Shown one piece after another: positions 1 through 64,000 of a stretch of DNA of 64,000 nucleotides (its first letter is position 1; each line of letters starts with the position of its first letter). Location: positions 58,874,567 through 58,938,566 of the forward strand of contig NC_091135.1 in NCBI RefSeq assembly GCF_041381155.1, in the 5' to 3' direction. The translations under genes were made by a program, and so were the position numbers. The stretch is from Argopecten irradians. Its lineage: Eukaryota > Mollusca > Bivalvia > Pectinida > Pectinidae. Under the pieces are notes generated by a model. The model saw nothing but the letters and a program-made list of their open reading frames with translations, did no database searches and had not been told where the DNA came from.

Positions 1-160
1 ATAAGATGGATGAAGCAGGATTAAAGAAATCTTTCCACTCTTTTTCTTTAAAAAAAATGACAGTTCATTTGAAGCTAGGGATAAGTAATTTTTTTAATTT
101 TATGTATGCACGACCACATATGAACAGCAAACTGAATTCTGTCCATCCCTCTCGTCTTAG

Positions 161-235
161 GGTTGGATACCTGATGGCTTTTGGAAAGAAGCTGACCAGA
201 TTGCTGCAGAAGGAAACTCCAAGTCGCCCTTGTAA
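161..235 (+). CDS. Possible 3'-terminal coding exon of an unrecognised gene
   Basis: A pyrimidine-rich stretch ending in TTAG at 160 is followed by a frame reading GWIPDGFWKEADQIAAEGN and then four more residues before TAA at 233-235. The acceptor is good and the composition is protein-like (two Trp, mixed charge), unlike the AT-rich surroundings. It could be the last exon of a + strand gene that begins left of the window. It could also be an alternative terminal exon inside the first RBM39 intron, because the RBM39 start exon was not found between here and 1300. I do not recognise the protein. Confidence 0.35.
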   Translation, partial: GWIPDGFWKEADQIAAEGNSKSPL

Positions 236-1299
236 TTAACAATACGAAGATCTTTGCCACATATTGCAAATTTATGTCCCAGATTTGTGTGAAATTGTTG
301 TGTATGAAGTTGTGTTCCTGATGTTTGTATTGATTGACTTGGATGGTTTTAAATTGACAATATTCATATTTAAATTTGTTCCCAGTTTAGTGAGAGAGAG
401 GAAAAAAACGATACTACAGTTTGTCTGAAAATTTCAACAGAAATTTTTAGAATTCAATTTTTTTTTTTAATACAAAGAGAAGATTGGCATCAATGACTCC
501 TTTAGTAAGTCAAATATTAGGTAGATGTATCCAATAGTTAATACAAACTCAAGAATACTGAATGTAGGAGAGTAGAGATGAAAGATTGTGAAGTTTTTGT
601 TTGGAATGGTTTTGATTTTAAAAGCGATAAATTGAGACAGTTGTAAACAGGATTTAGTTAAAATAGAAAATGGCAGAATTCCAAAACCATCTACAACTAT
701 AGTTTTGGATTAGGCAAACATTGTCACCAGATATGATTTACCGGGTAATAGGCAATCCTGTACTGAGTAACATAAGATCAGAGAAATCCACCAATAAACT
801 ATACTTTGCAACAAAAAAATTTTCCACAAAACAACACTTTTTGTAATATAAAATATAGATTTCAATTTAAAACAAAATATTCGATCTACCCCGGTAGGTA
901 GATGCATTTTTTTCTTTTTTAACATTAAACCCCTAGAAAATCACTGCACTTTTAATTTGAGAAACTGATTGTTGATTGTACTTGGATATTTCTTTGAAAA
1001 ATTCAATGCAGAGACTTCATATGAATGAATGAGAGATCTGAAATTTGGAATATTTGCGCTTTTTATTTTTCAGCTGCCATATCAACTAATGCTATATTAA
1101 TCAAGAAAGGTAAAATGTCTTGAGAACAGGTATACATGAAATATTTTGATTGTAAAAAGACATCACCAGACAAATCGTTCTGGATCTTTTAAAGGCTAAA
1201 CAACTAATGAGAGTATTTATTTTCTCTTTCTTTCCCAACTTTTAATTTCCATCTGCTGTCTGTGCCATTTCTGATTTGCTGTTTGTTTGGACATCCTAG
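236..1299. other. AT-rich non-coding stretch before the first visible RBM39 exon
   Basis: I see no coding exon here. I looked for the expected RBM39 start (an acidic MADD-type N-terminus) on the + strand and did not find it. If the exon at 161-235 ends another gene, this stretch would be its 3' UTR plus the RBM39 promoter; otherwise it is RBM39 intron. Confidence 0.4.
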
Positions 1300-4200
1300 G
1301 ATGATGGAAGAGGCGATGCTTCATCTGAGAGAGAGAAAAGGTAAGCACTTTTTAGTTTTCATATAAAAGTTATTTGCATTCTTGACCAAGCTTTTCCCTT
1401 CTTAATCCCTTTTGTAACTGAATCATAACTATCGTATATTTCCCAAAAGCCTTAAGCTTGCATTAAATTAACCAATAAATTTGAGAATATAGTTTTATAG
1501 TTTGAAACCCAAGTCCTTTATTTGGTTTTTAACCATTCCAACCAACAGCATTTATGCATTAGATTCACTGTAGTTTTTATTGCTATTGCAGGTAACATTC
1601 ATGGTACATTGTCAAGAATTAAACAGAAAAATCCAATGAGGGCCCTGAACCTTTTTATTTTTATTACAGGATCCCTTGACCTATATAATACATGATGGTC
1701 ATCATATGTTTCCTTGTGTGAATCAAGACTTGAGAAAATGTCCATTTAAGTTATAAAGGAACTTTATATACTTTATTCTGGTGTTTCCTTCAGATATAGG
1801 TACTGAAGAGAAGGGAACAGTAGAATTAAATAAAACCGCATAAACAGTATGCACTGACCTCTCCATAGAGAGGACAGCTTTAATGGGAACTGCATTTCCA
1901 TTCTTTCACAGGAGTAACACTTAAACAAGGGAATGTAGGAAAAGTTTATACCCTGGCAACAGAAGAAGCAAACCTCTTTTTCAACTATTGTATTCTAGGT
2001 TTACCCCTCTCGGGCGAGTGGAGAAGGAGTGGTTTCATTTCTTGTATTCCTAAATCAAACTTGTAAAGGAGTCTAATGTTTGATTCTGTCTGTATGTATT
2101 ACTAGGTGCTATCACTTTCGGTCCTCTGATAAAGGAGAGACAATGATCAGAACGTTTTCATGACATTAAAGCTTGCTGTAAGGCAATTCCAGGGATCAGG
2201 TACGTTGGATGAAGTGTTAGGGTCCAAAACAAATTACTACTCTTCATGGCTCTGTAAAGCTCTTCCCAGATCCAAGAGAACTTTGGACATGGTTGCAGCA
2301 TGTGTTGACAGATGATAGTTAAGTTGATAAACCAAGAAAGGTATTGAAGTGAAACCTAGACAAAGTATTTTGTTTCGTTCATTACTCCTTACAGCTCGCC
2401 CTAACACCAATGAAAAAAGGATAGAGTTGTCTAAATTTCAGGGTAAACACACAGGTATTCTCATAATCCATTATCAAAGTTTACATAGAAGTTACATATA
2501 AAAAAAAACCCATTTGAACAGTAAGTTAAATAATCTATTCTTACTGCTAAAAACTTAAATATTCCTAGTTGTGTAGTTAGTGTTTTCACGCAAGGAACAG
2601 TCTGAACTCCCACATCTCTAGTCCTATAGAGATCTTGCATTTGTTGCATTGTCGGAAGAAAATTTAGTTTTACAATCTTTTTTATGCATGCTCATAAAGG
2701 TAATAGAGTGCTATTTAATCAGTATACCCCATATATATTTTATATTATAATTTGTTTGTTTGTTTGTTTGTTTGTTTATTTCTTTGTGCTGTCGGATGTG
2801 GTTACCGGTAATGCATGATTAACAATTTTATTGTTCTATAACCTGAAAATTGATAAACGTTTTGTTTCAAACTTTCAGAAAACATAGAGATCGTAGCAGG
2901 GATAGAGACAGGGAAAAAAGGCATGGCCACCGTGACAAAGACAGGAAAGATCGAGATCGAGACAGAGACCGAGATAGAAAAGACAGGGATAGAAAGAGGT
3001 AATATTGCAAGACGTTAATTGTTTAACTGTATAATGCATTATACATAGTTATACATATATATATAATTAATGTGACAGCCTGACAGTTTTATTTATATAT
3101 GTTACATTGGTCTTTTTGTAGGAGCAGGAGTAGAGACCGTGAAAGAAAGGAACGCAAAAGGAGTAGGAGCAGAGATCGAGATAGGAGAAAGGAAAAGAGG
3201 CGAAGTCGCAGCCGAGAAAGGAAGAGGAAAAGCAGAAGTCCATCACCAATCCGGTTCCGTGACCGACGAGGGCGTAGTAACAGCAGAAGTCCTTACAGAT
3301 ACACAAGGTAATACAAACGTTTCATGTAGTGTCTACCAGATTCATATTAAATACCATTGGATATTTTAAAGTTTCATTTCAAAATCTACAGTGTTACTGC
3401 ATAATACAAGTGATATATGTAGAGAAATCTGTCTTACTTCAGAACTTTGTTTGTTGCGTACCTGTACAGTGTCATTAATATTTCATCTATTCTCATATAA
3501 GTGCAGATGAATTAATGTGATTTTATCATGCATTACAGGCAGCCAGGTCCAGAGCTTACCCCAGAGGAAAGAGATGCTAGAACAGTGTTCTGCATGCAAC
3601 TGTCAGCCAGAATTCGTCCAAGGGACCTTGAAGAATTCTTTTCTTCTGTTGGCAAGGTTAGATATTCTTATTCATACTGAATTGCAAGTTAAAACCATTT
3701 TAGTAAGGTGCCAGATTATTAGCTAACCTGTAAAGGTGAGCTTATGCAATACTGCGGCGTCTGCCGTCTGTCCATCAACAATCTACTTCCTTCTCCACAA
3801 CCGCTGGCAGGAATTTAACAAAATTTGACTGGTAGCATCCTTATGGGCTACTCACTAAAAATTGTACAATTGTTTGGGCTGACCCTTGAAAACTTGACCC
3901 AGAAACTTGGCATGTGATAGCACTCATAATGCAATGGTAACATCCTTCTTTGAATCTAAGCATTGACTAACGTACACTTATAGTCATATAATATTGATGG
4001 CACCATTTTATGGTTTGGATTCAAAATTAAACTAATGGTCTGGTCAGTTTAGCTATTTCTGATTGTAAGAGTTTTTGTGATAATTATTAAAAAAAATCCA
4101 GGTGAGCAATACAGGCCCTCTGGGCCTCTTGTTTAATAATAATAATAAGCCTTAAATTATAAATGTTTTCCTGTGTATAAACTTTATTTAAAGTAAATAA

Positions 4201-7200
4201 TGCAAAAATATTCATACAATCACGCTTCATATTTAACACTTAATATATTTAAATTATGTTATATACTTATGAAATTTTATGACGCTAAATCGTAATACTT
4301 GTCTGCTATCAGGTAATCAGACTTCATCAAAGGTATTATCTTTTATGAAATATTTGCCTTGTTATGGTTTCAGGTGCGAGATGTTCGTCTGATTATGGAT
4401 AATAAAACCAGGAGATCCAAAGGAATTTCTTATGTAGAGTTTCAGGATACAGAATCTGTGCCATTAGCCATTGGATTAACAAACCAAAAACTCTTAGGTG
4501 TGCCAATTATAGTTCAGCCCTCTCAAGCAGAGAAAAATAGACTTGCTAATGCTGCAAACATTCTACAGAAAGGCAACTCTGGTCCAATGAGATTATATGT
4601 GGGATCTTTACATTTCAACATAACAGAAGATATGTTACGGGGAATATTCGAACCGTTTGGTGCAGTAAGTATTTATGTCTTAGATACTAGTTGGAGAGAA
4701 AATCTTGTCATTGTCATTGTATTTAGGAAATTAGAAAGGAAGAAAAAATATTTTCAGCAATTTTAGTACCCTGATCAATTATAAACAGTAGCTATAGGAA
4801 TATATTTGCCTTGTCCTTAATGTTTTACACCTTTCAACATTTGATTTAAAAACTAAAGGTCATCTTAATTACAAATAGACATTGCTTAGCCTGCATTTCT
4901 CAAGATTTCATATAAGCATAGTTTTGAGACTGGGTATTACTTAGTATCTGTGTTGACACAAATTGATCTCCATGAGATATCTATACAGCTTTATTCCATA
5001 CTTAATTTCACTTTTCTTTTACAGATCGAAGATATAAAATTAATACGTGATCATGAAACATCAAGATCTCAGGGTTACGGATTCATCTCGGTAAGTATCT
5101 TTCTGAGGAATAGTGTCATTTAAATGAGCTATACATAATCAATCTTAAAGGTAGGTTTCGCCCAATGAAATATAAAGACTACGAAATTGAAATTTATCCT
5201 ATACATAGATATAATCTTCAGATCATTTTCAATGCATACAGCGAACGATATGGGTGGTCAGTTGCCTAGCTTGACCAGGAAAATACTCCTCTAAAAATAG
5301 AGCGAAGTCAAGCTTTACATAGAACATGACGTATTTTTTCCAAAACGAGGCCGCAGCAACAAACGGAAGCGTGCAACAAAATGTCAAATAGAAGTGACAG
5401 TCTTGCCACGGCATGTTTAGATAAAAAACAACAACAACAAATCGAAGTGCGAGGGACTGTTTATACATATCATATAATCTAAAACACTTCATGTTACTTA
5501 CATACGCTCGCTAACTTTGTACACCAAATATACATGTAGTTAGTCTGCGGTTGTTTGTGCGCTGGCATAACGTTATGTGTTGAAATTTAACTCACCACGT
5601 GCAATGCCGTTACACGAGTCCCAACAGATCCCGGCAAGTTCCGCTTGAGATGTGGCTTCTGATCTCTGAATTCAATTCCCTATAGATATCCTAGGGTGCT
5701 ACCGAATCCATTATAATTTCCTCCACTTTGTTGCCGATTCAGATATATTTTTTTTAATCTCACACACATTCGTTCAGCCATTTTGTTTACTTTTAGTGCG
5801 TGACAATGCGCATGCGCCAAACTTCGACAACACAATCCATCGCAGCTTCATTTGCATATTATTTTGTCTGACGGACACCGTAATAAATCAAGGATTTCCT
5901 TCAATTTTGGATTCAAGACACATTTGTTCAATCTCAAACACATAAAGAAATTAAATTGAGATATTTTAATATGTTTTTTCATCTTTTCTTCCGCTTATCA
6001 AATTTCACAAAAAAATATTTATTTGGTTTGGCGAAACCTACCTTTAAATATTCATTGAATAAAGATCATGTCAATATATTGAAATATCTATTTTGATTTA
6101 CAATAATGGTAGTTAGTGACTTAGGACCTGTGAATAAAAATGAATAAAGGTATTTGTTCTCTTTCACTTGTAAATTTGAATATATAGTTTTAAATTGATG
6201 TATTTAATATCTTTTCAGTTCAAAGATGCAGAAGACGCTAAGAAAGCATTAGAACAGTTGAATGGTTTCGAGCTTGCTGGCCGTCCAATGAAAGTTGGGC
6301 ATGTGACAGAACGAACAGGAGAGGCCCAGGGAGCTTCCATGTTAGATAGTGATGAGATGGACAGAGCTGGTATTGACTTGGGAGCAACAGGACGACTACA
6401 ACTGATGGCCAAGTTAGCAGAAGGTAGGTTAGGACAAGTAGGAGTACAAATGTAACTGATGTCAGTTTGTAAAGACACTTAAAATAACCCACTAGCTTCT
6501 TAGATCTACTAATTTTTGTGTTGTATTCATTCAAAGAAATCACTGTATTCCCTTCATATTTGAATTGAGAATTAATGAGAGTTTATTTGTTTTCAGGAAC
6601 CGGATTCCAAATTCCAGATTATGCTGCCAGTGCATTGAATGCTGGTAGTGGTACAGCCAATGCCTCTACGAGTGTGTCAACGGCTATGACAGCTGCTGCA
6701 GGCCAGCCTGCTCCACCCACTACAGCAGCCACCACGGTGTCCACCGCTCCACCTATAGCCACTCAATGCTTCATGTTGTCAAACATGTTCGATCCGAACT
6801 CGTAAGTTTTTTTTCAGCTTGATTTATACAATTATTCCTATTGAATGGGGATTATATTTAAAGGCACGTGCTTGTCAAAGAGCCACCACCATGCTCTCTA
6901 CATTGTCTAACTATTCAATCATTAGGGCAGGCTCTTCTGAATCATAAACTTAGTAACCGTTTGTATCTTCACCAGTTATAACTGTAATTATAATGTGACA
7001 TAAAGGTAAATATTTAGTGTAATCATGAGTATTTATAGCAGTTTATGATGAAAATCGATTACTTGGACCTCACTTTCCTAGAGAGATTTTTCCTGCATCA
7101 CAAGACTTAGGTATAACTTTGTCGTAGGCATCCGGGAAAAGGTTTCCATGTGATAACTAGGATTTATTTTTCTATTTCAACCAAATTTGGTCTATTGCTC

Positions 7201-9044
7201 TATATCAATGTAATCTCGAATGAGTTCGATAATGGTCAAAATCCGTCAATATATTTGCAAGAGTTATGGGACTTTAAATCGTCAAAACAGATAAATCTAT
7301 GGTTTCCTCGCGATAACTTTAGTATTTATTGTCCAATTTCAACCAAATTTGGTATATTATGTAAATATTGACTTTTTATAGGTTAATACGGGGAAATATC
7401 ACCTTTCAAAGGTGTAAAAATTCCTAGTATTAACTTACAGAAAGTCAGTCATTGTTTTGTTATATGAAATGATGCCTCTTTAAAAACCAAGTTTGAAGGA
7501 AATGTAATGACCATAATTTAAACAAATATTCAAGAAAATCTTAATCAATGTATCCTCAGGTATCCCAGGTACTTTTAGCACTTTGGATAGGCTTCTTCAC
7601 AGTATATGTAAAGACCTGTCCGAGCGGTCTAGAAAAATCAGAAAATGGCAAAACTCAGTCATATAACAATGCTTTATATTAATGAGATCTCTGTGTGGTG
7701 TTTGCAAGAGTTACGGGAATTAATAACATATTCTAATTTATAATATTAACAATATTTTCAACTATAAATAACTATTTTTTGTGATGCTGTGCAGGCGACA
7801 CTTCCACTTCCGTGGACTTTTTGTTCTTGGCTTTTGTTTTATATTTTGAATAATTGAAACAACTTCTATGGATATACCATTTCATGTTAACCTAAAACTT
7901 TGCATGCTCACTTGATATTGACAATGAATGCTTTTCCTCAACAGAGAATCAAGGTCAAACTGGGATCAAGAGATTCGTGATGATGTTATTGATGAGTGCA
8001 ACAAGCATGGAGGAGTCCTCCACATATTTGTTGACAAGGCTTCACCACAAGGAAACGTTTATGTCAAATGTCCAACAATTGCAGCAGCTGTAGCATCTGT
8101 TAATGCACTCCATGGTCGCTACTTTGGAGGTAAGCATTTACTTAAAATATATAAATATAACTTTGTATCTTTGAAAAGGAACAAAAAAGTCTTTAAATAC
8201 ATAAATTAATGGAACTTTGTATCCTTGAAAAAGGACAAAAAAAGTGTAAGGCCAAAAAAAATTAATTCTTAGTTTCTCAGGCCCCGCCGCATCGACATTT
8301 ACCCCCCGCACCAACTTTTTTATGCGCCATAACTTAAAAATGAAAATCGAGACCGCCGCATCGAACGCACCCCAAATTTCCATTCGAACTCGCCCGCAAT
8401 TTCCATTCGAAAACGCACCCGGAAATTGGCTCCAATTTTAGTATGCACCTTTCATTTCCGGTAAAAAATGGCTGCCGATGTCAGCATTTGCTCAAAACGG
8501 AATGTTTCCTCCCAGGATTATGTATTTTCAACTGGTTTTCTTTGGATATAGTGACGATTGAGATATTTAAAAGCTGTTCTTAAAGACTGAGTAAGAATTT
8601 ACATTTTCTACACGTGTTTTCATTGATTTTCATAAATATTCCCGCCGCCCGCACTGACTTTTTAAAAAAGTGGCCTGAGAAACTAACAATTAATTTTGTT
8701 TGGCCTAATATAAAATTGGCTAACAAGGTAACCTTATAACATTAATGCTCTGGTTATGAAGTGGAATTCTTACACTTTTGTTATGATTTTGAAATTAATC
8801 TAATGAAAATATATAATGAAAATATATTGAACGCATTATTGATGAAATCTAAATGTTATTGTGTTGATATTTTGCAGGAAAAATGATAACGGCAGCTTAT
8901 GTTCCCTTGCCTAACTACCACTCATTGTTCCCCGAAGCTACACGAGCTAACCAGCTATTGTTACCCTCATCACAAGCCCTACAGGCAGGATTTCCATCAG
9001 GAATGTTTCCAAACATGCCCACAACAGCTCCAGTGATGCGATGA
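1300..9044 (+). CDS. RBM39: RBM39 (CAPER-alpha), SR-like splicing factor, 5' exon missing
   Basis: Nuclear RNA-binding splicing factor and coactivator related to U2AF65. Ten coding exons join in one frame: 1300-1340, 2879-2998, 3122-3307, 3539-3656, 4374-4664, 5025-5090, 6219-6423, 6597-6801, 7945-8129 and 8878-9044, all with AG/GT borders. They give 527 residues plus TGA. In order: an Arg/Asp/Ser-rich RS region (exons 2-3); RRM1 starting after TPEERDARTVFCMQL; RRM2 with RLYVGSLHFNITEDMLRGIF and GYGFISFKDAEDAKKAL; the HVTERT linker; an Ala/Thr-rich spacer; and a C-terminal UHM with GNVYVKCPTIAAA and the R-Y-F form of the UHM ligand-binding motif (HGRYFGGK). The first exon opens in phase 0 at DDGRGDASSEREKR, and the ATG at 1301 is out of frame, so the true start lies upstream. 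Compared with human RBM39, a C-terminal extension follows QLLLPS. Identification is near certain. Confidence 0.96.
2751..2780. repeat. (TTTG)n microsatellite in an RBM39 intron
   Basis: About seven copies of TTTG read directly between the first two visible RBM39 exons. Confidence 0.9.
3734..4134. repeat. Dispersed repeat in an RBM39 intron
   Basis: A block of different composition runs from TAAAGGTGAGC to GGTGAGCAATACAGGCCC and GGGCCTCTTG. I recall these end motifs, and the inner GCGTCTGCCGTCTGTCC, as recurrent in mollusc genomes, but the class is unknown to me. No coding content or inverted termini are visible. Confidence 0.45.
5149..6043. mobile_element. Non-autonomous TTAA-flanked DNA transposon (piggyBac-type MITE)
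   Basis: The left end AGGTAGGTTTCGCC is matched by its exact reverse complement GGCGAAACCTACCT at the right end, about 895 bp apart. Both ends are flanked by TTAA (5145-5148 and 6044-6047), the target duplication typical of piggyBac-type elements. No transposase is readable inside. The element sits in the RBM39 intron between exons 5025-5090 and 6219-6423, clear of both splice sites. Superfamily assignment rests on TTAA and the TIRs only. Confidence 0.75.
7080..7760. repeat. Degenerate dispersed repeat in the large RBM39 intron
   Basis: Internally repetitive sequence. TTTCAACCAAATTTGGT occurs near 7176 and again near 7337, each after a GATAACT motif, and an ATGGGACTT-type segment is also present. 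This suggests an old repeat with internal direct repeats. No coding potential or clear ends are seen. Confidence 0.4.
8250..8705. mobile_element. Non-autonomous Harbinger-like MITE
   Basis: The two ends are inverted copies over about 35 bp. The left begins GGCCAAA and continues to TAGTTTCTCAGGCC near 8282; the right is its reverse complement from GGCCTGAGAAACTA near 8672 to TTTGGCC at 8705. TAA lies directly outside both ends (8247-8249 and 8706-8708), a 3-bp target duplication like that of PIF/Harbinger elements. The interior is GC-rich and non-coding. It lies in the last RBM39 intron. Confidence 0.72.
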
Positions 9045-10100
9045 GGGGATAGACTGCTCACATTTATTTTATCCATCTTCTACACAGATTTTAACATTTG
9101 ATCATAATCAGAAGACTTATGTTTCCTTGTCAAACATCCTCTATTTTCATGGTGATTTTGTTTTATATGTGATGTTGAAATGTGTCTTAAATTACAATAT
9201 CTAAATTTATTTATATGAAGCATCATGTATGCTCTTAATTTTTTTACATCATACATTGTATACAAAATATTTTGTTGTTCACATTTGTTTTAAACTTCCA
9301 AAATGCCTGTCATTAATTTCAGATGTATACTTTGAGTGACTTTTCAACAATAAGGATAGTTTGCATCAGCCTATAAAGCTTTTATTCCACCCAGAGAAGC
9401 GACTGTAATTCTTCATACAACACCCAAATTCTTATTTCTTTGAAATTCATGGTTCATGATTTTGGAAAATTAATTAGGACCCAGAGAAGCGACTGTAATT
9501 CTTCATACAACACCCAAATTCTTATTTCCTTGAAATTCATGGTTCATGATTTTGGAAAATTAATTAGTTGTATCTTATAAATTATAACTGTATGTAAAAG
9601 TAATCAGTTGCATCTTGAATTATTGACAAAAGGGGGTTAATGCAGACATTAGAGGTGGATTGTTCTGTTTTGTTCTAGCTTAAAATTATATCGCCTTAAT
9701 GGAGTCGTGTAATTTTAAAACAGAATTTTTATGTTTCTAGTGGTGTAAATAATCACGTAAATCCTTACATTGTTGTGTTTCTGCTTGATAGATTCATTTA
9801 CATTGTGTCCATGTACCAATTTATTTGGCATTGTTAATTTGATGTTTTTATGATATAGAAATTCAAAATGCCAATTCTAAATGCTGGGAAATGCTTCTTT
9901 GGCCATGTTTGGTTTTAAGATGTGTTCTTTAGTTTTCAACAGACAGAATATGTTATCACAGTGATATTTTGGGGGCTAATTGGTGTGTTTTCAGTAAATG
10001 GAGTATGTTGTAAAATGTATTGGGATCATCATATTGACATCTACTGTCCATCATGTTAGTTAATTATCATTTCATTAAATATCTGAAAGAAAATCAAATT
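9045..10100 (+). other. RBM39 3' UTR (probable)
   Basis: AT-rich sequence after the stop without open reading frames of note. An ATTAAA at 10074-10079, followed by a T-rich stretch, is a candidate poly(A) signal. The exact 3' end cannot be fixed from sequence alone. Confidence 0.45.
9390..9568. repeat. Tandem duplication, period 90 bp, in the RBM39 3' UTR
   Basis: The segment starting CCAGAGAAGCGACTGTAATT at 9391 recurs at 9481. The two copies run to TTGGAAAATTAATTAG and differ by about one base (TTTCTTTG against TTTCCTTG), so the duplication is recent. Confidence 0.95.
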
Positions 10101-12920
10101 TTATTTGTCTTTTTTCACATAGCTTAAAATAGTACTAAATTTGATAATCATATGGCGTTTGTAAATTATATGACACAAAATGACGTAGGAAGGCATTCCA
10201 ATCAGAAAAAAGCTGATTTTGAGAAAAACATCTGAACCATTGTACTTTGGAGCATAACATGCATAAACATACTGAAAACAATCTTCTTGCTATGCTCAGA
10301 TGCCATTAAGTTAGTATCGTTCCGATTAGTCAATTTAATCGATGTCGCCTCGTTTGCTATAGAAAACCGATCAGTGATTTCTGTAGTCGATTTCAAAATA
10401 ACAAAAATGAAAAAAATATGATGTACAGTTATAAGATCTAGTAATGCTTCGAGGCACATGCTTTCTAGTGTGCTGTAATAGTGTTTATCTGTAACATGAT
10501 GTAACACGGTTTCTGATTGGCTATTGGATATGTAGTTCCGGTGTCGCTGCAAGCGCTTCAGCTTCCAGTAGCACATAGATGATGAACAATTGCTAACATA
10601 GCGACATCGACAGAAAACAAAACAAACAAAGAACAAGAAAAGTATTGGATACAAAATGGCATAATAGAATACATGTAAACAGTAACGCACAATTATTTAA
10701 GGAAAGAAAAGCAAACAAGAAATATGATTTTTGTAACATGGAAGCCGACGGAATGCATGAAATATTCAATCATTAGTCGATGATTGATAGTTTTAAAGAA
10801 TGATGATCTATTGTGAATTTATGTAGTGATGCCCAACGCTACATTTTTGGAACCTGGTGGATTATTTTTCTTGGAACGTACATAATATTACTATTTTGTT
10901 AAAATTGACAAGCTACTGAATCGTCAGTAATACCTTAGGTTTTTAGCAATGCATACACTTTTTTTATCAACTTGGTTATGTTCAAATACACCACAGAAGT
11001 TACATATGTATAGGCATGCAAAATATCACTCGTTTAAGAATACCTTAACCAGATTTGTTCAAGACTGAAAACGAGATTTAATGACTTACTAAAATAAGGC
11101 TCGACTAAGCTTGATTGCATCTTTTGGCAGATTTTACGAATTACTTTGATCAGAATACCGTATTGTAAAGTTTCCGTGTGAATGTAGGGATTCTCCCTTT
11201 ATAATGTATAATCGATGGAGTGAATTTGTCAGCCGACGGTCATCCGTAACTTCTGCTTAGTAACTTATGTAAAGTCATACAATACAAAAGACACTAAACC
11301 ACATTGAAATGGCGCTATTTAATCCGCCAAATGGAGGCGTTTAATATGGCATGTTTTTCCAGGGGAAAATATTTGGAAGACCACTCTCTGTTCATGAATC
11401 TAGTTTTAATGGTTACAGTGGTGTTAAATAAGATGTTGTTTCACATCGGCGCGCAATGTTTTGACTTTGAAATGTGAATTAACCCATATAGTTCTCTGCA
11501 GTAGTGTAAAGGGTAACATTTATTTATCGAATTTGAAGGTTGACAGTCCTTTGTGTCAAAACTTTGAAAATTATTCGTTGTTGATATTCGAAAGCGGTCA
11601 AAGAACATACAGCACGTGTGCAGTCTCTTACCAAAGAACATTGGGAATGAGATGGTACTGCCACATAAACGTTAGACTGACGCTGAGATCATCAAAGAAG
11701 GTCCAATTTACAAGGTGATGCGGAAGGAAGCAATTTTTCTAACAAGATCGTCGAAATCATCTGGACAAATTCATTGAGAGCATCATTACTGAGTGTCTTT
11801 CCAGTATATGCCTCTATTGACTTGTTCTGAATAGATACAGGGTAATTTATGGTGTCTTTCAGTGGTTTATCCAAAAGGGGTTTAGGGCTTCATGGCAACC
11901 TCAACCCCTCAATCGGAGAATTGTATTAAAAAAACCAGGCTCAGTTGTTCAAAGCACGATAAGCTTAATTACATGATTAGTGAAATTACTACAAAACTTG
12001 TGGTTATATCTTCACTTAATAAGATTCTTATAAAGTTTTGTAAAATTCGTATTGCCAGAAATTATTTTATCTTTATTTGAAAATTGTTGAATAGTTATTA
12101 GCCTAATCACCTCTTGAATAACTGGGCCCAGGTATTTCACCGTTTATACTATATTTTGAAACTCATAAAACGAACCTGGATCTGCCATTGCCACCACCAG
12201 TACACATGCTGTAAAGAAAATGTGATGTGTCGTATCCCCGATTATGACCCTATCCAAAGAAGTACAATCGTGAGGTCCTGATTAGTATCCGTTCAAAAAG
12301 ACATTAAAAATTGAGTTTGATTTTAATAAACAAATAAACACCGAGTAGACAAAGGTATTGTTATTTATTGTTACAAACAAAATGTATGTATGTACATCAG
12401 CGGATTACTGTTTAATTACTTATAAACACTTGCATCAGAGACAATGCACTGACTCCCAGTAAAATCCAGTGTAGTTGGACAGATACTCTTAGACATAGAA
12501 AGTTAGGTCATTTCTTGTGTTTATTTCGATGTACCTGCCATCATCTGTTGAATTATAAAATGCAATTTCAGCAATAACAGTTCTACATTATCATTTGTAA
12601 ATTATTTTAAATGAATGACAAAGACAAATTTTTACGTGAAAAAGGTAGTTTCAAATACAAGTACTACAAAGACTTGTAAATGGTGATGTGCTGCCAAGGA
12701 CGAGGCATGGAAAATTGTGGTGTATATATATATACATATTTGATATTTTGAAAACGGAGAAGTTTCAGTTATAGCAGTGACAACGTAGTAACTTAGTGTA
12801 TTTACATTTAGTACATTAACAATGGTGACTATCAATGGTCTTTATTTAAGTACTTTGTCAGTTAGATACAGTACTTTTATATATCTATGTTTTCATTTGC
12901 TCGGGACCTCAGTACGAATT
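10101..12920. other. Intergenic region between RBM39 and the MARVEL-like gene
   Basis: No convincing gene. The longest frame is a 162-codon minus-strand one (10202-10690) with a hydrophobic start and no recognisable domain. The only structured item is the inverted-repeat element at 11938-12127. This is the shared 3' flank of two convergent genes. Confidence 0.5.
11938..12127. mobile_element. Short inverted-repeat element, copy 1
   Basis: The left end reads CAGTTGTTCAAAGCACGATA and the right end CTAATCACCTCTTGAATAAC, an imperfect inverted match of over 20 bp. The inner segment TGCCAGAAATTATTTTATCT recurs almost exactly in the copy at 30949-31175, so this is a small dispersed MITE-like family. 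No coding capacity. Confidence 0.65.
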
Positions 12921-14612
12921 TTATTTATGATGGAGACTCAGTACTTTGGTGGATCTATATTGATAATGAAGACTCAGTACTTTGGTGGATCTATATTTAT
13001 GATGGAGACTCAGTACTTTGGTGGATCTATATTTATGATGGAGACTCAGTACTTTGGTGGATCTATATTTATGATGAAGACTCAGTACTTTGGTGGATCT
13101 ATATTTATGATGAAGACTCAGTACTTTGGTGGATCTATATTTATGATGAAGACTCAGTACTTTGGTGGATCTATATTTATGATGAAGACTCAGAACTTTG
13201 GTGGATCTATATTTATGATGGAGACTCAGTACTTTGGTGGATCTTATTTATGATGAGACTCATACTTTGGTGGATCTATATTTATGATGGAGACTCAGTA
13301 CTTTTTTTGTGAATCTATATTTATGATGAAGACTCAGTACTTTGGTGGATCTATATTTATGATGAAGACTCAGTACTTTTTTGTGAATCTAAATTTATGA
13401 TGAAGATCAGTATTTGGTGGATTATATAACTCAGTACTTTGATCTAATTTATGATGAGACTCAGTACTTGGTGGATCTATATTATGATGAGACTCAACTT
13501 TGGTGGATCTATATTTATGATGGAGACTCAGTACTTTGGTGGATCTATATTTATGATGGAGACTCAGTACTTTGGTGGATCTATATTTATGATGGAGACT
13601 CAGTACTTTGGTGGATCTATATTTATGATGGAGACTCAGTACTTTGGTGGATCTATATTTATGATGGAGACTCAGTACTTAAGTGGATCTATATTTATGA
13701 TGGAGACTCAGTACTTTGGTGGATCTATATTAATGATGAAGACTCAGTACTTTGATGGATCTATATTTATGATGGAGGCTCAGTACTTTTTTGTGAATCT
13801 ATATTTATGATGAAGACTCAGTACTTTGGTGGATCTATATTTATGATGAAGACTCAGAACTTTGGTGGATCTATATTTATGATGAAGACTCAGTACTTTG
13901 GTGGACCTATATTTATGATGAAGACTCAGTACTTTGGTGGATCTATATTTATGATGAAGACTCATTACTTTGGTGGATCTATATTTTTGATGGAGACTCA
14001 GTGCTTTGGTGGATCTATATTTATGATGAAGACTCAGTACTTTGGTGGATCTATATTTATGATGAAGACTCAGTACTTTGGTGGATCTATATTTATGATG
14101 GAGACTCAGTACATTAGTGGATCTATATTTATGATGAAGACTCAGTACTTTGGCGGATCTATATTTATGATGAAGACTCAGTACTTTGGTGGATCTATGT
14201 TGATGATGGAGACTCAGTACTTTGGTGGATTTATATTTATGATGGAGACTCAGTATTTGGTGGATCTATATTTTTGATGAACATGTGACTTATGATGGAG
14301 ACTCAGTACTTTTGTGAATCTATATTTTTGATGAAGACTCAGTACTTTGGTGAATCTATATTTATGATGAAGACTCAGTACGTTTTTGTGAATCTATATT
14401 TATGATGAAGACTCAGTGCTTTGGTGGATCTATATTTATGATGAAGACTCAGTACTTTGGTGGATCTATATTTATGATGAAGACTCAGTACGTTTTTGTG
14501 AATCTATATTTATGATGAAGACTCAGTGCTTTGGTGGATCTATATTTATGATGAAGACTCAGTACTTTGGTGGATCTATATTTATGATGGAGACTCAGTA
14601 CTTTGGTGGATC
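12921..14612. repeat. 36-bp minisatellite, about 47 units, overlapping the 3' end of the MARVEL-like gene
   Basis: Units contain GACTCAGTACTTTGGTGGAT followed by CTATATTTATGATG. Most are intact in length, with A/G differences (GGAGACT or GAAGACT) and a few shortened or TTTTTGTG variants around 13240-13500 and 14290-14520. Because 36 is a multiple of three, long frames stay open through it on the + strand (MMETQYFGGSIF repeated). These are not taken as genes. The unit nearest the gene supplies its last codons and stop. Confidence 0.97.
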
Positions 14613-16377
14613 AGTGGTCATATTGCTGTCCGGGTCATAAGGCGGAGGAGCATTCTGTTGTGACTGTGATTGAACTCCCATGAAGATGAGAACTCGGTTC
14701 TGAGTTGGTTCATGTTCCTTTCTCAGTTTAAATAATAGCAGGATAATCTCGGCGACACAGGTACCCGTTGTGAAAAATCCGAATGCCTGTATGAAAAAAA
14801 CAAGTTCAGTACTAGTAGTATATACAACATGCTTACCAAGAAAACGAAATTCGAAACTGCTAAAGCTATATTTATAACTAATTTCTTATTCTAGAAGAGG
14901 ATGTATTCAACTCCATACTTTAATGGAATTTAATTGAATTTATCATATTGTTCCAGACATTTATTAGATTCCATATGAATAATTCGATAATCTTTTGATA
15001 TTGTTACTCTCTCGTATATGGAGCAGAAAGCGCTTACTCTGATAATCTGACATTCCTATTGTACTTCTCCATACGTTTGTATTTACATTTGCTCTTATTA
15101 TATAGGTTAAGTAATTTCTAAGTTTTTGAATTTTTTTTGGCGAAAAAATGTTAAGATTGTTTTATCATTTTTTTGAGCTTTTCTTGATTTCTGTACCTCT
15201 TAGAAAAAGAGATATTTTGGCAAAATAAATTATCATACCGCTGTAGCTTTATATCCACCCCTCCAACATGCGTTGGCAGCCATTGCGATAGATCCAAAAA
15301 AGAAAAATATTATGTACACCGCAGTGTTTGCCATCATCTGAAATAATAAATAGAATATTATACATATATATATTGGACCGGTTAACCTTATCTTCTTTAT
15401 ACCGTTTGTCTTATTGCGATACTGAATGTGGACGATTGCTTTGTGTCCAAAATTTATCGTGAAATAGGATGCATCCCTCAGTCAATAACACAAAAAGTAG
15501 ATTATAGAAAGGTCTGGTGTCTCCTAACGTTCTTCGAACTGACAATCAAGATTAATTAGCTTGGCAAGATCCGCTTTTCTATTATACATTAATTTATTAT
15601 AATAATACATGATTGGTCTTTCAATACTCGCCTAGATATGAACGTTTGGAAATTACACATACCAGCAAGGTCCATGGAACGAACGACCCACACAGAATTC
15701 CCTTTTTGTTTGTGAGGAGGAATATGATGTAGCGAAAGACGGAGAGTATAAACCAAGATGTAGAAACAAACTCAAAGAAGTCGTATGTGGTTCCGTAGCC
15801 GGCATAGCAGTTGATGTTATAACTAGCGGAGACCAGAATGGTGCCCAACAGAGCTAAGAGCTGTGGGAATGATTAATTGTAATGCTTAGAATGGGTGTCA
15901 ACAGAAGACATTCACACTTCATTAAACTCATATACACAAAATTAGAAGATATCTGTATATCAAACCTTTTAATCAGCAAAATATTTTATAAAAAAAAATT
16001 GTAGCAATTGCATTAGATGTTCTAATGAACCACATAAAAAACTGAATTTGTTCAAATACTAACCAGAAGTTAACCATCATATGACAGTGAATACAGAACT
16101 TCAGAAACAGACTAAAAGCATTACCACATTATTGGTGAGACATATGAAAACATTAAAATAATGACATCTGTACCTATCATTGCCTGATTTTTAAACGTTA
16201 ACAAGATAGTGTTGATAAACTACGTACGCCTGATACTGCCGTTACGATTCCCAGAGGACTTTTCACATAGCCTAAATTGAGTGGTATGGTGATACCGGCT
16301 ACCTGGACCCTTTTGATGTCTGCATCCTCGGACTCAGTGGTGGTCTGTTGGGTCTGGGGAGGGTTTTCTTCATCCAT
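14595..16377 (-). CDS. MARVEL/CMTM-like four-transmembrane protein
   Basis: Four coding exons on the minus strand (16228-16377, 15663-15860, 15239-15337, 14595-14786) join with AG/GT borders, all in phase 0, to give 212 residues. The start is the ATG at 16377. The N-terminus is hydrophilic and acidic (MDEENPPQTQQTTTESED) and precedes LGYVKSPLGIVTA. Four hydrophobic spans follow at about 41-63, 77-102, 112-144 and 150-170, the MARVEL-fold arrangement of CMTM and plasmolipin proteins, which act in membrane trafficking. A cytoplasmic tail follows LLLFKLRKEHEP and holds PPPY and a terminal PPKY, both PPxY motifs of the kind bound by WW domains of NEDD4-type ligases. The last residues, DPPKY, and the TGA are encoded by the first unit of the adjoining minisatellite. 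Family is inferred from topology and the SPLG-type start; the exact subfamily is uncertain. Confidence 0.8.
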
Positions 16378-19300
16378 TATCAATGCTTACTTAAATGAAA
16401 TCTAGAACAAACAAAATGTGCGGAATGCTTTGGAGAAAACCTTTTGTATATTATTTGTCAAAGCATGTGAAACAACAATACGCATGTCGTTATGACACGT
16501 GTATTAAATGAAACATGAAAAGAAACATTATATTTGTTCGGTGTCTTCAACGGCAAGCATTAGTGTGAAATAGCACTAATAAAAGAACATTTACATCCGG
16601 AATGGGCAGAAATAAGGTATATAATATAACTCCAGTTAAAGTGAATAGTCGGGCAAAGAAAACCAGTCTAAATGCGTTCATTGGCCTTCCAAAAGTTCTC
16701 ACATATTAATACGACGGTCAAGTTTTGCTTAGTTTCCCAGTTCTGACCATTAAAGTAAAGAAAAGTTGAAAGCATTGAAAGCGAGGCTGCGTGGAAATGT
16801 AACCACGGACATAGTGAGCCAGGAGGACGTTTGAGAATTTCCACACTTTGAATTAATTTCTTCGTACGCAGACAGATTTTGACGAGAGATTTTATTTTTC
16901 CATTTCATAAGAAATTATACTGAATACATTAACACCATTTTACCGACTTTAGCCATCCTTGCCCGACTGTTCACTTTAAGATTCAGATGTGCCGGCATAG
17001 TGAATTGCTTCGACTCCAGCCACACAATGTTAGAATAACGTTGTGTTATGTAAAATCACCAAAGAGGATAGCGTGGAAACAAAAGACTTACTATGTAAGG
17101 GCAAATTGAAAGCAATGAAGAATCAGAGTATTCTCTAAGGCCATGGTGTTAACCCTCCAAGCTTTATAATGATGATTACAAATGTAGATTTATATGTGAT
17201 GTAAGTATAGTATTAAGAAAATAAAGATTAATTTTCAAAATATTAATTTTCAGAATCCATTAACTCCTGGAGTACCACACTAGAATTATGACAGGACATG
17301 GTTGTACTTATAATTATGGTAAAAAGACAGAAGGTCTCGGTTGAACAACGATTTAAATTCAGATTGGCGCTAGAAATAGTATACATAGCCTTTATCGTAT
17401 GCTATGGTAGATGCAAGTGGCAGGAAATTGAAGCTTGATATTTCATATTTATGTGTAAAGTATTAATCAAGACAGAAAACAAATCATGAGTATAGAAAGA
17501 ATATAAAATACGTTTGTGGACAAGTACTGTTTCCAATAATTACATTCTGTACGGTTCCTTATTTCGACATGTACGCCAATCAATGAAAATCACTAATCTA
17601 GTAATCGCTTTGCTTACATATACCTTACTTACATGTGCCTTGCCAAACCATTTAGACAAAACAATCAAAGCTTGCATGCATCCCATATATATCAAGAAAG
17701 ATAACTCTTATGCATCACATGGATATACCCGCCCCCATCCATGTGGATTACTAATTACCTCATGACTGGTGTTATATTATTACATATTGACTCATCTTGT
17801 CACCGGAATTGATACATGTCATCTATACGATAACTTTACATATTATACTGTGTTGTGTTATTTCGCGATTTCTTCCTAATAAGCTCCAGCACACCTGCTC
17901 TCAGCTTTTATATTATAGAAAATTGCAATCTGTTTTCTTATCCTGAATAATTCAAAAAATCTTTGTTTATATTGAAATTAGGGAAATGTATCACAAATAA
18001 TCATATTAGTTAATTTATCGTAATATGACTTACCATTCAGACGATCATCATAGCCTCCCCTGATTTATGTCGTTGTAAAGTAACACGTATGAATCTGTCG
18101 ATAACACGAAAGATAACATTCCCCAGTCAGATAAACGGCAGCCAGTAGTGGGTACCGTATCCGGACATGTCTGGTGTACCAATCATAAACAATATAAACG
18201 TTACTGTCAAGCAGTAACAAACAATAGATGGAATCTTTTATTTTAAAAATCACCCCTTTCACCGTTTCCAAGTAAAAACCTTAGTATAAAACGTCACTAG
18301 ATGGATCAACATGGGAAGAAATAACTCTTACGTTCAACAACTATTCTTACTAAAGTGTGTGATGGATTTTAGTGGGCGAGCGGAAAGATCAATAGAAAAA
18401 AGTAGTGGTTCTAATAATAGTATCTTACAACTTTATCTCGAGGACGCGACCAGAGGATGAACGTTGGTGCTAAAATACCTCAACCAGTTGACCACCATAT
18501 AGTATCTTAGGTATCTGTAATTCTTAGTCAATCTGTATCACAAGAGGATATGGTTAATCGAAACAACGAGTAAGATATGATATGTACCCCATAAAATGTT
18601 GTCATTTTTGCAAAATGGGAAAAGAAAAATAACATCCATCACGAATCTGCATCAGTATCAGAACAAAATAGATATGTGAATTTGTAATTGGTAATGTAAA
18701 ACTTTATTTAGAATTGAAATGTTTTGGCGTTTTATTTGGTCACATTCTACCATCAATACAGCTGGGCTTTATAACCTTATATAGGGCGATTTAAAGAGAG
18801 ACATAATATCTGTATAGCATGCTAAAACCAGGGAAGGCCTACATTTGGCAATTACCAATTGTCAGAAAAATAGACACATTACACGCTGACCATATCACAA
18901 AGCAAATTCCAGAAAACCCAACATCATTTAAAACTATTTAATGAGTATTTCCTCACACAGACATATTTGTTTTAACAAGAGCATTTTATCTGCTAACTAG
19001 ACTTCCTTTGAAGCATTGTCTATAAATGTTAAGTGTATGCATTAGACGTATTACTTTCGATAGTTACTGACACGGGAATGTGTTTAGTGTTCTTGGCTGG
19101 TTATTAAATATACCAGTGCTATCTACGACAGTCTAGTTTCTAAAGTGTCATTAATTATATCCATTTGTTTTTGATTTCTATAGTGCTTCTTTTCTCTGTG
19201 TTAATGGATTTCTGAATAGTATAACACTATTAACCGTGTGTACAGTGGAACAATGTATATCAGAATGCTATGGAATGATATCATATACAATTATATGCAT

Positions 19301-21690
19301 TTATGTGCCTGGTGGTGGGGTGATATGATGGTGTATTATCTATTCGAAAGTGTGACATGCTTTATAAAATGATAATGATGATGTGCATGTTAAATAGCGC
19401 CGAGAAAAATCATTGTTCGTTAAATGTATTCGTTATTCGTTGTTTGTTTTGTTTTGTTACTTCACTTCAAAATAAAACATGTTAAACAGTTATAATGGCA
19501 TTAATGAAGCATCTTTGAAAGTAATGACCCACTGACCAGCTTTATATTGTTAGTTTTGTATCTTATCGGGATGTCAGACATACAGGTCAATGTCAATTCA
19601 CTGTATGAAAGGAAATAAGTGATATTTATGTACGATGTTACATTCCTCTTTGTAGTTATACTCTGCACCCTACAGAATATCAAATTATCCGTCAAGTCTT
19701 CCAAATAAGTCATTTACCTTTTACATAACACGTCATAAGGCTTCATTGTCATTACCTATAAAAGCTAAAAATAGATATGTGATATTAAATTAAAGTGATC
19801 GTAATAATATCAAATTTAAAATTGTCACGTTCATCCAATCATTTCAGATTTCACATCAGCAGACACATTACTATGAATATCTCAATAGTTACACAAGTAT
19901 TCCATGGAAGCATTTGGAATGCCAGAAAGTAAAAAAGATTTCTATTTAATCAATTGCTGACAACTGAAGTATTGCTCCAAAGGAACTATAATGCTGTAAA
20001 AAAATCAGTAAAAATTGCTTTTAAGGTAACATAATGATTTAAAACGAAATATGATAACTGAATTTCTAAAAAGTGAATATCCTATAGATGCAGTCCTTTC
20101 AATCGTTATTTTTGTCACAACATTTTTAAATTGATTTATCAATTTTGTACATTTCTGTAGAATACAGTCACTTCTTGTATGTCTTGGTTATTTCGGACAT
20201 AGATAATACCTACTTTTTTTCTCTACTATTTTTTAGATTCTTAGTTACAAGGTGCAAACCATTCCATTACTTACACATGAGAGCTTTTATTGTATTCATC
20301 GGCGGTATTTCGGTATACAGTATCTATTCTAATGGTGCTATGAATGGTAATATTCATCTAGTAAAACAGGACAAATTACATATGTAGTATATTTAGTCAG
20401 TAATTAAAGTTACTTTCTTTACACTATTACCATCACTGACAAAGTTTTACTTCAGAAAGTATTTACATCCCGTATTTGCATTTGCGTTTCTTTTATTTAC
20501 ATTACAACCTGTATTTCTATTTAGGCATTGGACGAGTTTCCATGAAAATGTTAACAAATCGTGATCATGATGACTTTGTTCTGAGCTGTCCACTGTCCTG
20601 ACGTTGGGCAGACTGCAAACTTTCCTCGATCCAGGTACAGTAAGCTTTATATTGAATGTCATCCAGTCAAAAACCTAAACAAACGTCTATAGCTACATGA
20701 ATGAATGAAAAAAACACTAGAATATCTTTATGTACCAATGGAGACCAAATTACCATTTCTACAAAAATAATTCAATATTTCCTTTAATTTGTTTTGATTT
20801 GTAGTTAATGCTTGCTGAGCAATATTGTAGTCAGACCATTCCTATAATAATTCGTGATATAGTATTTCTTGTAATACGAGTACAGATATCGCAGATTGTA
20901 AATGACGTAACGACCGCACTATGTTTGATAGACGACAAAATAATCATTTGTTTTATACGACAATATATATATATTATATTTTATGATTCTGAACAAATTG
21001 TAGATTAGTGAGGTTAGACGTTTTAGCATTAAGAAAGTGAAACACTGGGTTGTTGGTAAAGAAATATTTTTTTCATGTAAATCAAATGTGTCTCGTCTTA
21101 TTCAGGAAGAGGTGAAAAACAAACTAACAAACACCGACAAACAACAAGGAAAAATGTAGTTTTAATGACAAACGCTTTTTATTATTATGCAAGGAATAGT
21201 TTGGGTATTTTGAAATAATGTAACTATGGAAATTAAGCACATGTACTAACAAATAGCAAACAAAATAAATCTACCAAGCTGTTATTGACAAAGATCAGGT
21301 GTAAATAAAATCGTGTTCAAAGTAATTCCTTAGGACAATAATGTAGAAAATTTAAAGTATCCACAAATGTTTATAATAATTGAATTGTATACATATTTCA
21401 GTAGATAAATTTTCTTAGTAAACATTTAATGGAGCGAGCGCTCCTTCCTTGATAACAACAACCTTACACTATACATTGTACATACAATTATGCATCTGTA
21501 CCTACCCCGTATAATGGGTCACCTATATAGTGACACTTTGAGCCCGTTCTTGTCCGCGCTATCGCCGGTTATCACAGGCGCTGTACTAGTGCCTAACACC
21601 GGGCAGATTTTGACCGTGCGATGATATAGCTGGACGGCAACAAGCGCCTCATCTATTGTAACACTGGCCAAGGAGACATGAACATCGCTA
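16378..21690. other. Intergenic region between the MARVEL-like and DOK genes
   Basis: The two flanking genes diverge, so both promoters should lie here. I see no exon that joins either gene. A short frame at 17583-17762 starts with a signal-peptide-like MKITNLVIALLTYTLLTC, but it stands alone in AT-rich sequence. No long repeat is obvious. Confidence 0.45.
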
Positions 21691-21691
21691 T

Positions 21692-21698
21692 TATATAA
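21692..21698 (+). promoter_or_regulatory. Candidate TATA box of the DOK-like gene
   Basis: TATATAA lies about 85 bp upstream of the start codon at 21783, just before a TTTTCAG initiator-like stretch. Spacing allows a short 5' UTR. Motif only; no transcription evidence. Confidence 0.35.
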
Positions 21699-21782
21699 CC
21701 ATTTTCAGCGGAGACCATTTTTAGAATATTGGAACCACTATTACATGATAAAGAATAACAAAGTTAAAACGATTCGGTGTGT

Positions 21783-24154
21783 ATGATGTCCGGACTTCAG
21801 AAGTCGGGCTATCTACAAGTGAAGCAACCGTCAAGCATTAAAGGACGAAAGCTAAAGGTAAGCACACTATTCTATATCAATCACGTATTTTGGTGTCAAA
21901 GAACAATATTATTTTTCTGTTTCGCATTTTATTTCTAGAAAAGTTTTCATAATGTTATTACAAGTACAGTATAACCAGTCCTTGTCAATGATCCTTGTTA
22001 ATGCCGATGTACATTGCATGCCATTTTACTTCTTAATGTATGATACAGTAATTAAACATGTAAACCTGTATAATCCAGAAACTTGGCTATACCGGCTGAA
22101 TATGCTGTAATCAAACATGTAAACATGTATCAATTAGAAACTTGGCTATACCAGCTGAATATGCTGTAATTAAACATGTAAACCTGTATAATCCAGAAAC
22201 TTGACTATACCGGCTGAATATGCTGTAATTAAACATGTAAACATGTATAATCCAGAAACTTGGCTATACCGACTGAACATGCTGTAATTAAACACGTAAA
22301 CCTGTATAATCCAGAAACTTGGCTATACCGACTGAACATGCTGTAATTTACATGTAAACCTGTATAATCCAGAAACTTGGCTATACCAGCTGAATATGCG
22401 GTAATCAAACATGTAAACCTGTATAATCCAGAAACTTGGCTATACCGGCTGAACATGCTGTAATTAAACACGTAAACCTGTATAATCCAGAAACTTGGCT
22501 ATACCGGCTGAACATGCTGTAATTAAACATGTAAACATGTATCAATTAGAAACTTGACTATACCGGCTGAACATGCTGTAATTCAACATGTAAACATGTA
22601 TAATTTAGAAACTTGGCTATACCGGCTGAACATGCTGTAATCAAACATGTAAACCTGTATAATTTAGAAACTTGGCTATACCGGCTGAACATGCTGTAAT
22701 TAAACATGTAAACATGTATTAATTAGAAACTTGGCTATACCGGCTGAACATGTTGTAATTAAACATGTAAACATGTATCAATTAGAAACTTGGCTTTACC
22801 GGCTGAACATGCTGTAATTAAACATGTAAACATGTATAATCCAGAAACTTGGCTATACTGGCTGAACATGCTGTAATTAAACATGTAAACATATGTAATT
22901 TAGAAACTAGGCTATACCGGCTGAATATGATGTAATTAAACATGTAAACCTGTATAATCCAGAAACTTGGCTATACCGGCTGAACATGCTGGTCTCGGCG
23001 GCATCTGGTTTAGACAAGTTACACTATAAATAACGAACGGATCATGTTTCGTATTTAGAGGGGTATTTTTTTGGTCTAAAATGTTGGGTTTTTTTCACAA
23101 AATTATTTCAAATATGTGTACTACCATTTATATTTCAACGATATTCTTTTGATATGAATTATTTTTCATTATTTTGTTCTTTTTGCTTAGATATTGCTAC
23201 AATATTTATATAAACCTTATTAATAAAAGTTTTTGTATCACGAATACTTTCAGAGCTTAAATATCATCTTTCAATGCATCATTTGTAATAAAGTGATACA
23301 TGTGTACTTTGATTGTTAAATATCGCATATGACTCTGGATTACATGAAAATGAAAAACACAGAAAGTTACGTATCGTAACTGATTTTTCAATTCTATTTG
23401 TGTGCTAATGTACATAATTGTATTGCTTAAGAGTCAAACTTAACAAACATCAATTTACAATAAGAGATGGAATCAACTGCATCAGTAACTCTCCTAAATA
23501 AAACAAGTTTTGTTTTCAATATATTTTATATCAGATGCAACATTCATCATCATTAAGAACATAATATGTAAATATGACAAGTAATGGTGTAGCTGTATAG
23601 GCACTATTACAAAAACAAAACCGTAACAGTGGACAATATGTCACCGTCAAGACGTCATAATTAATGCTAATGTTATCATGACGTCAAACTAGCAGATTCC
23701 ATGCAATGTAGTTTGAGTTATAGTCTAAAACACAACACATACGATTATTCGTTTAGAACTTCTGTCGTCTTTATCGGACGGATATATTTTAAAATGAAAG
23801 TATATTAGGAGGTGAAATTATCACCTCGAGCAGCATACTGGTTATAAAATAGCTCTCTCCCTCTCACTCCCCCATCTCTCTCTTTCTCTTTCTTCCCTAA
23901 CTCTCTCCCTCTCACTCCCCCATCTCTCTTTCTTCCCTGACTCTCTCCCTCTCACTCCCCCATCTCTCTCTTTCTTCCCTAACTCTCTCCCTCTCACTCC
24001 CCCATCTCTCTCTTTCTCTTTCTTCCCTAACTCTCTCCCTCTCACTCCCCCATCTCTCTCTTTCTTCTCTAACTCTCTCCCTCTCACTCCCCCATCTCTC
24101 TCTTTCTTCCTTAACTCTCTCCCTCTCACTCCCCCATCTCTCTCTTTCTTCCCT

Positions 24155-24238
<84 letters not shown>

Positions 24239-27200
24239 ACTCTCTCCCTCTCTCTGTATCTCAAATACAACTTTATATATTATGTATATTTTATATTGTA
24301 AATGCCATCTTGTCTATATATTTTTGAATGTTTTAATTTTTGGGGGAACGGAAGTTGTACAACTTGTGCCCAATCCCATTGCACGTTTGGCAATAAAATA
24401 TGTTTAAACCAATAACATACGATTATTAAAGTACATTGACATTTTACGTAATGATAAAAACATTGAATTAATGAACGTACTCAAAATCTGTATAAGCACT
24501 TCGTAAACAATGCCTTATATGAAGATAAACGTATCTGCTCCAAAGTTTAAAGTAGTACTTGAGTTTCAAGGTTTTTGCTATCCAAATACATGCATATGTA
24601 TAAAGAAGATAGTATCGTTGATGACATAGCTAGATGTCCACACAGCCGACCGGGGGTATATACTCAGCAGATAAGTACGGTCATTGACTATAAATCGGGT
24701 CTATGTTTGTCAATAGACAAATATAATCAATGGTGCAAATATTCATATGAACATGACTCATTGTTACAACAGGTCAATTTCTTACCTCTTCATGTGGTAA
24801 GATTTTGCAGAAAAAGCTGTAAATAAAACGTACAATTCTTGTCGAGCACCTCCTGAATAGTTAACAGAAAAACTTTAATAAGATAAAATAATGATAATAA
24901 TATAAAAAAAAAATGTATAAAGCCTAAAAATCACAAAAACCCCAACAAAACACGAAAATGTAAATATAACTCTATAGATGTTAACAAAACATGATAAGAT
25001 CAGTGACAAATGGTCTGGTTCTATTTAATATGCACATAATTCAGTTGGTTATCATTTATGTTAATCTTAATACATGCTCTAAAAGGGCACCATATCGGTG
25101 ATATAATTGTGTCAATGACGTCACAGTATATCACAGCTCAAAATATATAGTTGATATAATATGTTAATATAAAGAGCACGTGTTATTAATTACGCCCATC
25201 TGATACACTAATTTGTAAGCATGCGTTGCTATTTGGTACTGATAACAAATACATGTCCGTGTAACAGGATATGTAAGACATGGATAAGGTCAAGGCTATT
25301 TGACCTTCTACCCAGGCCATATCTTAATTCGATATATCGTCTAAACAACAAGACTTGTAATTAATTGTCTGGTTACCCAAACGGTCACGTACTAATATGT
25401 CACCGAATTTTGAGTTCCAAATATCAAATCTGATGTTTTGTGAGACGATGGTTTTTATGGAAACTTTTTGCGTTATACAATACATTAACCTTCATAACAT
25501 GATGTGTTGTCTTAATTCTTTTTCTCTTTTCTACCCTTCTACCTCGTGCTGCAGGGTACCTTATATCTCATTAAAAACAATTCAATGTACGTTTTGACTA
25601 AGGAATATTTTACCATGATTAAATCACGCAACATGCATGATATAGGTCAAAAGTACACAGATAGCGCGATATTGTACAGTATCAATGGATACCTGATAAA
25701 GGCGATGATACATAAACAATAATAAAGGTAGATTAAAGCAGGGATAACACAATTGAGTTTATAACTAAATTGATGTTGTTAGTTAAACATTATTGACATC
25801 AGATAAATATTCTAAATAAGTCACCTGTTGCATGCACAAGTTCCAATTATGACAAAATAATTAATTTTTATTTGTTTTCATACTAAATCCGACTTTCTGA
25901 TTGGCAGATACTTTTTCTTCATACTACTATGATGAAAAAATCCGAGAATGGTGCGAAAACTCGAAGTTATCATAACGTCACAATAGCGACGTCGACGTTG
26001 CGTATTGATTCAGAAAAAATAATCCATTGGAAAATCAATGGAATAGTACGCTTAATCTTATGTTATCAAGAAGTCTGAAAAATTAATTATAAGCATTGAT
26101 GCAACTACTTTTTAACTTCATCGGGTTATGAAATAAATTGTGTTTGCAAACTTTTATGAGAATCCGCTACGCAAAATGCAAAGATGATATTATGAACCTA
26201 AACAAGCCAATGTAGACAGAAATACAATTACATGCATACAGTAATACATACCAACACAAGAATCCTTAAGTTTCTAAATTTTCATTTGAAGAAGCATTGA
26301 CTTCAAGTGAGTTTATTCCATGATTAAAAAGGGAAATAAATTAAGTTTGACATTATTGAATGTTTCAGTCATGGAAAACAAAATGGGCGATTTTACACAA
26401 AATGAGCAACATATCTGAAGGGACATTTGCTGCCAAATTAGACTTGTATCCTGATGAGATGTCCGCGAACAGATCATCTCCAGACAAACTCACCTATATA
26501 TTTGAGAATGTGTCCTGTATCCAATCAGCGAATTCCAAGACCCACAAATGTGCATTTGAGATTGTAGAGAAATACCCCGTGATATGTCTAGCATCGCTCA
26601 TTGACGAGGATACAGTGGAATGGGCTAAGGCTTTCCAGTATATATTCTGGCCTCCGCCTGGTCCAGATGGAAAAGGTAACACTGTCTAGGTCTTAGAATT
26701 TCATATCTTGAAATATCTTGAAAAAAGATTTTTTCGAATATTTTAAGCTTTGGTTGAAAGTTTAGCTCAAAGATGGATTTTGATATCTATATACCGTAAA
26801 CCAATTTTCTTGCGCGGCTTCCGTGATCTCCATTTCAAGAACAAGTTCGTGATGATTAAAGATCGTTGATTTAAAAGTTGAATTTCAATATAAATGATGA
26901 TGTTAAAATGATGCGAAAGTAAATCCAACACGAAAGAAAGTTGATTTACATTAAACTAGTTTTGAGTTTTATCGGATAATTTTGGAATTAAACATGATAA
27001 AATTTTGTTTTGAGATTTTCATGGTCGGAATTTAAAAGCCACCTGGATACGTGTTTGTTTAATTAAAACAACTATAAGTTGTCATTATGATCACGTTAAT
27101 GACGAAACAATTAGCGCTAATAATACGTGTATATGTTTCCAACTCTAACTACGTTATATTTCGTTATGTAGAATGACGATCTATATTAGGGCTAATTGCT

Positions 27201-29907
27201 TATTTATTAATTCTATTCAGTAATCATCAATGTTCTTTTGTGCATTCGTTACTTTAAACATCACGAACTATACTGATGTTGATTTATATTTAGGAGTGAC
27301 TCTCTCAACTAATTTTTATTTTAGATTTGTTCCAAGTTATCGTTGAAGAGAACGAGGACTCTAGGAAGTACTCACTAAGCGGAGAGTATTGGATGATCCT
27401 GTCACCACAAGAACTAAAAATCAAGGCAATGTCAAAGGCCCAAATGTTGTCATGGAAACTATGTAATCTTAAAAGGTTCAACCTAGATCAAAGGGACTCC
27501 AAAGTACTGGTGATCGAATCTGGAGCGTAAGTATGGCGCATTGAAACAAACAATTGTTCTTGTCTATGCATTAATAAAATAAACCCAACATTTTAAGTAA
27601 TTTATTTATGTAGCACGAGTGAAAAACAGGAATGAAAGTTAAATAAAAAAGTTGTACTTTAAACATCAATACAACTGAAAAGTAACGCCAAATTTTACTA
27701 TTTGCAGGAAATCAGACTTCGGCGAGGCCAAATTTATGTTTCGGTCGAGCAATGTCCTTGAGATATTCCAATGCATCAGAAAGAACATAGCACGTGCTGT
27801 GGAAGAACGACATAGGAAGCTATCCACGGGGTCGTTTGAAGGGCGTGGAAGGACTGCATCGGCTTCTAACAGTGAGAAAGGATATAGAATGTTGTTAGAA
27901 AGAAGCAGAGAGGAACTGAATGTATCCAGTGATTCTATCGATAGCTTCAGTGGGACATCAGATAGTACAAGGTTGAGGACTAAAAGTCAAGATAGTCTTC
28001 AAGACATGTCCTCGCGTGAAATATCCCCTCCACCTAAACCTCCACGCTTGCCACAGAAGTCAGAACAAAGTGATAACGATTCTATGTCGAATTGTTATGA
28101 CGAACTCTCACTTCCTTCTGTTACTAAAGTTGACGATGACAAAGAATCGCACCAGATCGTCTCAACAGAGGTTATTCACGATAAGGAAAATCAGCGGTTT
28201 GTGGAAGTGACCCATGACAGTCATGGTTACAGTCACGTTCAGTGCCAGGTCTCGCCAGATTTTAGGGCTAATATCGTGCGTTCAGTGTCAGGGTATGATG
28301 ATGTTGATTTAAGTCCAACTTCTGAGAAAAACAGGATTATTACGAATCTTTTAGATCATCATTCCGATCTAAGATCTGGTTCTGTGAAATCCAATGACTC
28401 CGGTTTTGTGGCATCGTTGAATGCTGATACATCAGACTCTGTGATCCGACCGGCTGTAAGTGGCCTGAAAGCCGGTCATAGGAATAACAGTTCCTTCGAT
28501 AGTGCTATATCGACGTCATCTTGCGTGGAGTCGATCAGTGCCGCAGTCAACGACGTCCTCATCGTCACTGAGTTATCAACGGGCAACAAGACGTACGACA
28601 ACATTGACTCAAACGTCTCTCTTGACCATGGTGATATTTATAGTGATATAAATTCTCATGCCAGCCATGAAAGTCACGAGGAAACCGAGACACAGTACGA
28701 GGATCTTGAAAAGTACAGAAAAGATCTGAATAAATATCTAGGTATGGACCCGCGAGTTAACCCTAAAGATGTGCCGCCTTCTTTACCTGACAGACCTACA
28801 TCGTTACCCATTCGACGGAAAGAGTTCAAGAAAAAGAAGAAAAAGCCGAAATCTGGCAGCAGAAAAGTAACATTTTCTAGATTTTTAAAGGAAAGGAACT
28901 CTGCACATAGCAGAACTGCTTCTGTAACATCAACGTCGTCATCGTCGTCAGTGTCTGATGGCGAAGAGGAGTCGTCCATCCCAAAGATTCCGACATTCCA
29001 AATGTTAAAGAACATGCAGAAGAACACTCTGTATGAACAAACTAGCGTTAATAACGAACAGGTGAATAAGTTCACCGATTCTGCTTCAGACAGTCAGGAC
29101 AAAACCTACCGCAGACATTCATCAGATTCTGTACTTCTTGGATCATCAAGACGTGGGACGGCTTTGTCACGTAATTCAGATTACGCCGAAGTGAAAAGTG
29201 AGCCTAAGAAGACAGTGTCATTTGACTTACTAACGGGAGAACTGCTGGATGATTCTGTAGTTACTACCAGTGGTCACAATGATACCGACATACTGTCTCC
29301 TTACACTTCAGAAACACCCAGTTTTCCTCCAGCTGTTGAAATGTTAGTAGCGGTTGACCTGCCAGAAAACAAATCCAATGAAATCATAATTGACAGTGCG
29401 AAAGGAACACAAGATCCGCTGGTGTTTCGTGCAAAACCTGACGGTAATTTCGTTTGGGATCCTTTTCCAAACATGACAAAACACGATCGTCCGTTGATAG
29501 AGTTCGATAGTAATCAAGACTTAACTCAGACTACGGACGTTAAATCCCATTTGTCACCAGTAACACTAGACACGACATGTTATGAAATTATGATGTCTCC
29601 TACTGAAGGTTCTCACACTATCAATTCATTGGACTTATCAAATATCAAATCGGTTAACAGTCCGATCACTACATCAACGCCAAACTCAAAGTTCGTTGAC
29701 AACATGGACCCATTCAGCATTTTTACTCAGGATAATTCGGCGACGAATTCGGTGCACATCAGGTCACAGTCGTTCGACGCTGTGGTGAGTGATATTACAG
29801 GTGTTACATGTCTGTCGAATGACAACGTTGAAGATCAAACATACATGGACATGTCTAGGGCAAAGCCCCCGGTTGAGGACGAGTATGTCGCACCCTCTAT
29901 GGTTTGA
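21783..29907 (+). CDS. DOK-family docking protein (PH-PTB adaptor)
   Basis: Receptor-proximal adaptor, expected at the inner plasma membrane downstream of tyrosine kinases. Exons 21783-21857, 26369-26675, 27325-27526 and 27708-29907 join in frame to 927 residues. Residues about 5-120 form a PH domain (SGYLQVKQPS, SWKTKWAILHK, C-terminal helix DTVEWAKAFQYIF). Residues 128-232 form an IRS-type PTB domain (DLFQVIVEENEDSRKY, FGEAKFMFRSSNVLEIFQCI). The rest is a disordered Ser-rich tail with a proline SH3-binding site PPPKPPRLPQK (302-312), a basic block KEFKKKKKKPK (566-576), and many acidic-context tyrosines: YDEL 325, YDDV 391, YDNI 491, YSDI 506, YEDL 525, then YAEV and YEIM. The C-terminus has YMDM (907-910, YMxM type) and YVAP (921-924, YxxP type). 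PH-PTB order and YxxP fit DOK; the tail is about twice the length of vertebrate DOK1-3 and YMxM recalls IRS. Exon 1 begins MMSG; the second ATG is equally possible. Confidence 0.87.
22048..22991. repeat. 59-bp minisatellite, about 16 units, in DOK intron 1
   Basis: Each unit contains AAACATGTAAACCTGTATAA, then CCAGAAACTTGGCTATACCG and GCTGAACATGCTGTAATT, with point variants (GTATCAATTAG, CGACTG). It begins about 190 bp after the first DOK donor. No frame across it is taken as coding. Confidence 0.97.
23650..23686. promoter_or_regulatory. Paired CRE-like palindromes in DOK intron 1
   Basis: GACGTCAT near 23651-23658 and TGACGTCA at 23679-23686 lie within 40 bp. A further TGACGTCA is at 25116-25123. 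These match the CREB/ATF site. Function is only inferred from the motif. Confidence 0.3.
23853..24255. repeat. CT-rich minisatellite with a (TC)n core in DOK intron 1
   Basis: Units of roughly 40-46 bp containing CTCTCACTCCCCCATCTCTC and a TTTCTTCCCTAA segment are repeated about seven times. They are followed by a pure (TC)n run at about 24155-24233. The minus-strand Arg/Glu-rich frame across it is an artefact of the repeat. Confidence 0.95.
24256..24415. repeat. Possible retroelement 3' end beside the CT array
   Basis: A segment with the palindromic GAAGTTGTACAACTTGTGCC and ending GGCAATAAAATATGTTTAAA looks like the conserved 3' tail of a dispersed non-LTR or similar element placed after a microsatellite. 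No coding part is visible. Confidence 0.3.
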
Positions 29908-32718
29908 CCTATCAGACTGACGTTAACCATATTATTGCATTCGACAACTGATGTTTATTCTTCTTAGTTATGTAAACATACTTTCCATATTGGAAACGGC
30001 AATCTGTTGGGACGCTTCTGCCGAAAATATGTGGTGCCCACATTTGAACTAAATACAAAGAAACGTAAGAACGTTTTCAATGTAAATTATATGTATCTCA
30101 AATGTTATACTGTTGCTATGTTACAATATAGAATACATTGTCGTCCATTGAAAGTATCATTTTAGAACATCCCATGTTGATAACGTAATGATTTACCTTT
30201 AAAATTATATAAAAAAAGATAAAACAGCTGATTTGTCGATTCGTTATGTAATTGTACTGGTCATTCTATAGTAACCCTTATTTGTATCAGCCACACTTCC
30301 ATATTAAACTAAACTTTTGTTTTGGTAAACAAAATAATAACGGTCCTATATTTCGTCACGGATTTTAAGTTTAATTCGAATTCACCTTGCATAAATCACC
30401 ATTCATAAAGCATAAGAAATTGTTGTTAAAAACACGAGATGCCATCGCCACAATCATATAGTGATAACTCCAAATTTCTGGTCCGTTACAAAATAAATGA
30501 TATTGCTTCTAATGGCATGTTCCCAATATTTTAATATCACTTGGAAATAATAAGCCTTACTACTTTCTCCTTCTAAAACGATACTAAAAAAATCTTTGTG
30601 TTTATCGCTAAGAATATCAGCCTGGCAAACCATCACTTCCTTTGTCTGGTTAATCATAACTTCCTTGAAATTCATATACCGGTATTTTCCTCCACCTCCA
30701 TACTAGCTGTACTTAGTTATCAAGTAGTGGCTTCAGCAACGTACACAAGACACACGAAAAGGAAATGGTGGTGTTTGTGGTGGTTATCTTTTATTGTTGG
30801 AATCAGAAACAGATACATCGGTTATTCGTTTAGTTCGATATCACATTTCCGTTTACAATAATTCATCTCGAGAACATCTTACGTCTAATAGTATAATTCC
30901 TACCTAACCTAAAATGGATATTTATATTGGCTTTTGCTAGACACCAGCCGGTTGTTCAAAGGATGATTAACTAAATCACTTGATTAGTGAAATTTCCATT
31001 TCTAATTTGCTGCATTTTTTAAAATTATATATACACTAAAATCAGCAAGTAAGTAAAGAATTGGGTTCTTAAGAATCTTGTAAAATTGTTATATTTGTAT
31101 TACCAGAAATTATTTTATCTCAATTTAAAGATTGTCGTTAAACTATGATTAGCCTAATCACCTTTTGAACAACTGTTCATTTTGAAAACAGATGTCGCCA
31201 TACAATATCTACAATAACTTGTTACAACCATACATTGATATATTAGCATTTCAATATACCTAAATGCAATTTGTAAGAATAAATTATATTTATATGATTT
31301 CTACAAGTATTATGATAATGTCCAGGTGGAAATAATGGAATTAGTTTTGATGTTATAACCAGTAACATTCATCAGCACTAGACAACAGCACAAGGCTACC
31401 CTGTTTATCAGTTATTGTACAGTGTATCTATGGATATTGTACTTCATCCCAAAAGTAATACTTATACAGAACAATCAAGCATATCGATACATCATTGGGA
31501 TAATTATAGTCATATGCGATAAACAACACAAAGCCTAGCTCTGCTAAACGTATAATGATAATTAAACCATAAAAATAAGTCACTTTTGCTTATCATTAAT
31601 ATTTAATTATAAGATACATAACAAAGCACACTCTGGGATAGTTATAATCCATTATACAGTAAAAAAAACCACAGTAACAATGCATGTGAACACTACATAA
31701 AAGTTCGTTATCCAACGGGTAGACACGATTATAAAACAATACCTCATCAAATGAAATTAAGAAATTTATTCAGTTTTAAACTTTGGACATTATAATGCAA
31801 TTCTATCTACTTATACTTGCTATTCTCTTTTCGTCATCATATACATTTAACATTTTTCGGTATAAAATAAATTTCAGAAGCGTTTAAGTAAATTAATTTA
31901 TCGGTACTTAAAACAATACTTTAAGAGATATCCAATGACCTACAGGCCAAAACTGATTAACATTTATCTTCAATTTGTAAAAGAGTTGTTAAAAGTATGA
32001 GACACCCTAATCCGTATTTATTTAAGGTCGTCTACATAACATCATTATTATTTTACCATACCAAGCATTAACACGTGCGTTTACACGTGCACATTACTAT
32101 GAAGCGCCGTTTATAAATATTGAACACAGTTTCCATATTGTTGTCTTTCATAACATAACTTATTTTGCTAACTGAAGTTTATTTTACAACACAAAATATT
32201 GAATGACATTTAAGTAGTTTGAAAGCATAAATACAATTACTTTTATATCAACCAATAGAAAAGCATATAACATAGATAAACAAAGGTGTCCACACACATA
32301 AAAACATTTTCAACCAATAAAGACATGTGAACAATAACTACATACATATATGTATACACGTAGTTTCCATGGGTAACTTAAAAATACTGGTATCTTAGTA
32401 CGTATATTATGCTAGGTAAACACAATTACATAATCATTAAATCAAACTTTTATATGTATATTTTGGCATTTTAATATCACTCCACAATTTACTTTTACAA
32501 ATTACAGCTTAAATATGTTTAAATAGAGTTGTAATACATCTACACTACTCAACAATATACGGAATGATTTTTTTGCTTGGATTCCTATTCAACACACTGT
32601 AATCTGTCCTTCTACTGGTAAAAGTCCGAGTATAATAGATCCCTCTAAAATTCTACATAACATTGAATAACTTAACAATTCACTTCTGCTCTCAATGACA
32701 AAGAATGATGCTTGTACC
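29908..32718. other. DOK 3' UTR and intergenic sequence
   Basis: AT-rich and without credible exons. The only recognisable unit is the inverted-repeat element at 30949-31175. The DOK and Rab genes are convergent, so this is shared 3' flank. Confidence 0.5.
30949..31175. mobile_element. Short inverted-repeat element, copy 2
   Basis: Left CGGTTGTTCAAAGGATGATT and right TAATCACCTTTTGAACAACT are inverted copies. The interior TTACCAGAAATTATTTTATC matches the element at 11938-12127. The copies differ by internal indels, so they are not recent duplicates. Confidence 0.7.
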
Positions 32719-33316
32719 TTTACTCTAAGATACACTGAATGAGAATTGCCCTCTACTCAAAGAAACATTGAATGAGGTTTGCCCCTCTACTCAAAGATAC
32801 TCTGAATGAGGTTTGCCCCTCTACTGAACGATGCCCTGAAAGAGTTTTGCCCTCCACTCAAAGATACACTGAATGAGGTTTGCCCTTTACTCAAAGATAC
32901 ACTGAATGAGGTTTGCCCTTTACTCAAAGATACACTGAATGAGGTTTGTCCCTTTACTCAAAGATACACTGAATGAGGTTTTCCCTTTACTCAAAGATAC
33001 ACTGAATGAAGTTTGCCCTCCACTCAAAGATACACTGAATGAGGTTTGCCCCTCTCATCAAAGATATAGTGAATGAGGTTTGCCCTTTACTCAAAGATAC
33101 ATCGAATGATGTTTGCACTTTACTCAAAGATACACTGAATGAGGTTTGCCTTTTACTCAAAGATACACTGAATGAGGTTTGTCTCTGCTCAAAGATAAAT
33201 TGAATGATCATTGCTCCTCTATTCAATGATACACTAAACGATGCTTGCCTGTCTGCTTAGGTACACTGAATGAAATTTGCTCCTCTACTCACCGATATAC
33301 CGAGTGAGTTTGCCCC
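32719..33316. repeat. 33-bp minisatellite, about 18 units
   Basis: Units contain CTCAAAGATACACTGAATGA and GGTTTGCCC, and decay toward the right end near 33240-33316. Intergenic. The minus-strand frame across it (KRQTSFSVSLS repeated) reflects the period of 33. Confidence 0.95.
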
Positions 33317-35033
33317 TCTTATTTAACGATATAATGATTTTGTTTTCCCCTTATTCCCTCGATTTTATAATGCAATGAGTTGAGTTTTGCCCCTGTATCC
33401 CTTACTTGTGAATTTTGCCCTATTTACTCAGGAATATACTTGTTCTTCTTTTTATTATAATTTATTAAATTCTAGTCTCGAGTGAAATAGGAAATACATT
33501 GTAATTTTGGTCTAGATTTGATTTCTTTCATTCTGAAGGCACAAAATGAAGGGAAATAAATCTGATAGATCAGAATAGATATTCTATCATACAATATCTA
33601 TTCTCAACTGCATTTGTATATGGTAATGAACTAAAAAGTCTGTATGATCCTATATGTATATATTTACAGTTTGCACTGACATGGACTCAGTAACCATGCT
33701 TTCTAGTATTATCATTATCAGAGTATAATGATAGCACAACACGTGCGGCGATTCCATTGTTACTGGAATAGTCGCCAGCATAGCAACGTGGGATCATGAT
33801 CCCACTTTTAGTGGGAACATAAGAATGACTCGATTGCCATCAGATGTTCAAATATAGGTATTTTAATTAAAAATATAAAACTGTCACGAGAATAAATAAT
33901 ATTCATTTACGTGAAAAACTGTAAATGTAAGGAATAGATTTTTATTTTGTTGAGGTTATGAGGGTATAATGATAATGGAGCCGGGGTTACATAATTTACA
34001 TGTGCTCCATTATCATTATATCCTCATAATCTCAACAAAATGAAAAAATCTATTCCTTAAATAACATTTACCATTTGGCTAATGGAAAATGTTCTTCTAC
34101 CAGTGATCTGGTGATCACATAACACACGAGTTATTGAGGGGTCATAGGTATAGTACTCTAGTGTATCACTGAAATTTAGCATTCCTTTTTTCTGATTCTG
34201 AGATATATACTTCCAGTTCTATTAATCAATATACATTTTAATTATTCCATTCCTGCTACTATTAAAATAACTTTGTTTGGTGACTTAAATTTCATGTTTC
34301 ATGCCTTTCAAATTTGTCTAATCCTAATCATTACAACTCCCAGAAAATATCACCTAATGGAAGACCAATTCACCTTGCAATAAACACTGCTAACAATTTA
34401 TATATAATAATTGTACTTGTCTATGGGATATACTGGTACTATCCAGACAATGATCAACATGTACATGTATTTCTTCAGCTAATGACATAAATACCAAGTC
34501 TCTATATACCTAAATAAGTATGTAAAAGCTGACCAAGATCTAAATATAATCCAACAAAGAAAATTATCCTAGATTATCACTACTTATGACAGTATCGAAT
34601 TTAAAGAAGTTTGCAGGATGTGAAAAGATGAAAAATATCAACATCAGGGGAGATAACACATACATTACATGGACAGACTGCATACAATTAATTTGAGGAC
34701 AACAGTTTTGTTTTAAGAACAAAATAAAATAATATTTAAAAAACTTTTGGATATCATTGCCAAATTCTCTCAGTAGTTGTATTGAATATTATTATTTCAT
34801 AAAAAAGGCTCAGTGATAACATTTTACTGGTATTGTTGATGCTTTGTTCACTGTAATCTTTCATTCTTATGAACATGTTAAAATAGAAGGGAGCAATATA
34901 TGCTTAGTTAAATAATTTAGAACATAATTCATAGCACATATTTGAAGGTATGTTGAAGCTAAAGTGAACATGACAAAATCATGGAATGTTGATGCAGCAA
35001 GTTCCAGGAGACATCTGGATTAGCTAGAATAGC
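33317..35033. other. Intergenic sequence 3' of the Rab gene
   Basis: No exon seen. Holds the fold-back element at 33922-34070 and a decayed relative of the preceding array. The Rab 3' UTR should occupy the right part. Confidence 0.45.
33922..34070. repeat. Fold-back (hairpin) element
   Basis: Left arm AAGGAATAGATTTTTATTTT continuing to ATAATGATAATGGAG, right arm its near-perfect reverse complement from CTCCATTATCATTAT to TCTATTCCTTAA, with a spacer of about 25 bp. The arms are about 55 bp. Resembles a terminal-to-terminal collapsed MITE. Confidence 0.85.
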
Positions 35034-38000
35034 CTACATTATACTAGACCGACTACCCATATCATTCCTTCGTGATCCACCACAACATCTACGTCTCTGG
35101 TCAGAGTCATTGTTCAAATTAATTGTACTATTGTTTATTCTTGATGGCCCCATATCATCTGGAGGTAACTGTCTCGCTGAAAAAGTTGTTGAGTCAAAGT
35201 TAAAAGAGAACAAGTCCTCACTACCTTTTCAATAGGTAATAATGATCTAGTGATTTATAGCTGTTTATGTTCCAATAATACCTGTTTAAAATTTGATGGT
35301 TAAATCTATTATCTGAGATTTTTGTAAAATGTCATCCATTCTAAGCCAACACAAAAATGTAAACAAACCCTTACCTATTTCTGTAAAAAGTTCTGGTACA
35401 TTTACAGCTGTCAAGGCACTCGTTTCTATAAAAATTGCATTCCTCTGTCGGGCATATTCCTCAACATCTGAAACAAGTTTACACACAATAATTTGTGTAC
35501 TGGTATCATACAAGGTCACAGATATAAGAAAGTCATAGACATCCAGTTTCAGTAAGAATATATACGTACCTCTGTAAGGAACCTCCCAAGATCTACATAC
35601 CTTTGTTAGGAACCTCCCAAGATCTACATTCCTCTGTTAGGAACCTTCAAAGATCTACTTACCTCTGTAAGGAACCTCCCAAGATCTACATACCTTTGTA
35701 AGGAACCTACCAAGATCTACGTATACGTACCTTTGTAAGGAACCTCCCAAGATCTACGTAATGTTGTAAGGAACCTCTCAAGATCTACATACCTCTGTAA
35801 GGAAGCTCCCAAGATCTACATACCGTTGTAAGGAAGCTCCCAAGATCTAAGTACCTCTGTAAGGAACCTCCCAAGATCTACGTACCTTTGTAAGAAACCT
35901 CCCAAGATCTACGTACCTTTGTAAGAAACCTCCCAAGATCTACATACTGTTGTAAGGAAGCTCCCAAGATCTACTTACCTTAGTAAGGAACCTCCTAAGA
36001 TCTAAGTACCTCTGTAAGGAACCTCCCAAGATCTATGTACCTCTGTAAGGAACCTCCCAAGATCTACATACCTTTGTAAGAAACCTCCCAAGATCTACGT
36101 ACCTTTGTAAGAAACCTCCCAAGATCTACATACTGTTGTAAGGAAGCTCCCAAGATCTACGTACCTTAGTAAGGAACCTCCTAAGATCTAAGTACCTCTG
36201 TAAGGAACCTCCCAAGATCTACGTACCTCTGTAAGGAAGCTCCCAAGATCTATGTACCTCTGTAAGGAACCTCCCAAGATCTATGTACCTCTGTAAGGAA
36301 CCTCCCAAGATCTACGTACCTCTGTAAGGAACCTCCCAAGATCTATGTACCTCTGTAAGGAACCTCCCAAGATCTACGTACCTCTGTAAGGAACCTCCCA
36401 AGATCTACGTACCTCTGTAAGGAACCTCCCAAGATCTACGTACCTCTGTAAGGAACCTCCCAAGATCTACGTACCTCTGTAAGGAAGCTCCCAAGATCTA
36501 TACTTGTAAGAACCTCCCAAGATCTACTACCGTTGTAAGGAACCTCCAAGATCTACGTACCTTTAAGGAACCTCCCAAGATCTACGTACCTTAGAACAAG
36601 TCCCTCATAAGACCTATAACTGTAAGGAACCTCCAAGATCTACTTGAGAACCTCGTATATGGAACCTCCAAGATCTACACTTTAAGAACCTCCAAGATCT
36701 ATACCTCTGTAAGGAAGCTCCCAAGATCTACATACCTCTGTAAGGAACCTCCCAAGATCTATGTACCTTTGTAAGGAACCTCCCAAGATCTACATACCGT
36801 TGTAAGGAACCTCCAAGAGATCTAAGTACCTTTGAAAGGAACATTCCAAGATCTATGTACCTTTGTAAGTAACCACCCAAGACCTGCCTACCTTTGTGAG
36901 GAACCTCCCAAGATCTACATACCGTTGTAAGGACCCAGAACTCCCAAGATCTATGTACCTTTGTAAGGAACCTCCCAAGATCTACGTACCTTTGTAAGAA
37001 ACCTCCCAAGATCTACATACTGTTGTAAGGAAGCTCCCAAGATCTACTTACCTTAGTAAGGAACCTCCTAAGATCTAAGTACCTTTGTAAGGAACCTCCC
37101 AAGATCTACATACCATTGTAAGGAAGCTCCCATGATATACATACCTCTGTAAGGAAGCTCCCAAGATCTACGTACCTCTGTAAGGAACCTCCCAAGATCT
37201 ATGTACCTCTGTAAGGAACCTACCAAGATCTACATACCGTTGTAAGGAAACTCCCAAGATCTATGTACCTTTGTAAGGAACCTCCCGAGATCTACATGCC
37301 GTTGTAAGGAACCTCCAAAGATCTATGTTCCTCTGTAAGGAACCTCCAAAGATCTACGTACCTCTATAAGGAAGCTCCCAAGATCTACTTACCTTAGTAA
37401 GGAACCTCCTAAGATCTAAGTACCTCTGTAAGGAACCTCCCAAGATCTATGTACCTCTGTAAGGAACCTCCCAAGATCTACATACCTTTGTAAGAAACCT
37501 CCCAAGATCTACATACCTTTGTAAGAAACCTCCAAAGATCTACATACTGTTGTAAGGAAGCTCCCAAGATCTACGTACCTTAGTAAGGAACCTCCTAAGA
37601 TCTAAGTACCTCTGTAAGGAACCTCCCAAGATCTACGTATCTTTGTAAGGAACCTACCAAGATCTATGTACCTCTGTAAGGAAGCTCCCAAGATCTATGT
37701 ACCTCTGTAAGGAAGCTCCCAAGATCTATGTACCTCTGTAAGGAACCTCCCAAGATATACGTACCTCTGTAAGGAAGCTCCCAAGATCTATGTACCTCTG
37801 TAAGGAAGCTCCCAAGATCTACGTACCTCTGTAAGGAACCTCCCAAGATCTATGTACCTCTGTAAGGAACCTACCAAGATCTACATACCGTTGTAAGGAA
37901 CCTCCCAAGATCTACTTACCTTAGTAAGGAACCTCCCAAGATCTATGTACCTTTGTAAGGAACCTCCCGAGATCTACATACCGTTGTAAGGAACCTCCCA

Positions 38001-41000
38001 AGATCTATGTACCTCTATAAGAAAGCTCCCAAGATCTACGTACCTCTGTAAGGAACCTCCCAAGATCTATGTACCTCTTGTAAGGAACCTCCCAAGATCT
38101 ACGTACCTTTGTAAGGAACCTCCCAAGATCTAAGTACCTTTGTAAGGAACCTCCCAAGATCTATGTACCTTTGTAAGTAACCACCCAAGATCTACCTACC
38201 TTTGTAAGGAACCTCCCAAGATCTACATACCGTTGTAAGGAACCTCCCAAGATCTAAGTACCTTTGTAAGGAACCTCCCAAGATCTACATACCGTTGTAA
38301 GGAACCTCCCAAGATCTAAGTACCTTTGTAAGGAACCTCCCAAGATCTAAGTACCATTGTAAGGAAGCTCCCAAGATCTAAGTACCTCTGTAAGGAACCT
38401 CCCAAGATCTACGTACCTTTGTAAGAAACCTCCCAAGATCTAAGTACCTTTGTAAGGAACCTCCCAAGATCTACATACCTTTGTAAGGAACCTCCCAAGA
38501 TCTAAGTACCTTTGTAAGGAACCTCCCAAGATCTAAGTACCTTGTAAGGAAGCTCCCAAGATCTACAGTACCTTTGTAAGGAACCTCCCAAGATCTACGT
38601 ACCTCTGTAAGGAACCTCCCAAGATCTATACGTACCTTGTAAGGAAACCTCCCAAGATCTATGTACCTTTGTAAGGAACCTCCCAAGATCTACGTACCTT
38701 GTAAGGAACCTCCCAAGATCTACGTACCTTTGTAAGGAACCTCCCAAGATCTACGTACCTTTGTAAGGAACCTCCCAAGATCTACTACTTGTAAGGACTC
38801 CAAGTCTTGTACCTCTGTAAGGAACCTCCCAAGATCTACGTACCTTGTAAGGAACCTCCCAAGATCTACATACCTTTGTAAGGAACCTCCCAAATCTACA
38901 TACTGTTGTAAGGAACCTTCCCAAGCTACCTCTTTAAGGAAGCTCCAAAGATCTACGTACCTCTATAAGGAACCTCCATAGATCTACGTACCTCTGTAAG
39001 GAAGCTCCCAAGATCTACATACCTCTGTAAGGAACCTCCCAAGATCTATGTACCTTTGTAAGGAACCTCCCAAGATCTACATACCGTTGTAAGGAACCTC
39101 CAAAGATCTAAGTACCTTTGAAAGGAACATTCCAAGATCTATGTACCTTTGTAAGTAACCACCCAAGACCTGCCTACCTTTGTGAGGAACCTCCCAAGAT
39201 CTACATACCGTTGTAAGGAACCTCCCAAGATCTATGTACCTTTGTAAGGAACCTCCCAAGATCTACGTACCTTTGTAAGAAACCTCCCAAGATCTACATA
39301 CTGTTGTAAGGAAGCTCCCAAGATCTACTTACCTTAGTAAGGAACCTCCTAAGATCTAAGTACCTTTGTAAGGAACCTCCCAAGATCTACATACCATTGT
39401 AAGGAAGCTCCCATGATATACATACCTCTGTAAGGAAGCTCCCAAGATCTACGTACCTCTGTAAGGAACCTCCCAAGATCTATGTACCTCTGTAAGGAAC
39501 CTACCAAGATCTACATACCATTGTAAGGAAACTCCCAAAGATCTATGTACCTTTGTAAGGAACCTCCCGAGATCTACATACCGTTGTAAGGAACCTCCAA
39601 AGATCTATGTACCTCTGTAAGGAACCTCCAAAGATCTACGTACCTCTATAAGGAAGCTCCCAAGATCTACTTACCTTAGTAAGGAACCTCCCAAGATCTA
39701 CATACCTTTGTAAGAAAACCTCCCAAGATCTACATACTGTTGTAAGGAAGCTCCCAAGATCTACGTACCTTAGTAAGGAACCTCCTAAGATCTAAGTACC
39801 TCTGTAAGGAACCTCCCAAGATCTACGTACCTTTGTAAGGAACTCCCAAGATCTACGTACCTTGTAAGAAACCTCCCAAGATCTACGTACCTTTGTAAGA
39901 AACCTCCCAAGATCTACGTACCTACTGTTGTAAGGAAGCTCCCAAGATCTACGTACCTTGTAAGGAACCTCCAAGATCTAAGTACCTTGTAAGGAACCTC
40001 CAAGATCTACGTACCTTTGTAAGGAACCTACCAAGATCTATGTACCTCTGTAAGGAAGCTCCCAAGATCTATGTACCTCTGTAAGGAAGCTCCCAAGATC
40101 TACGTACCTCTGTAAGGAACCTCCCAAGATCTACGTACCTCTGTAAGGAAGCTCCCAAGATCTATGTACCTCTGTAAGGAAGCTCCCAAGATCTACGTAC
40201 CTCTGTAAGGAACCTCCTAAGATCTATGTACCTCTGTAAGTAACCTACCAAGATCTACATACCGTTGTAAGGAACCTCCCAAGATCTACTTACCTTAGTA
40301 AGGAACCTCCCAAGATCTATGTACCTTTGTAAGGAACCTCCCGAGATCTACATACCGTTGTAAGGAACCTCCAAAGATCTATGTACCTCTATAAGAAAGC
40401 TCCCAAGATCTACGTACCTCTGTAAGGAACCTCCCAAGATCTATGTACCTTTGTAAGGAACATTCCAAGATCTATGTACCTTTTTAAGTAACCACCCAAG
40501 ACCTACCTACCTTTGTAAGGAACCTCCCAAGATCTACATACCGTTGTAAGGAACCTCCCAAGATCTAAGTACCTTTGTAAGGAACCTCCCAAGATCTACG
40601 TACCTCTGTAAGGAACATCCCTAGATCTATGTACCTTTGTAAGGAACCTCCCTAGATCTACGTACCGTTGTAAGGAACCTCACAAGATCTAAGTACCTTT
40701 GAAAGGAACATTCCAAGATCTACGTTCCTGAGTAAGGAACCTCCTAATATCTACGTACCTTTGTAAGGAACCTCCCAAGATCTACGTACCTTTGTAAGAA
40801 ACCTCCAAAGATCTAAGTACCTTTATAAGGAACCTCCCAAGATCTACATACCGTTGTAAGGAACCTCCCAAGATCTAAGTACCTTTGTAAGGAACCTCCC
40901 AAGATCTAAGTACCATTGTAAGGAAGCTCCCAAGATCTACATACCTCTGTAAGGAAGCTCCCAAGATCTACGTACCTCTGTAAGGAACCTCCCAAGATCT

Positions 41001-44000
41001 AAGTACCTTTGTAAGGAACATTCCAAGATCTATGTACCTTTGTAAGTAACCACCCAAGACCTACCTACCTTTGTAAGGAACCTCCCAAGATCTACATACC
41101 GTTGTAAGGAACCTCCCAAGATCTAAGTACCGTTGTAAGGAACCTCCCAAGATCTAAGTACCTTTGTAAGGAACCTCCCAAGATCTACGTACCTTTGTAA
41201 GAAACCTCCCAAGATCTACATACTGTTGTAAGGAAGCTCCCAAGATCTACTTACCTTAGTAAGGAACCTCCTAAGATCTAAGTACCTTTGTAAGGAACAT
41301 CCCAAGATCTACGTACCATTGTAAGGAAGCTCCCATGATCTACATACCTCTGTAAGGAAGCTCCCAAGATCTACGTACCTTTGAAAGGAACATTCCAAGA
41401 TCTACGTTCCTGAGTAAGGAACCTCCTAATATCTACGTACCTTTGTAAGGAACCTCCCAAGATCTACGTACCTTTGTAAGGAACCTCCAAAGATCTAAGT
41501 ACCTTTGTAAGGAACCTCCCAAGATCTACATACCGTTGTAAGGAACCTCCCAAGATCTAAGTACCTTTGTAAGAAACCTCCCAAGATCTAAGTACCATTG
41601 TAAGGAAGCTCCCAAGATCTACATACCTCTGTAAGGAAGCTCCCAAGATCTACGTACCTCTGTAAGGAACCTCCCAAGATCTAGGTACCTTTGAAAGGAA
41701 AATTCCAAGATCTATGTACCTTTGTAAGTAACCACCTAAGACCTACCCACCTTTGTAAGGAACCTCCCAAGATCTACGTACCGTTGTAAGGAACCTCACA
41801 AGATCTACGTACCTTTGAAAGGAACATTCCAAGATCTACGTTCCTGAGTAAGGAACCTCCTAATATCTACATACCTTTGTAAGGAACCTCCCAAGATCTA
41901 AGTACCTTTGTAAGGAACCTCCAAAGATCTAAGTACCTTTGTAAGGAACCTCCCAAGATCTAAGTACCTTTGTAAGGAGCCTCCCAAGATCTACGTACCT
42001 TTAAAAGGAACATTCCAAGATCTACGTACCTTTGTAAGGAACCTCCCTGAGATCTTCAAGGTCACATTTATTACCAGCCATGGCTAACACTATATTTGGT
42101 GAGGCATTCTTTCTTAACTCAGTGATCCATTCCTTCACAGCCCGGAATGTTTGCTAAACATCAGAGAATAATATCATAAGGTGTAGATTTCATTAAAAAT
42201 ATTCCAGCTCTGTCAATCTATGAATAATGGAAAGGTAGTGTTAAGAAAAGGATTTAAAGGAAACAACCTATGGTTTAAATGTAACAGTCTCTAGTTAAAT
42301 TAATGGTATTCTACTTAGCCTGTCACAAGTAAGGAATCAAATTTTTTCAGGGTAGAATTTCAGTCACTTCTAAAATCTCATCTTAATACAATTTGTGTAT
42401 GATGTAACCATAAAATTGGTATTGCCCAAGCTTATTTTTTTTCATAAAGAACGAAAGGTGATATTAAATGATAAAAAAATTTAAAAAAAAGTTGTAACAG
42501 CAGATGAGACTGGACTGGTATGATTAACATTATATATCATGCCCCCACCCTCTCAATTTCAAGAGGCATACATCATATAAATTGTTGCCAAAAGCTGAAT
42601 GGCTTACCTCCCTTGTGATGTCATATACTACAATGGCTGCAGCTGATCCTCTATAATACATAGGAGCCAGAGCTCTGTACTGTAAACAAAAGGCCATAAA
42701 TAGTTGTGTAAAAATAATTGTCAGAAAATTTATAAGGCGGGCAATTCATTAAATATTTGAATTTAAGAACAACATTATATCTCAATATAACATGCATATT
42801 AGCTGCAATATTGTAGCTCAAAAGACTTTTTGACAGACAATGATGTCATCTGTATAGCTACAATTGGTGCCTATTACTGCTAATGGAGCAAAGTATTGAT
42901 TATGCAAACCATTATAAAACGCTTGTTTGCATTTTTATGTACGTGTTTGATATCGCTTACCTATTAGGCAATAAAACTGAACCACATAAAATACCAAATT
43001 CTCATTGAGGCATTATTTTTTTACATAATACATATGAAGGTCATTCTGAAGGGAATTTATACGGCAAGTCCTCATATTGTGAATTTCACGTCTTGTGAGC
43101 GGTACGGTAGATATTAAGAATGGTAGTTAGGTTTGTTTTGGACTCAGTTCTACCCTGAGGGTAAATGATTAGGTAAATACTAGGTATGTTCAGTTCTACC
43201 CTGAGGGTAAATGATTAGGTAAATACTAGGTATGTTCAGTTCTACCCTGAGGGTAAATGATTAGGTAAATACTAGGTATGTTCAGTTCTACCTGAGGGTT
43301 AAATGATTAGGTAAATACTAGGTATGTTCAGTTCTACTCTGAGGGTAAATGATAAGGTAAATACTAGGTATGTTCAGTCTAACTTGAGGGTAAATGATTA
43401 GGTAAATACTAGGTATGTTCAGTTCTACCTTGAGGGTAAATGATTAGGTAAATACTAGGTATGTTCAGTTCTACTCTGAGGGTAAATGATTAGGTAAATA
43501 CTAGGTATGTTCAGTTCTACTCTGAGGGTAAATTATAAGGTTAATACTAGGTATGTTCAGTCTCAGTCTACTGAGGGTAAATGATTAGGTAAATACTAGG
43601 TATGTTCAGTTCTACCCTGAGGGTAAATGATTAGGTAATACTAGGTATGTTCAGTTCTACACTGAGGGTAAATGATTAGGTAAATACTAGGTATGTTCAG
43701 TTCTACCCTGAGGGTAAATGATTAGGTAAATACTAGGTATGTTCAGTTCTACACTGAGGGTAAATGATTAGGTAAATACTAGGTATGTTCAGTTCTACCC
43801 TGAGGGTAAATGATTAGGTAAATACTAGGTATGTTCAGTCTACCCTGAGGGTAAATGATTAGGTAAATACTAGGTATGTTCAGTCTACCCTGAGGGTAAA
43901 TGATTAGGTAAATACTAGGTATGTTCAGTTCTACTCTGAGGGTAAATGATTAGGTAAATACTATAGGTATGTTCAGTTCTACCCTGAGGGTAAATTATTA

Positions 44001-46934
44001 GGTAAATACTAGGTATGTTCAGTTCTACTCTGAGGGTAAATGATGAGGTAAATACTATAGGTATGTTCAGTTTTACACTGAGGGTAAATTATTAGGTTAA
44101 TACTAGGTATGTTCAGTTCTACTCTGAGGGTAAATTATAAGGTTAATACTAGGAATGTTCAGTCTAACTTGAGGGTAAATGATTAGGTAAATACTAGGTA
44201 TGTTCAGTCTAACTTGAGGGTAAATTATAAGGTAAATACTAGGTATGTTCAGTTCTAACCTGAGGGTAAATTATTAAGGTAAATACTAGGTATGTTCAGT
44301 TCTACCCTGAGGGTAAATGATTAGGTAAATACTAGGTATGTTCAGTTTTACACTGAGGGTAAATTATTAGGTTAATACTAGGTATGTTCAGTTCTACCTG
44401 AGGGTAAATGATTAGGTAAATACTAGGTATGTTCAGTCTACCTGAGGGTAAATTATTAGGTAAATACTAGGTATGCTCAGTTCTACCTGAGGGTAAATGA
44501 TTAGGTAAATACTAGGTATGTTCAGTTCTACCCTGAGGGTAAATGATTAGGTAAATACTAGGTATGTTCAGTTCTACCCTGAGGGTAAATGATTAGGTAA
44601 ATACTAGGTATGTTCAGTTCTACCCTGAGGGTAAATTATTAGGTAAATACTAGGTATGTTCAGTTCTACACTGAGGTAAATGATTAGCTAAATCCTAGGT
44701 ATGCTCAGTTCTACCCTGAGGGTAAATTATTAGGTAAATACTAGGTATGTTCAGTTCTACACTGAGGGTAAATGATTAGGTAAATCCTAGGTATGTTCAG
44801 TTCTACCCTGAGGGTAAATGATTAGGTAAATACTAGGTATGTTCAGTTCTACCTGAGGGTAAATGATTAGGTAAATACTAGGTATGTTCAGTTCTACACT
44901 GAGGGTAAATGATTAGGTAAATACTAGGTATGCTCAGTTCTACCCTGAGGGTAAATGATTAGGTAAATACTAGGTATGTTCAGTTCTACCCTGAGGGTAA
45001 ATGATTAGGTAAATACTAGGTATGTTCAGTTCTACACTGAGGGTAAATGATTAGGTAAATACTAGGTATGCTCAGTTCTACCCTGAAGGTAAATGATTAG
45101 GTAAATACTAGGTATGTTCAGTTCTACCCTGAGGGTAAATTATTAGGTTAATACTAGGTATGTTCAGTTCTACCCTGAGGGTAAATGATTAGGTAAATAC
45201 TAGGTATGCTCAGTTCTACCCTGAGGGTAAATGATCAGGTAAATACTAGGTATGTTCAGTTCTACCCTGAGGGTAAATGATTAGGTAAATACTAGGTATG
45301 TTCAGTTCTACCCTGAGGGTAAATGATTAGGTAAATACTAGGTATGTTCAGTTTTACACTGAGGGTAAATGATTAGGTAAAAACTATAGGTATGTTCAGT
45401 TCTACTCTGAGGGTAAATGATTAGGTAAATACTTTAGGTATGTTCAGTTCTACCCTGAGGGTAAATGATTAGGTAAATACTAGGTATGTTCAGTTCTACT
45501 CTGAGGGTAAATGATGAGGTAAATACTAAGTATGTTCAGTCTACCCCGAGGGTAAATGATTAGGTAAATACTATAGGTATGTTCAGTTCTACTCTGAGGG
45601 TAAATGATTAGATAAATACTAGGTATGTTCAGTTCTACTCTGAGGGTAAACCATCTCCTTATCCTTCATATCCACATACATATGGCATGATCGGGTGGTA
45701 TAGTGGTTAAGCCACTCGCCTTTCACCTAGCCGGCCGGGGTTCGATCCTGTGATGTCGTGAGGCTGTATTGCATAGGTAGCCATATGTAATACAGCCTCA
45801 GGCTACTTGAGTGTATTGTCTGAAACCAGCAAGTATGCACATCCATAGGTATGAGAGAAAATGTAGACTATACAATTTGTATCTACAGATTATCAGAGAT
45901 ATTTATCTAAATCTCTGAGATTATATATAGTGTTGGACTCATTCTCAATTTTAATCGATGATCGATCGATAATAATTTTCCTAAAGACTATCGATGATGA
46001 AAGGTAATAATCAATTAATTAAATGGGAGATAATTTGTGTTTATTTCATACTTTTCTGAACCTTTCTTATGTAATATACATGTACAAAACAACATTTCTC
46101 TATAATTCAAATGTGAAGCAAAGAAAAAAAACTGCTTTAATTAATACTGTTGGTTCATCTTTCTGGGTTTTTTTTGCAGATGAATTAAAAGGTTAATTAA
46201 ATATATAATTTTCATTTTTTTTTTTATCTTTTTATTTTTATTTTTTTTTTTTTTTTGTAAATGATATTTACATCATTATATTTAAGGACTGAGAAGATTT
46301 AGAAGAAATGTCTTAAATTTTTGTTTAAAAAATATGACAGCTCATGAAATGACAGCCCGCTTTTGAAATTAAGACAGTAACCCTCGCACCCGCAAGCTAC
46401 ATGTACATCAAAGGCTGCGGCGGCAGATATCAATGGAAAATCAGTCGTTGTCAAACGTCACGGTCGGTGCACAAACACAAATGCTCTCGCAACAGATTTG
46501 TCCAAAACCCAGAGTGACAAATCCTTCTCACTTGAATCCTTGATTGTAGATACTGTGGATATAATTTCATTCCTGTTTTACCTAATCATGTATATTGTTA
46601 ACCTTATCAAAACTATGTCACACATGTTATCCTTGAATAAAGTGTGACGGAATGACATTATTTGTGTGTATAATGTATATATATATTTATCTGTGATCAC
46701 ATGACTCTCTTCCGTCAAATCGAAAGTTACAGAAAGATCATAATGATCAAGAACTCATATACACACATATAACGTTTCAAAGGAAAATACACAGTATAGA
46801 GACATCAAGTGTTGGGAACAAACAAAATCGCAGAGCTTCTTAAGAATCAGGAAATCATTTTTACAATGTAAACATCGACACACTAGTCGATCACTTACGC
46901 CCAAGAGGCATAGTTTCACTTCCCTCACTGCCAT
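35034..46934 (-). CDS. RAB22A: Rab22/Rab31-like small GTPase with P-loop/switch exons not found
   Basis: Endosomal Rab of the Rab5/22/31 group. Exons found on the minus strand: 46899-46934 (MAVREVKLCLLG), 42608-42679 (YRALAPMYYRGSAAAIVVYD plus ITRE), 42030-42153 (QTFRAVKEW, ending GNKCDLEDLREVPYK), 35375-35467 (VEEYARQRNAIFIETSALTA plus VNVPELFTEI) and 35034-35176 (ARQLPPDDMGPS to the stop). Visible motifs are the switch II end, NKCD (guanine specificity) and ETSAL (G5). The ALAPMYYRGSAAA and MAxREvKxCLLG signatures fit Rab22A best. Between the first and second exons the family needs about 50 residues (GxxGxGKS P-loop, switch I, WDTAGQE). No such exon is present; a 46-bp minisatellite lies there. 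Phases are 0 on both sides, so joining the visible exons keeps frame but gives no nucleotide-binding loop. The C-terminal CC is followed by 15 more residues. It is either a real gene with assembly loss or a decaying copy. Confidence 0.85.
35564..42054. repeat. 31-bp minisatellite of about 208 units filling a Rab intron
   Basis: Units on the + strand contain TTTGTAAGGAACCTCCCAAG followed by ATCTACGTACC, with recurrent variants (TCTGTAAGG, CGTTGTAAGG, TTAGTAAGG, GAAGCTCCC). The intron is 35468-42029, and all but about 100 bp of it is array. On the gene strand each unit reads GGGAGGTTCCTTACAAAG then GTACGTA, the same as the end of the upstream exon (42030-42054) and its 5' splice site. Short frames across the array (LGRFLTKVHRSWEVP types) are not genes. 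Confidence 0.98.
36721..40440. repeat. Higher-order duplication inside the 31-bp array
   Basis: The ordered set of variants at about 36721-38050, including the rare GTAAGTAACCACCCAAGACC, GCCTACCTTTGTGAGG and CTCCCATGATATACATACC units, recurs in the same order at about 39001-40440, an offset near 2.3 kb. Rare GAAAGGAACATTCCAAGATC units recur again at 40690, 41385 and 41815, suggesting shorter later duplications. Confidence 0.8.
43145..45650. repeat. 46-bp minisatellite, about 54 units, in the Rab intron
   Basis: Units contain GTTCAGTTCTACCCTGAGGG then TAAATGATTAGGTAAATACT and AGGTAT. Variants include ACTCTGAGG, ACACTGAGG, AACTTGAGG and ATTATTAGG. It lies between the Rab exons at 42608-42679 and 46899-46934. 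On the gene strand each unit carries a TTTACCCTCAG acceptor-like string. Confidence 0.97.
45688..45875 (+). mobile_element. tRNA-Glu-derived SINE
   Basis: GGGTGGTATAGTGGTTAAGC gives an A box and GGGGTTCGATCC a B box, spaced as in a tRNA. The anticodon-arm region CCTTTCACC matches tRNA-Glu(UUC). A non-tRNA body follows, with the inverted pair GAGGCTGTATT and AATACAGCCTC. The acceptor stem does not close, so this is a SINE, not a functional tRNA. The right end is not certain. Confidence 0.7.
45876..46898. other. Remainder of the Rab first intron
   Basis: Contains ATCGATGATCGATCGATAAT near 45955, T-rich tracts near 46207-46256, and a more GC-balanced block at 46380-46560 that might be a transposon remnant. 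I searched the minus strand here for the Rab P-loop and WDTAGQE coding sequence and did not find it. Confidence 0.45.
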
Positions 46935-47074
46935 GGCTCACGTCACTGGAGAAAGAAATTCATTCATAATAACCCGGAGATTCAATATAATAAATGCAAG
47001 TCGACGATTGCATAGAATTCTTACAACTTTCATTTAAATTTGTATCCCGTGTTACACGAACAACCTTACTAAGT

Positions 47075-47085
47075 CCGCCATATTG
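47075..47085 (-). promoter_or_regulatory. YY1-like element upstream of the Rab gene
   Basis: On the minus strand the sequence reads AATATGGCGGACTT, close to the AANATGGCGG YY1 core, about 145 bp before the Rab ATG. YY1 sites near transcription starts are common in housekeeping genes. Motif only. Confidence 0.35.
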
Positions 47086-47113
47086 ATTTTGGGAATTTTA
47101 CACTTTAGACAAG

Positions 47114-47132
47114 TCACATGATCATCACGTGA
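47114..47132. promoter_or_regulatory. E-box pair with a CLEAR-type core upstream of the Rab gene
   Basis: TCACATGATCATCACGTGA holds TCACATGA and the perfect palindrome TCACGTGA, about 190 bp before the start codon. TCACGTGA is the core of the TFEB/TFE3 (CLEAR) and MITF/USF sites, which would suit an endolysosomal Rab. Inference from the motif. Confidence 0.35.
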
Positions 47133-48007
47133 TTTCTTTAAAGCGCGCGAAAATTCGAAATATAGTTACCTTGTTTTATTTTCACATTGTTTTCTGTTGT
47201 TGTCTTTTTCTATCAAAATAAATGAAGAACATTTAATCAACCGATAATCCCAATCTTTACAAACACTTACCTGTTACCTGTTACCTGTCGTAGAGGTCTT
47301 CATATTATAGGCCGTACAAGATTCATGTCCATATTTTGATTTACCATTCCCTTGATAGTCTAATTAAAGATTTGTATTAGAATACTAGAGCCAATGGGAA
47401 TGTCGTTTTGGTACATTCCTGATTTTAACACTGATTACAAGCATTCTAATGCGATCTATCGTAAATTTTGCGCGGGACTCAGTATTTAATGGTGGGGGTT
47501 ATTAAATAATATTACCCTACAAATAGCCTCTGAACTCAAGAGAGATTGGTTATTTATCGGCAAGGATTTATAAGCGTCATCTACAATTATATACGTCCTT
47601 ATCGGTTAACATCCCGAGTATGTATACGCCAAACAGTTTTGCTTGGAGATTGGTGTTTTTCGACAATGTTTCAATGGTAACAGAAACATAATATCAAAAA
47701 TGAAAAGTCATTGATAGCAGATAGGGCACATCCAAATATTGATTTTTTTTTACACAAAACTGGGTGTGATGTGTCTTTACATATTCCCATTATAATTCAA
47801 CGCTACTTTTTAATTTTAAAAACAATTTACAAACTATTGTTTATCATTCATTGTTCAAATATTCTGTAATATTTCAGTCAACGCTCATCAAATTGGTATA
47901 GTTTTCACAGAAATCAACATAGAGAAATTTTACTGGGCAATAGTCATTTACGAGAAGAGCGAGCATGAAGAGAAACTTTGTCAACATAGACAAAGCTTCT
48001 CTTTACA

Positions 48008-48181
48008 GAAGCCCATTGGTGCCAAATTAGATGAGAAAAATAAAAAGTATTGCGAATAAACGCAATACTTTTAGGAATAAACGCAATACTTAGTTTTACG
48101 TTTATTCGCAATAAGTATTCCGTTTATTCTCATTACTTTTTTTTTTAATTTTTCATATCTAATTTGGCACAAATGGGCTTC
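48008..48181. repeat. Fold-back element with internal repeats
   Basis: Ends GAAGCCCATTGGTGCCAAAT and ATTTGGCACAAATGGGCTTC are inverted with one mismatch. Inside, AATAAACGCAATACTT occurs twice and its complement AAGTATT once in opposite orientation, making the whole 174 bp nearly palindromic. MITE-like and non-coding. Confidence 0.85.
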
Positions 48182-50204
48182 CGTATTAGAAAGAGCATAC
48201 CTTTTGTATCATATTTATGACAAAGCTTTGTTGAGCTTTCGCTTCCTTTTTTTTACCATTAAATCAATTATAAGATGTACATTGTTTCTGTTTACAGGAT
48301 GTTACTGGGATATCAATCATAAACAGTGAGACTGCCAGGAATAAATACTAAAACCATTATCATTCCCTAAAATAATTTTCTTGTTTTCTAGAGACAGATA
48401 GTTTCACAGTACACTGTGGCTTTCTATTTTCTATCGTCTGTATCTGAAACTTTGTAAACTATATCGGACACAAACGAGGTGAATATAAATATATAACTTG
48501 TTTTCCGGAAAATTACCTTATGTAATATTTATCTTCTAGGGGTAAATGTCTTTCTTATAACATACATGTATCTGAACGATTAAACCTTCCTGGAAGACGT
48601 TTCAAAGCCATGCAAGATGTTGCTAAAATGTTAAAACCGTAGAGGAAACATCACCTAAGAATTGTATTCAATCTGAACTCCACTCTAAATTCAGTGGGGT
48701 TTTTTCATTCTTCATTTTGGTCATAATCGTCGTGCATATACACGTAAGAATATCTTTTCCTGGTTTTCCATATGGGTTCAATACATGTGACATTAATCAG
48801 CACATATGCATCCGATTTCATGAGAGAACCTTCAGTAGATCTTTTTATTTTTTAACTCTAATGAAAACCAACACAGATTGATTTTGAATAAGGTGTTTTA
48901 TTCTTATTTCTTCAGATATGAAATATGATCAAACAGATGTTATTGACTAGCCAAATCTAGAAAGCAGGAGTAGAGATATTGACGGCCTAGACAGATACAA
49001 ATGATATCTGTCTTAATATCAGTTACAATATAAACGACATTGCTGCTCTCTTACATATAGCTGATAACCGGACTCAATTAACTCTGGCTGGTAATTGGGG
49101 TAGTGTCACGTGACATCCCAGACTTAATATCAATAACTATGAATTAGGCCGACTAAATTGGCGCGGACAGATGGACGTCCGCCACAGAATTCTCGTTGCA
49201 ATCACATTACGTAGTAACTAGTACACTTCGTGTGTTCTGTGTTTTTTATTACGAAATATCAAACGCATCTAATGGGCCAGGTCTTTGTGTGAAACACACA
49301 GGAAAATTGTTATGATATTATGATGAAGATTATTTACATAAATTAGCAAAACTGTTTAATATGATTGCTGCTTCTGTGGTTTTGGAATTTAATTAGGATG
49401 TTCCAAACTGAGCAGCGAGTAGTTATGGAGGGGTCCTTGATAGAACTAATCGGTCTTTTGTCAGCTCGTCACAGCCGGACCAGATCCCCCCTGCCGTCAT
49501 ATATGGATTTGATTACACTTTGCGGTTGAATATGACAGCATTGCATTAAATAAAAACCGCAGAATTGTGATGTGTCGAGATAAGAAAACAAAGTTTTTAG
49601 TTAACAATGCGGAGTCCTGTCTGACAAGAAATCATCCTGGTATCAGATTCCATTCTCCGTCTCTCGATAACCGAAACATAAGCCCGTTAAATTGGCAAAA
49701 TAGATAAATATTTCTCCTCCAGTTGTAATTTTCGTTTACTGTCCTTTTCTTTACTGGTGTCATCACAAGATATATGCTTTTAATAAGCAGTTGCAATCAA
49801 ACGGAAATAATCTTTTAAGCACAGATTGATACTTCTAGCTTGACAAGAAACTTAGGAAGGTCTAAACGTGTACAATGTAATTACATGTATAAACAAGTAA
49901 AACACTTACGCGGATGCGTATCGTTTCACTTTGTCTTAAGCAACACACTTTTAGATATCGGAAATTTACTTGAGGAGTGGATAAGCGGAGATGATTGTAT
50001 TATTGCTCTTGATGGTATTAGAAAGGCTGAGCACCACAGTATCACAAAGGTACACCTCACACGTCCTTCAATAACTTAATAATAGAATGAGGAATGGTGT
50101 TTTGGGTGAAAATGGTACTATAAAAAAGTGCACACAAAAATGAAATGTCACTGTTGATTTGCTAATTGCATGTAATTTGACTAATTTCCGAGTAAAATAA
50201 GTAC

Positions 50205-50395
50205 AACTGAATCATAAGGGGCCATATACGTCGAAGGTTCTTTCCCATACCTACATACAATAGCTACAGGTTGTTCCCCTTTGTACACGCTAGTAACTCT
50301 ACACGTATAACTGGAGTAGAGGAAATGTAGTCCATATCGGGGTTCGAACCTGGGACTTCTGACCACTAGCCAGCTGCTCTACCAATAGTTTTATT
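50205..50395 (-). mobile_element. tRNA-derived SINE, minus strand
   Basis: On the minus strand TTGGTAGAGCAGCTGGCTAG gives an A-box-like start and CCCAGGTTCGAACCCC a clear B box. A unique body follows toward lower coordinates. The 5' end of the tRNA part is eroded, so the parent tRNA is not certain. Confidence 0.6.
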
Positions 50396-50624
50396 GTTGT
50401 ATTGCGTCAATGATAATGTTGTTTGATATTGTTGTTTTTAAATATGTTGTCCGATGCATGCCTGCTATACAAAAGTATATTGCATATAGTTTCAAGCAAA
50501 ATACATGTAATTGACACTAAATATTTACGTGGTACCGTATGTTCATACATTTGGGTCAAAATTCTAAAATAAAATAAAAAACAAAACAAAAAAACGATTG
50601 GTTCGTCCGTTGTCAGTATAATGT

Positions 50625-50855
50625 GACAGGGTGGGGTGTGTTGCTTGTTGTCTTCGGTGGCATGCTTCAGTGATATAGCACTATAAAAGGACTATGTGCA
50701 GTTCCACTATGCAAAAAGACAACACGAACATACCACAGTCTCTCATAACACACACCTCGCACTTCACACACGCTACATACTGCATACATGGGAGGCCTTC
50801 CTTACATGACCTTGGCTGTTAATAGGATGTTAATTAATCAATCAAACAAACAAAA
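50625..50855 (+). mobile_element. SINE-like dispersed repeat, copy 1
   Basis: Contains TTCAGTGATATAGCACTATA, ACACGAACATACCACA, ATGACCTTGGCTGTTAATAG and an A/C-rich tail (CAATCAAACAAACAAAA). The same ordered motifs occur at 53660-53870, which shows it is a dispersed family. The simple tail suggests retroposition. Confidence 0.6.
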
Positions 50856-52456
50856 ATGCAATATTCTGAAGAATAAATGGTTCATACTATGTTTTCAGTT
50901 TGTATAAATGTCACTTTCGCCAGAGTTTGTTGATGATTGCATTCGACGTTTTTTATCCTAATTAAGATATGTCGATGTCAAAAAAAAAAAGATATCTCCG
51001 TATTAGATTTTTTTTTCGGAAACTTTCCCATTTAACACTAGCGATTGCTATAGTATTTCATTGGATTTTGTGTCCAATTGGTGCATGAAACATATGTATG
51101 ATATATATCATATTTAGAATATTCTCATGTTTGATTATATTTCTCTGCTAATGTTCTTTTATAATTTAAGTCTTGGCGACTCCGATATCAAGTATCTTTT
51201 AATTTTTGGTAAATATCTCGATCGTTTTTGTGTCAAATCTCAGATGGACCTAAATAATATAGCCAGTTGGTTTCTGTTTGAAAGCAGTGATAACATTGAA
51301 AAACAAATGTTATTCAATCAAAAGTTCTCGTACGTCCCTATACGTCCATTTATTCACAAGAATTTTGACAACGCTGTTAATTTCTTTTCCATGAAATTGA
51401 AAAATTTGAGTAAGGTTTAGTGAACTAATATACGAGTATTTCACAGAAGGGAATTTATTTGATATTCCACGAGACTATGTAAGTTTTCAACAATTCATAT
51501 ATAGGTCTTATCAATGTTTGTTCAATGTGAAAAAGTAACATTCAAAGATTAATACGACGTCTAGAGTTTCGGGAACAAACTACATTTCTAGAAACTATGC
51601 CCACCTCCCTGCACTCCACCAAAACAATATTTTTGCGTTGAATTCCTTTTGTTTGTATCGCGATAGCCTATTTCATGGTCTTTCCTAGATATAACCAAAA
51701 ACTTAATAACATTTTCCCCGAAAATAGACGGATTTATAAACCTTCCACTATGGGCACAAAATGTTGACGATACGAATATAAAAAATAAATATTAAGAGTT
51801 GTGTTTGCGCATGCTTATTAAATCAAACATTTAACGACAACCATCAGTTCACTGGATTGGTGCTTGATACACAATAATAGGAACTTGTTTTACAAATTAG
51901 TGAAATAGTTATTTCTGCAATAGCTTGATTATTTTCTATGGTAACTATGGTAACCGCGAGTGTGACTTGGAATGAGTTGCTGTCGCATTTTGAAGTTGAC
52001 GGCACTTGGAGTTAATAAATGAGATAACTATAAAACGATTTATGGAATCCACGCCGCCAGGAAGTAAAGAGAACACACAAACTATTTTCGTTTATAGACT
52101 TATTTGTAGTTCTCGTTTTGGCAGAGTCTTATCACATAAACAGATTCTTTTTTAATCATTTGCCAACGAAATAGAATAGGTACACGTTTTAATGTATTTT
52201 TGATTGGTAGGTTTCACTAATATTGATGTTTTTTCTTACACTGGAGCCGACGTTCCGGACGACCGTCTCCAGAACTGATATTAGAACGACGATGGAAGCA
52301 ATGCATTTCTTGCACTCGTTCTAGGGACTGCGACATGTAATGTCAATGTTACCTATCGTTTGACAAATTTCTATCGATATTGCGTAGTCCATATCACAAA
52401 GTTGTGGTATACATTCATTGCAGACCTATATATGACGCTATTTGCTATTTATTTAT

Positions 52457-52499
52457 ATTACTATTATTAAACATACAAAATATGTTTAATAATAGTAAT
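52457..52499. repeat. Perfect 19-bp hairpin
   Basis: ATTACTATTATTAAACATA and its exact reverse complement flank the 5-base loop CAAAA. AT-rich, in the non-coding region. Confidence 0.9.
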
Positions 52500-53659
52500 C
52501 TTTAGGTACCTATCGTAAAACTAATGTTTGACCTTTGACCTCAATTGTGTTTCCAATTCGAAGCAAAGATATACATTATAAGTGAACGCATCTACATTTA
52601 CGTTTACTGGTTTTATATTAATGAGAACATTGTTTGTCCACCATTTTTTTCACGTGCACTGAGAAGAACACTTTAGTGACAATGAAGTTTTGACAAAGTA
52701 GCACATGCTCCGTCTATTGCGCGCGATCGGGGTCTGATGACGTACAGGAAGGTACCGACGACACCTGTTGATGAGGAACTATGTAGTGGTAACTAAATAT
52801 AGTTAATATCATCTAATGATCTTTAGTTAATCCATCATAGGTGACTATAGGGGGCGCTACAACTGTTACGGTCATGCCCGTTGACTTAGTCATCGGCTTA
52901 GAATACAATGTGTTGCGTGTAAGTAATTTGTCAAAAGATTTTTTTTCAATAGAAAGATAACTGTCTAAAATTAATAAAATCATATTCTCTATTAAATTTA
53001 CGCAATTTTGAAAAAAATGTTTTGACTAATGCAAAGTTTTCCAAATGCTGTCAAATTAAGAATTTTCTTCAAGAATAGAGATTTTCCTAACTTCGAAGCA
53101 AGATTTGAATGTTTAATATTCAACATTGAAGACAAGGTGCTATGTATGATTAGTATTGTTGCATTGGCGTTACAGTGTGGTAGTTTTGTTGAGACATCAC
53201 GCCATTGCTCTATACCCGTAGGTTGTCTTGTTTACATAACATTGAGATTACTCCACGGAGAAGTTTTAAATTAGTTGATTGACATCCTATCACAGCTTTG
53301 TCAAAGGATGGCCACCCCAGTATTCAATAATTTACATGTGGTACATGCCTTCGGTGTTTGAGGTATATCGGTAGCTCTTATCGTGTCTTTTTTTCAATAA
53401 TGGCTACATTGCAATGTGTAGTATTGAAAGCTGCCCCCATTTCATATTGTATAAGACAACTAAATTTGGGATATTATTTTTTCCCTTCTGCCTAACTGAT
53501 TTTCTTCTTCCTAACGTCTTCCTTGACACTGCCTCACTTTGGTCATGAGTTGAGCGCTAGCACCTGTGAGGCTCTTGGTTATGTCCTCTGACTGAGATAT
53601 GCACCATAGTCTATGATAGTTTCTAGATTGGCCAACACACTGTACCGTGACCGAATGGG

Positions 53660-53870
53660 ATGTGCTTGTTCGGTATGTTTTACGACAAACTTCAGTGAAA
53701 TAGCACTATAGAAAGGAGGAAAAGTCTAAAGAGATAAAACACGAATATACCACAACCACCCAAACCCTACATATATCACCACACACAACACATTGCACAC
53801 GTGACACATCAAATGACCCTGGCCGTTGAAAGGCCGATAAGTCCAATAAACCAAATCAAATCAATGTAAT
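53660..53870 (+). mobile_element. SINE-like dispersed repeat, copy 2
   Basis: Contains TTCAGTGAAATAGCACTATA, ACACGAATATACCACAACCA, AATGACCCTGGCCGTTGAAA and an AACCAAATCAAATC tail, the same order as the copy at 50625-50855 but clearly diverged. Confidence 0.58.
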
Positions 53871-54763
53871 GGTGGAAACTCTTGCCTATTTTAAAGCGCT
53901 ATCTCTCCGAACTATACTACCAAAGACACCGAATAACACATTTCACCCGACGATAACATAATCACAGCAGGCAAACCAGTCGTCACACTTCCTTTATGCT
54001 GAGCGCTAAGCAGGAGCAAAAACTATAACTTTGATATACTTTGGTATGTCTTGGAAGGAGCAAAACCCAAAGCCTTCGTTACATAAATGAACACTCTTTA
54101 CTAAAAGTGAGGTGATGTCAGAGCAGACATTAGGAAGAATAAAGTCGGTAAAGAAGAGAGAAAAAGCTAATGAATAGAATTTAGTCGCCTTTTACGATCA
54201 TGCAATGGTGGCAGCAGCCTATGGCGGAGATAAAATGTCTCTATCTATACCTGACAAGACAACTGATTCATGTGAAGTTCAAATTCTGAATATCGTTTAT
54301 TTTGAGCTGCATAACATCAGATTTCTGAATGTTGAATGTCGTATGTTGAGCTACACAACATTAAAATGTTCATTCGTTGGCCAGTGAAAACGCATCCTAT
54401 TAAATAATTGTTTAGGTTGACAAACAATGCTATTGATGTCATAATAGTGTGTCACAAAATTCCACCGACGTCAAAATTTGTTTGACTTTGGTTATACGTT
54501 TTATAGAAAATATTTGACCCTAATGTCATTGCTAGAATATTAAGTATTCAAATGGGTGATATTCAATAGTTAGCAATTTTGCCATTCAAAGGTTAATGCT
54601 AGAAGCAATAACAAATACAGAGAGAAGTGATAATGAGGTTATAGTGTATGTAAATTAACACTTTATTACATGGGTATTGTGGTTTACAGTGTACTTATTT
54701 ACGGCACGGTTACTGGAAACAGAGAGGCATGGTGTTGTTAATTGAACCGTGTAAAAATCAAGC

Positions 54764-55697
54764 ATGGCGGCAGAACCGTCCAGTTCCCCAGACCGCTACC
54801 AACATACGCTATGTGTCAGTCCACAAGTGATGCGTGGCCCTGACTCCCTCAAGTACGATTTATCAACTTCATCTCTGCTAAAAGCTATATCATATTGCAT
54901 ATTTTCTCATGTTATTTATTCTCAAAACAACATCCCCCTTTACTGTGTTTTTTAAGAAATTATTTGTTTTTCTTTCCAAACTTTGGACATTTTGGTTTCA
55001 TCAGTTACTTAACATGCTATTTGGGAGTTTAAGCCGACAATACTTAGTTACGGATTGACTCAATTGTTTCAGGAAGGGGAGACAATGCTGTATGAGATCG
55101 AGGTATCTCGCCGTTCTCACATCGATAATGGCTTCATGGCGCTAATGTGCTCATATATTTATGACGTAGAGGGCGAGGGGTTCACGGGATACGAACTGCT
55201 CCCTTTCACCAGTTGATAAGTTTACATGAAGACGTTTTGCCGTGGGAACCACGTGTGGCGATAGGGAGGTGTTTTAGGTACTGATGTTTTAATTGTGACT
55301 GTAGCAGGATGTCACACCGAAATGACACCACGAGAGACACTGTACAGATCACCAATACACCATTCATGTATTTATACAGAAAATACCTTACACAGTTGAC
55401 AATGCTCCTAAATGTGTGTCTTTCGTCAGTTGATAGGAAAAAGCTGTATTTGGAATCGATAAGAAATTGCCAAACGACTTAATATATGACCACATTGTTG
55501 ATTTTAACCATGACACCTCTAAATTGTTGACATGAGAATTGTTGAAACATTCCCAGTCTCTGACGATTCATTGTATAAAAATATCACTTTAAATCTGGAT
55601 TTATAATTGTAGTCTTGGAGCTGGTGAATAATAAGTGTAGATAATGTTTCATAGTGTTTGAACAAGTTCACCAAAGCACTCATATATACAATATAAG

Positions 55698-55732
<35 letters not shown>

Positions 55733-58700
55733 AAATAAAAACAATAACGACTGACTAGTGAGCGCTTTCGCTCCATTCAAGGGAGCTCTTCAGTCTAGCT
55801 CCCTTGAATGGGGCGAAAGCGCTCACTAGTCAATCATTATTGTTTTTATTTCTTATAGATTTCGTCCATAAGGATTTTTCTTTAAATATATCATATATAT
55901 ATATACATTGTATAATATGTCAGTATTATAACATTTACATGTTCATCTCTGTATAATTCAATATCATAGCCATCAAAAAACGGCGTAGGTTCTTGTAATG
56001 AACCCCGTGAACAAGGATTTGCAATAGCAAAGGTCGCGAGACCAATATTCAAACGAACCTGATAGGAAATCCTGGTTCTAACGGTAAAACAACAGTGTAG
56101 CATCAAAACCAGCACTCCTATTAGTTTATAGTCCGTCAAACATTTTCTGTTTTGGATATTTCTAATTCATTCCTGTCTTTCTACATAAGATAAAAAGAAA
56201 AGAAAACGTAGTATACTTGTCACTATAACAAAACCTAGGTACATTCCTCTGATGTGCTATATAAATTACTGATACAAGCCAATCCAATATTATATTCGGC
56301 ATTTAAACATATCTTATTTAGTCATACCATTGATGTCAAAAATATTTCTAATTTGAAGACAGACATATTCTGCCGTCCACATGAAGGGTTTTCAATAAGC
56401 CAATTGATTAAAGCCGAACAAAATGGACTAGACACATTTCGAACATAAGCCGAAAATTAGGAAAATTGCTGCTTTTGCGCAGATAAGTTTTAAGCTGACA
56501 ATGGTAATATTTTATATTTTGACAATATAGCAATTCCAATAATCAAAACAATTACCAATGAGTTGTAACTATTACTTATCGAATAGACTCATGACTCAGA
56601 GGGCGGGGCGGGATGTGACATGTCTCACACGTGAGTGAAGTGGGCCTATCTCAGAGATGGACGGGTGTTTATCTTAAACTTTTCCTATCGCCATTGTAGT
56701 AAACAGTCTCTCCCGATATCACGTTTTATTGTGGTAGTGATCCATTTTTCACATCACTAATAGTGGTTTTTTTCTTTCTCTCAATAGAATGGGTACTTCG
56801 CTCCATCATTCCATCCATAGTATTCTGAAGGGGGGGGGGGGGGGGTATTGCTCCCTATGCAGAACGAGGTATGGCCCCTTTCCTCCATGACACTCTAACG
56901 AAGGTATAAGTCCGCATCCTGACATGATAACAAAGAACATGTTAGGTACATCTAACACATCGTAAACGTCGTATAAAACCTAACGCTCTTGGTGTTGTGT
57001 AAACTTTGCCTTGCTGACCCTCGCGGAGTGGCAGCTCTGTCTATTCCCCACCAGTGTCAGACCGACTCTGATAGCTGATGTGCACGGGTAATTACACGTG
57101 TTGTTCCTAGGTGTATGGGTCAGTTAGATTAAGATAACATTACATGTAGCAATGGACTCGGTTGACCTCGCGAAACAGACGATGAAAAATTGCTAAACAC
57201 GATAATTTTATTAAAAAAAACCTTAGAGGGAATTTTTATTGCTTGTGTCTTTGCAATAATTGGTAGACTAAAAAGTGTCCGAAATTGCACAAGACTTGAG
57301 GAAGCATGCGTTTTAGGGGAGGAGACGTTGGTCGAGGTCTGCTTTACTTAGATACAGCTGATGTGTCAGAAAGTGTTAGTTGGCATGTTTCCTTTCTTAG
57401 TTATTAAATTACCATTAGCAAGTCGACCCCACACAACTTTCTCACAGGTTGTTAGTAAATATTTGCGTATTTCGCTTCTTCTACCATCCTTTTGCAGCAG
57501 GTCTCTGGCATTTCATATGTTAACAATCTTCTTCTACCATCCTTTTGCAGCAGGTCTCTGACATTTCATATGTTAACAATCTTCTTCTACCATCCTTTTG
57601 CAGCAGGTCTCTGACATTTCATATGTTAACAGTCTTCTTCTACCATCCTTTTGCAGCAAGTCTCTGACATTTCATATGTTAACAAAGCACATCTTGTGTC
57701 ACATCTTACAAAACTGAGGCAGAGCTCACAAAGCATAATATTTTTATATGACACATTTATTCATTTTTATCAAACTTCGTAATAACCAAAATGTGTCGCA
57801 CACATTTTGTGTGAATGGATGACATTTCTGTTTTATCTTACCAAATAACAACTTCTATTCTTTTCTCACCAAAGCAAAATCTATAATATTCAGACAAGAC
57901 CAAGGTTCAAAAGGGATTTAACAATGTTACATGGTGTTCGGGGGTTCGCTGTAATGCTGCGACAGACGTTGATAAAGAGAGCTTGGTGCCATACAATGGC
58001 CTTTTTTCAGTACATATAGTAGTAATTGTCACGGACGGAGAGTCTAATGTTAGGTACAACAGGGTTTGACATAATATTGGTCACACAGTTCGAGAGCCAA
58101 GAGGTTGTGATTTTGTGCCGTTTTCCTATGTTTCTCCTTAGAAAAACATCAAATGGTATATCACCAAGAAGTGATAACTGTGGGAACTGGTGAATCAACA
58201 GAAGTGCGAGAGGTCATTTCCATCAACTTGTCCACACGTTTATGCGGCTGCACACTGCTCATTAAACTGATAAATCCGGAATGTTATCCGGAACCCTTTT
58301 CATACTTTAGTATATCTGCTCCATTGTCTCGACTACCACCGCCTTGTTGACTCCAGCGCCTTGACAAACTATTTACAGAGCAGCAGATAAGACAGTGTAT
58401 TGAGAGAGAATTCGCTTCCTATCTTTAACACAAGGCTTACTTCCAATCCAGGGATGTTGACGGCTTTTTGATAAACCTCAGATTCCAGCGACGACTGAAA
58501 AATAGGACTGGTAAACGTCATCAACACGTACGGCACTTCCTATCTCCGAATTATTCAAAATTAATCTGAGTTGTGGAATACATATCATACATTGGACAGA
58601 AAACAATAAAACAGCAAACTTTTAAATCATTATTTTCAGAAAATCAATCAGGTTAAGTTAGAGGAACAAAAAAGAACAAAAAAAAAATACATTCTGGATA

Positions 58701-60157
58701 AGACATGGGTTAAAAATGCTGTGGACGGTTGTATTAGATCATTATAAGTTGTGAGTATGCCTGTGTTATTGTCGCTGTGTGTTAATGTTTCCCAGCTCAC
58801 CCGATAGCCATCCCTGTCGACACAGGGGTGAAGCTGCTGTAGACAACAATGGCTCCTCCAGCAGACAATTCTTCAGCTGCTGTAAACAAGCTTCTGGTAT
58901 CTCTCGCGATCAGTAGATATACGATCACCCTATCTACATAAACAGTTCAATCAGTATACGCGCTTCTCGACTTATTTGAATCGTCCATTCATTGAATTGC
59001 GTTGTGCACTTATAGAAAAGATTCCACGCACTGTATATAAACAAGTGTGTTTTGTTTTTGATTTTGTTTTTGTTCATTCCAGAAAATTCCAATGTGTTGC
59101 ATTTTTATCATTACAAAAATGATTAATTCCTAAATCATATATTACGGAATGTTATCACCTCACAAATACGATTCATAAGTGCTTACCGCTTACCATCTGT
59201 ACAGCAGAACTACTCTCTCTAAGGATAGACAATGTTTGATGCCGTAAAAACGTTCAGATTAAAAAGTAATTATTCTTTTTATCTTGGTTCAAGTTATATA
59301 ATGGTATCCATTTTTTGACATGTCGGCCACCACGATATTTATATACTTTCCCGCTTTACTGAATCGTAAAAAAGAACAACATTGAAGTTCGGTCAACAAG
59401 TAGTTTCAATGATGATAAATCATTTGAATTATCTCGGTTCAAATTCCTAAAACGTTGATAATTTGAATTTTAAAAATTAAAAAAAAGAAGAGACAATTGT
59501 ATTTTCTGATGAACTATAAAATGTATTTTGGAGACCACGATAACTGCATTCACTGTGTTATGAAATTGTTTGCTCAAAGCTAATTGCATTGTAGATTTAA
59601 CTATTAGTCACCATTACGAAATGTTATCTATCTACTATCGCTCAAGTTCCGGGATCAATGAATATTTAACATATTTGATGATTCTGTAATGAAATAATTA
59701 ATTAATTAGGTACTGTTCATCTAAATCAGCCAGCCCAATGTCTAACTGATAACGGGTAACAAGTACCTGAATTATTACTGCTCTACCTAGAACAGGAGCA
59801 TGTCTGTCTTTTGACCACATACCTGTAAGATTGGGTCATTTTTTTCTATCATGAACATCTCTTTGATTGTTATCTTGTACAGGTGCAAAAAATCTACAGG
59901 TAACCCTTAGGGTGACAACGGACTCGTGGCACGGCGATCGGTCTAGGCTAGAATGTGCCGTGACTAGCGGGTACAATTCTACACCTGTACGTAGAGCACT
60001 GTCCTGGACTTCAGGTAAAGTCTTTGGAAATGTCAGAGACCAGCTATGCAGTGCCATTGTGTGGAGAATTCAGGGCTTGTTCGCCATGCCAGGTGTCAAC
60101 CACACCGGACAGGTGTCGCTGCTCATCAAGATTGGTGTTGAATTGAATAAAAAACAG
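54764..60157 (+). CDS. Probable 5' part of an unrecognised gene (three exons, continues right)
   Basis: Three exon-like segments join in one frame: 54764-54826 (MAAEPSSSPDRYQHTLCVSP plus Q, good ATG context AGCATGG), 55073-55211 (EGETMLYEIEVSRRSHIDNG, then FMALMCSYIYDVEGEGF) and 59883-60157 (AKNLQVTLRVTTDSWHGDRS, then RLECAVTSGY to VSLLIKIGVELNKKQ). Acceptors TTGTTTCAG and CTTGTACAG are strong; donors GTGATG, GTTGAT and GTCCGT are weaker. Phases match (0 then 1), and the third exon is open for 92 codons amid AT-rich sequence. Alternating hydrophobic residues, Cys/Trp and NxT sites suggest beta-sandwich, possibly extracellular or Ig-like modules, but no signal peptide is seen and I do not recognise the family. 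The last exon ends in phase 0, and no continuation was found before 64000. The third exon is the best supported. Confidence 0.42.
55699..55730. repeat. (TA)n microsatellite
   Basis: An uninterrupted TA run abuts the left arm of the adjacent fold-back element. Confidence 0.95.
55730..55855. repeat. Long near-perfect fold-back element
   Basis: Left arm AGAAATAAAAACAATAACGA, CTAGTGAGCGCTTTCGCTCC, ATTCAAGGGAGCT; the right arm is its reverse complement (AGCTCCCTTGAATGGGGCGA, AAGCGCTCACTAGTC, ATTGTTTTTATTTCTT). Arms are about 58 bp with a loop of only about 8 bases. Only a few mismatches, so it is young or maintained. Confidence 0.92.
56830..56845. repeat. G16 homopolymer
   Basis: Sixteen consecutive G on the + strand; prone to quadruplex formation and sequencing slippage. 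Confidence 0.9.
57475..57686. repeat. 53-bp tandem repeat, four units
   Basis: CTTCTTCTACCATCCTTTTG, then CAGCAGGTCTCTGACATTTC and ATATGTTAACAAT, repeated four times with one or two substitutions. Each unit holds a pyrimidine tract plus TTTTGCAG, a consensus 3' splice acceptor. Confidence 0.95.
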
Positions 60158-61480
60158 GTCCGTTTGTTAAGGGTTAAGTTGTTATGGGGTTGTTTGTAGA
60201 CATAGTGGGTGTATTGCGTGTCAATAATATCACTGTTTATTTTCTTATTACACAATCAAGGTGTGATATCTTTCAAATGAATATACAATAAGTCACATTA
60301 TTAGAAAACATGTACGGGTGATATTCGTGTTGGTGTGAAACAAAATGAAACGTGGGAAAAGTGTTGTATGTAAAATTACAGTATATTAAATAATGATAAG
60401 ACATTATCTGATATCAAAACATATTCTATAAACATAGAGACAATATTTGTAGCAACACAACATAACATTATTATGATTAATTATTTACACTATAAAAGAG
60501 TATACAGTATTATACACTACAGTCCTATTTTATTTATCTTTTTTATATTTTCATGCAGACTACTTTGGATTATTAATACAATTATAATTAATGTGTTGAT
60601 CTTTATAATATAAGAAACAATAATAATACCAAAGATAGTAAATTTCTCTTATATTACAATGCTCTGATCATCTACATAAATATAATAAATAATGGAACTG
60701 CTTTATTGAAGACGATTTAAACTTTGTTGTTCCAACGATTTTCCTTCATTGAATTTCGTTGGACGCTTATGCTATGAAGAAACTGAAATTAATCCAAAAA
60801 TAAAATGACAAAATTTCAACATTAAACATTTGACATTTCTGTTGCATTCACATAACTTCTTCTGTTATATTCAAAATTAAACTGACAACTCAGACAAACT
60901 GGCTAAAAGCCGTCTGTACAACGCTTACATTGTATAGTATTTTTAAACAATAACAATGATAGACATAATCATTGTTCTCTATTTCTAGATAGGATAGTTT
61001 AGTATCTATCGTTGACACCTGTGTTCCAGTAAACCTGACTCATACTATTTGTATGTGTTAATCGTTTGATGTTCCCCGCATTGTGTAAAACAGTTAGATA
61101 CAATTTGTAAGTATATAGCGGCTCTTAAAAGCCTGCAACCTTTTTATCACAAGGGTCGTAAATCTAACGCATTTCTATCAGTACAAAAAGTAACACCAGC
61201 GGTTACTCCGGGACTAACAAAATGATGTCCGTGCTTTATTCAAGCCTATTTTCATTTACTGTGTATAAAGCATTGTGTTAGCATTATGAAGTGTACCTTG
61301 GGGTAAAGAAATTAAATTAAACAACTCTCAATTGAACAAGCTAACACTAATATGTTAACAGTCACACATAGGTAAAGTTCTAGCACCAGGAGATAGTTTA
61401 TCACATTTACTGATCAAATCAACATTATAATGTGTTCTGCTCCATTAATTTGGTGTCTTTAGCTTACCATTCATATCACA
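60158..61480. other. AT-rich non-coding sequence
   Basis: No exon, RNA gene or clear repeat seen between the third exon of the putative gene and the 50-bp array. Confidence 0.5.
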
Positions 61481-63391
61481 TGTTCATTAGTTAGGATATA
61501 GTTACTAGACAATAACACTTTATCCTAACATGTTCATTAGTTAGGATATAGTTACCAGACAATAACACTTTATCCTAACATGTTCATTAGTTAGGATATA
61601 CTTACCAGGCAATAACACTTTATCCTAACATGTTCATTAGTTAGGATATAGTTACCAGACAATAACACTTTATCCTAACATGTTCATTAGTTAGGATATA
61701 GTTACCAGACAATAACACTTTATCCTAACATGTTCATTAGTTAGGATATAGTTACCAGACAATAACACTTTATCCTAACATGTTCATTAGTTAGGATATA
61801 GTTACCAGGCAATAACACTTTATCCTAACATGTTCATTAGTTAGGATATAGTTACCAGACAATAACACTTTATCCTAACATGTTCATATTAGTTAGGATA
61901 TATAGTTACCAGACAATAACACTTTATCCTAACATGTTCATTAGTTAGGATATAGTAGTTACCAAACAATAACACTTTATCCTAACATGTTCATTAGTTA
62001 GGATATAGTTACCAGACAATAACACTTTATCCTAACATGTTTTTAGTTAGGATATAGTTACCAGACAATAACACTTTATCCTAACATGTTCATTAGTTAG
62101 GATATAGTTACCAGACAATAACACTTTATCCTAACATGTTCATTAGTTAGGATATAGTTACCAGACAATAACACTTTATCCTAACATGTTCATTTGTTAG
62201 GATATAGTTACCAGACAATAACACTTTATCCTAACATGTTCATTTGTTAGGATATATTACCACAATAACACTTTATCCTAACATGTTCATTAGTTAGGAT
62301 ATAGTTACCAGACAATAACACGTGTTCATTAGTTAGGATATACTTACCAGACAATAACACTTTATCCTAACATGTTCATTAGTTAGGATATAGTTACCAG
62401 ACAATAACACTTTATCCTAACATGTTCATTAGTTAGGATATAGTTACCAGACAATAACACTTTATCCTAACATGTTCATTAGTTAGGATATAGTTACCAG
62501 ACAATAACACTTTATTCCTAACATGTTCATATTAGTTAGGATATAGTTACCAGACAATAACACTTTATCCTAACATGTTCATTAGTTAGGATATAGTTAC
62601 CAGACAATAACACTTTATCCTAACATGTTCATTAGTTAGGATATATTACACAGCATAACACTTTCCTAACATGTTCATTAGTTAGGATATAGTTACCAGA
62701 CAATAACACTTTATCCTAACATGTTCATTAGTTAGGATATAGTTACCAGCACACACTTATACACTGTTCATTAGTTAGGATATAGTTACCAGACAATAAC
62801 ACTTTATCCTAACATGTTCATTAGTTAGGAATATAGTTACCAGACAATAACACTTTATCCTAACATGTTCATTAGTTAGGATATAGTTACCAGACACAAT
62901 AACACTTTATCCTAACATGTTCATTAGTTAGGATATAGTTACCAGACAATAACACTTTATCCTAACATGTTCATTAGTTAGGATATAGTTACCAGACAAT
63001 AACACTTTATCCTAACATGTTCATTAGTTAGGATATAGTTACCAGACAATAACACGTGTTCATTAGTTAGGATATAGTTACCAGACAATAACACTTTATC
63101 CTAACATGTTCATTAGTTAGGATATAGTTACCAGACAATAACACTTTATCCTAACATGTTCATTAGTTAGGATATAGTTACCAGACAATAACACTTTATC
63201 CTAACATGTTCATTAGTTAGGATATAGTTACCAGACAATAACACTTTATCCTAACATGTTCATTAGTTAGGATATAGTTACCAGACAATAACACGTGTTC
63301 ATTAGTTAGGATATACTTACCAGACAATAACACTTTATCCTAACATGTTCATTAGTTAGGATATAGTTACCAGACAATAACACTTTATCCT
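61481..63391. repeat. 50-bp minisatellite, about 38 units, with built-in hairpin
   Basis: Units contain TGTTCATTAGTTAGGATATA, GTTACCAGACAATAACACTT and TATCCTAACA. TATCCTAAC at the end of one unit pairs perfectly with GTTAGGATA of the next across ATGTTCATTA. Most units are almost identical; three shortened ones (near 62320, 63053 and 63292) join ACACGTGTTCATTAG. Confidence 0.98.
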
Positions 63392-64000
63392 ATTTTGCCC
63401 ATAGTGTGTTGGTTCAATGTGAATTTGAGTAGGAATGGTTTTAATTACAGTATATAATTTGTGAAATTGAACGCATTTCATTTGTATAACAAAATACGAG
63501 TTCATAAATATGATTAAATATATATAAGCCAACCATATGCAGATTTCTTATTATGTTCGATTAACTTTTTTAATTTAATATAAATGTCGGAACATTTTTA
63601 TAGACCGCTTGTCGATATCAAAACAATATTACTCGTGTTTCATTTCGAAGATAACACCTTTCTTATGGTCCAATAAATCTTCACTTTTCCTTTAGTCCAA
63701 CATAGACAGGAGCAACGTGCGCTGAATGCTTCGTCGCCTTCCCGATGACTATTTTCACTTTCTATATAGAAAGCATTGTGCTGGCTACAACGATAATTGA
63801 CATATCATGATCATGTTCACCTCCGGCGAAACAAGAGCTGTTGCCTGATAACGTCGTTGTCAGTCCCACTTGTCAGTCTTTATCTAATACTGATCGAGCT
63901 GGAAAAACAACTACCTCACACTGAAGCGTGTCAAAACCATATACCCATCCCGTACAGTTTGATAGTACCGAATAGAACAGTGTTGGTATAGTGTTTTGTT
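63392..64000. other. Non-coding right edge
   Basis: No supported gene. The segment near 63825-63870 (CGGCGAAACAAGAGCTGTTG) resembles the end of a dispersed repeat. A TTTCCTTTAG acceptor near 63695 leads into a frame that stops after about ten codons. Confidence 0.4.

Follow-up and report, generated by a model that had tools for sequence, protein, structure and literature searches.

Tandem repeats that span exon-intron boundaries are known as mirages in the Adh3 and globin genes of amphioxus (PMC3087553), and the PGBD5 and troponin C genes have been added to the amphioxus list (PMC3902484). In the accessible portions of these reports, Adh3 mirage units measure 10 to 72 bp and are unstable in length without reported interference in regular splicing (PMC3087553), and mirage-type repeats are described as not disturbing splicing (PMC3902484). 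The array analyzed here, in an intron of a Rab gene, resembles the mirages of Adh3, BflGb6, BflGb9, troponin C, and PGBD5, as these are described there, in being a minisatellite-like boundary repeat that starts on a real exon and carries many AG/GT copies (PMC3087553, PMC3902484). As in mirages, its unit spans the boundary, no gap separates it from the real splice junction, and splice signals are present in many copies. The original prediction for this locus knew of no described case of this scale; repeats of exon-intron boundaries had been published as mirages (PMC3087553). Copy number sets the arrays apart: about 209 for Rab versus 3 to 6 for BflGb6 and 2 to 7 for PGBD5, the two genes covered by the comparison. 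Length instability and normal splicing are reported features of the amphioxus mirages, whereas the Rab array is known from one sequence.

Other systems were considered for comparison. Intron gain by tandem genomic duplication (PMC4974935, PMC2891723), in the parts of those papers available, shares with the Rab array a tandem duplication across a splice signal. Earthworm metallothionein introns contain minisatellites together with reported exon duplications, and the accessible part of that report describes no boundary unit (PMC12783039). The human interferon-induced gene 6-16 (IFI6), known to us through citing papers, has a splice-donor minisatellite with multiple donors in the repeat. This minisatellite, described by Turri, Cuin and Porter in 1995, is said to have a 12-base unit in about 26 copies, and some of its donors are reportedly used.

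The host gene lies on the minus strand of the window, the stretch of 64,000 nucleotides that we analyzed. A fragment comprising exons 3 to 5 matched the solved structures of Rab-22A (2.6e-36), Rab-31 (3e-34), and Rab-5B (4e-30), as well as the Pfam Ras family (1.8e-29), and we refer to the host as a predicted Rab22/31-like gene. Exon 1 (MAVREVKLCLLG; 46899-46934) was recovered by tblastn with an E value of 0.068 only, with its start codon and the donor GTAAGT in place. Exon 3 (YRALAPMYYRGSAAAIVVYDITRE; 42608-42679; tblastn, 1.6e-11) has its donor at 42607. Exon 4 (QTFRAVKEW...DLREVPYK plus one base; 42030-42153) was delimited by translation and a tblastn match at 42153-42040 (1.9e-12), and it ends in the founder copy of the array. 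Exon 5 (DVEEYARQRNAIFIETSALTAVNVPELFTEI; 35375-35467; tblastn, 1.4e-6) has its donor at 35374, and exon 6, encoding the C-terminal end (35034-35176), was placed from an open frame at 35037-35228 and an acceptor read directly. Rab22/31 proteins end in cysteines; here the C terminus (35034-35090) reads RRRCC, then 15 more residues and a stop, with the cysteine pair not terminal. No exon for the P-loop and switch regions was recovered in the stretch from exon 1 to exon 3 (42680-46898), and among the matches listed for a tblastn search with the missing part the best E value was 0.84, at a site elsewhere. Because a 46-bp array of 2.5 kb (43144-45650) sits between exons 1 and 3, this exon may have been lost in assembly. 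Lacking it, the Rab gene as assembled may stand outside ordinary constraint.

The intron between exons 4 and 5 (42029-35468, 6,562 bp) is filled by the array except for about 100 bp. TRF detected a 31-bp tandem array of 210 copies with 86% matches at 35563-42055, and wraparound alignment separated this into one copy on the exon and 209 copies in the array, the latter running on the minus strand from 42022 to 35563. Beyond the array lies a single-copy stretch of 95 bp (35468-35562) that, by direct reading, ends in the acceptor TTGTTTCAG. These measurements agree with the original prediction of a 6.5-kb minisatellite of about 200 copies with a 31-bp period over almost the whole Rab intron. The mean identity of the 209 copies to their consensus was 92.1%; 96 distinct types were present, five copies were exact, 180 copies were free of indels, and 29 carried them. 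The prediction's wording that the array "repeats exactly" the end of the exon and its donor was too strong: an exact copy of the 18-mer occurs 36 times in the intron and is followed by GTACGTA six times, while CCTTACAGAGGTAC occurs 45 times. Matching of eight arrays against the window, with up to six matches listed for each, gave a longest unit match of 10 bp among those listed for the Rab array at more than 40 bp from it.

The array begins on the exon itself. The founder copy (copy 1; 42023-42054, minus strand) is a 32-bp segment made of the last 25 exon bases and the first seven intron bases, and copy 2 begins at 42022, directly behind the founder's GTACGTA, so that the array adjoins the authentic boundary without interruption. 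When exon 4 and its donor were aligned to the unit, 31 of 33 columns were identical, with one substitution and one gap. This alignment scored 54, far above the maximum of 24 among 2,000 mononucleotide shuffles; exon 4 alone scored 40, and the other exons tested scored 10 to 20. This alignment to the consensus supports the proposal that the unit is the exon-intron junction, amplified in sense orientation, and so the exonic origin of part of the unit, although that part is 25 bases long and not about 24.

The coding content of the junction shows which sequence was copied from which. In its last codons, exon 4 encodes D-L-R-E-V-P-Y-K, where Rab31 has D-I-R-E-V-P-L-K and Rab22A has D-V-R-E-V; D-x-REV is common to exon 4 and Rab22A, and D-x-REVPxKD to exon 4 and Rab31. 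The array reads GATCTTGGGAGG where the exon reads GATCTCAGGGAGG, a loss of one base in the array that breaks the Rab frame. Since the exon encodes conserved Rab22/31 residues and the base lost in the array disrupts the frame, the exon is the source and the array the copy. Chance matching and late conversion were rejected on the strength of the shuffle control and the frame-breaking difference. Four copies contain GATCTCGGG (column 6), possibly a halfway state or a back mutation.

The intron itself might instead have arisen when a coding stretch containing AG/GT was duplicated in tandem, as in intron-gain models. AG/GT is present in 158 of the 209 copies, the array holds 56 CAGAGGT sites, and mirages have been proposed as a source of introns, as stated in the accessible portion of that report (PMC3087553). 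An intron gained in this way would take its acceptor and part of the downstream exon from the unit, whereas here the acceptor and the 95 bp preceding it are unrelated to the unit, and exon 5 aligns to it poorly (score of 12, versus 54 for exon 4 with its donor). Unlike the published cases, as far as these are described in the parts available, the Rab intron keeps an acceptor of its own together with about 102 bp that do not belong to the array, and no new intron is seen; without the array, it would be an ordinary intron some 102 bp long. We consider an origin of the intron by this route highly improbable.

The copies retain many features of a donor. At the true 5' splice site (AAG/GTACGT; 42028-42029), the U1 duplex energy is -8.0 with 7 of 9 positions paired; the other donors found in the Rab gene score -7.2, -9.6, and -9.9. 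GT is kept in 198 of the 209 copies (94.7%). Each copy was scored by two splice-site measures, an assessment the original prediction had called for. By U1 duplex energy, 86 copies were as strong as or stronger than the true donor, 57 of them stronger; by a weight matrix of human frequencies, the corresponding counts were 52 and 22. The sequence AGGTAAGT is carried by nine copies. In all 198 GT-bearing copies, use of the distal donor would truncate the protein, the third codon after exon 4 being a stop, as had been foreseen from the reading AAA GGT ACG TAG.

These features raise the possibility of a splicing attenuator, in which the donors would compete for U1 or yield stop-bearing messages and the length of the array would tune the Rab level. 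The abundance of GT, the 57 copies with a better U1 energy than the true donor, and the stop shared by all distal donors are what such a device would display. The pattern of retention speaks against it. Next to GT, the donor position that is as a rule most informative is the +5 G; here it is the least kept column (63%), and donor strength does not change systematically with position in the array (Spearman 0.08, P = 0.24). GT retention ranks 12th of 31 neighboring base pairs, and last place goes to the CpG at +4/+5 (31%), which reads CG in 65 copies, TG in 47, CA in 38, CT in 34, and other pairs in 25 (n = 209). TG and CA, the products of CpG decay, together account for 85 of the 209 copies; the 34 CT copies are not explained in this way. 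We see no mark of selection for or against the donors, with the reserve that the copies are not independent of one another. Known mirages, moreover, are reported to leave splicing undisturbed in the accessible parts of the papers that describe them (PMC3087553, PMC3902484). We therefore regard an attenuator as unlikely. For the same reasons, the earlier view of the copies as decoy donors holds in that they are donor-like by sequence, but an action as decoys is unsupported. Structural hiding of the donors was also considered and set aside because the folding result was weak and cut both ways: 81% of the 198 array donors were predicted to be less accessible than the true donor, yet the median accessibility of the array (0.017) was above that of the region (0.006).

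In addition to the donor, the unit holds weak splicing signals, namely, a branch-point-like CTTAC and a CAG/AG acceptor. The CAGAGGT sites are preceded by 10 or 11 pyrimidines in 16 bases, compared with 11 before the exon 4 acceptor, which served as the sole reference. At 50 of the 56 sites, a GT donor lies 33 bases beyond, and 43 of these 50 cassettes contain no stop when read in the frame of the Rab gene, a typical one reading EVRRSWEVPYR. If the true donor were spliced to an array CAG and the next copy's donor were then used, an in-frame 33-base cassette would be added. The array could in principle be a store of such micro-exons or of recursive splice points, varying the Rab protein beside the SAK region, but we judge this very doubtful. 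The acceptor-like sites follow from the composition of the unit and are no evidence of use.

The array appears to have grown by steps larger than a single unit. A series of nine successive copies is repeated without change 74 copies away, and long blocks reappear at 97 to 99.7% identity, among them 436 bp at 98.9% (lag, 2,374 bp) and 317 bp at 99.7%. We take this block structure to reflect growth by larger duplications, as expected of unequal exchange. Copies bearing indels form 16 adjacent pairs, against a mean of 3.9 and a maximum of 13 in 20,000 permutations, and 18 of 49 deleted bases fall in GGG or AAA runs. Clusters of such copies were noted at 36524-36728, 38563-38953, and 39853-40007, often with single bases of GGG or AAA lost. 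They are probably residual sequencing errors, as from long reads, and the copy number is approximate for this reason. A further reading is that the array is partly a product of assembly, made of real copies whose number and some of whose variants are wrong. The clustering of the 29 indel-bearing copies, the losses in homopolymer runs, and the missing P-loop exon favor it. The 96 distinct types and the dated blocks are unlike the product of a simple assembly loop, and the doubt touches the count of the array rather than its existence; we give this reading a small chance. A simple loop as the whole explanation was ruled out by the number of distinct types, although doubt about copy number stays.

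Taken as a whole, the data favor a mirage-type minisatellite that grew from the exon 4 end together with the adjoining donor, that is near neutral, and whose first donor is mostly used; we assign this reading a probability of roughly 0.75. In this account, a short tandem duplication would first have taken in the last bases of exon 4 along with the 5' splice site, and unequal exchange and block duplication would have amplified the junction unit into the intron to about 209 copies. As the first copy is coding, the array could have expanded only into the intron, and the copies would be donor-like because they are copies of a donor and not because they are kept for use. Splicing would mostly take the first, exon-proximal donor; occasional use of a distal one would give an early-stop message, probably removed by nonsense-mediated decay, and the array would be close to neutral. 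The donors that outscore the true one (57 by U1 energy, 22 by weight matrix, nine with AGGTAAGT) count against first-donor use, which leaves their being passed over unexplained. The missing P-loop exon, the CT copies at +4/+5, and a folding result in which the donors are not clearly hidden also weigh against this account.

A second array in the window is also placed at a coding end. The first copy of a 36-bp array at 12922-14612 coincides with the final five codons and the stop (DPPKY*) of a minus-strand gene with a MARVEL-like domain, the domain match (E value, 1.5e-7; 32.0 bits) being just below the Pfam cutoff of 32.8. The DPPKY* 18-mer has 22 exact copies in the window, all of them inside this array. 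Thus, two of the eight arrays compared, the 31-bp Rab array and the 36-bp MARVEL-like array, overlap a coding end; on a plain reading, once a duplication spans the edge of a coding sequence, it is free to expand only away from that sequence. Minisatellites abound in the region, and TRF identified others at 22048-22991 (59 bp), 32717-33315 (33 bp), 43144-45650 (46 bp), 57475-57685 (53 bp), and 61478-63392 (50 bp). G+C content per 2 kb ranges from 0.30 to 0.44 across the window, a low level that would speak, if weakly, against an amphioxus as the host. By eye, 45690-45790 and 50330-50400 have the look of tRNA-derived SINEs with a GGTTCGAACCCC-type B box. ARAGORN, run with the bacterial code, detected no tRNA genes in the window, and known RNA families gave no matches there at gathering score. 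The unit pattern was absent from viral contigs, which carries no weight for an animal gene.

An array of comparable copy number was not found in a literature search of open-licence papers, and the Rab array looks to be a very large mirage-type array whose copy number is new. The array illustrates the extent to which a repeat of a splice junction can expand inside a coding gene. It also offers a natural test, with some two hundred near-identical donors below one exon that vary at positions +4, +5, -2, and -3. If the host is not a cephalochordate, mirages would not be a peculiarity of amphioxus.
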